DNA from: Stenotrophomonas nitritireducens
GTDB lineage: Bacteria; Pseudomonadota; Gammaproteobacteria; Xanthomonadales; Xanthomonadaceae
Direction of reading: 5' to 3'
DNA: 64,000 bases
Assembly: GCF_001431425.1 (NCBI RefSeq)
Contig: NZ_LDJG01000002.1
Span: forward strand, 124,001 to 188,000
Shown here piece by piece: positions 1 through 64,000 of this stretch; within the stretch, counting starts at the first letter, position 1, and every line of letters starts with the position of its first letter. The notes below the pieces were generated by a model. The model was not told where the DNA came from, searched no databases, and saw nothing but the letters and a program-made list of their open reading frames with translations. Both the position numbers and the translations under genes were made by a program.

Positions 1-1729
1 CCAATGCCTGCTGTGCGGCGTCCAGTTCACCGGCTGCCTGTGCCAGGGTTTCGTAGGCGTCGGCAAGCAACAAATCATCGCCTTTGCCGTGGCGGCGCAC
101 GAGGTCGAATGCACGTCGGGCGGCGTCTTCCGCCTCCTCGCTGGAGCCGATAACGGAATGGATGCTCGCCGCCTTGGCGCGCAGGCTGCGCGCGGCGGCC
201 AGTGGGTCGTTCACGGTCGGGCGCAGATGCAGCTGCGCTGCCTCCTCCAGCAGTGGCGCGCCAACGTCGCCCTCGTTGATGCCGGAATAGGCGTTGCCCA
301 GGGCTTCCAGCAGGCGCGCACGCACGCGCGGCTGGTCGGCCAGTTCCTCGTTCACCTGCTTGCGGCCACGGTCCAGCACGTCACGGGCGCTGAAATCATG
401 GCGCTCGGCCTGGGTCGGGTCGGACAGTGAAAAGGCCGACACCAGGAACTCGGTGGTGCGGTCGGCCACTTCCGCCTGGAGGCGCGCCTCGCGCTCGGCC
501 AGCACGGTGCGCCAGGTGAACGCACTCACCACCGCCAGCAGCGACGTACCGACCGCCAGCGGCCAGCGGTTGCGTTGCACGAAACGCTGTGCGCGGTAGC
601 TCCACTGCCCGCGCCGCGCCAGCACCGGGCGCGCGCCGAGGAAGTGTTCCACGTCTGCGGCGAGTTCACGCACGGAGGCATAACGCTGCGCCGGTTCGCG
701 GCGCAGTGCCTTGAGCACGATGGCGTCGATGTCGGCGGGGATGTGCAGCCCTTTCGCACGCGGTGCGGCGACGTGTTCGTCATCGTCCTTGCCGCTGCGC
801 CTGCGGTGCTGGCTGGGTGGGGTGATGACGCCGGACAGGATGGCGCTGGCGCGTGCGTGGTCGGTATCCAGGTGCGCGAAGGGGCGCACGCCGGCCAGCA
901 GTTCGTACAGCACCACGCCCAACGACCACACGTCGCAGGCCGTTCCCAGCGGTTTGCCGTCGATCTGTTCGGGGCTGGCATAGGCCGGCGTCATCGCCTG
1001 TGTCGCCGTGGCGAGCATCGCATCGGCATCGAGCAGGCGCGCGATGCCGAAATCCAGCAGCTTCGGCTCGCCACGTGCATCGACGAGGATGTTGGCGGGC
1101 TTGAGGTCACGATGGATGACCAGTCGCTCGTGCGCATACGACACTGCTGCGCAGACTTTCAGGAACAGGCCAAGGCGTGCGCGAAGATCCAGCGCCCTGG
1201 CATCGCACCAGCGGTCGATGCGCTGCCCCTCGACGTATTCCATCGCAAGGAACGGCTCGCCTTCGGCATCCACGCCGGCGTCGACCAGCTGCGCGATGTT
1301 GGAGTGGTTCAGGCTGGCGAGGATGCGCTGTTCCTCCGCGAAGCGCGCATGCAGCGAAACGGCACCGGCATGCAGCCGCTTCAGTGCCACGCGCTGCCGT
1401 GCGCCGCCAGCCTCGCGTTCGGCCAGCCACACCACGCCCATGCCGCCTTCGCCCAGGCGCTTGACGAGCCGGTAGCGGCCCGGCGCGGTGGGATGGATGT
1501 GAAGGTCGGCTTCAAGTGCCTCGGCGGCGGCAGTGACGACGCGGGGAATGGCGTCCAGCGCGGTATCGTCGGCGGCAGCAACCAGCCATTCGACCTCGCG
1601 CCGCAAGGCTGCATCGGCGCCGCATTGCGCCTCCAGATATGCGGCGCGCGCCTCCGGTGCGCGTTCCAGAACCGCATGCGCGATGGCTGTTGCGCGGGCG
1701 TAACGCTCGTCGCCGACGCCCTCAGGCAT
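1..1729 (-). CDS. Membrane Ser/Thr protein kinase, ECF sigma partner (C-terminus cut by window edge)
   Basis: Hanks-type Ser/Thr kinase running off the left edge; 576 residues are visible. The ATG at 1729 overlaps the end of the sigma gene by 8 bases, which suggests coupled translation. Residues about 87-365 are the kinase domain: glycine loop GEGGMGVV (93-100), ATP-binding K117, HRDLKPAN (206-213), DFG (226-228) and YASPE as the APE motif. A membrane helix follows at about 389-406, then a helical TPR-like region to the edge that should be extracytoplasmic. In known families, kinases encoded beside ECF43 sigma factors (PknT with EcfP in Vibrio, PknS with EcfK in Xanthomonas) phosphorylate the sigma factor. 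That role is inferred here from gene pairing. All catalytic motifs are intact, so the kinase call is firm; the substrate is not proven. Confidence 0.93.
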   Translation of the reverse strand, partial: MPEGVGDERYARATAIAHAVLERAPEARAAYLEAQCGADAALRREVEWLVAAADDTALDAIPRVVTAAAEALEADLHIHPTAPGRYRLVKRLGEGGMGVVWLAEREAGGARQRVALKRLHAGAVSLHARFAEEQRILASLNHSNIAQLVDAGVDAEGEPFLAMEYVEGQRIDRWCDARALDLRARLGLFLKVCAAVSYAHERLVIHRDLKPANILVDARGEPKLLDFGIARLLDADAMLATATQAMTPAYASPEQIDGKPLGTACDVWSLGVVLYELLAGVRPFAHLDTDHARASAILSGVITPPSQHRRRSGKDDDEHVAAPRAKGLHIPADIDAIVLKALRREPAQRYASVRELAADVEHFLGARPVLARRGQWSYRAQRFVQRNRWPLAVGTSLLAVVSAFTWRTVLAEREARLQAEVADRTTEFLVSAFSLSDPTQAERHDFSARDVLDRGRKQVNEELADQPRVRARLLEALGNAYSGINEGDVGAPLLEEAAQLHLRPTVNDPLAAARSLRAKAASIHSVIGSSEEAEDAARRAFDLVRRHGKGDDLLLADAYETLAQAAGELDAAQQAL

Positions 1730-2270
1730 CGGCCAGCTCACGCCGCAGCCACGCCCGCGCCATGCGCCAGTCGCGCACGACGGTGGGGCGCGCCACGCCG
1801 AGTACGTCGGCGATTTCTTCCAGCTCCAGCCCGGCGAAGAACTTCAGGTCGACCACCTGCGCCTGCCGTTGGCTGAGGCCGGCAAGGCGTTCAAGTGCTT
1901 CATCAAGGCCGAGCAAATCCGCCTGCGCTTCCGGCACGTCGATTTCCGCGATGTCCACGCGCCGGTTCGGTGGCGGGCGCTTGGCCGCTGCGTTGCGGCG
2001 TGCGATGTCCACCAGAACCCGCCGCATCATCTGCGCGGCAAGTCCCAGGAACTGCGCGCGGTTGGCCATGTCCAGTTGCTGCTGGCCCAGCACCCGCAAA
2101 CAGGCTTCGTTGACCAGTGCCGTGGTCTGCAGGGTGTGGCCCTCGCGCTCGCCGCGCATCGCGCGGGAAGCCAGTACCTTCAGCTCGGCGTAGAACATCG
2201 GCGAAAGCCCGCCCTCCGTAGCGACAACCGTTGCAGCGCGACGAGGCAGGGGATCCAGCGAAATCGGCAT
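1722..2270 (-). CDS. ECF sigma factor of the kinase-controlled (ECF43) type
   Basis: 182-residue RNA polymerase sigma factor of the sigma-70 X6/ECF43 kind. I chose the ATG at 2270 because similarity begins there; the open frame runs further upstream without meaning. Region 2 spans about residues 25-100 (ALVNEACLRVL, then AQFLGLAAQMMRRVLVDIAR) and region 4 about 125-182 (LSQRQAQVVDLKFFAGLELE, then the helix-turn-helix EIADVLGVARPTVVRDWRMA). Where ordinary ECF factors carry the acidic DAED of region 2.2, this one reads Q48-T49-T50-A51. Loss of the acidic patch, with a threonine there, is the mark of ECF43 factors switched on by phosphorylation. It overlaps the kinase gene by 8 bases. Target promoters are not visible in the window. 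Confidence 0.92.
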   Translation of the reverse strand: MPISLDPLPRRAATVVATEGGLSPMFYAELKVLASRAMRGEREGHTLQTTALVNEACLRVLGQQQLDMANRAQFLGLAAQMMRRVLVDIARRNAAAKRPPPNRRVDIAEIDVPEAQADLLGLDEALERLAGLSQRQAQVVDLKFFAGLELEEIADVLGVARPTVVRDWRMARAWLRRELADA

Positions 2271-2396
2271 GGGCAACGGGCGGCAACGTAACAGGATGGC
2301 GGAGCAAGATGGCATCATCCCCGGGCCTGGACAAGCCCCGCCGGGAAGCGAGAGGAGCCTGCCGGCAGCGCCGCACCGGTGGTTCGGCGGTGCAGT

Positions 2397-2425
2397 TTGG
2401 TCGCCGCTCGCGCCGCTCGTACAAT
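2397..2425 (+). promoter_or_regulatory. Candidate promoter for tatD
   Basis: A TACAAT -10 element lies at 2420-2425, with TTGGTC 17 bases upstream at 2397-2402 as a weak -35. The predicted transcript starts near 2432, about 25 bases before the tatD ATG. The -10 is good and the -35 matches only the TTG. Confidence 0.4.
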
Positions 2426-2456
2426 TCCCGTCTTCCCATTTCCGATTCCCGGCTTC

Positions 2457-3272
2457 ATGCAACTGATCGACATCGGCGCCAACCTTACCCACGAATCCTT
2501 CGTGCGCGACCTGGACGCGGTGCTCGAGCGCGCGCGTGCCGCCGGCGTGGCGCAGATGGTGGTGACCGGCGCCAGCCGCGAGCATTCGCCGATGGCACTG
2601 GAACTGGCGCGGCAACATCCCGGCTTCCTGTACGCCACCGCCGGCGTGCATCCGCACCACGCGGTCGAGTACACCGACGAATGCGACGCGGAAATGCGCG
2701 CGCTGCACGCGCACCCGGAAGTGGTGGCGGTGGGCGAATGCGGGCTGGACTACAATCGTGATTTCTCGCCGCGCCCGGCGCAGCGCAGGGCGTTCGAACG
2801 CCAGCTGCAGATCGCCGCGGACCTCGCCGTCGACGGCGTGGGCAAGCCGCTGTTCCTGCACCAGCGCGACGCGCACGACGACTTCCTGGCGATGATGAAG
2901 AACTTCGACGGCCGGCTCGGCCCGGCGGTGGTGCACTGCTTCACCGCCGAGCGTCGCGAGCTGTTCGACTACCTGGACCGCGACTGGCACATCGGCATCA
3001 CCGGCTGGCTGTGCGACGAGCGCCGCGGCGCGCACCTGCGCGAACTGGTGAGGCACATCCCGGCCGGGCGGTTGATGATCGAGACCGATGCGCCCTACCT
3101 GCTGCCGCGCACGTTGCGGCCGCTGCCCAAGGACCGCCGCAACGAGCCGGCGTTCCTGCCGCACATCGTCGAGGAACTGGCGCGCGACCGCGGCGAGGAC
3201 GTGGCGCTGACCGCGGCCAACGCCACTGCCACCACGCGCAAGTTCTTCCGCCTGCCGGCGTCAGCCGGCTGA
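2457..3272 (+). CDS. tatD: TatD family 3'-5' DNase/hydrolase
   Basis: 271-residue metal-dependent nuclease of the amidohydrolase fold (E. coli TatD has 260). TatD proteins act as 3'-5' exonucleases in DNA repair and quality control. Visible motifs in order: DIGANLTHESF (metal site, N-terminus), GVHPHH, GECGLDYNRDFS, LFLHQRDAHDDF, VHCFTAERRE, GITGWLCDERRG, ETDAPYLLPR and RRNEPAFLPHI. These match true TatD rather than the YcfH/YjjV paralogues, especially the CDERRG and RRNEPA segments. The ATG at 2457 is where similarity begins; the frame is open further upstream by chance. The gene is divergent from the sigma-kinase pair. Its 3' end overlaps the convergent histidine kinase gene by 12 bases. 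Confidence 0.94.
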   Translation: MQLIDIGANLTHESFVRDLDAVLERARAAGVAQMVVTGASREHSPMALELARQHPGFLYATAGVHPHHAVEYTDECDAEMRALHAHPEVVAVGECGLDYNRDFSPRPAQRRAFERQLQIAADLAVDGVGKPLFLHQRDAHDDFLAMMKNFDGRLGPAVVHCFTAERRELFDYLDRDWHIGITGWLCDERRGAHLRELVRHIPAGRLMIETDAPYLLPRTLRPLPKDRRNEPAFLPHIVEELARDRGEDVALTAANATATTRKFFRLPASAG

Positions 3273-4631
3273 GCCGGGAAATGCCACCGTCGCCCGCGCG
3301 CCGCCTTCCGGCGATGCCTCCAGCGCGAAGCGGGCGCCATGCAGGTTGGCGATCTCGCTGACGATGGACAGGCCCAGCCCGCAGCCATCGCCGTCGGTGT
3401 CCAGCCGGTAGAACCGTTCCAGCACGCGCGCGCGTTCGCCGGCGGGAATGCCCGGGCCATCGTCGTCCACGCGCAGGGTCGGCGGCGTGGCGGACAGGCT
3501 CAGGGTCACCCGCCCGTCGCGGCGGCCGTAGCGCAGCGCGTTGTCGAGCAGGTTGCCGATCATCTCGCGCAGCAGCTGGGCTTCGCCCTCGACCGGCACG
3601 CCCTGTTCCGGGCCGTCGTAGCCCAGGTCCGCGCCCTGGGCGATGGCGCGGTCGGCATGGCGCTCCAGTTCGTCGCGGCACAGCGCGGCCAGGTCCAGCG
3701 GACGCAGCCGCAGCGCGCCGCTGCCGGCTGTCTCCGAGCGGTTGAGCATCAGGATCTGGTGGGTGAGGTGATGCAGCCGGGTCAGGCCGTCCAGCACCGC
3801 GTCGAGCGCGGCCCGGCGGGCGTCGCCGTCGGTCTCGCGCAGTGCGCTTTCCAGTCGCACCTGCAGTGCCGCCAGCGGCGTGCGCAGCTGGTGCGCGGCA
3901 TTGGCGACGAAGCGCTGCTGCTGTTGCTGCGCGTCGACCAGGCGCCCGATCAGGGTGTTGATGGCGTCCAGCGCCGGCTGCAGTTCGCGCGGGCTGTCGC
4001 CGTGCAGCGGCAGCGGCCGCAGCTGCTGCACGTCGAACGCGGCCAGGCGCTGCGTGGCGCGGTTGACGTTGCCGACCACCGCCGCGGTGCCCCAGCGCAG
4101 CGCCGCCGCCGCCAGCAGCAGCACCACGGCCTGCAGTGGCAGGCTGGACAGCAGCAGGCGCCGCTCCAGGCGGTGCCGCTTGATCCGGGTCTCCGCCACG
4201 CGGACAAGCACCGGCCGCCGCGCGCCGGGCAGGGCGATGGCGACCTGCACCGCGCGCACGGCTTCGCCGTCGATCCAGGCGTCGTAGTACAGCGGTTCGC
4301 CGTTGCCGGGCACGGCCGGCGCCGGCACCGGCCGATCGCCGAACAGGAGGCGTCCGTCGTCGGCGACCTGGCCGTAGACGCGGTCCACCGTGTCCCAGCG
4401 GAACATGCGCGCGGTGGCATCGCTCATGGCGATGCCGGCGTTGCCGTCGCGCACGTACAGCAGCTGCGACAGCGACATCGCCGAGTCCCACAGCCAGCGG
4501 TCGTAGACCTGGCCGGCGTAGTGCCGCGCCAGTGCGAAGGACGCCACCGCGCTGGCCAGCAGCAGCAGCAGCAGCGGCAACCACAGCCGGCGCAGCAGCA
4601 GCGAGCGCAGGCTGGCCGGGGCTCGCGTCAC
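3261..4631 (-). CDS. Two-component sensor histidine kinase (TctE/QseC type)
   Basis: 456-residue inner-membrane sensor. It starts at GTG 4631, in a GTGA overlap with the response regulator stop, so the pair is translationally coupled. Membrane helices lie at about residues 12-35 and 158-180 and enclose a periplasmic sensing domain of roughly 120 residues. The cytoplasmic part shows the dimerisation/phosphoacceptor box AHQLRTPLAALQ with H247, the N box NLLDNALRYG, G1 DDDGPGIP and G2 GCGLGLSIV, so the catalytic domain is complete. It lies divergent from an RND heavy-metal efflux operon, so the likely stimulus is a periplasmic metal such as zinc, cadmium, cobalt or copper; this is inferred from position only. 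The C-terminus overlaps the convergent tatD end by 12 bases. Confidence 0.93.
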   Translation of the reverse strand: MTRAPASLRSLLLRRLWLPLLLLLLASAVASFALARHYAGQVYDRWLWDSAMSLSQLLYVRDGNAGIAMSDATARMFRWDTVDRVYGQVADDGRLLFGDRPVPAPAVPGNGEPLYYDAWIDGEAVRAVQVAIALPGARRPVLVRVAETRIKRHRLERRLLLSSLPLQAVVLLLAAAALRWGTAAVVGNVNRATQRLAAFDVQQLRPLPLHGDSPRELQPALDAINTLIGRLVDAQQQQQRFVANAAHQLRTPLAALQVRLESALRETDGDARRAALDAVLDGLTRLHHLTHQILMLNRSETAGSGALRLRPLDLAALCRDELERHADRAIAQGADLGYDGPEQGVPVEGEAQLLREMIGNLLDNALRYGRRDGRVTLSLSATPPTLRVDDDGPGIPAGERARVLERFYRLDTDGDGCGLGLSIVSEIANLHGARFALEASPEGGARATVAFPGSAG

Positions 4632-5302
4632 GGCATGGCCTCGATCCGGTAGCCCAGCCCGCGCAGCATGCGGATGCCGGCGCCGGCGCCGGCATCGGAC
4701 AGCTTGCGGCGCAGGCGGCTGAGGTGGACCTCGATCACCGACAGGTTGGCGTCGGCGTCCCAGTTGTAGACCGCGTCGAACAGGCGCTGCTTGGACACCA
4801 CGCGCCCGGGCTGCTGCATCAGGATCTCGATCAGCGCCAGCTCGCGCGCGGTCAGTTCCAGCGGCGTGCCGTCGTCCAGGCGCGCGCCGCGGATGCCGGC
4901 ATCGAACACCAGCCGGCCGATGCACTGCAGTTGCGCGCCATTGCCGCGCCGGCGCACCAGTGCGCGCACCCGCGCTTCCAGTTCGCCCAGCGCGAAGGGC
5001 TTGGGCAGGTAGTCGTCGGCGCCCGAATCCAGCCCGCGGATGCGGTCTTCCACGCCATCGCGCGCGGTGAGGATCAGCACCGGCGTGTCCATCCCGGTGC
5101 GGCGCAGCTGCGCCAGCAGGTCCAGTCCGTCGCCATCGGGCAGGCCCAGGTCGAGGATCAGCAGGTCGTAGTCCACCGCGTCGAGCGCGGCCGGCACGAG
5201 CTGCGCGCGGTCCAGGTGGTCGCACGCATGCCCGCCCTGCGCCAGCGCGCGCAACAGGCCTTCGGCGAGTCTACGGTCGTCTTCGATCAGCAGGATACGC
5301 AT
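4628..5302 (-). CDS. OmpR/PhoB-family response regulator, likely activator of the efflux operon
   Basis: 224-residue regulator. The receiver domain (1-120) has the acidic pair near residues 8-9, phosphoacceptor D51 in LILDLGLPDGDG, and K in YLPKPF. The winged-helix domain (about 128-222) has LTARELALIEILMQQPGRVV and SVIEVHLSRLRRKL, typical of OmpR/PhoB. It is transcribed away from czcCBA across only 62 bases. No Shine-Dalgarno sequence precedes the ATG at 5302, so the message may be leaderless or poorly translated. Four half-sites spaced 11 bp fill the intergenic space and suggest that this protein binds there and controls both directions. The metal specificity (CzcR versus CusR/CopR type) cannot be read from the sequence. 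Confidence 0.93.
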   Translation of the reverse strand: MRILLIEDDRRLAEGLLRALAQGGHACDHLDRAQLVPAALDAVDYDLLILDLGLPDGDGLDLLAQLRRTGMDTPVLILTARDGVEDRIRGLDSGADDYLPKPFALGELEARVRALVRRRGNGAQLQCIGRLVFDAGIRGARLDDGTPLELTARELALIEILMQQPGRVVSKQRLFDAVYNWDADANLSVIEVHLSRLRRKLSDAGAGAGIRMLRGLGYRIEAMP

Positions 5303-5303
5303 T

Positions 5304-5341
5304 GCAAGTTTCGCGCAAGGTTTTGGTCAGTTTCCCGCAAG
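5304..5341. promoter_or_regulatory. Candidate response-regulator operator: four half-sites at 11-bp spacing
   Basis: GCAAG occurs at 5304, 5315 and 5337, with the variant GTCAG at 5326. Each step is exactly 11 bp, giving two tandem 22-bp units. OmpR/PhoB-type dimers bind such direct repeats, one turn per monomer. The last half-site ends about 10 bases before a possible -10 (TTATCG, 5351-5356) of the efflux operon, the geometry of PhoB-activated promoters. Binding by the neighbouring regulator is inferred. Confidence 0.6.
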
Positions 5342-5364
5342 TTCGCCACCTTATCGTGCCGGCG

Positions 5365-6612
5365 ATGAATGCCAAGCCCCTGCTGTTCCTGTCGCTGCTG
5401 ACGCTGCCGTGCATCGCCGACGCCATGACCCTGGCGCAGGCCGAAGCCGCCCTGCGCGAGAAAAACCCCGACATCCTCGCCGCGCGCATCGAGCTGCGCG
5501 GCGCGCAGGGCGATCTGTTCGATGCCGCGCGCCGGCCGCCGGCGGAACTGAGCATGGGCAGCAGCAAGATCAGCCGCCAGCAGGGCATCGGCGCCGGTCC
5601 CTGGAAGGACAAGCGCGTGGACAGCACGCTTGGCCTGGGCTGGACCTGGGAGCGCGGCGGCAAGCGCCACCTGCGCGTGGATGGCGCGCAGGCGCGTGGC
5701 GAGGCGGCGCGGCTGGACCTGCTCGACCAGCAGCGCGAGCAGGTGTTCGCCCTGCATGAAGCGTACTTCGGCCTGAAGGCCGCGCAGCAGTCGCTGCAGA
5801 TGGCCGACGACAACCGCGCAGGCTCGGCGCGCGCGCTGGCCGCGGCCGAGCGCCAGCTTGCCACCGGTGCGATCGCGCCGATCGAGCGCAACCGCCTGGC
5901 GGTGGAGGACATGAAGGCCGAGGCCGAAGCGCGGCAGGCGCGGCAGGAACTGCTCGACGCGCAGACCGGGTTGGCATTGCTGATCGGCAGCACGCAGCCG
6001 CCGGAGCAGCTGCAGGCCGACGACCCGTGGCCGCAGTCCGGCGTGGCGGCGGAACTGCCGCAGGACTTCGACCCGGCCCTGCGCGCCGATCTGCAGGCCG
6101 CCGCCGCGCGCGTGCACGCGGCCGACGCCGAGCGCAGGTTGGCGCGCAGCCAGCGTCACCGCGACGTGCAGCTGGGCGTGGAAATGGAGCGCGAGCCGAC
6201 CGACATCGGCGGCGTCACCTGGGGCTTCTCGGTCAGCGTGCCGCTGGCCGGTCCGGACCACTACCGCGGCCAGATCCTGCGCGCCGAGGCCGACTACGAC
6301 GCGGCCGTGCTCGAGCAGCAGCGCAGCGGCCAGCTGGCGCGCGCGCAACTGCGCCAGGCCGGCGGCCAGCTGGAGGCGGCCGGCACCCGCCTTCGGCACT
6401 ACGAACAGCGTATCGCCCCGGCCGCGCGCCAGGCGCTCGATGGCATGGAGCTGGCGTACCGGCGCGGCGCCGCCAGCCTGACCGATCTGCTCGATGCGCG
6501 CCGCACCTGGCGCGAAGCCGAACAGGAGCGCGTGCAGGCGCTGCTGGAACACGCCGTGGCCCTGGCGCGCTGGCAGGCGCTGGTCGCGCTCCCCTCTCCG
6601 CAAGGAACCTGA
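5365..6612 (+). CDS. czcC: Outer-membrane factor of heavy-metal RND efflux (CzcC-like)
   Basis: 415-residue TolC-family outer-membrane channel, first gene of the czcCBA-type operon. The ATG at 5365 is chosen because it begins a good signal peptide (NAKPLLFLSLLTLPCIADA). The open frame extends 21 codons upstream, but through the operator region. Two outer-membrane efflux repeats are visible as long Ala/Gln/Arg-rich helices, about residues 20-210 and 225-405, each with the LxxAxxxLRxxNPD-like and RRGAASLTDLLDARRTWREA patterns of CzcC/CusC. Length fits CzcC (about 420). It would join the periplasmic adaptor and the inner-membrane pump to expel metal from the periplasm or cytoplasm. There is no obvious Shine-Dalgarno, so translation may be leaderless. 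The next gene begins 4 bases after the stop. Confidence 0.9.
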   Translation: MNAKPLLFLSLLTLPCIADAMTLAQAEAALREKNPDILAARIELRGAQGDLFDAARRPPAELSMGSSKISRQQGIGAGPWKDKRVDSTLGLGWTWERGGKRHLRVDGAQARGEAARLDLLDQQREQVFALHEAYFGLKAAQQSLQMADDNRAGSARALAAAERQLATGAIAPIERNRLAVEDMKAEAEARQARQELLDAQTGLALLIGSTQPPEQLQADDPWPQSGVAAELPQDFDPALRADLQAAAARVHAADAERRLARSQRHRDVQLGVEMEREPTDIGGVTWGFSVSVPLAGPDHYRGQILRAEADYDAAVLEQQRSGQLARAQLRQAGGQLEAAGTRLRHYEQRIAPAARQALDGMELAYRRGAASLTDLLDARRTWREAEQERVQALLEHAVALARWQALVALPSPQGT

Positions 6613-6616
6613 TCCG

Positions 6617-7783
6617 ATGAGTCGCAAGGTCTTTTCCCTCCCGGCGCGCTGCGGCCGCCTCGGTCCGCTGCTGCTGGCGCTCGCGCTCGGCGCCTGCGGC
6701 CATGAAGAAGAAGGTGCCGCGCCCGGCGCGCCGCAGGTGGAGAAGGACAGCATCCGCTTCGCCGCCGACAGCCCGCAGCTGCAGGTGCTGCGCAGCGCCG
6801 CCGCCGAAGCGGTGACGGCCAGCCAGGTGCAGGTGCCGGCGCGACTGGCATGGGACGACACCCGCACCAGCTACCTGCGCGCGCCGATGGCGGGGCAGGT
6901 CGCGCAGCTGGTGGCGGCGCCGGGCCAGGCGGTCCGCGCCGGGCAGACGCTGGCCTGGATCACCTCGCCCGAGTTCGGCCAGCTGCAGGCCGAGGGCGCG
7001 CGCGGGCAGGCCGAACTGCGCCAGGCGCAGCATGAGCTGACGCGGGTGCGTGAACTGCATGAGGCGGGCATCGCCTCGGGCCGCGAGCTCGACGAGGCCG
7101 AAGCGGCCTTCGCCGCCAGCCGCGCCGAGCACGCGCGCTCCAGCACGCTGGCGCGGGCGCTGGGCAACGGCGGGCGCATCGACCAGCGCCTGCCGCTGCG
7201 CTCGCCGGTCGACGGCGTGCTGGTCGAGCGCAACATCAGCCCCGGCATGAGCGTGTCGGCCGAGAGCGAACGGCCGCTGGCGGTGGTCAGCGACCCGGGA
7301 CACCTGTGGCTGCTGCTGGACCTGCCCGAGCATCTGGCCGCGCAGGTCCATGCGGGTCTGCAGGTGGCCATCGACGACGGTGCCGGGCAGGCGCTGCACG
7401 TGCCGCTGCAGCACGTGGCCGACTACGTGGACAGCGAGACCCGCGTGGTCCATGCGCGCGCCGAGGTGGATAACGCTGCGCGCCGTTTCAAGGCCGGGCA
7501 GTACCTGCGCGCCACGTTGTCGTTGCCGCTGGCGCAGGGCGTGGCGGTGCCGGTGGCGGGCGTGCTGCTGATCGACAACCGCCAGGTGGTGTTCGTCGAT
7601 GAAGGCAAGGGCCGCTACCGCCGCCAGCCGGTGGTCGGCGAGGACATCGGCGGCGGCCGCGCCTGGGTGCGCGAGGGCCTGCAGGCGGGACAGCGGGTGG
7701 TGGTCGATGGCGGGCTGCTGCTGCAGCAACTGCTCGACCAGCCGCAGGCGGCCCCGCACGGCAGCGCGCAGGCATCGCCATGA
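6617..7783 (+). CDS. czcB: Periplasmic adaptor lipoprotein of heavy-metal RND efflux (CzcB-like)
   Basis: 388-residue membrane-fusion protein. The signal ends in a lipobox (LALALGAC, Cys near residue 28), so it should be a lipoprotein anchored in the inner membrane. Then come a barrel-sandwich/lipoyl half (APMAGQVAQLVAAPGQAVRA), a helical hairpin (about 125-195, AELRQAQHELTRVRELHEAG), the second lipoyl half (LPLRSPVDGVLVERNISPGM) and beta-barrel domains, the HlyD/CzcB order. It links the CzcC-like channel to the CzcA-like pump. The gene lies 4 bases after czcC and its stop overlaps the czcA start as ATGA. The long N-terminal metal-binding His-rich region of Ralstonia CzcB is absent; only HEEEG follows the lipid cysteine. 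Confidence 0.92.
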   Translation: MSRKVFSLPARCGRLGPLLLALALGACGHEEEGAAPGAPQVEKDSIRFAADSPQLQVLRSAAAEAVTASQVQVPARLAWDDTRTSYLRAPMAGQVAQLVAAPGQAVRAGQTLAWITSPEFGQLQAEGARGQAELRQAQHELTRVRELHEAGIASGRELDEAEAAFAASRAEHARSSTLARALGNGGRIDQRLPLRSPVDGVLVERNISPGMSVSAESERPLAVVSDPGHLWLLLDLPEHLAAQVHAGLQVAIDDGAGQALHVPLQHVADYVDSETRVVHARAEVDNAARRFKAGQYLRATLSLPLAQGVAVPVAGVLLIDNRQVVFVDEGKGRYRRQPVVGEDIGGGRAWVREGLQAGQRVVVDGGLLLQQLLDQPQAAPHGSAQASP

Positions 7784-10700
7784 TCGACCGCCTGGTTTCC
7801 TGGTGCCTGCGCCAGCCGGTGATGGTGATGCTGGCGCTGGTGCTGTTCATCGGCGCGGCGCTGGTGGCCTTCCGCGAACTGCCGGTGGAAGCGTTCCCGG
7901 ACGTGTCCGACACCCAGGTCACGGTGGTCTCGCTGTATCCCGGCCGCGCCGCCGAGGAGGTCGAGCGCGAAGTCACCATGCCGCTGGAAGTGGCGCTGTC
8001 GGGCATCCCGCATTCGGTCAGGGTGTTCTCGCACACGCAGTTCGGGCTGTCGATGGTGATCCTCACCTTCGACGATGGCGCGGATGACTACTTCGCCCGC
8101 GCGCAGGTGCTCGAGCGGCTGCAGGACGTGGACCTGCCCGAAGGCGTGCATCCGGGCATCGAGCCGATGAGCTCGGCGGTGGGCGAGATCTACCGCTACG
8201 TGCTGCGCGGCGAACACATGAGCCCGACCGAGCTGCGCACGCTGCAGGAATGGGTGATGGCGCGGCAGCTGCGCACCGTACCCGGCGTGGCCGACGTGAT
8301 CGGCTTCGGCGGCTGGCTGCGCGCCTTCCAGGTGCAGCCGGACCTGGACCGCCTGCGCGACCGTGGCGTGAGCCTGGAGGACTTCGCCAAGGCGCTGCAG
8401 GAAGGCAGCTCCAACGCCGGCGGCGGCTATGTGGAGAAAGGCCAGCAGCAATACCTGATCCGCGGCGTCGGCCTGCTCGGGTCGCCCGAGGACATCGGCC
8501 GCATCGTCGTGGCCGAGCGCGATGGCGCGCCGGTCCTGGTGCGCGACCTGGCCACCGTCGCCGATACCGGCCTGCCGCGGCAGGGCCTGGTCGGCCACGA
8601 TGGCAACGACGACGCTGTGTTCGGCATGGTGCTGATGCGCAAGGGCGAGAACCCTTCCCGGGTGCTGGACGCGCTGCACGAACGCATCGCCCAGATCGAG
8701 AAGAACCAACTGCCCGCCGGCGTGAGCATCGAGCCGTTCTACGACCGCTCGTGGCTGGTATCGACCACGCTGCGCACCGTGTTCGGCAACCTGGTCGAAG
8801 GCGCGGTGCTGGTGTTCCTGGTGCTGTGGCTGTTCCTGTACAACCCGCGCGCGGCGCTGATCGTGGCGGCGATGATGCCGCTGGCGCTGCTGTCCACCTT
8901 CCTCGGCCTGCGGTTGTGGGGCGTGCCGGCCAACCTGCTGTCGCTGGGCGCGATGGACTTCGGCATCATCATCGACGGCGCGGTGATCGTCACCGAGCAC
9001 ATCGTGGCCAGGCTGGCGCTGCTGCCGCCCGGCAGCGACCGCCGCAGCAAGCTCGATACGGTGCTGTCGGCCACGCGCGAGGTCGGGCGGCCGACCTTCT
9101 TCTCGATGCTGATCATCATCGCCGCGCACATCCCTATCTTCACCCTGCAGCGCCACGAAGGGCGCATGTTCGCGCCGATGGCCTATTCGGTGACCTCGGC
9201 CCTGATCGGCGCGCTGATCCTGGCGCTGACCGTGGTGCCGCTGCTGTGCTACTGGTGGCTGGGGCGCGGCAAGCCGCCGCGCGCGGACAACCCGTTGATG
9301 CGGCGCCTGAGCGGTTGGTACCGGCCGGTGCTGGAGCGCGCGCTGGCGCAGCCGAAGACGGTGGCGCTGAGTGCGCTGGCGATCCTGGCGGTGACCCTGG
9401 CGCTGGGCACGCGGCTGGGCAGCGAGTTCCTGCCGGAACTGGACGAGGGCTCGATCTGGCTGACCGCCACGCTCGACCCCAGCACCAGCCTGAGCGAGGC
9501 GCAGGCCCAGTCGCGGCGCATCCGCGAACTGGTCGGGCAGATGCCGGAGGTATCCACCGTGGTCGCCAAACTGGGCCGCCCGGAAGACGGTTCCGACGCC
9601 AAGGGCGCCAACCAGATCGAGGCGCTGGTCGCGCTCAGGCCGGAGAAGGAGTGGCGCAGCGGATTGAACAAGGCGCAGCTGGTGGCGCGCATGCAGCGTA
9701 CCCTGGAGCAGCGTATCCCCGGGCCGGAGTTCTCGATCTCGCAGCCGGTGCGCGACAACATCCTGGAGAGCATCTCCCAGATCAAGGGGCAGATCGTCAT
9801 CAAGATCAGCGGCGACGACCTGGACCAGCTCAATGCCCAGGCCCAGCAGGTGCTGGCGCAGGTGCGCGACGTGGAGGGCGTGGAGAGCGCCTTCATCGAC
9901 CGCGACGGCAGCCTGCCGCAGCTGCACATCGACATCGATCGCGAGCGCGCGGCGCGCTACGGGCTGAGCGTAAAGGCCATCGACGAGGTGATCGAAACCG
10001 CACTGGGCGGGCGCGAGGTCGGCGAGCTGTGGCAGGGCGAGCGGCGCTTCCCGGTGACCCTGCGCCTGGCCGACGGCGACCGCGAGCTGCAGCGGCTCAA
10101 GCAGGTGCCGGTGGACATCGGTCAGGGCCGCACCGTCACCCTGGGCGACGTGGCCGACTTCGGCATGGCCAGCGGCGCGATCAACATTTCCCGCGACAAC
10201 GGCCAGCGGGTCAAGGCGATCAGCGTCTTCATCGCCGGCCGCGACATGGGCAGCGTGGTGGCCGACATGCGCCAGCGCGTGGACGCGTCGCTGCGGCTGC
10301 CGCCGGGCTACGGCGTCAGCTGGTCGGGCGAGTTCGAGAACCAGCAGCGCGCGATGCGGCGCCTGGCCTGGGTAGTGCCGCTGTCGGTGCTGATCATCTT
10401 CGTGCTGCTGTTCGATGCGTTCAAGGACGTCACCAGCGCCGGACTGATCCTGGCCAACGTGCCGTTCGCGATGATCGGCGGCATCCTGGCGCTGCTGCTG
10501 ACCGGCATCCCGCTGTCGGTGTCGGCGGCGATCGGCTTCATCGCCCTGTTCGGGCAGGCGGTACTGAACGGGGTGGTGATGCTCAGCCGCTTCGGCCAGC
10601 TGCGCGAGCAGGGCCTGCCGCTGTACGAATCGGTGGTGCAGGGGTCGCTGCAGCGGCTGCGCACGGTGCTGATGACCGCATTGCTGGCGATGTTCGGCCT

Positions 10701-10869
10701 GCTGCCGATGGCGACGTCGCACGCCATCGGCGCCGAAACCCAGAAGCCGCTGGCGGTGGTGGTGATCGGCGGCCTGATCTCGGCGATGTTGTTGACCCTG
10801 GTGGTGCTGCCGGCGCTGTACTACTGGGTGCACCGGCGCCGCGAACGGCGCGAGGCGGCGCCTGCCTGA
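7780..10869 (+). CDS. czcA: Heavy-metal RND efflux pump, inner-membrane subunit (CzcA family)
   Basis: 1029-residue RND transporter, the proton-driven pump of the tripartite system. The N-terminus (MIDRLVSWCLRQPVMVMLAL) is the usual first membrane helix. Two large periplasmic loops alternate with membrane helices 2-6 and 8-12. Helix 4 carries DFGIIIDGAVIVTEH, giving D393, D399 and E406, the proton-relay/metal signature of the heavy-metal (HME) RND branch that multidrug pumps lack. ATGA overlap with czcB indicates coupled translation. The full-length frame and motifs make the family certain. The metal is not: the DFGxxxDGA signature points to divalent cations of the Zn/Cd/Co group more than to Cu/Ag. 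Several long frames overlap it on both strands but are codon-bias shadows. Confidence 0.96.
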   Translation: MIDRLVSWCLRQPVMVMLALVLFIGAALVAFRELPVEAFPDVSDTQVTVVSLYPGRAAEEVEREVTMPLEVALSGIPHSVRVFSHTQFGLSMVILTFDDGADDYFARAQVLERLQDVDLPEGVHPGIEPMSSAVGEIYRYVLRGEHMSPTELRTLQEWVMARQLRTVPGVADVIGFGGWLRAFQVQPDLDRLRDRGVSLEDFAKALQEGSSNAGGGYVEKGQQQYLIRGVGLLGSPEDIGRIVVAERDGAPVLVRDLATVADTGLPRQGLVGHDGNDDAVFGMVLMRKGENPSRVLDALHERIAQIEKNQLPAGVSIEPFYDRSWLVSTTLRTVFGNLVEGAVLVFLVLWLFLYNPRAALIVAAMMPLALLSTFLGLRLWGVPANLLSLGAMDFGIIIDGAVIVTEHIVARLALLPPGSDRRSKLDTVLSATREVGRPTFFSMLIIIAAHIPIFTLQRHEGRMFAPMAYSVTSALIGALILALTVVPLLCYWWLGRGKPPRADNPLMRRLSGWYRPVLERALAQPKTVALSALAILAVTLALGTRLGSEFLPELDEGSIWLTATLDPSTSLSEAQAQSRRIRELVGQMPEVSTVVAKLGRPEDGSDAKGANQIEALVALRPEKEWRSGLNKAQLVARMQRTLEQRIPGPEFSISQPVRDNILESISQIKGQIVIKISGDDLDQLNAQAQQVLAQVRDVEGVESAFIDRDGSLPQLHIDIDRERAARYGLSVKAIDEVIETALGGREVGELWQGERRFPVTLRLADGDRELQRLKQVPVDIGQGRTVTLGDVADFGMASGAINISRDNGQRVKAISVFIAGRDMGSVVADMRQRVDASLRLPPGYGVSWSGEFENQQRAMRRLAWVVPLSVLIIFVLLFDAFKDVTSAGLILANVPFAMIGGILALLLTGIPLSVSAAIGFIALFGQAVLNGVVMLSRFGQLREQGLPLYESVVQGSLQRLRTVLMTALLAMFGLLPMATSHAIGAETQKPLAVVVIGGLISAMLLTLVVLPALYYWVHRRRERREAAPA

Positions 10870-10915
10870 CGGGGATGGGCCGGCTCCCCGCGGAGACGGC
10901 CCGCCCGGTGCGCGA

Positions 10916-11129
10916 TCAGCGCTTGACCGGTTCCACCCGGCGGTTGCGGGCGCGGCCGTCCTCTTCGGCGTTGTCGGCCACCGGCTTGTCGTCGCGGTGG
11001 TGGAGGGCGCCGGCATCCTGCGCCGTTGCCGCGGCCGGCGGGTGCATCGCCGCTGTCGGGCGCCGCGCTGCATCCGGCCAGCAGCAGCGCCGCCATGCCG
11101 TATCCCCATGCCTTCCCGTGCCTGCGCAC
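10916..11129 (-). pseudogene. Small lipoprotein gene with apparent frameshift
   Basis: The ATG at 11129 opens a convincing lipoprotein signal (MRRHGKAWGYGMAALLLAGC, lipobox LAGC) followed by SAAPDSGDAP. After about 30 residues this frame turns into Arg/Pro-rich nonsense that runs into the 3' end of czcA. The adjacent frame carries a more natural charged tail (AAATAQDAG, then HHRDDKPVADNAEEDG and RRVEPVKR) ending at a TGA at 10916. A single-base indel near 11030-11045 would join the two into a lipoprotein of about 70 residues. Either the gene is decayed or the sequence has an error in a C/G-rich run. I do not recognise the family and assign no function. Confidence 0.45.
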
Positions 11130-11223
11130 GCGTGTTTCTCCTTGAACGGGGAAGGGGCGAGCATCACGGGGACATGTTTCGCCACCGTGCTGCGTGCGTT
11201 ACCTGCTCTGGGGAAGCATGTCG

Positions 11224-12126
11224 CTAGCGGGGGAGGGCAATGCCGTCGCCCGCGGCCCAGGCGTCGGCCAGTCCTTCGCGGTAGGTGCGGAAGCGCGGCT
11301 GCCATTGCAGCGCCTCGCGCGTGCCGCGGCTGTCGATGCGCTTGTTGCTCGCGTGGAAGCGGCGCAGCGCCGGATCGAGTGCCGGATCGTCCCAGGCCTG
11401 CGCCGGCGGCATCGTGAAACCGCCCAGCCGCGCGGCGCAGGCCAGCACGTCCTGTGGCGGCGCCGGTTCGTCGTCGGCAGGCAGATACAGGGCATCGCGC
11501 GACGGCCGCCGCATCGCGGCGATCAGCGCCTCGGCGAGGTCTTCGACATGCAGCCGGTTGAAGACCAGGCCGGGCCGCACGATGTGGCGCGCGTTGCCCC
11601 GGGCCAGCCGCACCAGCGCATTGCGGCCGCGCCCGTACAGGCCGGGCAGGCGGAACACGGCCGAGTCGATGCCGCGTCCGTGGGCGAGCGCGCGCCACTG
11701 CGCTTCGGCGAGCAGGCGTTGCGTGGCGGTGGTGCCGGTGGCGTCGGCGCGGGAATGCTCGTCGATCCAGCCACCGTCGCGGTCGCCGTACACGGCGGTC
11801 GAGGACAGGTAGCCGACCCAGCGCAATGCGGAGCTGGCCTGCAGGGCGGGGGCGAGCAGGCGCAGCGCGGGATCGCCGTCGACATCGGGCGGCACGCTGC
11901 CCAGCACCGCGTCGGCGCGTGCGACGGCGGCAAGCAGCGCCGCATCGGGGGCGTGGCCGGCATGCAGGCGGTGACGCACGAGGCCGTCATCGGGCGCGAC
12001 GGCGGGATCGCGCACGCTGCCCTCCACGGCGACGCCGAGGGACTCCAGGCGCAACGCCAGCGTGCGCCCGGCATGGCCGAGGCCGAGGATCAGCACCCGC
12101 CGCGGCAGGGTGCCGGTGGTGGTCAT
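11224..12126 (-). CDS. Atypical SDR / NAD(P)-binding epimerase-like protein
   Basis: 300-residue protein of the extended/atypical short-chain dehydrogenase fold (YeeZ-like). It starts at ATG 12126, overlapping the stop of the ketopantoate reductase gene by 4 bases (ATGA). Near the N-terminus LILGLGHAGRTLALRL gives the GxGxxG dinucleotide site. YLSSTAVYGDRDGGWIDE follows at about residues 105-122, and RLPGLYGRGRNAL at about 160. The YxxxK catalytic pair of classical SDRs is not evident, so it may be a binding or isomerase-like member rather than a dehydrogenase. It is the last gene of a minus-strand operon (ABC exporter, PanE-like, SDR). The substrate is unknown. Confidence 0.82.
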   Translation of the reverse strand: MTTTGTLPRRVLILGLGHAGRTLALRLESLGVAVEGSVRDPAVAPDDGLVRHRLHAGHAPDAALLAAVARADAVLGSVPPDVDGDPALRLLAPALQASSALRWVGYLSSTAVYGDRDGGWIDEHSRADATGTTATQRLLAEAQWRALAHGRGIDSAVFRLPGLYGRGRNALVRLARGNARHIVRPGLVFNRLHVEDLAEALIAAMRRPSRDALYLPADDEPAPPQDVLACAARLGGFTMPPAQAWDDPALDPALRRFHASNKRIDSRGTREALQWQPRFRTYREGLADAWAAGDGIALPR

Positions 12127-13061
12127 GCGGGCTGCTGCGCTTCGTAGGCCTGAAGGTGGCAGTACGCGCTCTGCAGCAGGGGCGCGGATTGCCCGGCGGC
12201 CAGGGCGCGGTCGAGCATGTCGCCGACGATGTGCGCCGCTTCCACGCGCTGCCCCGCCTCCAGGTCGCGCAGCATCGAGGCCTTGATCGGCGAGCCGGCC
12301 CGGGTCAGCGCGGCCAGGGCGATCTCCTGCGCTTTCGCCGGTATCGGCTGGCCGGCGTGCGCGGCCACGGCCAGGCATTCGTCGTACAGCGCGCGCATGA
12401 ACGCGGTGCCGTGGTCGGTGGCGACGATGCCGCCGATATCGGCGCGCATCAGGCAGGTGCCGGCCGCCAGCGCGGTCAGGAAGGTGTACTTGATCCACTG
12501 CTCGCCGACGATGTCGGGCGAGGCGACATGATCGATGCCCGCCGCCGCGCAGGCGGCCGCGAGCGCGGTGACCCGCGCGCTGCCGGTGCCGCCCTCGCGC
12601 TCGCCGAAGGTGAGGCGAGCGGGCTTGTCCAGATGCACGACGGCGCCGTCGCCGGCCTTGGTCGCGCTGATGAAGCACAACCCGCCGAGCACCGCGTCGC
12701 GGCCGAAGCGCGCATCCAGCGCGGCATAGTGGCGCAGGCCGTTGAGGATCGGCAGCACCGTGGTGCCGGCGCCGACCGCCGGCGCGATCGCCTCGATCGA
12801 GCTGTCCAGGTCGTAGGCCTTGCAGCTGAGGACCACCAGGTCGAACGGCCGTTCCTGCGCCAGCGCCGGCAGGGCATCGGCGGTGACGTGCGCGACCGGG
12901 AACGCGGCGTCGCCTAGCGGGCTGCGGATCACCAGCCCGTCGCGCTGCAGCTGCGCGGCGCGCGCCGGACGCACCAGGAAGGTGACGTCGCTGCCGGCCT
13001 GGGCCAGCCGGCCGCCGAAATAACCGCCGGTACCGCCGGCTCCGAGGATCAGGATGCGCAT
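12123..13061 (-). CDS. panE: 2-dehydropantoate 2-reductase (ketopantoate reductase family)
   Basis: 312-residue NADPH-dependent reductase; E. coli PanE has 303. It reduces 2-dehydropantoate to pantoate in pantothenate/CoA synthesis. I chose the ATG at 13061 because MRILILGAGGTGGYFGGRLA begins the Rossmann GxGxxG there; an in-frame ATG at 13085 adds eight residues. Other motifs: LVVLSCKAYDLDSSIEAIAP (catalytic K region), TVLPILNGL, the C-terminal helical domain with EQWIKYTFLTALAAG, and IKASMLRDLEAGQRVEA, which supplies the conserved K and S/D of the active site. The 3' end overlaps the SDR gene by 4 bases. Paralogues of this family act on other 2-keto acids, so the exact substrate is likely rather than certain. 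Confidence 0.85.
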   Translation of the reverse strand: MRILILGAGGTGGYFGGRLAQAGSDVTFLVRPARAAQLQRDGLVIRSPLGDAAFPVAHVTADALPALAQERPFDLVVLSCKAYDLDSSIEAIAPAVGAGTTVLPILNGLRHYAALDARFGRDAVLGGLCFISATKAGDGAVVHLDKPARLTFGEREGGTGSARVTALAAACAAAGIDHVASPDIVGEQWIKYTFLTALAAGTCLMRADIGGIVATDHGTAFMRALYDECLAVAAHAGQPIPAKAQEIALAALTRAGSPIKASMLRDLEAGQRVEAAHIVGDMLDRALAAGQSAPLLQSAYCHLQAYEAQQPA

Positions 13062-13116
13062 GTCGCAGGCTCCGGCATTGCTCAAGGAAAGGATTTGGGC
13101 AGGGCGCGCAACGCGG

Positions 13117-13926
13117 TCAGCTGCGCAGCCCCACGCCGCGCCGCAGCAGCCACAGCGACAGCGCGGTGAGCGCGGCGACGAAGCCCAGCATCAGCGCGTA
13201 GGACACCCACGGCGTCACGTCGCTGGTGCCCAGCAGGCCGTAGCGGAACGCGTTGACCATGTAGAAGATCGGGTTGGCCTTGGTCAGCGCCTGCGCCCAC
13301 GCCGGCAGCAGGGTGACCGAATAGAACACGCCGCCCAGGTAGGTCAGCGGGGTCAGGATGAAGGTCGGCACGATGGCGACGTCGTCGAACTTCTTGGCGT
13401 ACACCGCGTTGATGAAGCCGGCCAGCGAGAAGATCGTCGAGCCCAGCAGCACCGTGGTCAGGGTGACCAGCGGATGCGGGATGTGCACGCGGGTGAAGAA
13501 CATCGCGATCAGCAGCACGATGGCGCCGACCATCAGCCCGCGCAGCACCGCGCCGGCGACGTAGCCGCCGAGGATCACCCAGTTCGGCATCGGGCTGACC
13601 AGCAGCTCCTCGATATGGCGGCCGAACTTGGCGCCGAAGAACGAGGAGCTGATGTTGCCGTAGCTGTTCTGGATGACGCTCATCATCACCAGGCCCGGCA
13701 CGATGAACTGCATGTAGCTGTAGCCGCCCATGTCGCCGATCTTCGAGCCGATCAGGCCGCCGAAGATCAGGAAGTACAGGGTCATGGTGATGGCCGGCGG
13801 CACCAGGGTCTGGCCCCAGATGCGCAGGATGCGGTTGATCTCGCGGCGGACGATGGTGCCCAGCGCCACCCAGTTGCGGGCGCGGTCGGTCATGGGGGCG
13901 TTGGCCACGGGCGCGGGGGTGCTCAT
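13117..13926 (-). CDS. yadH: ABC-2 type transporter permease (YadH-like)
   Basis: 269-residue inner-membrane permease with six predicted helices. ATG 13926 overlaps the ATPase stop by 4 bases. The sequence TLYFLIFGGLIGSKIGDMGG, then FIVPGLVMMSVIQNSYGNIS, then FFGAKFGRHIEELLVSPMP is the signature of the YadH/NodJ-like ABC-2 branch, and LTPLTYLGGVFYSVTLLPAW is its conserved fourth-helix motif. A second ATG 11 codons in (MTDRARNW) would also fit the usual length of 256. It pairs with the ATP-binding protein encoded upstream as an exporter, probably of a lipid or polysaccharide-like substrate. The substrate of E. coli YadGH is itself unsettled, so none is claimed. Confidence 0.9.
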   Translation of the reverse strand: MSTPAPVANAPMTDRARNWVALGTIVRREINRILRIWGQTLVPPAITMTLYFLIFGGLIGSKIGDMGGYSYMQFIVPGLVMMSVIQNSYGNISSSFFGAKFGRHIEELLVSPMPNWVILGGYVAGAVLRGLMVGAIVLLIAMFFTRVHIPHPLVTLTTVLLGSTIFSLAGFINAVYAKKFDDVAIVPTFILTPLTYLGGVFYSVTLLPAWAQALTKANPIFYMVNAFRYGLLGTSDVTPWVSYALMLGFVAALTALSLWLLRRGVGLRS

Positions 13927-14876
13927 GCGGCGGTGTTCTCCAGGTTGCCGGTGAGGCGCACGAACAGCTCCTCCAGGCGGTTGCTCTTGGTGCGCATCGA
14001 GCGCACGCGGATGCCGGCGGCGCCCAGCGTGTCGAACACGCGGTTCAGGTCCATCGCCCGCGGCATGTCCAGGTCCAGGGTGTGCGCGTCGACCGCGGCC
14101 AGCTGCGCGCCCTCGATGTGCGGCAGCTGCGCGGGCAGCTCGCCGTCGATGTCGAGCACGAAGCCCTCCACGTCGAGCTTGGCCAGCAGGCCGCGCATCG
14201 GCCCCTGCTCGACGATGCGGCCATGGTTGATGATGGCCAGGTTGCGGCACAGCTGCTCGGCTTCTTCCAGGTAATGCGTGGTGAGGATGATCGTGGTGCC
14301 GGCGGCGTTGATCTCCTGCAGCGTCTTCCACATGTCGCGGCGGATCTCGATGTCCACGCCGGCGGTGGGCTCGTCCAGGATCAGCAGGCGCGGGCGGGTC
14401 ATCATCGCGCGGGCGATCATCAGCCGCCGCTTCATGCCGCCGGACAGCGTGCGGCTCATCATCTGCGCCTTGTTCCACAGGTGCGCGCGCTTGAGCTCCT
14501 CTTCGGCGCGGACCTCGGCCTCGGCGCGCGGGATGCCGTAGAAGCCGGCGTAGTTGACCAGAATGTCGAAGGGCTTCTCGAACAGGTTGAAGTTGATTTC
14601 CTGCGGCACCAGCCCGATCAGGCGCATGGTCGCGCTGCGCTCGGCCACCAGGTCGGTGCCGAACACCTGCACCTGGCCTTCGCTCAGGTTCACCAGCGAG
14701 GACACGATGCCGATCAGGGTGGACTTGCCGGCGCCGTTGGGGCCGAGCAGGGCGAAGAAATCGCCGGGGGCGACTTCCAGCGAGACGCCCTTGAGCGCCT
14801 GCACGCCGTTGTCGTAGGTCTTGCGGAGGTCATGCACGCGCAGCGCGGGCGCGACGGGAGAGGTTCGGGAGTCCAA
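13923..14876 (-). CDS. yadG: ABC transporter ATP-binding protein (YadG-like)
   Basis: 317-residue ATPase, close to the 308 of E. coli YadG. Walker A GPNGAGKST (about 46-54), Q-loop VPQEINFNLFEKPFD, signature LSGGMKRRLMIARAMM, Walker B LLILDEPTAG and switch His in TTHYLEEAE are all intact. The last 90 residues form the extra domain seen in YadG. The frame begins with a TTG at 14876; no ATG lies upstream and GTG 14837 is the only other option, so the start is uncertain. It is first in a minus-strand operon with the permease, PanE-like and SDR genes. A perfect TATAAT on the minus strand at 14932-14927 lies about 50 bases upstream. Confidence 0.92.
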   Translation of the reverse strand: MDSRTSPVAPALRVHDLRKTYDNGVQALKGVSLEVAPGDFFALLGPNGAGKSTLIGIVSSLVNLSEGQVQVFGTDLVAERSATMRLIGLVPQEINFNLFEKPFDILVNYAGFYGIPRAEAEVRAEEELKRAHLWNKAQMMSRTLSGGMKRRLMIARAMMTRPRLLILDEPTAGVDIEIRRDMWKTLQEINAAGTTIILTTHYLEEAEQLCRNLAIINHGRIVEQGPMRGLLAKLDVEGFVLDIDGELPAQLPHIEGAQLAAVDAHTLDLDMPRAMDLNRVFDTLGAAGIRVRSMRTKSNRLEELFVRLTGNLENTAA

Positions 14877-14925
14877 GCTCGGGGCCTTCGCGCCGGGGAG
14901 ACGGCGCCGGATGAGTGCGAGCCGG

Positions 14926-14932
14926 TATTATA
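14926..14932. promoter_or_regulatory. Overlapping divergent -10 elements (ABC operon / ferredoxin reductase)
   Basis: The seven bases TATTATA read TATTAT on the plus strand (14926-14931) and the consensus TATAAT on the minus strand (14932-14927). One site could therefore serve both divergent genes, whose starts lie at 14876 (minus) and 14973 (plus). Neither side has a good -35. Confidence 0.45.
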
Positions 14933-14972
14933 GGTGCCCCCGCGGCCCCGGCCCGGTTACACACTGTTGCTC

Positions 14973-15722
14973 GTGCCTGCACAATTCCCCCTCAGACTGG
15001 CCGGTCGCCGCATGCTGGCGCCCACCGTCGGCCACTACCAGTTCATCCGCGACGACGGCCAGCCGCTGGATTTCCAGCCAGGGCAGTTCATCCAGGTGCA
15101 TTTCGAGTACGCCGACGGCACCGCCACCAAGCGCAGCTATTCGCTGGCGACCATCCACGACCACGTGCTCGGCCCGGGCGACGCAGTGGAGATCGCGGTC
15201 AGCTTCGTGCCCGGCGGCGCCGCCACCGCGCTGTTCGAGGGGCTGGAGATCGGCCAGCACGTCACCGGCAGCGGCCCGTTCGGGCGCTTCTGCCTGCAGC
15301 CGGGCGACCGCAATGGCCGTTACCTGCTGATCGCCACCGGCACCGGCGTCACCCCGTACCGTTCGATGCTGCCGCTGCTGGCCAGGGCCATGCAGGAGCG
15401 TGGCGTCGAGGTGGTGCTGCTGCAGGGCGCACGTACCCCGGCCGAGCTGCTGTACGCCGACGACTTCCGCGCCTTCGCCGCGGCCAACCCCGGTTTCCGC
15501 TACATGCCCTGCCTGTCGCGCGAACTGCCGGCCGACCCGCACCCGGACGTGCGCAGCGGCTACGTGCAGCAGCAACTGGCCGAGCTGGTCCCGGACCCGG
15601 CGCGCGACATCGCCTACCTGTGCGGCAATCCGGTCATGGTCGACGCCTGCTTCGAGGCGCTGAAGGCCGCCGGCCTGCCGGTGCCGCAGGTGCGCCGCGA
15701 GAAGTACGTCAGCAGCAAGTAG
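14973..15722 (+). CDS. fpr: Ferredoxin/flavodoxin-NADP+ reductase family
   Basis: 249-residue FAD enzyme that passes electrons between NADPH and ferredoxin or flavodoxin, used in oxidative-stress defence and Fe-S supply. The FAD-binding half shows TATKRSYSLATIHD (RxYS motif, about 50-65). The NADP half shows LLIATGTGVTPYRSML, then YLCGNPVMVDACFEALKAAG, and the protein ends REKYVSSK. The start is ambiguous. GTG 14973 gives a protein beginning MPAQFPLRLAGRRML and sits about 35 bases after a -10 candidate. GTG 14934 would add 13 residues, and ATG 15013 would cut into the first strand. Length and ending fit the Fpr family of Xanthomonadaceae. It is divergent from the ABC operon. Confidence 0.88.
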   Translation: MPAQFPLRLAGRRMLAPTVGHYQFIRDDGQPLDFQPGQFIQVHFEYADGTATKRSYSLATIHDHVLGPGDAVEIAVSFVPGGAATALFEGLEIGQHVTGSGPFGRFCLQPGDRNGRYLLIATGTGVTPYRSMLPLLARAMQERGVEVVLLQGARTPAELLYADDFRAFAAANPGFRYMPCLSRELPADPHPDVRSGYVQQQLAELVPDPARDIAYLCGNPVMVDACFEALKAAGLPVPQVRREKYVSSK

Positions 15723-15766
15723 GCGGGGCTGCGCGGCCGCCCCCGCATGCGGCATGATTCCGCCAG

Positions 15767-16993
15767 GTGCCCCGTGCGTGGCGGCACCGCTGGACGCAAG
15801 GACTCCCGGGCTTGGCTTCGCTGGACTTCCCCACCATCGCCATCATCGGCCTGCTGCTCAATATCGGCGTGGCGGTCGGCTTTTCGCTGATCCTGCTGGT
15901 GATGCGCGGCCAGCCGGTGCCGCGGCTGTGGGCGGCGAGCCTGTGGGCCGGCGCGGTGAGCACGGTGATGGTCAGCCTGCCGGTGCCGCTGCCGGAACCG
16001 GCGGCCATCCTGGTGCGCAACGCGTTCGCCGTACTGGGCAGCATGCTGATGCTGTTCGGCGTGGCCCTGCACGTCGGCCGGCGCGCGCCGGTACGCCCGG
16101 CACTCGCACTGGCCGGCGGCTACCTGCTGGCCATCGTCTGGTTCAGCACGGCCAGGCCCGACCTGGGCATCCGCCTGGCGCTGTACAGCGTGCTGATCAT
16201 CATCTGGAAGACCTGGGAGGCCTGGCTGCTGCTGCGCCATGCCCCGGCCGACGTGCGCCGCAGCTGCCGGCTGGCGGCCGTGGTGTTCCTGCTGGACGCG
16301 GCGCTGTTCCTGGCGCGGGCGCTGATCCCGGTGGCGCCGGGGGCCGGCGGCGACATCCTGCGCGCCGGCCTGCCGATGAGCGTCACCTACATCGGCGGCA
16401 TGTTCGTGATGCTGGGCCACACCTTCGCCCTGGTGCTGCTGATCGTCGAGCGGCAGATGGTGGACCTGCGCCGGCTGGCGCGCCGCGACGGCCTGACCGG
16501 CCTGCTCAACCGCACCGCCCTGATGGGCGACGGCGAACAGCAGCTGGAGCAGAGCCTGCGCCTGCGGCAGCCGTTCGCTGCGATGCTGCTGGACCTGGAT
16601 CACTTCAAGCGGATCAACGACACCCGTGGCCACCAGGCCGGCGACGAGGTGCTGCACCACACCGCGCGTGCCCTGCAGCGCAACCTGCGCGGCCGCGACT
16701 GGCTGCTCGGCCGCTACGGCGGCGAGGAATTCGTGCTGCTGGTGCCCGGCGCGGGCATGGAACAGGCGATGGCGCTGGCCGAGCGCCTGCGCGCGGCGCT
16801 GGAAGCCAGCCCGCTGGACCGGGACGGCGGGGCGATCGTCATCACCACCAGCATCGGGGTGGCCGTCGCCGATGCCACGCCTGGCCTGGAGCGCCTGCTG
16901 GCGCGGGCCGATGCGGCGCTGTACCGGGCCAAGGCCGCCGGCCGCAACCGCGTCGTCTGCGACCTGGGTGTGGAACCGGCGGCAGTGGCCTGA
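15767..16993 (+). CDS. Membrane-bound diguanylate cyclase (GGDEF)
   Basis: Up to 408 residues. The first 230 hold about seven membrane helices (for example TIAIIGLLLNIGVAVGFSLI and AFAVLGSMLMLFGVALHV) with no recognised sensor fold. The C-terminal 165 residues are a GGDEF domain with RRDGLTGLLNRTALM, LLDLDHFKRINDTRGHQAGD and the active-site motif RYGGEEFVLLVP, so it should make cyclic-di-GMP from two GTP. The usual inhibitory-site RxxD appears as RGRD but stands six residues before GGEEF, not five, so product inhibition may be altered. The GTG at 15767 gives the longest frame; TTG 15812 is an alternative. It lies 44 bases after the reductase gene and could be co-transcribed. Confidence 0.92.
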   Translation: MPRAWRHRWTQGLPGLASLDFPTIAIIGLLLNIGVAVGFSLILLVMRGQPVPRLWAASLWAGAVSTVMVSLPVPLPEPAAILVRNAFAVLGSMLMLFGVALHVGRRAPVRPALALAGGYLLAIVWFSTARPDLGIRLALYSVLIIIWKTWEAWLLLRHAPADVRRSCRLAAVVFLLDAALFLARALIPVAPGAGGDILRAGLPMSVTYIGGMFVMLGHTFALVLLIVERQMVDLRRLARRDGLTGLLNRTALMGDGEQQLEQSLRLRQPFAAMLLDLDHFKRINDTRGHQAGDEVLHHTARALQRNLRGRDWLLGRYGGEEFVLLVPGAGMEQAMALAERLRAALEASPLDRDGGAIVITTSIGVAVADATPGLERLLARADAALYRAKAAGRNRVVCDLGVEPAAVA

Positions 16994-17103
16994 GGCCATC
17001 GCGCCGCAGGCCGGGGCCAGGACCCCGGCGCCCCCTGCATACCGCCGCCGGGACAGGTCCTGTAAAGCACGCTTGACAGCGGTCTTCGGCTCGTACATCC
17101 TCC

Positions 17104-17121
17104 TGTCAAGCTTCCTTGACA
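17104..17121. promoter_or_regulatory. Inverted repeat operator candidate upstream of the XRE operon
   Basis: TGTCAAG (17104-17110) and CTTGACA (17115-17121) form a perfect 7-bp inverted repeat with a 4-base spacer. It ends on the Shine-Dalgarno AAGGA (17121-17125) of the first gene. A third copy of the half-site, CTTGACAG, lies upstream at 17072-17079 and doubles as a -35 (TTGACA, 17073-17078). The operon encodes an XRE-type repressor, so autoregulation here is a reasonable inference. Confidence 0.5.
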
Positions 17122-17135
17122 AGGACATGTGCGCA

Positions 17136-17306
17136 ATGAACAGCAAAGTGTGCGCCGGCACCGGCGCCGGCTTCATCGGCATCGGTACGGCCTTTCTTGC
17201 CCTCGGGATTTCCGGACAGAGCGCCTTCACCGGCGTCGGCCTGATCTTCTTCGGCCTGGGCATCGGTGGTCTGGCGCGTGCCTCGAAGCGGAGTACGGGG
17301 GCGTGA
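17136..17306 (+). CDS. Small two-helix membrane protein
   Basis: 56 residues with two glycine-rich hydrophobic stretches, GAGFIGIGTAFLALGISG (about 9-26) and AFTGVGLIFFGLGIGGLA (about 30-47), and a basic tail ASKRSTGA. I chose the ATG at 17136 because AAGGA at 17121-17125 is 10 bases upstream; an in-frame ATG at 17127 is too close to it. The stop overlaps the GTG of the next gene by 4 bases, so they are coupled. I do not recognise the family. Position suggests it belongs to a small membrane-protein operon controlled by the XRE regulator two genes on. Glycine-zipper-like spacing hints at helix packing, but nothing shows function. Confidence 0.7.
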   Translation: MNSKVCAGTGAGFIGIGTAFLALGISGQSAFTGVGLIFFGLGIGGLARASKRSTGA

Positions 17307-17884
17307 AAGCCGCGTCCCGCTGCGTCCTGGTGGTGCTGGCGGGCGTGGCCGGGCTTGCCGCCGTGCAGATCAGGCAGGCATGGCCGTCGCCGCTGGGGAA
17401 TACCGTCAGTGGCCTGCTCATCGCCGTCAGCGGCGTATTGATCGCTCTGGCGGTGGCCGATGGCATCCGCCCGAGGGCCGAGGACTGCGCGCCGCTGGCG
17501 GTGCGCCAGCGCTACATGCGCCGGTTCTTCGCCGCGATGGGCGGTTATCTGCTCGCGGTGTTCGCTTCGGTATGGATGCTGCGCTACGTGGAGTCATTGC
17601 CGTTGCGCGTGCTGCTGGCGCTGTTGCCGGTGCCGCCGGTGGCGCTGGTGATCGGTGCGATGGTGCGCTACGTCCGTGAAGTGGACGAAATGCAGCAGCG
17701 CATCGAACTGCAGGCGGTCAGCATCGCCACCGCGCTGGTGTCGCTGTTGTACCTGACCGGTGGTTTCCTGCAATCGGCCAAGGTGGTCGACCTGCGTGCC
17801 AGCACGGTGATGCTGATGGTGTTCCCGCTGGTGTGCGCGGTGTACGGGCTGGCAAAGTTCGTGGTCGCGCGGCGTTATCGATGA
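17303..17884 (+). CDS. Four-helix membrane protein of an XRE-linked operon
   Basis: 193-residue integral membrane protein starting at GTG 17303 (GTGA overlap with the small upstream gene). Its stop overlaps the XRE gene start as ATGA. Hydrophobic segments lie at about residues 5-20, 32-52, 72-92 and 100-118, with further ones at about 140-158 and 165-185, so four to six helices. A charged stretch YVREVDEMQQRIELQAVS sits between them, the arrangement seen in small membrane proteins paired with YozG-like regulators in many bacteria. No catalytic motif is visible. Tight spacing on both sides implies a joint role with the regulator, perhaps sensing at the membrane; this is inference. Confidence 0.82.
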   Translation: MKAASRCVLVVLAGVAGLAAVQIRQAWPSPLGNTVSGLLIAVSGVLIALAVADGIRPRAEDCAPLAVRQRYMRRFFAAMGGYLLAVFASVWMLRYVESLPLRVLLALLPVPPVALVIGAMVRYVREVDEMQQRIELQAVSIATALVSLLYLTGGFLQSAKVVDLRASTVMLMVFPLVCAVYGLAKFVVARRYR

Positions 17885-18078
17885 ACAACCGCCTGCGCGA
17901 ACTGCGCGAAACCAATGGCTGGTCGCAAGGAGAGCTGGCCGAACGGCTTGAGGTCTCCCGGCAGACCGTCAACGCGCTGGAGACCGGCAAGTACGATCCC
18001 AGCCTGCCGTTGGCGTTCCGCATCGCCCGCCTGTTCGATGCCAGGATCGAGGACATCTTCTTTCCTGATGTCACATAA
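17881..18078 (+). CDS. XRE-family transcriptional regulator (YozG-like)
   Basis: 65-residue, single-domain helix-turn-helix protein. It reads MNNRLRELRETNGWSQGELA, then ERLEVSRQTVNALETGKYDP, then SLPLAFRIARLFDARIEDIF: the compact Xre/Cro domain common as a stand-alone regulator next to a membrane protein. The recognition helix is VSRQTVNALE. The ATG at 17881 overlaps the upstream membrane-protein stop (ATGA). It probably represses its own operon through the inverted repeat at 17104-17121 and may also affect the hydrolase-exporter genes that begin 68 bases downstream. No sensor domain is present, so any signal must come through a partner. Confidence 0.93.
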   Translation: MNNRLRELRETNGWSQGELAERLEVSRQTVNALETGKYDPSLPLAFRIARLFDARIEDIFFPDVT

Positions 18079-18146
18079 CGCTGCCAGCCGCGTCATGGGC
18101 TGACAGATCCAGATATCCGTTCCATCAACCACAAGGGGCCGTTCCG

Positions 18147-19676
18147 ATGATGTCCCGCAAGACCCGTACCCTCCTGGCGGTAGCCGCGCTCATCGCCGTG
18201 CTCGGCTACCGCGCGTTCAAGCCCGCACCCGACGAGGCCAAGGCCGACAAGGCATCGCCTCCCGTCGCCGACGCGCCGGCCAGGCCGTTGATGCTGGGCC
18301 GGCTGGCGTTCCAGCCCTGCAGCCTGGATTCGCCGGCCAGCCGCGACAGCCTGGAAGCGCAGTGCGCGACCTTCGAGGTTCCCGAGGACCGCGCCAATCC
18401 GCAGGGCCGCAGGATCGCGCTGAACATCGCGCTGCTGGTACCGGACAAGCCGGAAGACGTGCAGCCCGATCCGGTGTTCTTCCTCGCCGGCGGCCCCGGC
18501 CAGTCCGCGGTGGACAGCTACCCGATGGTCGATGCCGCATTCGCCGACGTGCGCAAGCACCGCAACGTGATCCTGGTCGACCAGCGCGGTACCGGCCGAT
18601 CCAACCTGCTGTCCTGCGAGGCGCCGGAGGAAGACGACGCCAGCGTCGAGGCGATGCAGGCCAGCGCCGCCGCCTGCGCGGCGACCCTGTCGAAGAAGGC
18701 CGACCTGCGCCACTACACCACCACCGATGCGGTGGCCGATCTGGAAGCCGTGCGCGAGGCCATCGGCGCGGCGCAGGTCAACCTGGTCGGCGTCAGCTAC
18801 GGCACCCGCGTGGCGCAGCAGTACGCCATGCGCCACCCGTCCAGCACGCGCAGCATCGTGCTCGATTCGGTGGTGCCCAACACCCTGCGGCTGGGCAGCA
18901 TCTTCGCCCGCAACCTGGACGACGCGCTGGCGCTGCAGTTCGCCCAATGCACCGGCAACGCCGCCTGCAAGGCGGCGCTGGGCGACCCGCGCGCCGAACT
19001 GGACGCGCTGCTGGCCACGCTGCGCGCCAACCCGGTGACGGTGCGCTACCGCGACGCCAGCACCGGCGAGGAACGCGAGGACGTGCTGCGCGCCGAAACC
19101 GTCGCCGGCCTGGTGCGCATGTACGCCTACATGCCGCAGGCCGCGGCGCTGCTGCCCAAGCTGATCCACGAGGCGCGCAACGGCCGCTACGGCGACCTGA
19201 TGGCGCTGGCGCGGATGATGCAGGGCGACATGAAGGACGCCATGGCCATGGGCATGCAGCTGTCGGTGATCTGCAGCGAAGACGAGGAAGGCATGGTCGC
19301 GCGCAGCGGGGACGAAGGCACCGTGCTCGGCAACCGCATGGCCGAGGGGCTGGCGGCGATGTGCAGGGCATGGCCGAAGGGCCAGGTGCCGGCCGACTTC
19401 CACACGGCGTTGTCCGGCGCGGTGCCGGCGCTGGTGCTGGAAGGCGAGTTCGACCCGGTCACGCCGCCGCGCTATGGCGAGGACGTGGTCAAGGGCCTGT
19501 CCAAGGGCCGCCTGTTCGTGCTGCGCGGCCAGGGCCACGCGGTGATCGGCGCCGGCTGCATGCCCAAGCTGTTCGCCCAGTTCGTCGACAAGGCCGATGC
19601 CGCCGCGCTCGACGGCGCCTGCCTGGAAAAACTGAACTACGTGCCGTTCACCAGCTTCAATGGCTGGGAACCGTGA
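18147..19676 (+). CDS. Secreted alpha/beta hydrolase, peptidase S33 / TAP-like
   Basis: 509 residues with an N-terminal hydrophobic anchor or signal (RTLLAVAALIAVLGYRAF). The fold is alpha/beta hydrolase: oxyanion region FFLAGGPGQSAVDSYP, VDQRGTGRSN, nucleophile elbow GVSYGTRVAQQYA, acid in LEGEFDPVTPP and histidine in RGQGHAVIG. These are the motifs of tripeptidyl-aminopeptidase/proline-iminopeptidase-like hydrolases with a TAP-like C-terminal domain. The ATG at 18147 follows AAGGGG; a second ATG comes right after. The gene lies 68 bases after the XRE gene and 31 before the ABC ATPase, so it likely shares a transcript with the exporter. A peptide substrate in the periplasm is plausible, but the true substrate is unknown. 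Confidence 0.88.
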   Translation: MMSRKTRTLLAVAALIAVLGYRAFKPAPDEAKADKASPPVADAPARPLMLGRLAFQPCSLDSPASRDSLEAQCATFEVPEDRANPQGRRIALNIALLVPDKPEDVQPDPVFFLAGGPGQSAVDSYPMVDAAFADVRKHRNVILVDQRGTGRSNLLSCEAPEEDDASVEAMQASAAACAATLSKKADLRHYTTTDAVADLEAVREAIGAAQVNLVGVSYGTRVAQQYAMRHPSSTRSIVLDSVVPNTLRLGSIFARNLDDALALQFAQCTGNAACKAALGDPRAELDALLATLRANPVTVRYRDASTGEEREDVLRAETVAGLVRMYAYMPQAAALLPKLIHEARNGRYGDLMALARMMQGDMKDAMAMGMQLSVICSEDEEGMVARSGDEGTVLGNRMAEGLAAMCRAWPKGQVPADFHTALSGAVPALVLEGEFDPVTPPRYGEDVVKGLSKGRLFVLRGQGHAVIGAGCMPKLFAQFVDKADAAALDGACLEKLNYVPFTSFNGWEP

Positions 19677-19707
19677 CCGTCCACGCATCACTCAAGGATC
19701 CGCTTCC

Positions 19708-20459
<752 letters not shown>

Positions 20460-20463
<4 letters not shown>

Positions 20464-21653
20464 ACAAGACCGGATTCATTGGCAGCATGTTCACGGTGAT
20501 GCGCAAGGAGCTGCGCGACTTCGCCCGCGACCGCCGCACCTTCTTCCTGACCCTGTTCATCGCGCCGCTGCTGTACCCGCTGCTGTTCCTGGGCATCGAC
20601 AAGCTCAGCAACCTGCGCGTGGAGAACCAGCTGGAGAAGGACATGACCCTGCCGGTGGTGGGCATGGAGCGCGCGCCCAACCTGGTGGCGTTCCTGGCCA
20701 GCCACGGCATCACCGCCAGCGAGGCGCCGGACGATTACGAGGCCCGCATCCGCGCCCAGCGCGAGGACGTGGCGCTGGTGATCGCCCCCGACTTCGCCGA
20801 CGACTGGCACGCCGGCAAGCCGGCCAAGGTCGAGGTCGTGGCCGACACCACGCGCCGCACCAGCGATGTGCAGGTGGCGCGCGTGCGCAAGGTGCTGATG
20901 GCCTACGGCCAGTCGGTGGGCGCGTTGCGGCTGCTGGCGCGCGGCGTCAATCCGATGGTGGCCGCGCCGGTGAGCGTGGGCACGCGCGACCTGGCCACCG
21001 CCGAGGCCAAGCGCGGCATCTTCCTGTCCGTCATCCTGCCGATGCTGCTGATGATGTTCGCCTTCATCGGCGGCTCGCACCTGGTCATGGACACCACCGC
21101 CGGCGAGCGCGAGCGGCAGTCGCTGGAGCCGCTGCTGGCCACCCCGGCTTCGCGTGGCGCCCTGGTCAGCGGCAAGATGCTGGCCTCGGCGGCGGTCGGA
21201 CTGACGGCGATCCTGCTGATCCTGCTGTCGTTCAAGTTCAGCGCCAGCATCGGCCGCGGCATGGCCGGCTCGCTGGATGTCAGCTTCATGGCGATGGGCA
21301 AGCTGCTGCTGGTGCTGCTGCCGCTGGTGCTGATCGGCACCGCGCTGCTGACCTGCCTGGCGGCGGGCGCCCGCAGCATGAAGGAGGCGCAGAGCCATAT
21401 CGTCTGGCTGATGATGCTGGCGATGATGCCCGGCTACGCGCTGATGGCCTATCCGCTGAAGGACACCCAGCTGTGGCAGTACGCGGTGCCGTTCTTGTCG
21501 CAGAACCAGATGCTGGTGAAGGTGACCCGCGGCGAGATGCCGGGCGCCGAGCAGTGGGGCGTCTACCTGGCGGCGTCGCTGTTGCTTGCGGTGCTGTTGT
21601 GGGCGGTGGCGGTGTGGCGCTACCGGCAGGAGAAGCTGGCGATTTCGGGCTGA
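20460..21653 (+). CDS. natB: ABC exporter permease (NatB-like, ABC-2 type)
   Basis: 397-residue permease. The first membrane helix (about 26-42, FFLTLFIAPLLYPLLFLGI) is followed by an extracytoplasmic domain to about residue 180. Five or more helices then cluster in the C-terminal half, including GIFLSVILPMLLMMFAFIGG, ASAAVGLTAILLILLSF and LLLVLLPLVLIGTALLTCL. TTAGERERQSLEPLLATPAS is the coupling-helix motif conserved in NatB and related ABC-2 permeases. ATG 20460 overlaps the ATPase stop (ATGA). A strong terminator begins 22 bases after the stop, which ends the unit that may start at 17136. Confidence 0.92.
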
Positions 21654-21675
21654 CGGCCAGCGGTACAAGTTATGC

Positions 21676-21707
21676 AGACAGCCCGGTTCCGCCGGGCTGT
21701 CTTTTTT
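21676..21707 (+). terminator. Rho-independent terminator after natB
   Basis: A perfect 10-bp stem GACAGCCCGG / CCGGGCTGTC (21677-21686 with 21692-21701), a 5-base loop and a run of six T (21702-21707). It lies just past the natB stop and is a textbook intrinsic terminator. Confidence 0.92.
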
Positions 21708-21747
21708 CCGATGCGTGGATTGCCGCAGGACGCGGCGTCCGCCCGCC

Positions 21748-22923
21748 TCAACGCATCGCCACTGCGTCCACTTCAACCAGCACTTCGGGCCCGAACAGCG
21801 ACTGGACACCGATCAGCGCGCTGGCTGGCGCATGCCCTCGCAGCCAGCGGTCGCGGCTGTTGCGTATCGTCGCCAGCTCCGCCTCCCGGTAGTCGCGGAC
21901 ATAGAAGGTGAGCCTGACCAGGCGGTCGATGCCGCTGCCGGCCTGGCGAAGCGTGGCTTCCAGATTCTGGAACACCTGTTCGAGCTGCTCCTGCAGGGTG
22001 CCGGCGATGCTTCCATCGGAGGACAGCGGGACATGTCCGCTGAGCAGGATCAGGCCACTGTCCAGAACCATCGCCCCGGAAACACCGGGGATCTCCTGCC
22101 CCGGCGCGGTTACCGCGGTGAAGGCTGCCACCGGTCCGCCCGCTGCGGGCACCGCGGGGGACTGCGCCGGAGGCGGTTCCTGCTGCCGCAGGGCGCCGAT
22201 GAAATCCTGGACCGGCATCGCCCAGCCGAAGTGGTGGACGACATGCTCCAGTACGTGCCGTTGCTGCTGCGCGGTGAAAGCGGCGGTGGCGTCGCTCAAT
22301 ACGATGGGTTCGTAGCCGAGGTCATGCGCCGCGCGCAGCGTGGATTCGATGCAGACATGGGTGGCGTATCCGGCCAGATAGAGCCGGGTGATGCCCTGGC
22401 CGCGCAGATAGCTGTCCAGATTGGACGCGGCGAACGCGCTGGCACCGGCGCGGCCGCTGACGACGAACTCACCGGCTCGCGGAGCGAACGCGGGATGGAA
22501 CCGCCAGCCGCTGTCTTCGGTCTTCCAGGTATTGAAGCTGGGAATGGCGCCGCGCAGGCCAAAGCGCGCCTGGCCCAGTTCGCGGTAATCCGATGACATC
22601 TGCAGCGTGGCGTGGATCACCGGCATGTCCGCATCGCGCGCTGCCGCCAGCGCGCGTTGCGCAGCCTGCTGCGAATGCTGGAAGGCCTCCTGGTCTTTGA
22701 TCAGGCCGCGCAACTTGCCATCATCGACCAGCCATTCATTGACGAACTCGATCATCAGCAGCGCCGGGCGCCCCTGGTGTGGTGCGGAAAGAAGGGGCAC
22801 CTGCGGCGATGCGGCGGAGGATTGGCCGGCTTTCGGCGGCAGCGGCGTCGAATGGCCGTTGGCGCTGGCCGCGGCGGACAGCAGCAGGAATTTCGGAAAC
22901 AGCGAACGTGTGAGATCGAACAA
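21748..22923 (-). CDS. Isochorismatase-like / RidA-like fusion protein (RutB-RutC-like), possibly exported
   Basis: 391 residues in two domains. Residues about 45-240 are an isochorismatase-type cysteine hydrolase: ALLMIEFVNEWL, VVSGRAGASAFAASNLDSYL, and YLAGYATHVCIESTLRAAHD with the nucleophilic Cys. The Asp and Lys of the usual D-K-C triad read Glu (IEF) and Arg (GRAG). Residues about 275-391 are a RidA/YjgF domain (GLILLSGHVPLSSDGSIAG, LTFYVRDY, PASALIGVQSL), lacking the Arg of archetypal RidA deaminases. In pyrimidine breakdown RutB and RutC are separate proteins of these two families, so this looks like a one-chain counterpart. The start is TTG 22923 after GAGGGG; the first 25 residues resemble a signal peptide. 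It is divergent from a LysR gene. Activity and substrate are unproven. Confidence 0.85.
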   Translation of the reverse strand: MFDLTRSLFPKFLLLSAAASANGHSTPLPPKAGQSSAASPQVPLLSAPHQGRPALLMIEFVNEWLVDDGKLRGLIKDQEAFQHSQQAAQRALAAARDADMPVIHATLQMSSDYRELGQARFGLRGAIPSFNTWKTEDSGWRFHPAFAPRAGEFVVSGRAGASAFAASNLDSYLRGQGITRLYLAGYATHVCIESTLRAAHDLGYEPIVLSDATAAFTAQQQRHVLEHVVHHFGWAMPVQDFIGALRQQEPPPAQSPAVPAAGGPVAAFTAVTAPGQEIPGVSGAMVLDSGLILLSGHVPLSSDGSIAGTLQEQLEQVFQNLEATLRQAGSGIDRLVRLTFYVRDYREAELATIRNSRDRWLRGHAPASALIGVQSLFGPEVLVEVDAVAMR

Positions 22924-22954
22924 GACAGGCCCCTCGCCAAATGGTGTGGGGGCG

Positions 22955-22983
22955 ACTATAGGAAGGAGCGATATGGGTGATAA
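22955..22983 (-). promoter_or_regulatory. Candidate promoter of the fusion gene
   Basis: On the minus strand TTATCA (22983-22978) and TATAGT (22960-22955) are separated by 17 bases, matching 4 of 6 and 5 of 6 consensus positions. The transcript would start near 22948, 25 bases before the TTG start. The LysR gene starts at 23028 on the other strand, so its protein probably acts in this 104-base interval. Confidence 0.5.
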
Positions 22984-23027
22984 GCCCGTGGAATTCGCAG
23001 TAACTGTGAACGCAGGGAACGCTTGAG

Positions 23028-23921
23028 ATGGATCCTTTCAGCGACATCAGCACCTTCGTGCGTGCGGCGGAAACGGGCAACTTCACCCGTGCGGCGCGCG
23101 TGCTGCGGCTCACGCCATCTGCGGTAAGCAAGTCGGTTGCGCGATTGGAGGCGGAGCTGGGAGTGAAACTGTTCCACCGTTCACCACGCCAGATCACCCT
23201 CACCGGAGACGGCGAATTCTTCTACGCGGCCTGCCGGCAGAGCATGAGTGGCGTGGAGGCCGCGCGCAGTCTGCTTTCAGGCGATGCGCAGCCCTGGTGT
23301 GGAAAGCTGCGGCTGGCGGTACCGGTGAGCTTCGGCCAGTACGTGGTCGCGCCGGCACTCGGCGCATGGTTGGCGGCGCATCCCGGCCTGGAAGTGGAGC
23401 TGGTATTGACCGACCGGCACGTGGATATGACTGCCGAGCGCTTCGACCTGGCGGTGATGCTGGGCGAAGTGCCCGATTCGAGGTTGGTGGCACGCGCATT
23501 GCCGCCGCACCGGTTCGTGACGGTCGCAGCGCCGTCGTATCTGCGGCAGCAGGGTGTGCCGCGGCGGCCAGAAGACCTTTCCGGGCATCGCTGCCTGCGC
23601 TACGTCATGGCCGGGAGCGGCAGGTTCCGTGCATGGACCTACACGCGGCAGCGGCAACATTACCGCCATGTCCCGCTTGGACCGCTTGCCAGCGATCATG
23701 CCGCGGTGCTGCTGGCCTTGGCCGAAGCGGGGCAGGGCATCCTGCAGGCGCCGCGCTACGTGGTGAGCGCCGGGCTGGCGGCCGGGCGCCTGGTGCCGGT
23801 TCTGGACGACCATGCCTGCACCGGGGCGCCATTGGCGGTGGTATATGGCCACGCACGCCAGGCATCGGCGCGTACCCGGTTGATGGTGGAGTTCCTGTTG
23901 TCCCTGGGCGACCAGCTGTGA
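23028..23921 (+). CDS. LysR-family transcriptional regulator
   Basis: 297 residues, the normal LysR length. The N-terminal winged helix (1-60) reads DPFSDISTFVRAAETGNFTR, AARVLRLTPSAVSKSVARLE, AELGVKLFHRSPRQITLTGD. The periplasmic-binding-like effector domain runs from about 90 to the end (KLRLAVPVSFGQYVVAPALG, ERFDLAVMLGEVPDSRLVAR, APSYLRQQGVPRRPEDLSGH). It matches the DsdC/AaeR-like subgroup found beside many catabolic genes. It is transcribed away from the isochorismatase-RidA fusion and is the obvious candidate for its control, with the inducer likely to be that enzyme's substrate. A bidirectional terminator follows about 80 bases after the stop. Confidence 0.93.
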   Translation: MDPFSDISTFVRAAETGNFTRAARVLRLTPSAVSKSVARLEAELGVKLFHRSPRQITLTGDGEFFYAACRQSMSGVEAARSLLSGDAQPWCGKLRLAVPVSFGQYVVAPALGAWLAAHPGLEVELVLTDRHVDMTAERFDLAVMLGEVPDSRLVARALPPHRFVTVAAPSYLRQQGVPRRPEDLSGHRCLRYVMAGSGRFRAWTYTRQRQHYRHVPLGPLASDHAAVLLALAEAGQGILQAPRYVVSAGLAAGRLVPVLDDHACTGAPLAVVYGHARQASARTRLMVEFLLSLGDQL

Positions 23922-24003
23922 GCCCGGGCGTGATTGCCGGTTCCGGCCGTGTTCGCAGCGCCGGGCGGTGAAGCCCGGCGCTGCGGCCCCGGATCGGGCC
24001 CAC

Positions 24004-24038
24004 AAAAAAAGGCCCGGAGCGATCCGGGCCTTCTTTCT
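24004..24038. terminator. Bidirectional intrinsic terminator
   Basis: Stem GGCCCGGA (24011-24018) / TCCGGGCC (24023-24030) has a tetraloop, seven A before it (24004-24010) and TTCTTTCT after it. It can end both the LysR transcript (plus) and the TonB-like lipoprotein transcript (minus, stop at 24053). Confidence 0.88.
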
Positions 24039-24052
24039 GCGGTGGCGCAGGG

Positions 24053-25048
24053 TTACTGGTTCGGCTGGAAGGCCAGCGTACGGCGGGTGGTGGTCGGGCT
24101 GGAGATCGGCTCGAAGCGCCAGCGCTTGACCGCGTTCAACGCCTCGCGGTCGAACACGCGCGGCGGATTGGCGCGCAGCACGCGGGCGTCGGTGACCGAA
24201 CCATCGGTGCCGATGGTGAGTTCCACCAGCACCTCGCCGGAGGTGCCCGAGCGCAGCGCATCGGCCGGGTAGCGCGGGGCGGGCGTGCTCACCGCGCGCA
24301 GGGTAGGTGCGGCCGCGGCGGGCTTCGGTGCGGCGGCGACCTGCTGCGCGGCGGCGCGGGCATCGGCCTCACGCTTGGTGGCGGCCTGGCGCTCGGCTTC
24401 CAGGCGTTCGCTTTCCTGGCGTGCGGCCTCCTGGCGCGTGGCCAGCTGCTGCGCGGCGGTGGCCTCGGCGGCCTGCTGCTGCGCCAGGCGCTGCTGCTCG
24501 ACCAGCTGCTTGGCGCGGTTCTCGGCGTCCTTCTTGACCTTGTCGGTCTCCTCCTGCGTGCGCTTGACCGCCACTTCCATGCCGCGGGTGATGCCCTGCT
24601 TGAGCCGCGGCAGCGCCGGTGCCGTCGGGTCCACCTTCTCGATCAGCGCGATCAGGCGCTGGGCTTCGGGGAAGTCCTCGCGCGCCAGGCTCTGTTCGGC
24701 GGCGATCAGGGTATAGGGCTGCAGGTCGGTCAGCGCGCTCTTGACCGCCGCGTCGTCGGGCAGCTTGTCGCGCAGGGCCAGATAAAACTCCATGGCATTG
24801 TCGCCGGCCGGCGCATACATGCGGTTCTCGCGCAGGGCGGTGCTGGCCGAATCGCGCAGCTGATCGGTGCCCATCGACTGTACCTTGGCCGAAACCGCGG
24901 GCTCGGCCGGAGCGGCGGCGGGGCTGGCGGGCGTGCCGGAGGCGGAGGCCGGAGCGGAATCGTCCTTGCCCGAACAGGCCGCCAGGGCGACGGCCAGCAG
25001 GGCGGGCGCCAGCAGGCGCGCTTTGCCGTGGATCGTGACGTACGACAT
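24053..25048 (-). CDS. TonB-family C-terminal domain lipoprotein
   Basis: 331 residues. ATG 25048 follows AAGGGGAAG; the codon before it is TTG and could extend the frame by one. The signal ends in a lipobox LALAAC (Cys near 25), followed by an Ala/Pro/Ser linker. A helical domain (about 55-150) carries the MGTDQLRDSASTALRENRMY and NAMEFYLALRDKLPDDAAVK segments. Residues about 160-245 are an Ala/Gln/Glu/Arg coiled coil. The C-terminal 75 residues are a TonB domain: PAPRYPADALRSGTSGEVLV, then FDREALNAVKRWRFEP. True TonB is anchored by a membrane helix, so a lipid-anchored form is an energy-transducer variant or an envelope protein using the fold only. It is common in Xanthomonadaceae. No ExbBD genes are adjacent. 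Confidence 0.88.
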   Translation of the reverse strand: MSYVTIHGKARLLAPALLAVALAACSGKDDSAPASASGTPASPAAAPAEPAVSAKVQSMGTDQLRDSASTALRENRMYAPAGDNAMEFYLALRDKLPDDAAVKSALTDLQPYTLIAAEQSLAREDFPEAQRLIALIEKVDPTAPALPRLKQGITRGMEVAVKRTQEETDKVKKDAENRAKQLVEQQRLAQQQAAEATAAQQLATRQEAARQESERLEAERQAATKREADARAAAQQVAAAPKPAAAAPTLRAVSTPAPRYPADALRSGTSGEVLVELTIGTDGSVTDARVLRANPPRVFDREALNAVKRWRFEPISSPTTTRRTLAFQPNQ

Positions 25049-25252
25049 CAATCTTCCCCTTGAATCGACGAACGCGAATGGTTGCTCGCCCGGGCCGTCA
25101 TGGATGCGCGGCGTTTCCCGACGCCGGCCGGACCCGGGGCGAAGGGTGAATCTAGCATTGCCGCGCGTGGTTGCACGAGGCGGCGGTGGCGGGATCCATG
25201 AAAGCCGATGGCCGTCACGGGGTGACGACCATCGACCGGATCGGTGCCGGGG

Positions 25253-25834
25253 TCAGTGCCCGTTCTGCCTGGGATGGCCGTTGGACATCAGTTTGTCGGT
25301 CCAGGCGATGCCGATCGCCGACAGGATGAACACGCAGTGGATGATGGTCTGCCACATCACGCCGGCGGAGGTGAACTTGGTGCAGGGCACGCCCACGGCC
25401 GCTTCCGATCCGCACAGCGGCAAGCCGAGCTGGCCGGCCTCGATGAAGGTCTTGAGCAGGTGGATCGAGGAGATGCCGATGATCGCCATCGCCAGCTTCA
25501 CCTTCAGCACCGAGGCGTTGACGTGGCTGAGCCACTCCGGCTGGTCCGGGTGCCCCTGCAGGCCCAGGCGCGAGACGAAGGTCTCGTAGCCGCCGACGAT
25601 GACCATCACCAGCAGGTTGGAGATCATCACCACGTCGATCAGGCCGAGCACGATCAGCATGATCTGCTGCTCGGTCCAGCTGGCCGCGTGGGTGATCAGG
25701 TGCCACAGCTCGTGGCCGAACAGATAGACGTAGACGCCCTGGGCGATGATCAGGCCCAGGTAGAGCGGCAGCTGCAGCCAGCGCGAGGCGAAGATCAGGG
25801 CCGGGAGGGGGCTCAGCGGTTTGTGTTCGGACAT
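25253..25834 (-). CDS. UPF0114 (YqhA) family membrane protein
   Basis: 193 residues with about four membrane helices: [60 protein letters not shown] and [20 protein letters not shown]. The motif [14 protein letters not shown] at the start and [17 protein letters not shown] after helix 2 define the YqhA/UPF0114 family, of unknown molecular function. E. coli YqhA is shorter (164) because it lacks the insertion near residue 145 ([20 protein letters not shown]), which here contains two cysteines. The gene stands alone between the TonB-like lipoprotein gene (204-base gap) and the divergent GST gene. Confidence 0.9.
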
Positions 25835-25943
25835 GGCAGGAATGCTGCGTTGCGGAAAGGCGGCAGGTTAACGGTCGTCCGGTAGGCTGCCAAGCGCTAC
25901 CGTATCGATCCCCGGCGACGGTTCCCCCCACGGAGACGCATTC

Positions 25944-26633
25944 ATGATCGACCTCCATTACTGGCCCACCCCCAACGGCCACAAGATCACCCTGTTCCTG
26001 GAAGAAGCCGGGCTGGAGTACCGCCTGGTGCCGGTCAACATCGGCAAGGGCGACCAGTTCCAGCCCGATTTCCTGGCCATCTCGCCGAACAACAAGATGC
26101 CGGCCATCGTCGACCACGCCCCGGCCGATGGCGGCGCGCCGCTGAGCGTGTTCGAGTCCGGCGCGATCCTGCTGTACCTGGCCGAGAAGACCGGCCGCTT
26201 CCTGCCTGCCGACCTGCGCGGCCGCGCCGCCGCGCTGGAATGGCTGTTCTGGCAGATGGGCGGGCTGGGGCCGATGAGCGGGCAGATGGGCCACTTCAAC
26301 GTCTACGCGCCCGAGCGCATTCCCTACGCCATCGAACGCTACGACAGCGAGGTGCGGCGCCTGCACCGGGTGATGGACAAGCGCCTGTCGCAATCGCCGT
26401 ACCTGGCCGGCGACGAATACGGCATCGCCGACATGGCCAGCTACCCGTGGATCGGCGCCTACAGCAAGCTGCCGGCCGACTTCGACGCCTTCCCGCACCT
26501 GCACCGCTGGCACCAGGCCATCGCCGCGCGCCCGGCCACGCAGCGCGCCTACGCGCTGGGCCCGACGGTCAACCCGGATGCAGGCAAGCCGTTGAGCGAG
26601 GACGAGCGCAGGCAGTTGTTCGGCAGGCGTTGA
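25944..26633 (+). CDS. yfcG: Nu-class glutathione S-transferase, disulfide-bond oxidoreductase (YfcG-like)
   Basis: 229 residues. The N-terminal thioredoxin fold begins MIDLHYWPTPNGHKITLFLE, matching E. coli YfcG (MIDLYFAPTPNGHKITLFLE). It continues with SPNNKMPAIVDHAPADGG and FESGAILLYLAEKTG, the cis-Pro and glutathione-binding segments. The helical domain has ALEWLFWQMGGLGPMSGQMG and YLAGDEYGIADMASYPW. YfcG proteins bind two glutathiones, have little transferase activity and reduce disulfides or peroxides; T9 and N11 in TPNGHK are their functional residues and are present. The ATG at 25944 follows a GGAG-containing leader. A GC-rich hairpin at 26708-26732 follows but lacks a T run. Confidence 0.93.
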   Translation: MIDLHYWPTPNGHKITLFLEEAGLEYRLVPVNIGKGDQFQPDFLAISPNNKMPAIVDHAPADGGAPLSVFESGAILLYLAEKTGRFLPADLRGRAAALEWLFWQMGGLGPMSGQMGHFNVYAPERIPYAIERYDSEVRRLHRVMDKRLSQSPYLAGDEYGIADMASYPWIGAYSKLPADFDAFPHLHRWHQAIAARPATQRAYALGPTVNPDAGKPLSEDERRQLFGRR

Positions 26634-27013
26634 GTTGCTTGGCGCTCCCCATGCGCTCCTGTTTCATTCGAGCTGATACAAGTCGGATCGCATAGCAGGT
26701 TCGCATTCCCGGCTCCTTTCCACGGAGCCGGGGGCGTTCGACCAGGCCGGATGCCAGGAATGGATGCGCGCTCCGCAGGAATGCATCCGCGCCTGGCGGA
26801 TGGGTGCAGGCAATCTGCCTTGGTCGATACGGCGGATGTGTTCGATTGATTATGTCGGCGGAAAAGGTACGGGTAATGCAGCCCGGGCATCCGATACCGG
26901 GGAACGGCGATGATGTTTTCGCGTTTCGCAGCGTATATCCGGGGGGGTGCTTGTTTTGCGCTGGATAATGGGGGAGGGTATGGCGGCATGAACCGTCACG
27001 CAAGGAAGTGATC
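26634..27013. other. Gap before the RHS locus, no gene seen
   Basis: 380 bases with no convincing gene. A 9-bp inverted repeat CCCGGCTCC / GGAGCCGGG (26708-26716 with 26724-26732) may end the GST transcript. Beyond it the base composition drops visibly below that of the flanking genes, marking the left edge of the foreign-looking RHS segment. The Shine-Dalgarno AAGGAAGTG for the first RHS gene lies at 27002-27010. Confidence 0.5.
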
Positions 27014-28777
27014 ATGTCGGTACGCAGCGCAGCCTCATATTGGTTGTTTTTTCTGCTTTTTTCCATGTGAGGACTGGCTTTTGCCCAGAATCCGGGCGAT
27101 ATAAAACCCGATGAATCCGAAGGGGCACTCGCGGCTCTTGCCAGTGATGCGATGCAGCCTTACCAGGAATACGACAGGAAGATAAGGGCGGCGGAAATCG
27201 TGCCCGCGTTGACTTCGGATCTGTTCGGAGAGGCGGTGAACCTTTACGACCAGACCGTTGTTTTCCACCACGTGGATGTGGATGTTCCAGGCTCGAACGC
27301 ATTGCCGGTGCGCCTGTCCCGTAGCCTGGCCATCAGGCCGGTTCCCTACCTGGGGACTCCTCCCGAAACATATGGCGGGGCGGGGGACTGGGACGTGGAT
27401 GTCCCGCGGATATCAGGCGTGTTCGACTCGATGTACGGGTGGAACATCGGCTACGGCGGCAGCGCGCCACGCTGCTCCAGCAGTTTTTTCCCGCGTACCG
27501 ATCCGCCGCATGACATGTCCGAGATATGGTCGGGCTATGTCTTGAGCATTCCGGGGCAAGGCAGCCGCAGTCTGGTGGGCCTGCCGCCGAGCCAGTACAG
27601 GAAGCCCGATTCCAAGACGCGACTGTGGACGACGACGGCCTTTGATGCGGTGTCCTGCACGCCGATGATCTCCGGATACCCAGGCGAGGGCTTTGTCGTG
27701 GAAACTATGGCAGGGCTGGTTTACACCTTCAACGTCGGAACCCAGCGTTCTGCAGGCAAGATGGGCAGGGATAATGGTTCTCCTGCTTCACGGCTGCGCT
27801 TGGAGGTGTCGCTGCTGGCGAGCAGGGTCGAAGACCGTTTCGGGAATTGGGTGGAATATTCCTACAACGCTGCGGGCCACCCTGTCAGCATCAGCAGCAG
27901 TGACGGCCGCCTCATCTCGCTGACATACAGCAGCGGCCGCCTTTCCAGCGCAAGCGCACATGGCAGGAACTGGAGCTATACCTACAATGGATCGAACCTC
28001 CAGCGCGTAAACCTTCCGGACCAGTCGTTCTGGGAGTTCACCCATCTGGCGGACAGGCGCATCCGCTATGAACGCTGGACGGAAGATCCCGGGGTGGGGT
28101 GCGGAAACATCGCGCCATTGGCGCTGAAGAACTACACGCTGCAGTTGCGCCATCCGTCTGGTGCACTGGGTGAATTCGAGTTCGCCCATCAACGGCTGTA
28201 TCGCGCGGGCATTCCATGGACCTATTGCGAGGCCGAGTCGGTTGGTGGTACGTCGGTCGTGCATAGGCTGGCCTTGCCGAATTACTTCGACGTGCTTGGT
28301 CTCTGGACAAAGAGGATCACGGGTCCGGGCATCCCGTCCGGGCAGGTCTGGGGCTATTCGGACCTCGGCGACTATCATGGCCTATGGTCGGGAATCGTTC
28401 CGCCCTGTACGACATGCCCGCAGTCCAAGCGAGTCCGGATCGTGCAGCCGGACGGAAGCCAGGTGGAAGAGGAATATGGCATCGTCTATTCGCACAACGA
28501 GGGGCGCCTGCTGGGTAGGTTCCACAGTTCCAGTGTCGGAACCGCGCTCCGTTCCGAGTACCTCACCTACGTATCCAGTGCGGAAGCCGCCTCGGCTCCG
28601 TTTCCGGACAGATACGGATCGCTATGGGGAGGCAACGACGAATCGTCGGTATTGGTAAGGCCGCTGCGGCGACGGGAAGTGATCGAAAGCGGCGTGAAGT
28701 TCAGCTGGGAGGCGACAGCTTTCGATGTTTTCGCCCGGCCGGTGAATGTCACGCAATCCAGCACTCCCTCCCCCTGA
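27014..28777 (+). pseudogene. RHS/YD-repeat N-terminal protein with a stop codon in the signal peptide
   Basis: ATG 27014, after a good Shine-Dalgarno, opens a signal peptide: MSVRSAASYWLFFLLFSM, then TGA at 27068-27070, then in the same frame GLAFAQNPGDIKPDESEGAL and on without a break to 28777. Reading through the stop gives 587 codons with a normal AFA-Q signal cleavage site. From the first internal ATG, 27152, 541 residues remain without a signal. The protein has RHS-like N-terminal strands and a few YD-type repeats (WVEYSYNAAGHPVSISSSDG, WSYTYNGSNLQRVNLPD) and several Cys pairs (GIVPPCTTCPQS). Base composition is less GC-rich than its neighbours. It is probably a recently inactivated gene, or a one-base sequence error. 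The next RHS gene begins 12 bases after the stop. Confidence 0.75.
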
Positions 28778-28789
28778 AGGACTCAGGAC

Positions 28790-33603
<4,814 letters not shown>

Positions 33604-33801
33604 GCCGGCACGGAGGCGGTGATGCTCCACCGCCGCCGCCGCCGCCGTGATCGTCGCCGGATCGCGATGCGCGGTTTGGAGCCGTAGATCCGGCGGGCCA
33701 CGCGTGTGGCGGGCGGCATGACGAACGTCACTGTGACTGTCCGACCTTGTCGCCGACGGGGTGGCTGAATACGTTCGCGGTTCCGATCCAAGGAGCTGTG
33801 C

Positions 33802-35592
33802 ATGATGCGTTCCCTCCTCGTTCTCGCCCTGTGCGCGTCCCTGCCGCTGGCCGCGGCTGCGGGACCGGCCACCCCGGCACCCGCCGCTGCCGGCGCTCCG
33901 GCATGGGTGGCGCGCAGCAATGAGCTGGCGCAGATCCTGCTGCAGGCGCAGGCGCCGTTCCTGCCGGAGATGGCCAGCTCGCTGGGCGTGCAGGGCTATG
34001 AGGGCCGGGCGGTCGACCTGGCCCCGGGCCACGATGCCCGTTATCGCGCGGCTCTGGGAACGGCACGCGAACGGCTGCGCGGACAGCTCCAGCTCGAGCG
34101 CGATCCCAATGTCCGGCAGGACCTGGAAATCATGATCGCGGCAGCCGAGCGCAGCATCGAAGGCAGCCAGCTCGATGCGCAGTACCTGATGCCGTGGGTG
34201 GACGTGCCGCAGGTCGTGTTTGGCGGGCTCAACAACCTGCTGACCGATCCGCCGCCGGCGCCGCATCGTGGCAAGGCGCTGGAACGGCTGCGGGCCTATA
34301 TCGGCCAGGTGCCCGGCACGCCGCCGCTGGCCACGCTGGCGCGCCAGCGCTACGAGGAGAAAAGCGGCACGCCGGATCTGCTGCAGCCCACGCGCGCCGA
34401 GATCGAGCAGGCGCTGGCCAATGTCGATACCTATGTCGAGGGCATCGCCGAGCTGTTTGCCGAACACCGCATACGGGGCGCGGATGCGGCGCTGGCGACC
34501 CTGGCCACACAGATGAAGGACTACATCGCCTGGACCCGGGAACAGGTACTGCCCCTTGCACGCACCGATCCGCGCCTGCCGGCCGGGCTGTATGCCTTCC
34601 GGCTCAAGGAGGCCGGCATCGACATCGATCCTGCCCTGCTGATGCAGCGCGCGCAGCTGGAGTACATGGAGACCCGCGGCATGCTGCGGCAGCTGGCGCC
34701 GCTGGTGGCCGCGGCCAAGGGCCTGGCGATCGACGATCGCAACGACTACGTCGCGGTGATCCGCGCACTGAAGCGGGAGAAGATTGCCGACGACCGGCTC
34801 GAAGCGCACTACCGTGGCGTGATCGACGCCATCGACCCGGTCATCCGCCGCCAGCGCATCGTCGATATGCCACAGCGTCCGCTGCGGATGCGCCTGGGCA
34901 GCGCGGCCGAGAGCGCCGCGGCGCCAGCGCCGCACTACCTGCCGCCGCCGCTGGTCGACAACCACGGCCAGTTCGGGGTCTTCGTGTTGCCGCTGGGCAA
35001 CCCGGCCTCGGAGGGCAAGGCGCAGTACGATGATTTCAGCTTCGATGCCGCGTCATGGAGCCTGAGCGCGCATGAAGGACGACCGGGCCATGACCTGCAG
35101 TTCGCGGCGATGGTCGAGCGGGGCATTTCGCTGGCGCGCACCCTGTTCGCTTTCAACCTGGTCAATGTGGAGGGCTGGGCGCTGTATGCCGAGGCGGAGA
35201 TGATGCCGTACGAGCCGTTGGACGGGCAGATGATCGCCCTGCAGTTCCGCCTGCTGCGCGCGGCGCGCGCGATGCTCGATCCGATGCTCAACCTGGGCCT
35301 GATCGACCGGGAACAGGCGCGCGGCGTATTGATCGAGGGTGTCGGCCTGTCCGAGGCGATGGCCCGGCAGGAACTGGATCGTTATACCGTGCGTGCGCCG
35401 GGGCGTGCGCCCAGCTATTTCCATGGCTACAGCCGGATCATGGAGCTGCGCATGCGGGCCGAGCTGGCGCTGGGGGAGCGATTCGATCTGCTGGCGTTCA
35501 ACAACTTCCTGCTCGACCAGGGCCTGCTGCCGCCGGACCAGCTGGCAACGGCGGTGGAAGAGGTGTTCGTGCCTGCGCAGCGCAAAAGGTAG
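33802..35592 (+). CDS. Secreted DUF885 protein, zinc metallopeptidase-like
   Basis: 596 residues with a signal peptide (RSLLVLALCASLPLAAAAG). The DUF885 hallmarks are HEGRPGH (424-430), a zinc-site variant of HExxH, and NVEGWALYAEAEMMP about 30 residues later supplying the third ligand. The rest is helical, as expected for this gluzincin-like family of predicted carboxypeptidases. ATG 33802 follows AAGGAG; a second ATG comes right after. It lies about 200 bases after DPP IV on the same strand, so joint peptide turnover in the periplasm is plausible. Substrates of DUF885 proteins are largely unknown. Confidence 0.9.
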   Translation: MMRSLLVLALCASLPLAAAAGPATPAPAAAGAPAWVARSNELAQILLQAQAPFLPEMASSLGVQGYEGRAVDLAPGHDARYRAALGTARERLRGQLQLERDPNVRQDLEIMIAAAERSIEGSQLDAQYLMPWVDVPQVVFGGLNNLLTDPPPAPHRGKALERLRAYIGQVPGTPPLATLARQRYEEKSGTPDLLQPTRAEIEQALANVDTYVEGIAELFAEHRIRGADAALATLATQMKDYIAWTREQVLPLARTDPRLPAGLYAFRLKEAGIDIDPALLMQRAQLEYMETRGMLRQLAPLVAAAKGLAIDDRNDYVAVIRALKREKIADDRLEAHYRGVIDAIDPVIRRQRIVDMPQRPLRMRLGSAAESAAAPAPHYLPPPLVDNHGQFGVFVLPLGNPASEGKAQYDDFSFDAASWSLSAHEGRPGHDLQFAAMVERGISLARTLFAFNLVNVEGWALYAEAEMMPYEPLDGQMIALQFRLLRAARAMLDPMLNLGLIDREQARGVLIEGVGLSEAMARQELDRYTVRAPGRAPSYFHGYSRIMELRMRAELALGERFDLLAFNNFLLDQGLLPPDQLATAVEEVFVPAQRKR

Positions 35593-36127
35593 TTTCTGAT
35601 CTGGAGCGGCCGCGGCCCCGGTGCGGGCGTCGCTGCATCCGGCCCGTACATGGCTTTTACCGCCCCCGATCCACAGGCCTGCGGAGAATCGGGTGGTGCC
35701 CGGGCCCATGGCTGCAGAAGCACACCGCAGGGAGCCGGGCGCGTCCTTTCCTGTAGGGGTTTTCGCCTGGGAGTTATAGGAAAAGTCTGATTGGCGCCGA
35801 AGTGCGACTGCTTCCCTTTGGGAGTGAGCCGTGGCGCCCGGGATGGGGGCGCCCGGGTGTCCGGCTCCCAAGGGCGGCGGTCATGAAAAGGCTTCAACGC
35901 TCCATGTCATCGGCGCTCCGGCAATGTCCGTTTCCAGTGGCGTGGTGTAGGCGGCGGAAACGCTTTGCATCAGGGCATGCCGATTGACGTACCGGGAATG
36001 CCGGGCGGCAGGGGGCGGCGTCAACGAATGCGCCGGCGCCCCTGCCGATTGCCTGTGCAGCGGCTCCGTGCCCCGAAGATTCCGCGGACGACCCGGAAGG
36101 CCCCGTCGATTGCCGGGCTTTCCGGCT
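35593..36127. other. Gap without recognisable gene
   Basis: 535 bases between the DUF885 gene and the convergent lipoprotein gene. Short open frames on both strands have the composition of shadows and no Shine-Dalgarno. No T-run terminator, tRNA or clear repeat was found. The untranslated length is unusual for this dense window, so a small RNA cannot be excluded by eye. Confidence 0.4.
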
Positions 36128-36547
36128 TTACCGGGAGCCCGGTGGCACCCAGATCGCCACGCCCGCGGCCCGTTTCTGCTGCGTCGGTATGCCTACGCTC
36201 AGGCCGCCGCCGGTGTGCCGGCCATAGCTGCCGGCGCCGACCGACATGCCCACCGGCGAGCCGCCGGCGCCTACGCCCATCAGGATCACCCCGTTGGCGC
36301 CGAGTGCCGCCGCTTCGCGCTTGAGCCGCGCGATGGCCGCGTCGGTCTGGCCCTGCGTGCCGAAGCCGACCGCGCTGGAGGATTCGAGCTGGGCGATTTC
36401 CACCGAGCCGGCCGGCGGCGTGGAATAGATGCGCACGCTGGCCGGATCGACCGGCGCGCGGGCCTGGCCGAGCATGACCCTGGAGGTGCTGGCACAGCCG
36501 CCGGCGGCCAGGGCGATGCCCAATGCGATGGCGAGCGGGAATTTCAT
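36128..36547 (-). CDS. Conserved lipoprotein of unknown function
   Basis: 139 residues. The signal (KFPLAIALGIALAAGGC) has lipobox AAGGC with Cys at 18. The mature part shows a YSTPPAGSVEIAQLESSS strand and a helix TDAAIARLKREAAALGANGV leading into ILMGVGAGGSPVGMSVGAGS. This alternation resembles the small alpha/beta lipoproteins of the DUF4156/YbjQ type, in which LARxAAxxGAN-like helices pack on a sheet, but I cannot assign a family. The end is glycine-rich and basic, then WVPPGSR. The gene is transcribed away from the small membrane protein gene at 36679, leaving 131 bases for both promoters. Confidence 0.8.
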   Translation of the reverse strand: MKFPLAIALGIALAAGGCASTSRVMLGQARAPVDPASVRIYSTPPAGSVEIAQLESSSAVGFGTQGQTDAAIARLKREAAALGANGVILMGVGAGGSPVGMSVGAGSYGRHTGGGLSVGIPTQQKRAAGVAIWVPPGSR

Positions 36548-36678
36548 GGCTTCACTCCCCGGTGGGTGTCGGATGGATCATCGGCGCCGGTGCGTGAATC
36601 GGCCGCGAACCGGATGGAACGCCCGGTAGCGGCCGTTTCCGGGCTATCTTGCGCGCACCAACCGGTGGAGGAAAGGAC

Positions 36679-36927
36679 ATGGGGCTGATCAGTCTGGTCT
36701 GGGGCATCGTGGCGCTGTTGTGGATGGTGTTGGCCTTCATCCCGCTGCTGGGCTGGGGCAACTGGTTCCTGATTCCGTTCGCCGCGGTCGGCGCGATCGT
36801 CGCCGCCATCGGCCTGCTGTTCACCCGCGCCGGCAATCGCGGCCGCGCCAAGGCCGGGCTGCTGCTCAACGTGGCCGTGATCGTGGTCGGCGTGATCCGC
36901 CTGGGCCTGGGCGGCGGCTTCGTCTGA
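36679..36927 (+). CDS. Small membrane protein, three helices
   Basis: 82 residues starting at ATG 36679 with a strong Shine-Dalgarno (GGAGGAAAGG). Helices: LISLVWGIVALLWMVLAFIP, WFLIPFAAVGAIVAAIGLLF and KAGLLLNVAVIVVGVIRLGL. The basic loop TRAGNRGRAK sits between helices 2 and 3 and should face the cytoplasm. A similar arrangement occurs in small DUF-type proteins with a conserved GWGNW turn, seen here after helix 1. Function is unknown. The bestrophin gene follows 79 bases later on the same strand. Confidence 0.78.
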   Translation: MGLISLVWGIVALLWMVLAFIPLLGWGNWFLIPFAAVGAIVAAIGLLFTRAGNRGRAKAGLLLNVAVIVVGVIRLGLGGGFV

Positions 36928-37006
36928 CCGGCAGGCGTAGAATGGCGGGCCCTGCCGGCAGACGGGTCCGGCGCACAGGGCCCGCAGCAGGCGCGACCAC
37001 CCACCG

Positions 37007-38939
<1,933 letters not shown>

Positions 38940-38940
38940 G

Positions 38941-39228
38941 ATGGACGCACCCGGCATGCAGCCCTGGCAATGGGTGGTGTGGGTGGTCGGCGTGACCGCG
39001 TTCGCAGTGGTGATCGGGCTGGTGATCGCCGCCGTGCTCCGCGCCGCGCGCCGTCCGCCGGAGCTGCCTTCGGCCGCGCAACGGCTGCAGCGGCAGTCGC
39101 CGCAGCCGCCGGAAGTCGAGGCGCGGCTGCGCGAGCTGGCAGGCCTGCAGCAGAGCGGCCGGATCGGCGAGGTCGAGTACGAACGGCGGCGCGCCGAGAT
39201 ACTCGCGCAGCGGCCGGAAGAGCGGTAG
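38941..39228 (+). CDS. Single-helix membrane protein with SHOCT-like tail
   Basis: 95 residues. One membrane helix (WVVWVVGVTAFAVVIGLVIAAVL, about 12-34), a Pro-rich linker, then EARLRELAGLQQSG and RIGEVEYERRRAEILAQ at the C-terminus. The last piece fits the SHOCT pattern (L-x-x-L-x-x-L-x-x-x-G-x-I-x-x-x-E-F/Y), a short domain thought to mediate oligomerisation. It starts one base after the hemB stop (TGAGATG), so translation is likely coupled. No haem-related motif is visible. The stop codon lies within the first REP-like repeat. Confidence 0.78.
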   Translation: MDAPGMQPWQWVVWVVGVTAFAVVIGLVIAAVLRAARRPPELPSAAQRLQRQSPQPPEVEARLRELAGLQQSGRIGEVEYERRRAEILAQRPEER

Positions 39229-39430
39229 AGCGGGGCAATGCCCCGCCGGGGCTTTGCCGGTAATGCCCCGCCGGGCGTTGCCCGGCGCTACAAAGCCGCG
39301 CCCCGATCGTGTAGAGCGCGGCAATGTCCCGCTGGGTTTTACCGGGGCGGCCCCGCCGGGCGTTGCCCGGCGCTACAACGCCACGCCCCGATCGTGTAGA
39401 GCGGGGCATCGCCCTGCTGGGGGCTTCAAC
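39226..39430. repeat. REP-like tandem palindromic repeats
   Basis: Two full and one partial copies of an 85-86 base unit start at 39226, 39312 and 39397, each opening TAGAGCGSGGCA. Each holds palindromes such as GCGGGGC-aat-GCCCCGC (39230-39246) and GCCGGGC-gtt-GCCCGGC, and units 1 and 2 end in the shared CGCCCCGATCGTG. This is a BIME-type cluster, placed between the hemB unit and a convergent gene. It may stop transcription or protect 3' ends. Confidence 0.82.
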
Positions 39431-39464
39431 CGGGACTGTCCATCGGCGTGGCCCTGTGATGCGC

Positions 39465-40346
39465 CTATCGGCAATCGTCGCTGCCATTGCTGGCCGGCGC
39501 GCGCATCCGGTACAGGTCGAAGCCGCCGGCGCGCGGTGCGCGTGCGTGGCCGCTGACCAGCAGTTCGCCCGGGGTGCTGGCATCGACCAGTGCCGCGCGG
39601 GTGTCGCCCTCGGCGGTGTTGAACGACAGCGCCAGCGGTTCGGCCGCGCTCCAGCGGCCGTTGCGGCAATGTGACAGCTGCAGCTGCGCGCCGCCGCTGC
39701 TGTTGCCGCGGGCGAACACCACCGCGCGTCCCCCCGCCAGCCAGCTGCCGTCCAGTTCGTCGCCTGGGCTGTTGAGGCCGGCCATCGGCTGCGGCGCGGC
39801 GAAACCGTCGCCGGCGCGGCGTGCGCTCCACAGGTCCCAGCCGCCGGCCCCGCCGCCGCGGTTGCTGGCCAGCAGCAGGGAGCCGTCGTCCTCGCGCAGG
39901 GCGGGCGAACGCTCGTCGTCGGCGCCGTTGATCGTCGCGCCCAGGTTCTGCGCGGGACCGAAGCCGCCGTCGTCCAGCAGGGCCGCACGGTACAGGTCGA
40001 AGCCGCCATGGCCGCCCTCGCGGTTGGAGGCGAAGTACAGCCAGCGTCCGTCGGCGCTCAGGAACGGATCGACCTCGTCGGCGGCGGTGCTGAACGGCAG
40101 CGGGCGCGCATCGGTCCAGCGCGACTCCTGCCACGTGGCCTGCCAAAGATCCCAGCCGCCGGCGCCGCCTTCGCGGTTGCTGGCCCAGACCAGTCGCCGG
40201 CCATCGGCCGAGCGCGTGGCGCGCAGTTCGTCGGCGCGGGTGGAGACCACGCCGATGCCCTCGATGCCGAACTCGGCCAGTGCCGTCACCTGCGGCGCAA
40301 AGAGTAGACTCGCAGACAGCGCGAGCAGCAGCGATCGGATCCGCAT
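39465..40346 (-). CDS. Exported WD40-like (PD40/TolB-type) beta-propeller protein
   Basis: 293 residues with a signal peptide (IRSLLLALSASLLFAPQVTA). Five or six blades repeat the pattern GRRLVWASNREGGAGGWDLW: also GRWLYFASNREGGHGGFDLY, GSLLLASNRGGGAGGWDLWS, GRAVVFARGNSSGGAQLQL and GELLVSGHARAPRAGGFDLY. The SNRxGGxGGxDLY motif is the PD40 repeat of TolB-like and OmpA-associated propellers, and the protein likely acts as a periplasmic binding scaffold. It stands alone, divergent from aroE with about 50 bases between starts, and ends near the REP cluster. Confidence 0.88.
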   Translation of the reverse strand: MRIRSLLLALSASLLFAPQVTALAEFGIEGIGVVSTRADELRATRSADGRRLVWASNREGGAGGWDLWQATWQESRWTDARPLPFSTAADEVDPFLSADGRWLYFASNREGGHGGFDLYRAALLDDGGFGPAQNLGATINGADDERSPALREDDGSLLLASNRGGGAGGWDLWSARRAGDGFAAPQPMAGLNSPGDELDGSWLAGGRAVVFARGNSSGGAQLQLSHCRNGRWSAAEPLALSFNTAEGDTRAALVDASTPGELLVSGHARAPRAGGFDLYRMRAPASNGSDDCR

Positions 40347-40399
40347 GGAGATTCCGCAAGCCAGGGATCGCGTCAGTCTAGGTCATGCAGAGGATCACC

Positions 40400-41248
40400 A
40401 TGAGCGCCGCCCGCTATGCCGTCTTTGGTCAACCCATCGCCCATTCGCAGTCGCCGCGCATCCAGGCCGCCTTCGGCAGGGCGGAGGGGATCGAAATCGA
40501 CTACCGCGCCATCGAGGCCTCGCCGCAGGAGTTCGCCGCCGCGCTGGAAGCCTTCGCCGCCGGCGGCGGCGTTGGCGCCAACGTGACCCTGCCGCACAAG
40601 GAAGCGGCGTTCGCGCTGTGCGCCACCACTACTTCGCGCGCGCAGCGCGCCGGCGCGGTCAACACCCTGCTGCGCAAGGGCACGCGCTGGCATGGCGACA
40701 ACACCGATGGCATCGGCTTGGTGCGCGACCTGACCGGCCGCCACGGCCTGGACCTGCGCGGCCGCCGGGTGCTGCTGCTCGGCGCCGGCGGCGCCGCGCG
40801 CGGGGTGGCGCCGGCGCTGCTCGATGCCGGCATCCTCGAACTGGTCGTGGCCAACCGCACGCCCGAGCGCGCCGACGCGCTGGTCGATGCGATGAGCGAG
40901 CCGGGCCGCGCGATTTCGGCGTACTGGGAGGCGCTGCGCGAACAGGGCGACTTCGAACTGATCATCAATGCCACCTCCGCCGGCCGCAGCGACGGCGCGG
41001 CCTTCAGCCTGCCGCTGTCGCTGGTCAACAGCCTGACCACCGCGGTGGACCTCAACTACGGCGAGGCGGCGATCCCGTTCCTGGCCTGGGCGCGCGCGGC
41101 CGGCTGCCGCAATTACTTCGACGGGCTGGGCATGCTGGTCGAGCAGGCCGCCGAGAGCTTCCAGCAGTGGCATGGCGTGCGTCCCGGAACCGATGAGGTC
41201 TATGCGGGACTGCGCGAGCGCGCCGCTACCCTGGTCACCGCGGACTGA
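40400..41248 (+). CDS. aroE: Shikimate dehydrogenase
   Basis: 282 residues from ATG 40400, chosen because AGAGGA lies about 7 bases upstream; ATG 40385 would add five residues. It reduces 3-dehydroshikimate to shikimate with NADPH in aromatic amino-acid synthesis. Motifs in order: [18 protein letters not shown] (substrate site), [13 protein letters not shown] with the catalytic [12 protein letters not shown] with the catalytic [17 protein letters not shown] (NADP loop), [13 protein letters not shown] (NADP phosphate site) and [14 protein letters not shown]. The end [20 protein letters not shown] is also standard. The following membrane-protein gene starts 5 bases after the stop. Confidence 0.96.
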
Positions 41249-41253
41249 GCGGC

Positions 41254-41607
41254 ATGGACCACGCGCAACTGCTGAGCTCGCTGCTGGTATCGGTCGGCTA
41301 CCGCCTGCCGGTGATGATCGCGCTGGGCGTGGCGCTGGTGCTGCTGCTCGGCGCGCCGAAAGCGGCGGCGCGCAGCGCGGCGCTGTGGGCGCTGGCGATC
41401 CTGATGGCGGTGACGCTGTTCGGCGCCGCATTGTCGGTGCTGCCGCTGCTGATGATCGCCGCCGGTAATTTCGACGGCATCGCCGGGCTCAATACCTGGC
41501 TGGGCATCGGCCATTTCATGCTGTCGCTGCTGGAAGCGGCCGGTTTCGTGCTGCTGGCCTGGGCGCTGGCCAGGGCGCTGCGCGGAAACGCCGGCGCACC
41601 AGGCTGA
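41254..41607 (+). CDS. Membrane protein of unknown function downstream of aroE
   Basis: 117 residues with about three helices: LPVMIALGVALVLLLGA, SAALWALAILMAVTLFGAAL with VLPLLMIAAG, and HFMLSLLEAAGFVLLAWALA. It starts 5 bases after aroE, so co-translation is likely. No known motif was recognised. The arrangement and composition suggest a genuine protein conserved in the family, but nothing in it points to a task linked with shikimate. The dinG gene follows after 73 bases. Confidence 0.78.
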   Translation: MDHAQLLSSLLVSVGYRLPVMIALGVALVLLLGAPKAAARSAALWALAILMAVTLFGAALSVLPLLMIAAGNFDGIAGLNTWLGIGHFMLSLLEAAGFVLLAWALARALRGNAGAPG

Positions 41608-41680
41608 ACCGGCGTAGGTCGGCGGCCGCGCGCCGGTATGGGAAAATGCCGGCCATGAACGGAGCAGGCGGCAGAACGGC

Positions 41681-43780
41681 GTGACGGAAAAAGTGGAAGC
41701 GCCGCGGGCGTTGACCGAGGAAGTGAAGACGGCCATCCGCGACGCCTACGCGAAGCTGCAGGCCAACACGCCCGGGTTCAGCACGCGCCGCTCGCAGAGC
41801 CAGATGATCGGGGTGGTCTCGCGCGCGCTGGCTACCGGCGGGGTGGGCGTGGTCGAGGCGCCGACCGGTGTCGGCAAGAGCCTGGGCTACCTGACCGCCG
41901 GCGTGCCGATCGCGCTGGCGTCGAAGAAGAAGCTGGTGGTCAGCACCGGCACGGTGGCGCTGCAGTCGCAGCTGGTCGAGCGCGACATCCCCAACTTCCT
42001 CAAGGCCACCGGCCTGCAGGCCACGGTGGCGCTGGCCAAGGGCCGCACCCGCTACCTGTGCACGCGCAACGCCGCCGAGGCGCAGGGCGAGGGCGCGCAG
42101 GAGGGCATGTTCGGCGACGAGGTGCAGCTCTACGACCGGCCGCTGGCGCCGATCGAGATGGACGTGGCCGGCAAGCTGATGCGCGCCTTCACCGAAGGGC
42201 GCTGGAACGGCGACCTGGACAACGCGCCGGAAGCGGTCACGCCCGGCCTGCGCCTGCGCATCACCACGCCGGCCTCGGGCTGCGCCGGGCGCCGCTGCGC
42301 CTATTCGACGCAGTGCCCGGTGCTGCGCGCGCGCAACGAGGTGCGCGAGGCGCAGATCGTGGTCACCAACCATGCGCTGCTGCTGTCGGCGCTGTCCATC
42401 GGCGAGTCCGACAACGGCCAGCCGCTGATCGCACCGCCCGCCGACATGCTGTTGGTGCTGGACGAAGGCCACCACATCGGCAATGTCGCCATCGACCAGG
42501 GCGCGGCCAGCCTGCCGCTGGACGACATGGCGCGACGCACCGGGCGCCTGCAGATCATCATCGCCGGCGCGTATCGCGCGGTGGACAGGGACAAGATCGG
42601 CAACCTGCTGCCGAACGAGGCGATTGAGGCGGCGGCGCGCGTGAGCAAGCTGCTCAGGGTGTTCGCCGACGGCATCGCGCAGGTGTGGACGCCCGCCGCG
42701 GACGAGCGCGAGCCGCTGTGGCGCGCCGCCAATGGCCGCCTGCCGGAAGCGTGGAAACAGCCGATCGAGGAGCTGGCCGACGAGACCCGCACCCTGCTCA
42801 ACTGGGCCACGGCGGCCGCCGCGCAGGTCGCCAAGGGCAAGCCCGAGGACGCCGGCCACGAGCGCCTGCAGCGCAGCCTGGGCATGGCGCTGGAGATGAT
42901 CCAGCAGCAGCACGACCTGTGGGCCGGCTGGCGCCGCGAGGACAAGGAAGGCCAGCCGCCGATGGCGCGCTGGATCACCCTGACCCGCGACGGCGAGCAC
43001 GTGCTGCACTGTTCGCCGGTGTCGGCGGCGATGGTGCTGCGCAAGCTGCTGTGGGACGAAGTGGATTCGGTGGTGATGACCTCGGCCACGCTCACCGGCG
43101 GCGGCGATTTCCAGGCGCTGTCCATCGACAACGGCATTCCCGAGGAGGCGGAGATGGTATCGCTGGCCTCGCCGTTCGACCTGGCCAACCAGGCGCAGCT
43201 GGTGGTGCCGCCGTTCCCGGTGACGCCGGACGACCGCGAGCGTCACCCCAAGGAAGTGGCGAAGTACCTGGCTGCCGAACTGGACTGGGACAAGGGCAGC
43301 ATCGTGCTGTTCACCTCGCGCTGGAAGATGGAAAAAGTGGCCGAGCTGATGCCGGCCACGCAGCGCAGGAAGGTGCTGGTGCAGGGCGAGGGCGCCAAGC
43401 AGAAGATGATCGACGAGCACCTGCGCCGCACTGCCGCCGGCGAGGGCTCGGTGCTGTTCGGGCTCAACTCGTTCGGCGAAGGCCTGGACCTGCCGGGCGA
43501 AGCCTGCACCACGGTGGTCATCACCCAGGTGCCGTTCGCGGTGCCGACCGATCCGCAGACCTCGACGCTGGGCGAGTGGTTCGAGAGCCGCGGGCTGAAT
43601 TCCTTCAACCTGATCGCGGTCCCGCACGCGCTGCGCACGCTGACCCAGTTCGCCGGGCGCCTGATCCGCACCTCCACCGATACCGGCCGCGTGATCATCC
43701 TCGACTCGCGGCTGCTCACGCGCCGCTACGGCAAGCGCATCATCGACGCGCTGCCGCCGTTCAGGCGGGTGATCGGGTGA
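41681..43780 (+). CDS. dinG: ATP-dependent DNA helicase DinG
   Basis: 699 residues (E. coli 716), an Fe-S superfamily 2 helicase that unwinds 5'-3' and resolves R-loops and G-quadruplexes. It starts with GTG 41681 (VTEKVEAPRALTEEV). Walker A is APTGVGKSLGYLTAG and the DEAH-type box is LLVLDEGHHIGNVA. The four cluster cysteines are present: one in RTRYLCTRNAA and three in SGCAGRRCAYSTQCPVL. The later motifs VVMTSATLTGGGDF, FGLNSFGEGLDLPGEACTTV and QFAGRLIRTSTDTGRVIILD complete the helicase core. It is the last gene of the aroE group; a REP-like stretch follows. Confidence 0.95.
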   Translation: MTEKVEAPRALTEEVKTAIRDAYAKLQANTPGFSTRRSQSQMIGVVSRALATGGVGVVEAPTGVGKSLGYLTAGVPIALASKKKLVVSTGTVALQSQLVERDIPNFLKATGLQATVALAKGRTRYLCTRNAAEAQGEGAQEGMFGDEVQLYDRPLAPIEMDVAGKLMRAFTEGRWNGDLDNAPEAVTPGLRLRITTPASGCAGRRCAYSTQCPVLRARNEVREAQIVVTNHALLLSALSIGESDNGQPLIAPPADMLLVLDEGHHIGNVAIDQGAASLPLDDMARRTGRLQIIIAGAYRAVDRDKIGNLLPNEAIEAAARVSKLLRVFADGIAQVWTPAADEREPLWRAANGRLPEAWKQPIEELADETRTLLNWATAAAAQVAKGKPEDAGHERLQRSLGMALEMIQQQHDLWAGWRREDKEGQPPMARWITLTRDGEHVLHCSPVSAAMVLRKLLWDEVDSVVMTSATLTGGGDFQALSIDNGIPEEAEMVSLASPFDLANQAQLVVPPFPVTPDDRERHPKEVAKYLAAELDWDKGSIVLFTSRWKMEKVAELMPATQRRKVLVQGEGAKQKMIDEHLRRTAAGEGSVLFGLNSFGEGLDLPGEACTTVVITQVPFAVPTDPQTSTLGEWFESRGLNSFNLIAVPHALRTLTQFAGRLIRTSTDTGRVIILDSRLLTRRYGKRIIDALPPFRRVIG

Positions 43781-43787
43781 GGCACGG

Positions 43788-43890
43788 TTGAGCGGGGCAG
43801 CGCTCCGCTGGAGCATTCGCGGCCAAGCCACGCCTCGCGCTGCCAGGCGCCGCAAACCGCCTGTAGGCGGGGGCAACGCCCCGCTGCGGC
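43788..43890. repeat. REP-like palindromes after dinG
   Basis: Two diverged copies of the palindrome found at 39226: TTGAGCGGGGCAGCGCTCCG from 43788 and TGTAGGCGGGGGCAACGCCC from 43862 (arms GCGGGG / CCCCGC). They fall between convergent dinG and a minus-strand gene, the usual place for REP elements in this family. Confidence 0.6.
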
Positions 43891-43969
43891 AATACCGGAC
43901 AAGCCCGGGCCGGGAATGCCCGACGATTCCGGCTGGATGCGCCAAGGCGCGCGATGAAGCGCGGCGCGC

Positions 43970-44233
43970 TTATTCCTCGCGCTTGTTCAGCGCCGAGGTC
44001 GCCGCCGCGGCGTCCTCGCGCGACAGGAACAGGTATTCCAGTTCGCATCGGCCGAATTTGTCCTCCAGCTCCTGCATGCGCACCGGATGGCTGCCGAAGC
44101 GGTAGTGCTGGTGGCCGGTGTCGGCGTCCTCGATCAGATAGACACCGAAGGACGGGGGACTGGTGAGGGTGCCTTCCAGCTTGACGGACGAAGGGTCGAT
44201 GGCGCGCTGGATGAGGTCTTCTAGATCGGTCAT
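43970..44233 (-). CDS. Conserved hypothetical protein, 87 residues
   Basis: ATG 44233 to TAA 43970. The protein starts MTDLEDLIQRAIDPSSVKLE, has two likely strands (SFGVYLIEDADTGHQHYRFG) around a D-T-G-H turn, then SHPVRMQELEDKFGRCELEY and a helix REDAAAATSALNKREE. It is acidic with no signal peptide or membrane helix, so it should be a small cytoplasmic alpha/beta protein. I do not recognise a domain. The reading frame also continues upstream into the YdeI-like gene, but the ATG and composition favour this start. It would be the second gene after the YdeI-like one on the same strand, 65 bases apart. Confidence 0.72.
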   Translation of the reverse strand: MTDLEDLIQRAIDPSSVKLEGTLTSPPSFGVYLIEDADTGHQHYRFGSHPVRMQELEDKFGRCELEYLFLSREDAAAATSALNKREE

Positions 44234-44298
44234 GGCGTTGCGTGGGGGTGTCGGTGTCGTGCTTTCGGGGGCAAGTGGAATCGTTGGCGGGGCCGGCG

Positions 44299-44886
44299 TC
44301 AATGCTTTTCGTGCTTCCAGTGGCGGCGCCTGCCCTGCGCCAGCCATTCGATGGCCTGGGCGATGCGCTGCTGGCGGGTGGTTTCGCGTTTGGCTTCGCC
44401 TATCCATTCCAGGTAGTCGCGCTGGGCACTGGCGGCGAAGCCGTCGAACGTGGCCCTGGCCTGCGGTGCCGCGGCCAGCGCCTGCGCGAATGCCGGCAGC
44501 ATGGGTAGCGGCGGCCGCGGCGTGCGCTTGAGGGCCGGCGCGCCACCATCGATGCGTTGCATGGCCTGGCGCAGCTGGCCGGCGAATGCGCGCTTGCCGG
44601 GCAGGTCGGCCACCGACAGCAGCCGGCCGTACTGGCCCATCGCTTCGCCGTCGTCTTGCCTGCCGCCGTCGCGCGACCACAGGTTCAGCGCGGCATGGGC
44701 CTTGAAGGCGGCCATGCCGCACAGCAGCCTGCCGCGATGCAGGAAGGCGGGCATGCCCCACTTGATCGCTTCTTCCGCCTCCGGGCAGGCCGCATGCACG
44801 CGCTGGCGGATCTCGCGCAGGATCGGCTGCGCGAAGGCGGCGGCGCTGGCGATGTAGGCATCGACGCGGGGATCGGGCGTGGGCAT
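44299..44886 (-). CDS. YdeI/OmpD-associated family protein (DUF1801 fold)
   Basis: 195 residues from ATG 44886 (MPTPDPRVDAYIASAAAFAQ); a longer frame to 44925 is possible. The first 115 residues have the DUF1801 pattern: ILREIRQRVHAACPEAEEAI, KWGMPAFLHRGRLLCGMAAF, and KAHAALNLW. The C-terminal part PAFAQALAAAPQARATFDGF, QRDYLEWIGEAKRETTRQQR and WLAQGRRRHW is the bacteriocin-protection/YdeI signature. Members have been tied loosely to stress and peptide resistance, but the biochemical role is not settled. It is soluble, cytoplasmic, and transcribed toward the 87-residue gene. Confidence 0.88.
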   Translation of the reverse strand: MPTPDPRVDAYIASAAAFAQPILREIRQRVHAACPEAEEAIKWGMPAFLHRGRLLCGMAAFKAHAALNLWSRDGGRQDDGEAMGQYGRLLSVADLPGKRAFAGQLRQAMQRIDGGAPALKRTPRPPLPMLPAFAQALAAAPQARATFDGFAASAQRDYLEWIGEAKRETTRQQRIAQAIEWLAQGRRRHWKHEKH

Positions 44887-44982
44887 GGCGGGCCTCGGAT
44901 GGGCGCAGCCTGCCGTCAGTCGCACGCGGTTACAAGCCCGCCGTGGAGCGGCCCCGGATTTCCGCGGCTTCCCGCGGGGCGT

Positions 44983-46362
44983 TCAGGCCCCGCGGAAGCG
45001 CCGCGCCAGCCCGCTGACCACGGCGATGGCGGCGGTCAGCGCGGCCATCGACAGGAACTGCAGGCGGGTTTCCGGCGCCGACAGCAGCAGCACGAAGATC
45101 AACGCCAGGATCGCCAGCGCCAGCACCGTCAGGTAGGGGAAGCCGGCCATGCGGAACGGCAGCGGCGTGCCCAGGCGCTCGGCGCGGCGGCGCAGGATCA
45201 GCTGCGAGAGCAGGGTGAGGGTCCACACCAGCAGGCAGGTCGAACCGACCACGTTCAGCAGCACCGGCAGCACGCGGTCCGGGTACAGCAGCTCCAGCAC
45301 GGTGGCGGCGAAGCCGAACAGCACGCTGGCCAGCACCGCCAGCACCGGTACCTGGCTGCGGCTGATGCGCGCCAGCCAGCGTGGCGCCTCGCCGCGCGCG
45401 GCCAGCGAGTGGATCATGCGCGAGGCGCCGTAGAGGTTGGCGTTGAGCGCCGAGAGCAGGGCGATCACCGCGATCACGGTGATGCCGGTGGCCGCGCCGG
45501 GGATGTTGGCGACCTGCAGCACCGCGGCGAACGGGGACTTGAGCGACTCGCTGGTCCACGGCACCACCGCGATGATCACGCCGATCGAGCCGATGTAGAA
45601 CACCAGGATGCGCCAGGCCACGGTACGGATCGCGCGCGCCAGGCTGCGCTCGGGGTCCTGGGTTTCGGCCGCGGCCACCGCCACGATCTCGGTGCCGCCG
45701 AAGGCGAACACCACCACCAGCAGCGCCGCGCCGACGCCGGCCAGGCCCTTGGGTGCGAAGCCGCCGTGGTCGAATACATTGGACAGGCCCGGCGAGGCCA
45801 CGCCCGGCAGCAGCCCGCACAGCAGGGCGATGCCGACCAGGATGAAGGCGATGATCGCGGCGACCTTGAGGATGGCGAACCAGAACTCGAACTCGCCGTA
45901 GTTGCGCACGCCCATCAGGTTGATGACGGTGAACACCACCATGAACGCCAGCGAGGTCAGCGGCACCGACAGCTGCGGCAGCAGCGTCGCCAGCAGGCCG
46001 GCCGCGCCCACCGATTCGGCGGCGATCACGATCACCAGCTGCACCCACCACAGCCAGCCGATGGTGGCGCCGGCGGTGGCCCCCAGCGCGTCGGCGGCGT
46101 ACACCGAGAACGCGCCGCTGGCCGGCCGCGCCGCGGCCATCTCGCCCATGGCGTGCATCATGATGATCACCAGCGTGCCGGCGACCAGATAGGACAGCAG
46201 TACCGCCGGGCCGGCGGCCTGGATGCCCACGCCCGAGCCGAGGAACAGGCCGGCGCCGATCGCGCTGCCCAGGCCCATCATGATCAGCTGGCGCGGTTTG
46301 AGCGCGCGTTCCAGTTTCTGCGACGGCGGAGCCGGGTCGGCAACGGACGGATTGGCAGGCAT
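44983..46362 (-). CDS. Amino-acid permease (APC superfamily, AAT family)
   Basis: 459 residues with 12 predicted membrane helices. QKLERALKPRQLIMMGLGSA, then IGAGLFLGSGVGIQAAGPAV, is the helix-1 substrate/Na+ site motif of APC transporters. FAFGGTEIVAVAAAETQDPE, then RSLARAIRTVAWRILVFYIG, in helix 6 and its loop is the family signature, and NANLYGASRMIHSLAARGEA is typical of the AAT branch (GABA, aromatic, lysine permeases). It should import an amino acid with protons. It is divergent from gcdH with 226 bases between, so a link to lysine or glutarate use is possible but rests on position alone. The ATG at 46362 is supported by the length. Confidence 0.92.
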   Translation of the reverse strand: MPANPSVADPAPPSQKLERALKPRQLIMMGLGSAIGAGLFLGSGVGIQAAGPAVLLSYLVAGTLVIIMMHAMGEMAAARPASGAFSVYAADALGATAGATIGWLWWVQLVIVIAAESVGAAGLLATLLPQLSVPLTSLAFMVVFTVINLMGVRNYGEFEFWFAILKVAAIIAFILVGIALLCGLLPGVASPGLSNVFDHGGFAPKGLAGVGAALLVVVFAFGGTEIVAVAAAETQDPERSLARAIRTVAWRILVFYIGSIGVIIAVVPWTSESLKSPFAAVLQVANIPGAATGITVIAVIALLSALNANLYGASRMIHSLAARGEAPRWLARISRSQVPVLAVLASVLFGFAATVLELLYPDRVLPVLLNVVGSTCLLVWTLTLLSQLILRRRAERLGTPLPFRMAGFPYLTVLALAILALIFVLLLSAPETRLQFLSMAALTAAIAVVSGLARRFRGA

Positions 46363-46588
46363 CGGCGGGCTTCGGAGGGCGGAAAGGGCGACACCATACC
46401 GCGTCGGCTGCCAGGCGTGCCTGTTCCGTTGGTTGGGGCCGGAGGGCCGCGAGGCGGCCGGCCGGGGCGCGGGGCGGACCGGGGCGCGGGCGCTTTGTCA
46501 ACGTGCGGCCGCAGCAATCCTGATGGCCTGAATGGACTACCTTATCCGTCCACCCTCCCCGCCGTGACGGCAGCTTTCCGAGACAGCA

Positions 46589-47761
46589 ATGACTTTGAAG
46601 ACCCTCAACCCCTTCGATCTGTTCGACGTGCGTTCGCTGCTGAGCGAGGAGGAACGCGCGGTGCAGGATTCCGTGGCCCGCTTCACCGACGAACGCGTGC
46701 TGCCGATCATCGGCGACTGCTTCGACCAGGGCCGCTTCCCCGACGAACTGATCCCCGAGATCGCCGACATGGGCCTGCTCGGCTGCACCCTGCCCGAGCA
46801 GTACGGCGGCGCCGGCCTCAACGGCGTCAGCTACGGCCTGATCTGCCAGGAGCTGGAGCGCGGCGACTCGGGCCTGCGCAGCTTCGTCTCGGTGCAGAGC
46901 TCGCTGTGCATGTACCCCATCTATGCCTACGGCTCGGAAGAGCAGCGCATGCGCTGGCTGCCGGACATGGCGCGCGGCAAGGTGATCGGCTGCTTCGGCC
47001 TGACCGAAGCCCACGGCGGTTCCGACCCGGCCAGCATGAAGACCCGCGCGGTCAAGGACGGCGGCGACTGGGTGATCAACGGCTCCAAGATGTGGATCAC
47101 CAACGGCTCCGTGGCCGACATCGCCATCGTCTGGGCCAATACCGAGGAGGGCGTGCAGGGCTTCGTCGTCGAGAAGGGCACCCCGGGCTTCACCGCCCAG
47201 GAAATCAAGCACAAGATGAGCCTGCGCGCCTCGGTGACCGGAGCGCTGTTCTTCGACAACGTGCGCGTGCCCGACGCCAACCGCCTGCCCAACGTGAAGG
47301 GCCTGAAGGGTCCGCTGGGCTGCCTGACCCAGGCCCGTTATGGCATCACCTGGGGCCCGCTGGGCGCCGCGATCGCCTGCCTGGACGAAGTGCTGGCCTA
47401 CACCAAGGAGCGCATCCTGTTCGGCCGCCCGGTGGCCGCCACCCAGAGCGCGCAGATCAAGATGGCCGACATGGCCCGCCGCATCACCGCCGGCCAGCTG
47501 CTGGTGCTGCAGCTGGGGCGCCTGAAGGATGCCGGGCAGATGCAGCCGCAGCAGGTCAGCCTGGCCAAGTGGAACAACTGCCGCCTGGCCATCGACATCG
47601 CCCGCGAATGCCGCGACCTGCTCGGCGGCGCCGGCATCACCACCGAGCACGGTGCGATCCGGCATGCACTGAACCTGGAGTCGGTCATCACCTACGAAGG
47701 CACCGAGACCGTGCACCAGCTGGTGATCGGCCGCGAACTGACCGGCATAAACGCGTTCTGA
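46589..47761 (+). CDS. gcdH: Glutaryl-CoA dehydrogenase
   Basis: 390 residues. It oxidises and decarboxylates glutaryl-CoA to crotonyl-CoA with FAD in the breakdown of lysine, tryptophan and glutarate. The signature stretches of GCDH are present: RSFVSVQSSLCMYPIYAYGS, GCFGLTEAHGGSDPASMKTR (FAD loop), WVINGSKMWITNG, KMSLRASVTGALFFDNVRVP, and SVITYEGTETVHQLVIGREL, in which the Glu of YEGTE is the catalytic base. The protein ends TGINAF, as in known enzymes. The ATG at 46589 is the clear start. A hairpin terminator follows at 47780-47813, before the RIO-like kinase gene. Confidence 0.96.
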   Translation: MTLKTLNPFDLFDVRSLLSEEERAVQDSVARFTDERVLPIIGDCFDQGRFPDELIPEIADMGLLGCTLPEQYGGAGLNGVSYGLICQELERGDSGLRSFVSVQSSLCMYPIYAYGSEEQRMRWLPDMARGKVIGCFGLTEAHGGSDPASMKTRAVKDGGDWVINGSKMWITNGSVADIAIVWANTEEGVQGFVVEKGTPGFTAQEIKHKMSLRASVTGALFFDNVRVPDANRLPNVKGLKGPLGCLTQARYGITWGPLGAAIACLDEVLAYTKERILFGRPVAATQSAQIKMADMARRITAGQLLVLQLGRLKDAGQMQPQQVSLAKWNNCRLAIDIARECRDLLGGAGITTEHGAIRHALNLESVITYEGTETVHQLVIGRELTGINAF

Positions 47762-47779
47762 ACGCGCCTTCTGAATGCC

Positions 47780-47813
47780 AGGCGGCCTGCATGCGATCAT
47801 GCCGGCCGCCTTT
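47780..47813 (+). terminator. Hairpin terminator after gcdH
   Basis: Arms AGGCGGCC (47780-47787) and GGCCGCCT (47804-47811) enclose a second inner pair GCATG / CATGC, and three T follow. It sits 18 bases after the gcdH stop and just before the RIO-like kinase gene, so it may only partly stop read-through. Confidence 0.6.
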
Positions 47814-47826
47814 CGCATGACTGGAC

Positions 47827-48684
47827 ATGAAGACACCCCCACAACTGCAGGTACTGATCGACGACGGCGTCATCGACGAAGTGCTGCGCCCGCTCAAGAG
47901 CGGCAAGGAAGCGGCCGTCTATGTCGTCCGCAGCGGCGATGAGATCCGTTGCGCCAAGGTCTACAAGGACATGGCCCAGCGCAGTTTCCAGCAGCGGGTG
48001 CAGTACCAGGAAGGACGCAAGGTGCGCGGCTCGCGCGAGGCGCGCGCCATCGGCAAGGCCAGCAAGTACGGCCGCAGGCAGCAGGAAGCGGCGTGGAAGA
48101 ACACCGAGGTGGATGCGCTGTACCAGCTGCGCGGGGCCGGCGTGCGCGTGCCCGAGCCGTTCGGCTATTTCCACGGCGTGCTGGTGATGGAACTGGTCAC
48201 CGACGCCGAGGGCTTCAGCGCCGCGCGCCTGGGCGAGGTCGAGCTCGACGCCGCGCAGGCCCGGCGGTTCCATGCGGTGCTGGTGCAGCAGGTCAAGCTG
48301 ATGCTGTGCTGCGGCCTGATCCACGGCGACCTGTCGCCCTACAACGTGCTGGTCGGCCCGGATGGCCCGGTGGTCATCGATTTCCCGCAGGTGGTCAGCG
48401 CCGGCGGCAACAACGCCGCGCGCGCGATGCTGCTGCGCGACGTCAACAACCTCACCGCCTGGCTCGGGCGCTCGGCGCCGGAGTTGTTCGATACCTGGTA
48501 TGGCGAGGAAATGTGGGAGCTGTTCCAGGCCGGCGACCTGCAGCCTGACAGCGCGTTGACCGGCGAATTCACCCCGGACCTGCGCGCGGTCGACCTGGAC
48601 GGCGTCCGCGAGGCAATCAACGACGCCCGCGAGGAAGCCCTCATCCGCCAGCAGGGGCGCGAGGCGGCGGAAGAAGACTACTGA
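47827..48684 (+). CDS. RIO1-like serine kinase (PA4780 family)
   Basis: 285 residues. LKSGKEAAVYVVRSGDEIRC with CAKVYKD contains the ATP lysine, LIHGDLSPYNVLV is the catalytic loop (HxDxxxxN) and VVIDFPQVVSA is the metal-binding loop (IDFxQ), which together define RIO kinases. This bacterial subgroup (PA4780-like) stands apart from archaeal Rio1 in lacking an N-terminal winged helix. Archaeal and eukaryotic RIO kinases work in small-subunit ribosome maturation; the role of the bacterial group is not well known. ATG 47827 follows TGGAC without a strong Shine-Dalgarno. It lies between gcdH and the CoA-transferase gene. Confidence 0.93.
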   Translation: MKTPPQLQVLIDDGVIDEVLRPLKSGKEAAVYVVRSGDEIRCAKVYKDMAQRSFQQRVQYQEGRKVRGSREARAIGKASKYGRRQQEAAWKNTEVDALYQLRGAGVRVPEPFGYFHGVLVMELVTDAEGFSAARLGEVELDAAQARRFHAVLVQQVKLMLCCGLIHGDLSPYNVLVGPDGPVVIDFPQVVSAGGNNAARAMLLRDVNNLTAWLGRSAPELFDTWYGEEMWELFQAGDLQPDSALTGEFTPDLRAVDLDGVREAINDAREEALIRQQGREAAEEDY

Positions 48685-48793
48685 GCGTGGGCAGGTCGCG
48701 CCGGGCGTGGCGATGGTCCGCGGCTGGGCATGGCGGTGTTGCCAGGCGTCTGGACATGGCAACCTTCCTGCCTGCGGACTGCGTGGTGATCGG

Positions 48794-50026
48794 ATGAAGC
48801 TGCTCGAAGGTATCCGCGTGCTCGACCTGTCGCGCATCCTGGCCGGGCCGTGGGCCACCCAGGTGCTGGCCGATTTCGGCGCGGAGGTCATCAAGGTCGA
48901 GCGCCCCGGCGTGGGCGACGATACCCGCGGCTGGGGACCGCCGTTCCTGAAGGATGCCGAGGGCAACGACACCGGCGAGTCGGCGTATTACCTGTGCGCC
49001 AACCGCGGCAAGCGTTCGGTGGCCATCGACTTCACCCGGCCGCAGGGGCAGGCGCTGATCCGCGCGCTGGCCGCGCGGTGCCAGGTGCTGGTGGAGAACT
49101 ACAAGGTCGGCGGGCTGGCGAAGTACGGGCTGGACCATGCCAGCCTGCGCGCGATCAACCCGGCGCTGGTGTACTGCTCGATCACCGGCTACGGCCAGGA
49201 CGGGCCGTACGCGCACCGCGCCGGCTACGACGCGGCGATCCAGGCCGTCGGCGGACTGATGAGCGTGACCGGCGAGCCGGACGGTGCGCCCGGCGGCGGA
49301 CCGCAGAAGGTGGGCGTGGCCGCCACCGACCTGATGACCGGCATGTACGCGGCCAGTGCGATCCTGGCTGCGCTGCGCCATGCCGAGCGCACCGGGCAGG
49401 GCCAGCAGATCGACCTGGCCCTGCTGGATACGCAGGTGGCGTGGCTGGCCAACCAGGCCTCGAACTGGCTGGTCGGCGGGGTGGTGCCGGAGCGGCAGGG
49501 CACGGCGCACCCGAACATCGTGCCCTACCAGGTGATGCCGGCGGCAGACGGCCATTTCATGCTGGCGGTGGGCAACGACGCGCAGTTCGCGCGTTTGTGC
49601 GACGTGATCGGCGAGCCGCAGCTGGCCGCCGATGCCCGCTATGCGACCAACGCCGCGCGTGTGGCGCATCGCGCCGAACTGGTGCCCTTGCTGCAGCGGC
49701 GCCTGCGCGCCCGCCCGGCGGCCGAGTGGCTGGCCGCGCTGGAGCAGGCGGTGGTGCCGGCCAGTCCGGTCAACCGTATCGACCAGGTCTTCGACGATGC
49801 GCAGGTCCGCGCGCGCGGCCTGCGCGTCGACCTGCCGCACGCCACCGGCGGCACCGTGCCGGGGGTGCGCAATCCGCTGCGGTTCTCGGCCACGCCGCTA
49901 CAGTACCAGCAGGCCGCGCCGGTGCTGGGGCAGCACACCGCGCAGGTGCTGGGAGAGATGCTGTCGCTCGACGCCGACCGCCTGCGGGAACTGCAGGCGG
50001 CGGGCGTGATCGACGGCTGCGGGTGA
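48794..50026 (+). CDS. CaiB/BaiF family CoA-transferase (family III), likely acting on glutarate
   Basis: 410 residues from ATG 48794 (MKLLEGIRVLDLSRILAGPW). Family III motifs: DFGAEVIKVERPGVGDDTRG, VENYKVGGLAKYGLDHASLR, YCSITGYGQDGPYAHRAGYD with the catalytic Asp in GYDAAIQAVGG, and LLDTQVAWLANQASNW. These enzymes move CoA between carboxylic acids. Close similarity in layout to SUGCT, which makes glutaryl-CoA from glutarate and succinyl-CoA, plus the gcdH gene two positions upstream, points to glutarate; this is an inference from context. The last codons and the TGA are part of a 13-bp perfect hairpin at 50011-50040. Confidence 0.92.
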   Translation: MKLLEGIRVLDLSRILAGPWATQVLADFGAEVIKVERPGVGDDTRGWGPPFLKDAEGNDTGESAYYLCANRGKRSVAIDFTRPQGQALIRALAARCQVLVENYKVGGLAKYGLDHASLRAINPALVYCSITGYGQDGPYAHRAGYDAAIQAVGGLMSVTGEPDGAPGGGPQKVGVAATDLMTGMYAASAILAALRHAERTGQGQQIDLALLDTQVAWLANQASNWLVGGVVPERQGTAHPNIVPYQVMPAADGHFMLAVGNDAQFARLCDVIGEPQLAADARYATNAARVAHRAELVPLLQRRLRARPAAEWLAALEQAVVPASPVNRIDQVFDDAQVRARGLRVDLPHATGGTVPGVRNPLRFSATPLQYQQAAPVLGQHTAQVLGEMLSLDADRLRELQAAGVIDGCG

Positions 50027-50040
50027 GCCCGCAGCCGTCG
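50011..50040. terminator. Perfect 13-bp hairpin between convergent genes
   Basis: CGACGGCTGCGGG (50011-50023), loop TGAG, and CCCGCAGCCGTCG (50028-50040). The loop contains the stop codon of the CoA-transferase gene, and the convergent gene ends at 50046. There is no T run on either strand, so it may act with Rho, as a 3'-end stabiliser, or as a bidirectional block. Confidence 0.6.
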
Positions 50041-50045
50041 GAGGT

Positions 50046-50519
50046 TCAGGGCCGGTTTTCCGGCTGGCTGATGCCGGTCTTGCGCATCACATCCATGGTC
50101 TGTTCGCGCATCGCCGCGCGCTCGGCCACGGTCATGCAGACGGTCTGGGCGCGGTTGCTGCCAATTGCCGTCTCGCGGCGGCAGATGAGCCGGCTGTCTG
50201 CCTTGGCCTTGGCGAGAATGGTATTGACCAGCGTCTGGTCGCTGGCGACTTCCGCCTGGGCGGCCGGGTCCAGCGGGGGCAGCACGCCGTCGTCGCCAAG
50301 CTTCCCGCGGATCCGCGAAAGCGCATCGACGACCTGGGCACGGTCTGCCTGCTTCAGCTCGCTGTAGGTCTTGTTGTCCGCCAGTTCGGTCTGTATGCGA
50401 TCGATCTGCGGAGCCAGTGGCTTGCCCGCGTCGATCATCGGATTCGTTGAAGCCGCATGGATCTGGCCGGTGAAGGCGAGTCCAAGCAGTCCTGTGGCAA
50501 TAGCGATACGCAGCATCAT
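50046..50519 (-). CDS. Exported protein of unknown function
   Basis: 157 residues. A signal peptide (MLRIAIATGLLGLAFTGQIHAAS) leads to a helical mature protein: PMIDAGKPLAPQIDRIQTEL, TYSELKQADRAQVVDALSRI, then LDPAAQAEVASDQTLVNTIL and a tail with two cysteines (LICRRETAIGSN, TVCMTVAERAAM) that could form a disulfide. The end GISQPENRP is polar. The YSELKQxDRxxVxxALxRI segment occurs in small periplasmic proteins of Xanthomonadaceae, but I cannot name a family. It starts at ATG 50519, with a second ATG next to it, and is the gene after trmL on the minus strand, 89 bases downstream. Confidence 0.8.
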   Translation of the reverse strand: MMLRIAIATGLLGLAFTGQIHAASTNPMIDAGKPLAPQIDRIQTELADNKTYSELKQADRAQVVDALSRIRGKLGDDGVLPPLDPAAQAEVASDQTLVNTILAKAKADSRLICRRETAIGSNRAQTVCMTVAERAAMREQTMDVMRKTGISQPENRP

Positions 50520-50608
50520 CCTTCCGGTGGTTGGCGCATTGGTATGCGGGGGTTGCCGAGCATACTGATGCAGGCCTGTCCAGCGCTACCTGTCGCCATG
50601 CCCTTGCT

Positions 50609-51088
50609 TCACTGGCCGCCGGGAAATCCATGCTGGCGCCATGCCTCGAACACGACCACGGCGACCGAATTGGACAGGTTGAGGCTGCGGTTGTCCGGCT
50701 GCATCGGCAGGCGCAGGCGGTGGCCGGCGGGCAGGCTGTCGAGCAGGTCCTGCGGCAGGCCGCGCGTTTCCGGGCCGAACAGGAAGGCGTCGCCATCGGC
50801 GAAGCGCACCGTGTCGTAGCGCACGCTGGCGCGGGTGCTCATGGCGAACAGGCGGTTGGGCGCGATGCGCGCCAGCGCGGTGTCCAGGTCCGGGTGGACC
50901 TGCATGCGCGCGTACTCGTGGTAATCCAGGCCGGCCCGCTTGAGCTGCCTGTCGCTGAGGTCGAAGCCGAGCGGTTCGATCAGGTGGAGCCGGGCGCCGG
51001 TGTTGGCGCAGAGCCGGATCACGTTGCCGGTATTGGGCGGGATCTCGGGCTGGTACAGCAGTACATGGAAAACGGGAGGAGCGGTCAT
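50609..51088 (-). CDS. trmL: tRNA (cytidine/uridine-34 2'-O)-methyltransferase
   Basis: 159 residues (E. coli TrmL 157). SPOUT-class enzyme that 2'-O-methylates the wobble base of tRNA-Leu isoacceptors. The N-terminus VFHVLLYQPEIPPNTGNVIR, then LCANTGARLHLIEPLGFDLS, and the C-terminal knot GDAFLFGPETRGLP, LRLPMQPDNRSLNLSNSVAV, VVFEAWRQ are diagnostic. The R in IRLCANTG and the S in RSLNLSN are the conserved catalytic/SAM positions. ATG 51088 is the natural start. No partner genes are needed; the neighbour downstream is unrelated. Confidence 0.96.
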   Translation of the reverse strand: MTAPPVFHVLLYQPEIPPNTGNVIRLCANTGARLHLIEPLGFDLSDRQLKRAGLDYHEYARMQVHPDLDTALARIAPNRLFAMSTRASVRYDTVRFADGDAFLFGPETRGLPQDLLDSLPAGHRLRLPMQPDNRSLNLSNSVAVVVFEAWRQHGFPGGQ

Positions 51089-51214
51089 CGGCGGAGTTTA
51101 CGCCGTGGTCGTCTCGTTAGAACCTGTCCGCGCCGCTGCGGCCAATGGCGGGCGATGGTGCAGGCCGCGCGCCGTGCAGGGGCGGCACGGACAGGTCCGG
51201 ATCGGGACGACGAC

Positions 51215-51610
51215 TCACTTGGCGACCATCCCGTTGGCGACCTGGCCCAGGGTGTCGGTGGCCAGATCGGCGGCCAGCGTCTTGATCTGCTGGGCGTCCG
51301 GGCGAACGGTGATGGCCGGCAGCGAGACCATCCACTGGCCGATGCTGGCGCCGATCGCCACCGGGGTGTGCGCGGCGAGCTGGGCGGCAGCCTGCTCGGC
51401 AGCCAGTTCGACGATCTGGCCGGCGGTCGGGCGCACCTGCACCGAGGACAGGGTCGGGATGGCGCTGCTGCGCTCGAGTTCGGCCTGGGCCAGCTGGTCG
51501 GCGGAAGGACGCACCTGCACGGTTTCCAGGGTGACGATATTGGCGGCATGCGCGGAGGCGGCAAAACCGGCGGCGAGGACGAGGGCGATGGCGAAGGTTT
51601 TGGTGTTCAT
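51215..51610 (-). CDS. Exported protein with three VRP repeats
   Basis: 131 residues from ATG 51610. The signal peptide (NTKTFAIALVLAAGFAASAHA) is cleaved at about 22. The mature 109 residues hold three copies of a motif: TVQVRPSADQLAQAE (30-44), SVQVRPTAGQIVELA (56-70) and AITVRPDAQQIKTLA (99-113). The consensus is a short strand, V-R-P, then Q-(L/I) and a helix. A low-complexity Ala/Gln helix joins copies 2 and 3. No family is recognised and no Cys is present. It may bind a repetitive envelope partner, but that is a guess. A weak promoter candidate lies upstream (minus TTGCAT at 51679-51674, TACTTT at 51656-51651). Confidence 0.8.
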   Translation of the reverse strand: MNTKTFAIALVLAAGFAASAHAANIVTLETVQVRPSADQLAQAELERSSAIPTLSSVQVRPTAGQIVELAAEQAAAQLAAHTPVAIGASIGQWMVSLPAITVRPDAQQIKTLAADLATDTLGQVANGMVAK

Positions 51611-52072
51611 GGCGGGCCTGCTTGGTGTTTGTGAGCGGTGGTGTGGTAGTAAAGTAATACACCAAATCTCGAGATGCAAGGAATTTTTTGCTTTCCTTCG
51701 ATTTGTTCAGCATCCAGTCATGATCGCTTCGGTTTTGACTGGTTGCTGGTATTACTCAAGCAGGATGCGTGCCAATCGCATCATTTTGATTTTCAAGGAT
51801 ATTTCTCATCGCCGGAGTGTCCGCTGTCCGGACGGTGCAGCCAGCGGCCGGCGTCCGCGGACAGCGGAGCGGCCATGGGCGTGTTGATGGTTCATTGCCG
51901 GCGAAGGGAATGCGTCGCCCGGAAGGAAGCGGTGTGGCGCAGGCAAGCGATGCGTCGGCGACCGGCAATAAAGACGTGCCTGGGTGGCTGCCACCCATGA
52001 CGCATGGCGTATGCCCTCCGATGGCATGCCGGGTAGGATCGGCGTTCACATTCATTGCTCAAGGAAAGTGGG
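51611..52072. other. AT-richer intergenic region with divergent promoters
   Basis: 461 bases between divergent genes. The stretch 51640-51820 is much richer in A/T than the surroundings, as expected for promoters. On the minus strand TTGCAT (51679-51674), 17 bases, then TACTTT (51656-51651) could drive the VRP-repeat gene. A 6-bp inverted repeat TGGTGT / ACACCA brackets that -10. No protein frame here looks real. The Shine-Dalgarno AAGGAAAG for the M16 gene is at 52061-52068. Confidence 0.4.
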
Positions 52073-54931
52073 ATGAACGCAGCAACACCCCGGACCGCCC
52101 TTCTCGCCGCCGCGCTCGGCCTCGCCCTTGGCGGACTCGCCGGCGTGCCGCTGACCGCCGCGGCGAAGGCCCCGGCCGCCGCGCCGGCGGTGGATATCCC
52201 GTTCGAGGAGTTCACCCTGCCCAACGGCCTGCGCGTGGTGGTGCACACCGACCGCAAGGCGCCGATCGTGGCGGTCAACATCTGGTACCACGTCGGCGCC
52301 AAGGACGAGCCGTCCGGCCGCACCGGTTTCGCCCACCTGTTCGAGCACCTGATGTTCCAGGGCAGCGAGAACCACCATGGCGAGTTCTTCGAACCCTTCA
52401 AGCAGGTCGGCGCCACCGACCAGAACGGCACGACCAACACCGACCGCACCAACTACTTCCAGAACGTGCCGACCACCGCGCTGGACATGGCGCTGTGGAT
52501 GGAGTCCGACCGCATGGGCCACCTGGTCGGCGCGATCGACCAGGCCGCGCTCGACGAGCAGCGCGGCGTGGTGCAGAACGAGAAGCGCCAGGGCGAGAAC
52601 CAGCCCTACGGCCAGGTGTGGGACAAGCTGACCCGCGCCCTGTACCCGGCCAGCCACCCGTACCACCATGGCGTGATCGGCTCGATGAACGATCTCAACG
52701 CCGCCTCGCTGGACGACGTGAAGACCTGGTTCAAGACCTGGTACGGCCCGAACAACGCGGTGCTGGTGCTGGCCGGCGACATCGACGTGGCCACCGCCAG
52801 GGAGAAGGTCGCCCGCTACTTCGGCGACATCCCGGCCGGCCCGACCATGGCCCAGCCCAAGGTCGACGTGGCCCAGCGCGCGGCCTCCACCCGCGAGGTG
52901 ATGACCGACAAGGTGCCGCAGGCGCGCATCTACCGCGCCTGGAACGTGGCCCAGGTCGGCACCACCGACATCGACCAGCTGCAGCTCTTCGCGCAGGTGC
53001 TGGGCGGGGCCAAGTCCTCGCGCCTGGACCAGCGGCTGCTGCACCAGGACAAGCTGGTGGACAACATCGGCACCATGGTCGGTCCGTCGCAGCTGGGCTC
53101 GAACTTCATCATCATGGCCACGGTCAAGCAGGGCGTGGACCCGGCCAGGGTCGAGGCGGTCATCGACGAGGAACTGAAGAAGCTGGTGGCCGAAGGCCCG
53201 AGCGCCGATGAGCTGGCGCGCGCCAAGACCGCGTTCCGCGCCGGCTTCATCCGCGGCATCGAGCGCATCGGCGGTTTCGGCGGCAAGGCCGACGCGCTGG
53301 CCGAATGCGCCGTCTACGAAGGCGACCCGGGCTGCTTCCGCACCTCGCTGGCCACCATCCGCAACGCCAATGCCGCCGACCTGAAGGCGGTCGGCGCCAG
53401 GTGGCTGGGCGTGGGCGACCACACCCTGGTGGTCGAGCCGGGTGAGCGCGTGGCGCTGGAGGAGCTGCCCTCGGGCAAGCCGGCGCCGTTCAACGTGCCG
53501 GCGGTCGATCCGAAGTACCGCGTGCTGCCCTCCCAGGTCGACCGCAGCGCGGGCGTGCCGCAGACCGCGACCTTCCCGGAGCTGAAGTTCCCGCAGCTGC
53601 AGCGCGCCACGCTGAAGAACGGCACGCGGGTGGTCCTGGCCGAGCGCCACGACGTCCCGGTGGTGCAGTTCAGCTACGAGTTCCCGGGCGGCTTCACCGC
53701 CGACCAGGGGCGCAAGCCGGGCACCGCCAACTTCACCATGGGCATGCTCGACGAAGGCGCAGGCAAGCTCGGTGCGCTGGGCTTCGCCGATGCCGCCGAC
53801 GCGCTGGGCGCACGCATCGGCGCCGGCGCCTCGCTGGACGGCGCCAACGTCTACCTGTCGGCACTGAAGGAGAACCTGGCGCCGTCGCTGGCCCTGTATG
53901 CCGATGCGCTGCGCGCGCCGCGCTTCGACCAGAGCGAGATCGACCGCATCAAGGCCACCTGGATCGCCGGCATCAAGCAGGAGAAGGTCAATCCGAACGC
54001 GGTGGCGATGCGCGTGCTGCCGCCGCTGCTGTACGGCAAGGGGCATCCGTACGCGATCCCGTTCACCGGCAGCGGCGACGAGGCGGCGATCCAGGCGCTG
54101 GGCCGCGAAGACCTGGTGGCCTTCCACAAGGACTGGGTGCGCCCGGAGAACGCGACCCTGGTCGTGGTCGGCGACACCACGCTGAAGGAGATCGTGCCGC
54201 TGCTGGACCGCCAGCTCGGTGACTGGAAGGGCGATGGAGTGGCGCCGAAGGTGGGTGCGCCGTCCCCGGTCGCGCGTCCGGACAAGGCCCGCGTGTACCT
54301 GATCGACCAGCCCGGTGCGGTGCAGGCCAACCTGTTCGCCGGCGAAGTCGTGCCATCGACCATGGACCCGGGCGCGACCCGCTTCGACATCGCCAACGGC
54401 GTGCTCGGCGGCGACTTCACCTCGCGCCTGAACATGAACCTGCGCGAGGACAAGCACTGGTCCTATGGCGCGCGTTCGAGCGCCAGCGGCGCGCTGGGGC
54501 AGCGGCCGTGGATGGCGGTGGCGCCGGTGCAGATCGACAAGACCGGCGAGGCGATGAAGGAAATGCAGGCCGAGATCAGCCAGTTCGCCAGCGGCCAGCG
54601 TCCGCCGACGACCGAGGAGGTCGCCCGCATCCGCAACATCCAGACGCTGAGCCTGCCGGGCGCCTACGAGACCGCCTCGGCGGTGATGAACACCATCGGC
54701 GGCATCGTGCGCTACCAGCGCCCGGACGACTATGTGTTCAAGCGCAAGGCCGAGATCGAGGCGATGACCCCGGCGCAGGTGGCCGAAGCGGCGAAGACGC
54801 TGGATCCGTCGAAGCTGACCTGGGTGGTGGTCGGTGATCTCAAGCAGACCGAGGCGCCGGTGCGCGCGCTCGGCCTGGGCGAGGTGATCGTGATCGACAG
54901 CGACGGCAACCCGGTGCCGGCCGCCAAGTAA
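52073..54931 (+). CDS. M16 family zinc metallopeptidase, exported
   Basis: 952 residues from ATG 52073, which follows AAGGAAAG; an in-frame ATG at 52055 precedes the Shine-Dalgarno. A signal peptide covers about residues 1-31. The N-terminal peptidase half has the inverted zinc motif HLFEH (88-92) with E170 in VVQNEKRQ as third ligand. The second half (from about 505, FPQLQRATLKNGTRVVLAER) is the inactive partner without HxxEH, giving the two-lobed clamshell of pitrilysin-like enzymes. It should cleave peptides or misfolded proteins in the periplasm. Close relatives are sometimes split into two genes; here both halves are fused. A GC-rich hairpin follows at 54939-54970. Confidence 0.94.
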   Translation: MNAATPRTALLAAALGLALGGLAGVPLTAAAKAPAAAPAVDIPFEEFTLPNGLRVVVHTDRKAPIVAVNIWYHVGAKDEPSGRTGFAHLFEHLMFQGSENHHGEFFEPFKQVGATDQNGTTNTDRTNYFQNVPTTALDMALWMESDRMGHLVGAIDQAALDEQRGVVQNEKRQGENQPYGQVWDKLTRALYPASHPYHHGVIGSMNDLNAASLDDVKTWFKTWYGPNNAVLVLAGDIDVATAREKVARYFGDIPAGPTMAQPKVDVAQRAASTREVMTDKVPQARIYRAWNVAQVGTTDIDQLQLFAQVLGGAKSSRLDQRLLHQDKLVDNIGTMVGPSQLGSNFIIMATVKQGVDPARVEAVIDEELKKLVAEGPSADELARAKTAFRAGFIRGIERIGGFGGKADALAECAVYEGDPGCFRTSLATIRNANAADLKAVGARWLGVGDHTLVVEPGERVALEELPSGKPAPFNVPAVDPKYRVLPSQVDRSAGVPQTATFPELKFPQLQRATLKNGTRVVLAERHDVPVVQFSYEFPGGFTADQGRKPGTANFTMGMLDEGAGKLGALGFADAADALGARIGAGASLDGANVYLSALKENLAPSLALYADALRAPRFDQSEIDRIKATWIAGIKQEKVNPNAVAMRVLPPLLYGKGHPYAIPFTGSGDEAAIQALGREDLVAFHKDWVRPENATLVVVGDTTLKEIVPLLDRQLGDWKGDGVAPKVGAPSPVARPDKARVYLIDQPGAVQANLFAGEVVPSTMDPGATRFDIANGVLGGDFTSRLNMNLREDKHWSYGARSSASGALGQRPWMAVAPVQIDKTGEAMKEMQAEISQFASGQRPPTTEEVARIRNIQTLSLPGAYETASAVMNTIGGIVRYQRPDDYVFKRKAEIEAMTPAQVAEAAKTLDPSKLTWVVVGDLKQTEAPVRALGLGEVIVIDSDGNPVPAAK

Positions 54932-54938
54932 GGCATTG

Positions 54939-54970
54939 CCGCGGCCCGCCCTTCGCGGGGCGGGCCGCGG
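54939..54970 (+). terminator. GC-rich hairpin after the M16 gene
   Basis: Arms CCGCGGCCCGCCC (54939-54951) and GGGCGGGCCGCGG (54958-54970) pair perfectly over 13 bp with a 6-base loop. No T run follows (ATCATCATC), so termination would be weak or Rho-assisted. It lies 8 bases past the stop. Confidence 0.6.
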
Positions 54971-55030
54971 ATCATCATCGATTCATCCATGAACGGCACA
55001 ATCCGTTCCGATCTCCACAAGGACCTGTCC

Positions 55031-55342
55031 ATGCGCGCTCTGATCCTTACCGCCCTGATTGCCAGCACCGCCGCCTGCACCTGGGTGCCGATCGAAAGCG
55101 GCGGCAAGTCGGTGCGGGTGCTGCCGGCCGGCCCCGTGGCGCCGGGCTGCGTCGCCAAGGGCGAGATCGTGGTCTCGGTCAAGAGCAAGGTGGGTTTCTA
55201 CAACCGCAACCCGCTGCGCGTGCAGGAAGAGCTGGAAACCCTGGCGCGCAACGAGGCGCCCAGCGCCGGTGCCAACGCGATCCAGGCGTCGGCTCCGCCG
55301 GCGGACGGCAGCCAGCGCTTCAGCGCCTGGCAGTGCCGTTGA
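55031..55342 (+). CDS. DUF4156 lipoprotein
   Basis: 103 residues from ATG 55031, after AAGGA at 8 bases; an in-frame ATG at 54989 gives a poorer signal. The lipobox is IASTAAC (Cys about 18). Mature motifs: TWVPIESGGKSVRVLPAGPV, then CVAKGEIVVSVKSKVGFYNR, LRVQEELETLARNEAPSAGA and a final Cys in AWQCR. The C-x-x-x-G-E-x-x-V-S-V and EELETLARNEA patterns are those of DUF4156 lipoproteins. Two cysteines besides the lipidated one (CVAKG and QCR) probably form a disulfide. Function is unknown; it is likely in the outer membrane, since Thr rather than Asp follows the Cys. Confidence 0.88.
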   Translation: MRALILTALIASTAACTWVPIESGGKSVRVLPAGPVAPGCVAKGEIVVSVKSKVGFYNRNPLRVQEELETLARNEAPSAGANAIQASAPPADGSQRFSAWQCR

Positions 55343-55675
55343 CGCGGCCGCCGGCTCGCGCCTGCTCCTTCAACGGTTGCATTGAATGAGGGCGGTCGCG
55401 GACCGCCTTCCGTAGCGTGGCGATGCGCCGGCCGTGGGCGGCGTCCCGATCGAAGCGGCGCTTCGTCCCATGCGCTTTCTACTTGACCATGTCCCGGCCC
55501 GGGGCATCCCTGTCGTCGGCCTGCCGTCCTGCCGGAAGCTCCCGGCCGGAGCGCATTCCGTCTGGCCGCAGGCGGGGCCGCCTCCATACGCACGGCCCGA
55601 AAATCGTTAAAGATGCGTCAAGGGCGGCCAGCCGCTAGAATAGCGCCCCCTTCGCCTGAGTCCTGGCGCCTCCCG
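55343..55675. other. Gap holding the oleA promoter candidate
   Basis: 333 bases with no convincing gene. A TAGAAT -10 is at 55636-55641, giving a transcript start near 55648 and a 28-base leader before oleA. The -35 region (ATGCGT, 55613-55618) is weak, so an activator may be needed. The rest is GC-rich without a visible terminator or repeat. Confidence 0.45.
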
Positions 55676-56692
55676 ATGCCTTTCCAGAATGTCTCGATCG
55701 CGGGACTGGCGCATGTCGACGCGCCGCATACGCTGACCTCCAAGGAAATCAACGAGCGGCTGCAGCCGACGCTGGAACGCCTGGGCATCCGCGCCGACAT
55801 GCTGGGCGATGTCGCCGGCATCCACGCGCGCCGCCTGTGGGACCAGGGCACGCAGGCCTCGGACGCGGCCACGATGGCCGGGCGCAAGGCGCTGGAAGAT
55901 GCCGGCGTGTCCGCCGACCGCATCGGCCTGCTGGTCAACACCTCGGTCAGCCGCGACTACCTGGAGCCGTCCACCGCCTCCATCGTTTCCGGCAACCTGG
56001 GCATCGGCGAGGACTGCGTCACCTTCGACATCGCCAACGCCTGCCTGGCCTTCATCAACGGCATGGACGTGGCCGCGCGCATGATCGAGCGCGGCGACAT
56101 CGACTACGCGCTGATCGTCGACGGCGAAAGCTCCAACCTGGTCTATGAAAAGACCCTGGAGCGCATGATGGCGCCGGACGTCACCGCCCAGCAGCTGCGC
56201 GACGAGTTCGCCGCGCTGACCACCGGTTCGGGCGCTGCCGCCATGGTGCTGGCCCGCGCCGAGCTGGTGCCCGACGCGCCGCGCTACAAGGGCGGCGTGA
56301 CCCGCGCGGCCAACCAGTGGAACAAGCTGTGCGTGGGCAACCTGGACCGCATGGTCACCGACACCCGCCTGCTGCTGATCGAAGGCATCAAGCTGGCCAC
56401 CAAGACCTTTGAAGCCACGCGCATCGCGCTGGGCTGGGCGGTGGACGAAATCGACCAGTTCGTCATCCACCAGGTCAGCCAGCCGCACACCAACGCCTTC
56501 ATCAAGGCCTTCGGCATCGACCCGAAGAAGGTGATGACCATCTTCGGCGAGCACGGCAATGTCGGCCCGGCCTCGGTGCCGATCGTGCTGAGCAAGCTGC
56601 GCCAGCTGGGCAAGCTCAAGAAGGGCGACCGCGTCGCGCTGATGGGGATCGGTTCGGGCCTGAACTGCACCATGGCCGAGGTGGTCTGGTAA
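55676..56692 (+). CDS. oleA: OleA, head-to-head acyl-CoA condensing enzyme
   Basis: 338 residues, the same length as Xanthomonas campestris OleA, with which it shares long identical stretches (PFQNVSIAGLAH, INTSVSRDYLEPST-like, GDVAGIHARRLWDQ). It condenses two fatty acyl-CoAs to a 2-alkyl-3-ketoacid. The catalytic Cys is C123 in ANACLAFINGMD, H265 is in VIHQVSQPH, N295 in GEHGNVGPAS, and E97 in DYLEPSTAS; structural papers number these about 20 higher because of the tag. ATG 55676 matches the known N-terminus although the frame runs upstream. It begins the ole cluster; the other three ole genes follow on the same strand over 6.8 kb with unrelated genes between. A strong terminator follows, so oleB needs its own promoter. 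Confidence 0.97.
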   Translation: MPFQNVSIAGLAHVDAPHTLTSKEINERLQPTLERLGIRADMLGDVAGIHARRLWDQGTQASDAATMAGRKALEDAGVSADRIGLLVNTSVSRDYLEPSTASIVSGNLGIGEDCVTFDIANACLAFINGMDVAARMIERGDIDYALIVDGESSNLVYEKTLERMMAPDVTAQQLRDEFAALTTGSGAAAMVLARAELVPDAPRYKGGVTRAANQWNKLCVGNLDRMVTDTRLLLIEGIKLATKTFEATRIALGWAVDEIDQFVIHQVSQPHTNAFIKAFGIDPKKVMTIFGEHGNVGPASVPIVLSKLRQLGKLKKGDRVALMGIGSGLNCTMAEVVW

Positions 56693-56748
56693 CACCGGCG
56701 CCCGCAGCGCCGCCATGGTCTGCCAGGCCGCACTGGCGTGAAACCCCG

Positions 56749-56780
56749 AAACGCCCGCAAGCAGCACTTGCGGGCGTTTT
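56749..56780 (+). terminator. Rho-independent terminator after oleA
   Basis: Stem AAACGCCCGCAAG (56749-56761) / CTTGCGGGCGTTT (56767-56779) with a 5-base loop CAGCA and T run (56777-56780). It separates oleA from the rest of the ole cluster. Confidence 0.88.
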
Positions 56781-56968
56781 GCGTGGCGGCCCCCGCCCGC
56801 ACTTCGCCGGCCATCACCCCGTGCCTTGTACGGGCGTGGGCTCGCCCTGTGCGGGCTCTACGGGGGATGGTGTGTGCCGGGAGGGCCCGGAACCTTCGCC
56901 GGGCCGGAGAGGCCGGGGATGCAACCCCGGCCAGGGGTTCGGCGTCTGGGCAGGCCTGCCCCGCCCGC

Positions 56969-57697
56969 TCAGTTCAGCCCGCAGCACTTCTTGTATTTCT
57001 TTCCGCTGCCGCAGGGGCAGTCATCGTTGCGGCCGGGTTCCGCGTCGCGGCGGATCGGCACGCGCGGGGTCAGGGCGTCGACGCGGTGGCGGTTGAGGTC
57101 GGCCAGCATCGCCGGCAGCTCCATGGTGATGTCCAGTCGTTCGCGGTAGGTGACCTTGGCCGGCGGCGCCCCGGGGTTCTCCGGATCGATCCGTTCGCCG
57201 CTGGCCAGCTGGTCGAGCAGGTCGAAGATCTCTTCGATCCACTCGTGTTCGTCCAGCCACTTGTCCCATTCCGCTTCATGCAGCATGACCGCGGTGAAGA
57301 AGCCCAGCGCCCAGTCCCGGCCCACATCGAGCTCGGATTCGGCCAGGGCGTCCTCGGCCTGCTCCGGGTCTTCCGGCAGCCACATCAGCGGCGCGAGGTG
57401 GTCGGGCAGGTCCTCGCCCTCGAACCGCGCACGTGCGGCGCACATGTTCCAGTGGCCCATCAGCAGGTTCTGGACCTGGAGGGCTTCGTCCTCGTCGTTC
57501 CAGCGCGGCACCTGGCCGCCCCAGACCTGCGGCTGCCATTGGCTGGGCGGCGCGGACGCCGGCGCAACCACCAGGGCCGAGAGGAAGCCGTCCAGCGCCT
57601 CGAGGTTGAGGCCCTTGAACGGCACCGCGCGCTGCTCAAGCAGGCTGGACAGCCGTTCGATCTGGTTGTCGTCGAGGAAGGGGGGAGGCGTGGACAT
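56969..57697 (-). CDS. UPF0149/YecA family protein with SEC-C zinc motif
   Basis: 242 residues from ATG 57697; an in-frame ATG at 57727 would add ten. The body is the helical UPF0149 domain: [60 protein letters not shown]. It ends with [20 protein letters not shown], the SEC-C metal-binding motif (CxCxSGxxxxxCC) also found at the end of SecA. Such proteins may bind ribosomes or SecA-like partners; the precise role of YecA proteins is not settled. It lies antisense between oleA and oleB and has no clear part in olefin synthesis. Confidence 0.92.
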
Positions 57698-57837
57698 GGC
57701 GGCCGCTGTCGTGGGGTGGGCGTGCATGGTAGTCGCTGCGGGTCCGGATCCCGCATCCGGGTGGATCGGGCCGGCAGCCGCAATCTTCCGCTTTTGCGGC
57801 ATCCGGTGCCGACTGGTCCGGTCGTGGGTGCGCCGGC

Positions 57838-58455
57838 TCAGCCGGCCAGCGCGTCGGCCACCCGCGCGCGCAATACCGGCAGCAGATCGTGTTCGAACCA
57901 CGGGTTGCGGCTGAGCCACAGCCGGTTTCGCGGGCTGGGGTGGGGCAGCGGCAGCACGCCGCGCTGCAGGTGCTGTCGCCAGCCCTGCACGGTCTCGGTG
58001 AGCGTGCGTCCGCGGCGGTCGCCGAGCAGGCCGGCCTGCGCGTACTGGCCGATCGCCAGCGTCAGGCGCAGCTGCTCCAGCCGTGGCAGCAACCGCGGAT
58101 GCCAGGTGGGGGCGCATTCGGGCCGCGGCGGCAGGTCGCCGTTCCTGCCGGTGCCCGGAAAGCAGAAGCCCATCGGCACGATGGCGACCCTGGCCGCGTC
58201 GTAGAACACCGCCCGGTCGATCCCCAGCCAGCCGCGCAGGCGCTCGCCGCTGGGGTCGTTGAAGGGAATGCCGGTCTCGTGCACCTTGCGCCCGGGCGCC
58301 TGGCTGACGATCAACAGGCGCGCCCGTGGCGAAGCCTGCAGCACCGGACGACAGCCCAGGGGGAGGTGGGTTTCGCACAGGCGGCAGGCGCGGACGCGCG
58401 TCATCAGGGCATCGAACGTTGCGCTCACGGTTGCTCCATCCTCGGCCGTTGCCAT
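57838..58455 (-). CDS. Uracil-DNA glycosylase superfamily protein
   Basis: 205 residues. Motif 1 is [37 protein letters not shown] follows, then [20 protein letters not shown] with [13 protein letters not shown], and the His motif [20 protein letters not shown]. This matches the family-4/5-like UDG fold but belongs to a subgroup whose glycosylase activity is not established. C-x-x-C in [11 protein letters not shown] and the Cys in PECAPTWH could bind an Fe-S cluster. An internal ATG (MTRVRACRL) is a possible later start. The gene sits antisense just upstream of oleB, with only 82 bases between their starts for divergent promoters. Confidence 0.88.
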
Positions 58456-58537
58456 TGTGCCGCCATCGGCCGCAGGAGGGCCGGCAGGCGCATTGGCCTA
58501 CAATGCGCGCCCAGTCCGCGATTGCGTGAAACCGCCG

Positions 58538-59428
58538 ATGCAGTTCCCCGGTTACCCCGCCACCACCCACCGTTTCGAGGTCCGCCCGGGCCTGTCGATG
58601 AACTACATCGACGCAGGCCCGCGCGATGGCGAGGTGATCGTCATGCTGCACGGCAATCCGTCGTGGAGCTACCTGTGGCGGCACCTGGTCAACGGCCTGG
58701 ACGACAAATACCGCTGCATCGTGCCGGACCACATCGGCATGGGCCTGTCCGACAAGCCGGACGACAGCCGCTACGACTACACCCTGCAGTCGCGCGTGGA
58801 CGACGTCGCCGCGCTGCTCGACCACCTCGGCATCACCGGGCCGATCACGCTCGCCGTGCACGACTGGGGCGGCATGATCGGTTTCGGCTGGGCGCTGGCG
58901 CACAACGCGCAGGTCAGGCGCCTGGTCATCACCAACACCGCCTCCTTCCCGCTGCCGGCGGAAAAGCCGATGCCGTGGCAGATCGCCATGGGCCGGCACT
59001 GGAAGCCGGGCGAGTGGTTCATCCGCACCTTCAACGCGTTCTCGGCAGGCGCCTCGTGGCTGGGCGTGAGCCGGCGCATGCCGGCCGACGTGCGCCGCGC
59101 CTACGTGGCGCCGTACGACAGCTGGGACAACCGCATCTCCACCATCCGCTTCATGCAGGACATCCCGCTGTCGCCGGCCGACCGGGCCTGGCCGCTGCTG
59201 GAGCGCGCCGCCGCGGCGCTGCCTTCCTTCGCCGACCGCCCGGCGTTCATCGCCTGGGGCCTGCGCGACATCTGCTTCGACCACCATTTCCTGGCCGGCT
59301 TCCGCAGGGCGCTGCCGCAGGCCGAGGTCATGGCCTTCGAGGACGCCAACCACTACGTGCTGGAAGACAAGCACGAGGTAATCGTGCCGGCGGTACGGGC
59401 GTTCCTGGAACGCAATCCGATCGGCTGA
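58538..59428 (+). CDS. oleB: OleB, beta-lactone decarboxylase (alpha/beta hydrolase)
   Basis: 296 residues from ATG 58538. OleB decarboxylates the beta-lactone made by OleC to give the cis-olefin. It has the haloalkane-dehalogenase-like fold: [18 protein letters not shown] (oxyanion hole), [12 protein letters not shown], nucleophile D109 in [15 protein letters not shown], acid near D244 in [13 protein letters not shown] and catalytic H272 in [11 protein letters not shown]. These are the positions that set OleB apart from dehalogenases. The long upstream frame is a shadow of the UDG gene. A REP-like inverted repeat follows 22 bases after the stop and may end the transcript. Confidence 0.95.
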
Positions 59429-59450
59429 GCCCCGGCGTGCCCCTGCTTCC

Positions 59451-59520
59451 GTAGGAGCGACTTCAGTCGCGATGGGGTCTTGCCGGCAAAGCCCTTTCGC
59501 AACTGAAGTCGCTCCTGCAG
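59451..59520. repeat. Long inverted repeat (REP/BIME-type) after oleB
   Basis: GTAGGAGCGACTTCAGTCGC (from 59451) and AACTGAAGTCGCTCCTGCAG (to 59520) form 15-bp arms (59453-59467 with 59502-59516) around a 34-base loop, itself holding the palindrome TTGCCGGCAA (59480-59489). The same arm sequence is a known dispersed repeat of Xanthomonadaceae and Pseudomonas. It may serve as the oleB terminator. Confidence 0.82.
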
Positions 59521-59671
59521 TGCGGGAGGCTTGGCGCCCTGTGCGACCGGCGAAGAGCTCCGCTTGAATCAAGGGCGCGCGCGCCGACAGGCGCGGAGGG
59601 ATGGGGAGGACGATGAGCCGAGGCCCACGATCTACGCGGTGGCCGTGGGGCGGCGCAGCGCGGATTCGCGC

Positions 59672-60103
59672 TTACGCCGCGACAGGCGTGTTCGGTGGCG
59701 ACGAAGGGCTGTTGCCGTTGTCGTCCGGGTGGTCGCCGTCGTTGTCCGCTTCGTCGCGCCAGCGCCAGTCAGCCAGGGTGAGCGGCGCCATGCCGTGGGC
59801 GATGCGCGCACGGTCGCACTGCGAACTGGCCTTGCCGTATTCCCATGATGCATCCACCTCGCGGCACACGCTGGGCCGGTTGGGGTGGATGCTGCAGCGC
59901 GAATACACGCCGATCTCCGAATCCAGCGCCACGCAGCGGATCGGGTCCGAATAGGTGCCGCGCATGCACAGGCGGTGCGCATCCAGGCGCTCGGTCAGTT
60001 CGTGCGGCACGCCACCCTCGGTGAACTCGTCCGATTCCATCCAGTGGAAGGCGACGCGGTACTGGGTGCAGCAGGCGCCGCAGGTGAGGCAGGGATGGAG
60101 CAT
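59672..60103 (-). CDS. YkgJ-family cysteine-cluster protein
   Basis: 143 residues from ATG 60103; the frame extends upstream without similarity. LHPCLTCGACCTQYRVAFHW gives CxxCGxCC, and later cysteines in HRLCMRG, PIRCVALD, YSRCSIH and PSVCREVD complete the eight-Cys pattern that binds zinc or an Fe-S cluster in the YkgJ family. The tail after residue 115 (RWRDEADNDGDHPDDNGNSP) is acidic, disordered and probably species-specific. Function of YkgJ proteins is unknown. It lies antisense between oleB and oleC, about 100 bases from the oleC start. Confidence 0.9.
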   Translation of the reverse strand: MLHPCLTCGACCTQYRVAFHWMESDEFTEGGVPHELTERLDAHRLCMRGTYSDPIRCVALDSEIGVYSRCSIHPNRPSVCREVDASWEYGKASSQCDRARIAHGMAPLTLADWRWRDEADNDGDHPDDNGNSPSSPPNTPVAA

Positions 60104-60204
60104 GGCGGCCGGCCTTCGCGCGGCTGATATGGGCGGGGAGGCGGAAAATTTTCCACGCGCCGGGGCCGCGCGCAAGAATTTTCTTCAGCGGCGACAATAG
60201 GAAG

Positions 60205-61845
60205 ATGAACGAACCGTGCAACATCGCCGCGCGCCTGCCCGAGCTGGCGCGCGAACGGCCCGACCAGGTCGCCATCCGCTGCCCGGGCCGGCCCGGCGCC
60301 GGCGGCATGGCCGCCTACGACGTAACCCTGGACTACTGCAGCCTGGACGCGCGCAGCGACGCCATCGCCGCCGGCCTGTCCGCCCACGGCATCGGCCGCG
60401 GCGTGCGCACGGTGGTGATGGTGCGTCCGGGGCCGGAGTTCTTCCTGCTGATGTTCGCCCTGTTCAAGAGCGGCGCGGTGCCGGTGCTGGTCGATCCGGG
60501 CATCGACAGGCGCGCGCTGCGCCGGTGCCTGGACGAAGCGCAGCCGCAGGCCTTCATCGGCATCGGGCTGGCGCATGTGGCGCGGCTGCTGCTGGGCTGG
60601 GCGAAGTCGGCCAGGCGGCTGGTCACCGTCGGCACCCGCTGGGGCTGGGGCGGCACCACCCTGGCGAAGATCGAGGCGGCCGGTGCCGGCGCCGGCAGCC
60701 AGCTGGCCGATACCGCACCCGACGACGTGGCCGCGATCCTGTTCACCAGCGGCTCCACCGGCGTGCCCAAGGGCGTGGTCTATCGCCACCGCCATTTCGT
60801 CGGCCAGGTCGAGCTGCTGCGCAACGCCTTCGGCATGGAGGCCGGCGGCGTGGACCTGCCGACCTTCCCGCCGTTCGCGCTGTTCGACCCCGCGCTGGGC
60901 CTGACCTCGGTGATCCCGGACATGGACCCGACCCGGCCCGGCAGCGCCGACCCGCGCCGGCTGCACGATGCCATCGCCCGCTTCGGCGTGACCCAGCTGT
61001 TCGGCTCGCCGGCACTGATGCGGGTGCTGGCCGAGCACGGCCAGCCGCTGCCGACGGTAACGCGCGCGACCTCAGCCGGCGCACCTGTGCCGCCGCAGGT
61101 GGTGGCGAAGATCCGCGAGCTGCTGCCCGCACACGCGCAGTTCTGGACGCCGTACGGCGCCACCGAATGCCTGCCGGTGGCGGTGATCGAAGGCCGCGAG
61201 CTGGAGGACACCCGCGAGGCGACCGAGGCCGGCGCCGGCACCTGCGTCGGCCGCGTGGTGGCGCCGAACGTGGTGCGCATCATCGCCATCGACGATGCGC
61301 CGATCCCCGACTGGAGCGGCGCGCGCGAACTGCCCGCCGGCATCGTCGGCGAGATCACCGTGGCCGGCCCCACCGCCACCGACAGCTACTACAACCGCCC
61401 GCAGGCCACCGCGGCGGCCAAGATCCGCGAAACCCTGGCCGATGGCGGGCAGCGCATCGTGCACCGCATGGGCGACGTCGGCTGGTTCGACGACCAGGGC
61501 CGGCTGTGGTTCTGCGGGCGCAAGACCCAGCGCGTGGAAACCGCCGCCGGGCCGCTGTACACCGAGCAGGCCGAGCCGGTGTTCAATACCGTGCCCGGCG
61601 TGCGCCGCACCGCGCTGGTCGGCGTGGGTGAGTTCGGCAGGCAGTTGCCGGTGCTGTGCTACGAGCTGCTGCCCGGCGCCGATGCGGCGACGGTCGAGCC
61701 GCAGCTGCGCGCGCTGGCCGCGCGCCATCCGCACCTGGCCGGTATCTGCCACTACTTGCGCCATCCCGCTTTCCCGGTCGATATCCGCCACAACGCCAAG
61801 ATCGGCCGCGAGAAACTTGCCGCCTGGGCCACGGGCTTGGTGTGA
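60205..61845 (+). CDS. oleC: OleC, beta-lactone synthetase (AMP-binding family)
   Basis: 546 residues. OleC uses ATP to close a 2-alkyl-3-hydroxy acid into a beta-lactone, by adenylation without CoA. ANL motifs: P-loop AAILFTSGSTGVPKGVVYRH, FWTPYGATECLPVAVIEG (A5) and MGDVGWFDDQGRLWFCGRKT (A7/A8 hinge), with the late lysine in DIRHNAKIGREKLAAW. DYCSLDARSDAIAAGLSAHG and LVDPGIDRRALRRCLDEAQP are typical of OleC. X. campestris OleC has about 550 residues. It starts at ATG 60205 after GGAAG. A MITE-like inverted repeat begins 4 bases after its stop and may end the message before the DUF559 gene. Confidence 0.96.
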   Translation: MNEPCNIAARLPELARERPDQVAIRCPGRPGAGGMAAYDVTLDYCSLDARSDAIAAGLSAHGIGRGVRTVVMVRPGPEFFLLMFALFKSGAVPVLVDPGIDRRALRRCLDEAQPQAFIGIGLAHVARLLLGWAKSARRLVTVGTRWGWGGTTLAKIEAAGAGAGSQLADTAPDDVAAILFTSGSTGVPKGVVYRHRHFVGQVELLRNAFGMEAGGVDLPTFPPFALFDPALGLTSVIPDMDPTRPGSADPRRLHDAIARFGVTQLFGSPALMRVLAEHGQPLPTVTRATSAGAPVPPQVVAKIRELLPAHAQFWTPYGATECLPVAVIEGRELEDTREATEAGAGTCVGRVVAPNVVRIIAIDDAPIPDWSGARELPAGIVGEITVAGPTATDSYYNRPQATAAAKIRETLADGGQRIVHRMGDVGWFDDQGRLWFCGRKTQRVETAAGPLYTEQAEPVFNTVPGVRRTALVGVGEFGRQLPVLCYELLPGADAATVEPQLRALAARHPHLAGICHYLRHPAFPVDIRHNAKIGREKLAAWATGLV

Positions 61846-61848
61846 GGT

Positions 61849-61983
61849 AAAGCTAGCTCTCCCCAACCCTCCCCCATGCGCTGCGCGCAGAGGAGGGGAT
61901 AGGGGCAGTTTGCCGTGTGCTGTCGGATTTGCCCCCTCCCTTTCGCCGCAGGCGAAGGGGAGGGTTGGGGAGGGGTAGCTTTT
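61849..61983. repeat. MITE-like inverted repeat, left of the DUF559 gene
   Basis: The element begins AAAGCTAGCTCTCCCCAACC and ends GGTTGGGGAGGGGTAGCTTT, so its ends are inverted copies: AAAGCTA / TAGCTTT and CTCCCCAACCCTCC / GGAGGGTTGGGGAG. Inside are a second pair of G/C-rich arms and TTTCGCCGCAGGCGAA. It starts 4 bases after the oleC stop. The sub-segment 61932-61975 recurs inverted at 62357-62400 with about 42 of 44 bases the same. Confidence 0.8.
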
Positions 61984-62013
61984 GCACCTGCTTTCCAATG
62001 GACTAAGACAAGC

Positions 62014-62403
62014 ATGGACATGCTCCGTCGCCGCGCACGCCACTTGCGCAACAACGCGACCGATGCTGAACGCCACCTCTGGCTATTCCTTCGCAAGCGA
62101 AACCTTGCCGGCCATCGTTTCCGCCGGCAGATGCCACTGGCCGGCTATATCGCCGACTTCGTCTGTCCTGCGCTGAAACTCATCGTCGAACTGGACGGCG
62201 GGCAGTATCTCGAGCAGGCCGACTACGACGCGCAGCGCACTGAAGTGCTAGAGGCTCTCGGCTACCGGGTGCTGCGCTACTGGAACGACGATGTGCTGGT
62301 GAGGACGGGGGACGTCTTGGAGGATATCCTGCGCGCTGTTTCGCAGAACAACGGCACCCCTCCCCAGCCCTCTCCTTCGCCTGCGGCGAAAGGGAGGGGG
62401 TAA
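62014..62403 (+). CDS. DUF559 endonuclease-like protein (Vsr-related)
   Basis: 129 residues from ATG 62014. [20 protein letters not shown] and [20 protein letters not shown], then [20 protein letters not shown] and [20 protein letters not shown], match DUF559, a PD-(D/E)xK-type nuclease family related to the very-short-patch repair enzyme Vsr. D in ADF, E in VELDG and Q in GGQY are the likely metal-site residues. The final 14 or so residues ([15 protein letters not shown]) and the stop codon are encoded by the right-hand repeat, so the C-terminus is derived from that element. It sits between oleC and oleD, flanked by two related inverted repeats, which suggests a small mobile unit. Confidence 0.88.
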
Positions 62404-62461
62404 AAGCCGCAGCATCGTGCATCCTTCATCTTGCCGCAGGCGAAGGGAAGGGCTGGGGAGG
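62357..62461. repeat. MITE-like inverted repeat, right of the DUF559 gene
   Basis: Arms CCTCCCCAGCCCT (62359-62371) followed by CCTTCGCCTGCGGC, and the inverted copy GCCGCAGGCGAAGG followed by AGGGCTGGGGAGG ending at 62461. The arms are about 31 bp and nearly perfect. The first 44 bases match the left element (61932-61975) in inverted orientation. The element carries the last DUF559 codons and ends 30 bases before oleD. Confidence 0.8.
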
Positions 62462-62491
62462 CGGAGCCCTCCAACAGGGACATCCGGAAGA

Positions 62492-63490
62492 ATGAAAATC
62501 CTCGTCACCGGTGGCGGCGGTTTCCTCGGGCAGGCGCTCTGCCGCGGCCTGGTCGAGCGCGGGCATGAGGTGCTCAGTTTCAATCGTGGCCATTACCCGG
62601 CGCTGGCCGAGCTGGGCGTGGGCCAGATCCGCGGCGACCTGGCCGACGCCAATGCCGTGCGCCATGCCGCCGCGGGCGTCGATGCGGTATTCCACAATGC
62701 CGCCAAGGCCGGCGCGTGGGGCAGCTACGACAGCTATTTCCAGGCCAACGTGGTGGGCACGCGCAACGTGCTCGACGCCTGCCGCGCGCACGGCATCGGC
62801 CGGCTGGTCTACACCTCCACGCCCAGCGTGACCCATCGCGCCACCCATCCGGTGGAAGGGCTGGGTGCGGACGAAGTGCCTTACGGCGAGGATTTCCAGG
62901 CGCCGTATGCGGCCACCAAGGCCATCGCCGAGCGCGAGGTGCTGGCCGCCAACGGCCCGGAACTGGCCACCGTGGCGCTGCGCCCGCGGCTGATCTGGGG
63001 CCCGGGCGACAACCAGCTGGTACCGCGCCTGGCCGAGCGCGCCCGTGCCGGGCGCCTGCGCTTCGTCGGCGACGGGCTGAACAAGGTGGACACGACCTAC
63101 ATCGACAATGCCGCGCAGGCGCACTTCGATGCCTTCGACCACCTGGTGGCGGGCGCGGCCTGCGCCGGCAGGGCCTACTTCATCTCCAACGGCGAGCCGC
63201 TGCCGATGCGCGAGCTGCTCAACAAGCTGCTCGCGGCGATGGGCGCGCCGGCGGTGGAGAAGTCGATCTCCTTCAAGGCCGCGTATCGTATCGGCGCGGT
63301 GTGCGAGAGGCTGTGGCCGCTGCTGCGGCTGCGCGGCGAGCCGCCGATGACGCGCTTCCTCGCCGAACAGCTGTGCACGCCGCACTGGTATTCGATGGAG
63401 CCTGCGCGGCGCGACTTCGGCTATGTGCCGAAGGTGTCGATCGAGGAAGGGTTGCGCCGGCTTCGCGACAGCGCGCGCGCAGGAGGTTGA
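62492..63490 (+). CDS. oleD: OleD, NADPH-dependent 2-alkyl-3-ketoalkanoate reductase
   Basis: 332 residues from ATG 62492, after CGGAAG. OleD reduces the OleA product to the 2-alkyl-3-hydroxy acid that OleC then cyclises. Extended SDR of the 3-beta-HSD type: [20 protein letters not shown] (dinucleotide site), [35 protein letters not shown] with the catalytic Ser/Thr, and [18 protein letters not shown] with Yxx[19 protein letters not shown] and [20 protein letters not shown] are usual for OleD. The frame extends 25 codons upstream through the repeat, which is chance. It completes the ole set; OleB, OleC and OleD are known to form a large complex in X. campestris. Confidence 0.95.
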
Positions 63491-63592
63491 GCCGGTTCCG
63501 GCGAACGGCCTGTTCACGGTTCATCACCGTGCCGTGATGCGCGGCTTGGCACAGTTCGGCCACGCCCACGCGTCTTCATCGAGGAGGCCGAC

Positions 63593-63748
63593 ATGCTGCA
63601 CTACGCCATCGTGTTCTTCGTCATCGCCATCATCGCCGCGCTGCTGGGGTTCAGCGGCATCGCCGGCGCGGCGAGCAACATCGCCTGGATCCTGTTCGTC
63701 GTGTTCCTGATCCTGGCGGTGATCTCCCTGTTCCGCAGGAAGGGATGA
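63593..63748 (+). CDS. DUF1328 (YtjA) small membrane protein
   Basis: 51 residues: [51 protein letters not shown]. Two helices joined by the invariant [20 protein letters not shown] motif define DUF1328/YtjA. GAGGAGG lies 5 bases before the ATG at 63593. The family is widespread in proteobacteria, often induced by stress, with unknown function. It has no evident tie to the ole genes and has about 100 bases of its own upstream region. A GC-rich hairpin separates it from the convergent acetyltransferase gene. Confidence 0.92.
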
Positions 63749-63754
63749 ATCGGG

Positions 63755-63786
63755 CCCGCCGCCGGCCGCTGCCGGCCGGCGGTGGG
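63755..63786. terminator. GC-rich hairpin between convergent genes
   Basis: CCGCCGGCCG (63759-63768) and CGGCCGGCGG (63773-63782) pair perfectly with a tetraloop; CCCG/TGGG pairs extend the stem outward to 63755-63786. No T run on either strand. It spans the 39 bases between the DUF1328 stop and the acetyltransferase stop. Confidence 0.55.
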
Positions 63787-63787
63787 T

Positions 63788-64000
63788 TCAGGCGCGCAGC
63801 ACCCGCTCGAAGTAGGTGACGGTCTTGCCGCCCGGCAGGCGCGCCTGGCCGATCGGCGCGAAGCCCAGTCCACGATGGAACGCCAGCGACGCCGGATTGG
63901 GCGGTTCGGCGTTGATCTCGCACACCAGCCGCTGCTGGCCGTGGACCCGCGCGTATTCGATCAGCGAGTCGTACAGGCGCCGCGCAAGGCCGCGGCCGCG
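63788..64000 (-). CDS. GNAT-family N-acetyltransferase (N-terminus beyond window edge)
   Basis: The last 70 residues before the TGA are visible. RGRGLARRLYDSLIEYARVH is the acetyl-CoA pyrophosphate loop (R-x-x-G-x-A) and helix; GQQRLVCEINAEPPNPASLA, then FHRGLGFAPIGQARLPGGKT, is the second half of the GNAT fold, with the FHRxxGF motif, ending VTYFERVLRA. The NPASLAFHRGLGF pattern and the length of the C-terminus fit small free-standing acetyltransferases. The substrate cannot be read from this part. Confidence 0.88.
   Translation of the reverse strand, partial: RGRGLARRLYDSLIEYARVHGQQRLVCEINAEPPNPASLAFHRGLGFAPIGQARLPGGKTVTYFERVLRA

Follow-up and report, generated by a model that had tools for sequence, protein, structure and literature searches.

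We identified a genuine and conserved fusion of an isochorismatase-like hydrolase (ICH) domain and a Rid (YjgF/YER057c/UK114) domain in a single 391-residue protein, encoded on the reverse strand at 21748..22923 of the window, the 64,000-nucleotide stretch of Stenotrophomonas nitritireducens DNA analysed here. The ICH domain comprises residues 54–239 (22207..22764) and scores 136 bits against Pfam PF00857 (curated cut-off 27, E 1.9e-39); the Rid domain, delimited by profile and alignment to residues 288–390 (21754..22062), scores 69.8 bits against PF01042, Ribonuc_L-PSP (cut-off 27.3, E 2.6e-19). The protein is thus a member of both superfamilies. The same domain order recurs in at least 37 database proteins, 58–96% identical to the window protein, of which the two closest share 96% and 73% identity with it. 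This count comes from a protein search and a profile search built on the aligned fusions, each of which scored the roughly 8000 candidates with the most shared words; the latter brought in many ICH-only relatives and no extra fusion. With this recurrence, and with good model confidence for each of the two folds, the fusion goes beyond chance. The named carriers include Burkholderia sp. LMG 13014, Achromobacter pestifer, Pseudomonas chlororaphis, Delftia lacustris, Serratia, and Chromobacterium alkanivorans, and their genera commonly inhabit soil or associate with plants or insects. Among the open-licence papers listed, none has a title or abstract on the joining of ICH and Rid in one chain, on isochorismatase-like proteins of a Glu-Arg-Cys clade, or on ICH proteins that are exported. 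The best explanation of the locus, to which we give about an even chance, is a LysR-inducible, exported cysteine hydrolase of the amide/lactam type with an arginine-less Rid partner, which would detoxify or scavenge an external small molecule. The initial annotation had already described a single chain with the ICH and Rid folds in this order, a Glu-Arg-Cys site replacing Asp-Lys-Cys, a RidA domain devoid of the deaminase arginine, a signal-like N-terminus, and a divergent LysR regulator, and had suggested looking for the domain order across genomes; each of these features is borne out below.

The gene begins with a TTG codon. This start is supported because four related loci (L006, L007, L008, and L009) show ATG at the aligned place and because a likely ribosome-binding site, GAGGGG (22930..22935, reverse strand), lies 6 nt upstream; purine runs resembling it precede the start in the fusion relatives too. 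Two ways in which this interpretation could fail had been raised, namely decay of the protein to a remnant that starts further downstream and absence of the fusion from relatives; both are ruled out by the homologues, the invariant active-site residues, and the aligned ATG starts. Of two predicted structure models, the first (28 sequences) was poor, with a pLDDT of 68, and the second, built from 92 sequences, was used. Its pLDDT, in blocks of ten residues, is 88–99 over residues 51–250 and 79–97 over residues 281–391, and falls below 50 over residues 1–39; the pocket of Cys191 sits within the confidently modelled region of this predicted structure. The VIA-align matches of the second model span residues 40–247 and its best 50 Foldseek matches are all ICH structures, so the Rid half was judged by sequence profiles and by the Foldseek list of the first model.

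In the ICH half, Glu59 (codon 22747..22749), Arg158 (22450..22452), and the expected nucleophile Cys191 (22351..22353), the sole cysteine of the protein, are invariant in all 92 rows of alignment A3, which combines 66 ICH-only proteins with 26 fusions, that of the window among them. In BiuH and TrtA, two hydrolases with PDB structures, Asp and Lys stand at the positions aligned with Glu59 and Arg158, as they do in relatives termed RutB-like and BiuH-like on the basis of their motifs. The fusion therefore carries Glu-Arg-Cys instead of the canonical Asp-Lys-Cys triad of isochorismatase-like amide hydrolases and, being invariant, this signature is the mark of a clade and not of decay. Five weaker matches from outside the clade, which were left out of A3 (P0067–P0071), are without Glu and Arg at these places. 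In the alignments, Glu is paired with Lys in L050, L052, L053, and the solved structure 3kl2, a putative Streptomyces avermitilis isochorismatase that has Lys for Arg158 and no Rid domain, and Asp is paired with Lys in the RutB and BiuH types. P0066 is a 407-residue Glu-Arg-Cys ICH protein with an additional signal-like N-terminal region. The occurrence of this signature across a broad clade raises the question of whether an arginine can replace the catalytic lysine. Such an exchange at the place of the catalytic base could impair amide hydrolysis, which counts against the explanation that we prefer. So does a second position: the residue two after Glu59, which we infer to be the motif-I Gln said in the available part of PMC8849098 to stabilise the substrate in relatives with gamma-lactamase activity, is Gln in 54 of the 66 ICH-only proteins and Val in all 26 fusions.

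In the Rid half, the place of the RidA/RutC deaminase arginine is taken by Ser368 (codon 21820..21822, reverse strand), which faces the Arg of YabJ, of the two other Rid proteins of the genome, and of three Rids found beside RutB-like genes; it is Ser in 28/28 aligned fusions. The place of Tyr17, taken from the alignment, is occupied by Ile or Val in the same 28 proteins, and the position which we take to be that of Glu120 by Asp in 26 of them. Many further residues of the Rid half are also invariant among the fusions. The fusion scores 49.1 bits against the RidA-type deaminase model TIGR00004 (cut-off 106.25), with Ser368 for Arg105. Substitution of this arginine by Ala leaves RidA with almost no activity, Tyr17 and Glu120 being of little importance (PMC4433059), and the RutC variant R104A has no detectable deaminase activity according to the portion of PMC8113886 at hand; enamine deamination of the RidA/RutC type is thus unlikely for the Rid half of the fusion. 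Natural proteins of this kind exist: some 10% of RidA sequences carry Ser in place of the deaminase Arg (PMC4433059), and the Rid4–7 subfamilies, which are without this Arg, have shown no deaminase activity so far (PMC8113886, in part). We also found a standalone Ser-Rid family, with Ser at this place in 27 of the 30 rows of alignment A4 and a signal-like start in 16 of its first 25 members. The Ser-variant RidA proteins and YyfB (PDB 5v4f) resemble the fusion in having a Rid fold without the deaminase Arg, but have no fused hydrolase. Among solved structures, the Ser-Rid profile scores highest with 5v4f (101.7 bits), which has Asn at the aligned place where the fusion has Ser.

These data bear on the Rut-type chemistry suggested by the comparison with RutB and RutC in the initial annotation, taken here as ureidoacrylate-like hydrolysis followed by enamine deamination. 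The fusion shares both of its superfamilies with RutB and RutC, which are, however, separate proteins. RutB has Asp-Lys-Cys, as described in the accessible text of PMC8849098, where the fusion has Glu-Arg-Cys, and the essential Arg104 of RutC (PMC8113886, in part) is replaced by Ser. The fusion scores 69.2 bits against the RutB model TIGR03614, far below its cut-off of 377.95, and gives no match to the RutC model TIGR03610 at E 0.001. The earlier suggestion of searching this genome for other rut genes returned no RutA match. Besides the fusion, the genome carries one further PF00857 gene, encoding a nicotinamidase (L002), and two further PF01042 genes. Moreover, the fusion is probably exported. 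We rejected the Rut pathway reading on the missing RutA match, the model scores, and the absent essential Arg, and a Rut-type pair of reactions is highly improbable. The fusion also stays below the cut-offs of other characterised functions: it scores 75.6 bits against the BiuH model NF050097 (cut-off 370) and 26.2 bits against the PncA model NF008623 (cut-off 174), the latter being passed by the nicotinamidase at 180.1 bits.

What the Rid half does can be approached from its absence. The ICH half is kept while the Rid half is missing or broken in P0038, P0039, P0040/L104, and L009/L103, the last two probably being one strain; an obligatory two-step reaction is therefore not required, and the Rid domain is dispensable in some lineages. 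Such losses favour a protein with a single catalytic activity, the ICH domain being the enzyme and the arginine-less Rid domain a trimerisation or stability module, a reading that falls somewhat short of an even chance. The replaced Arg, Tyr17, and Glu120 places point the same way, as do 16 signal-like proteins among the ICH-only relatives. They are opposed by the many invariant residues of the Rid half, Ser368 among them, and by the standalone Ser-Rid family, whose independent existence with its own signal-like starts suggests an activity of its own.

The genomic pairing of the two domains as separate genes is rare. A Rid gene was found near only one of 12 ICH-only loci (L010, L015/L019, L016/L018, L038, L039, L040, L042, L043, L046, L047, L105, and L107) read with 1.5–8 kb of flank per side where available; a thirteenth, L106, has no Rid gene near and an incomplete ICH frame. 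The positive case, G247 (L016/L018), has separate adjacent ICH and Rid genes that follow a GntR-type gene and whose products share the Glu-Arg-Cys and the Ser of the fusion. Three further pairs, one of them from Loktanella agnita, were inferred from equal-sized contigs in a comparison of 63 ICH-only with 31 Rid entries, where 0.12 were expected by a simple jitter test. In two of these three, the Rid protein is signal-like and the ICH protein is not, and in the third neither is. In P0103/P0113 and P0108/P0111, which show the former combination on contigs of equal length, the partners may occupy different compartments. No ICH gene lies within 1.5 kb of the Ser-Rid genes of L072 and L073. These findings, together with the lost Rid halves, count against the explanation that we prefer. 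By-eye labelling of L072 (1411–1896 and 1893–2630) shows a signal-bearing Ser-Rid gene that adjoins a MerR-like gene and overlaps a glutathione-S-transferase-like gene on the opposite strand.

This scarcity of paired genes makes a novel two-step enzyme less likely and a structural Rid domain more likely. We regard as doubtful the joint reading in which an exported, inducible, mobile periplasmic enzyme combines a Glu-Arg-Cys ICH domain with a Ser-type non-deaminase Rid domain, the former disarming an external compound with an amide or lactam group and the latter resolving the unstable first product by a new Rid reaction. The same reservation applies to its remaining part, namely that Glu-Arg-Cys defines a branch of isochorismatase-like hydrolases without earlier description. 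Joined to a hydrolase, the Rid domain nevertheless offers a handle on the role of arginine-less Rid proteins, as the substrate of the hydrolase can be sought first and the effect of Rid on its product second.

The N-terminus of the fusion (residues 1–21, 22861..22923, reverse strand) resembles a signal peptide by its hydrophobicity and its AxA motif, and is followed by a stretch of low pLDDT that is probably disordered. A simple rule of our own making, used in place of a trained predictor, recognised a hydrophobic stretch followed by an A-x-A-type motif in 32 of the 37 fusions, 30 of them with a positive n-region, and a signal-like start in 16 of the 66 ICH-only relatives. The five fusions failing the rule differ in their called starts, which is longer in P0002 and later in P0006, P0007, P0034, and P0037; for P0007, the DNA of L007 has an in-frame signal-like stretch upstream of the called start. 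The fusion protein is probably exported to the periplasm. There is a precedent for an exported Rid protein, a periplasmic complex of an amino-acid oxidase and RidA in Chlamydomonas cited in the available part of PMC5053998.

A LysR-type regulator of 297 residues, confirmed by Pfam, is encoded divergently at 23028..23921 (forward strand) and is co-inherited with the fusion, as indicated by neighbour comparison. It adjoins the intact fusion in all five loci with flanks (window, L006, L007, L008, and L102), the four other LysR proteins being 72–75% identical to that of the window, and is also present beside the incomplete fusions of L009/L103 and L104 and, at 51% identity, beside the ICH-only gene of L010. 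The regulator itself is not always whole: the match in L008 runs through two frames and that in L009/L103 ends at residue 163, which counts against the explanation that we prefer. Locus alignment of the 104-bp spacer between the two genes reveals a sigma-70-like promoter of the fusion, TTATCA-N17-TATAGT (22955..22983, reverse strand), conserved as TTATC(A/G)-N17-TATAGT in all five aligned loci (window, L006, L007, L008, and L009). It is also the single promoter-like match in a scan of the 2.6 kb from 21600 to 24200, where 0.3 were expected. Upstream of it lies a candidate LysR-type box of the T-N11-A kind, TTC-N11-GAA (22994..23010, reverse strand), kept in four of the five loci and variant in L007. 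The fusion is most likely LysR-controlled, to judge from this arrangement. In the AmpR/AmpC arrangement, too, the gene of a LysR-type regulator diverges from that of a single exported hydrolase; the likeness ends there, the enzymes being unrelated. A unit as simple as one LysR gene plus one enzyme makes the questions of the Rid role and of Arg for Lys testable.

On sequence grounds, the LysR and fusion genes are a mobile two-gene unit that moves between unrelated bacteria. They form a foreign insertion of 2.35 kb, with approximate limits of 21655..24000 set by flank comparison and GC3, flanked by the genes of an ABC-2 permease and a TonB-domain protein. With GC3 values of 0.80 and 0.79, both inserted genes lie below four neighbour genes (0.90–0.97). 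Within the genus, the fusion gene is present in one of 91 genomes at E 1e-20, that of the window itself, and in none of the 90 others. Both flanking genes lie on one contig in 16 genus relatives: the gap between them is 6–360 bp in six (G004, G021, G029, G054, G071, and G085, of which G029, G054, G071, and G085 were read more closely) and about 0.86–2.2 kb, with other content, in ten, so the region 21655–24000 may be a recurrent insertion site. In G048, the nearest relative by the permease gene, the flanking genes are on different contigs. In wider samples, the window's own genome gave the one full fusion among 369 genomes of the class; family sample f199 (378 genomes, E 1e-40) contained one full fusion, two Rid-broken or Rid-missing forms, and two ICH-only genes, and family sample f193 (324 genomes) no fusion and one ICH-only gene. 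We considered several vehicles. tRNA-linked integration was rejected: there is no tRNA in 17000–28000 of the window, and tRNA-Ser is found on L006, L009, and L102 while L008, L010, L104, and L018 carry no tRNA, so that tRNA-Ser is not a general integration target (a tRNA-Arg predicted within the L007 fusion gene is probably spurious). A plasmid origin was set aside since, among 40 matching plasmid records, none covers more than 80% of the query and all are below 60% identity; among the 30 matches listed, the alignments end at residue 244. No RNA element was detected in 20000–26000 by Rfam at gathering scores. The adjacent TonB C-terminal domain protein (24053–25051, reverse strand) begins like a lipoprotein and contains a long stretch rich in Ala, Glu, and Gln.

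Taken as an inducible exported hydrolase, the system could work as follows. The two-gene unit would have been acquired horizontally; the LysR-type protein would sense a small molecule and turn on the divergent fusion gene through the T-N11-A box and promoter, as their anatomy suggests, and the product would reach the periplasm through its N-terminal signal. In that compartment, the Glu59/Arg158 pair would activate Cys191, which would attack the amide-type carbonyl of an external amide, ureide, or lactam and hydrolyse the compound, presumably through a thioester, given the fold and the isochorismatase-like hydrolases. The Rid domain, with its invariant Ser and no deaminase Arg, may then hasten the decay of an unstable first product or drive trimer assembly. 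The benefit would be detoxification. A similar enzyme, by description, is the streptothricin hydrolase SttH, an isochorismatase-like enzyme that opens the streptolidine lactam of the antibiotic (PMC11702664, available part); that part mentions neither a Rid domain nor a LysR cassette for SttH. As far as their accessible text goes, the resistance papers PMC13314875, PMC11702664, PMC5641379, PMC6300292, and PMC13310844 provide no link to the ICH-Rid family.

Nutrient scavenging, with a periplasmic amidase releasing ammonia or carboxylate from amides or ureides outside the cell, is, in our opinion, a rather unlikely use of the protein. It is suggested by the nearest characterised structures to the ICH half, which include the nitrogen-freeing RutB, biuret hydrolase, and triuret hydrolase (TrtA in PMC7948467, available part). 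BiuH and TrtA share with the fusion the ICH fold and the amide-type hydrolysis via a Cys nucleophile expected of it, but they differ in their Asp-Lys-Cys triad, their catabolic operons (same source, in part), and their lack of a Rid domain, and the fusion reaches only 75.6 of 370 bits for BiuH and 69.2 of 378 for RutB. In addition, no transporter, catabolic, or other pathway gene is seen travelling with the pair in the window or, by eye, in L006–L008, which makes nitrogen scavenging less likely than detoxification. The habitats of the carrier genera would also suit a target that hosts or competing microbes use for signalling or defence, in contrast to a toxin met by the cell itself. We find this improbable, as the signal-like start points to the periplasm rather than to secretion. 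It would agree with pan-GWAS signals of insect-associated Serratia marcescens, which include an isochorismatase and a cysteine hydrolase (PMC10656689, available part), although these may belong to other families.

Glu, Arg, and Cys also occur in the cysteine hydrolases of a neighbouring ICH branch, which are encoded in clusters with an SDR gene, with or without a GST gene, in L038 (3563–5714), L040 (4073–5585), and L107 (520–2097). These clusters adjoin AraC- or LysR-type genes, and rhizobial plasmids are among their sources.
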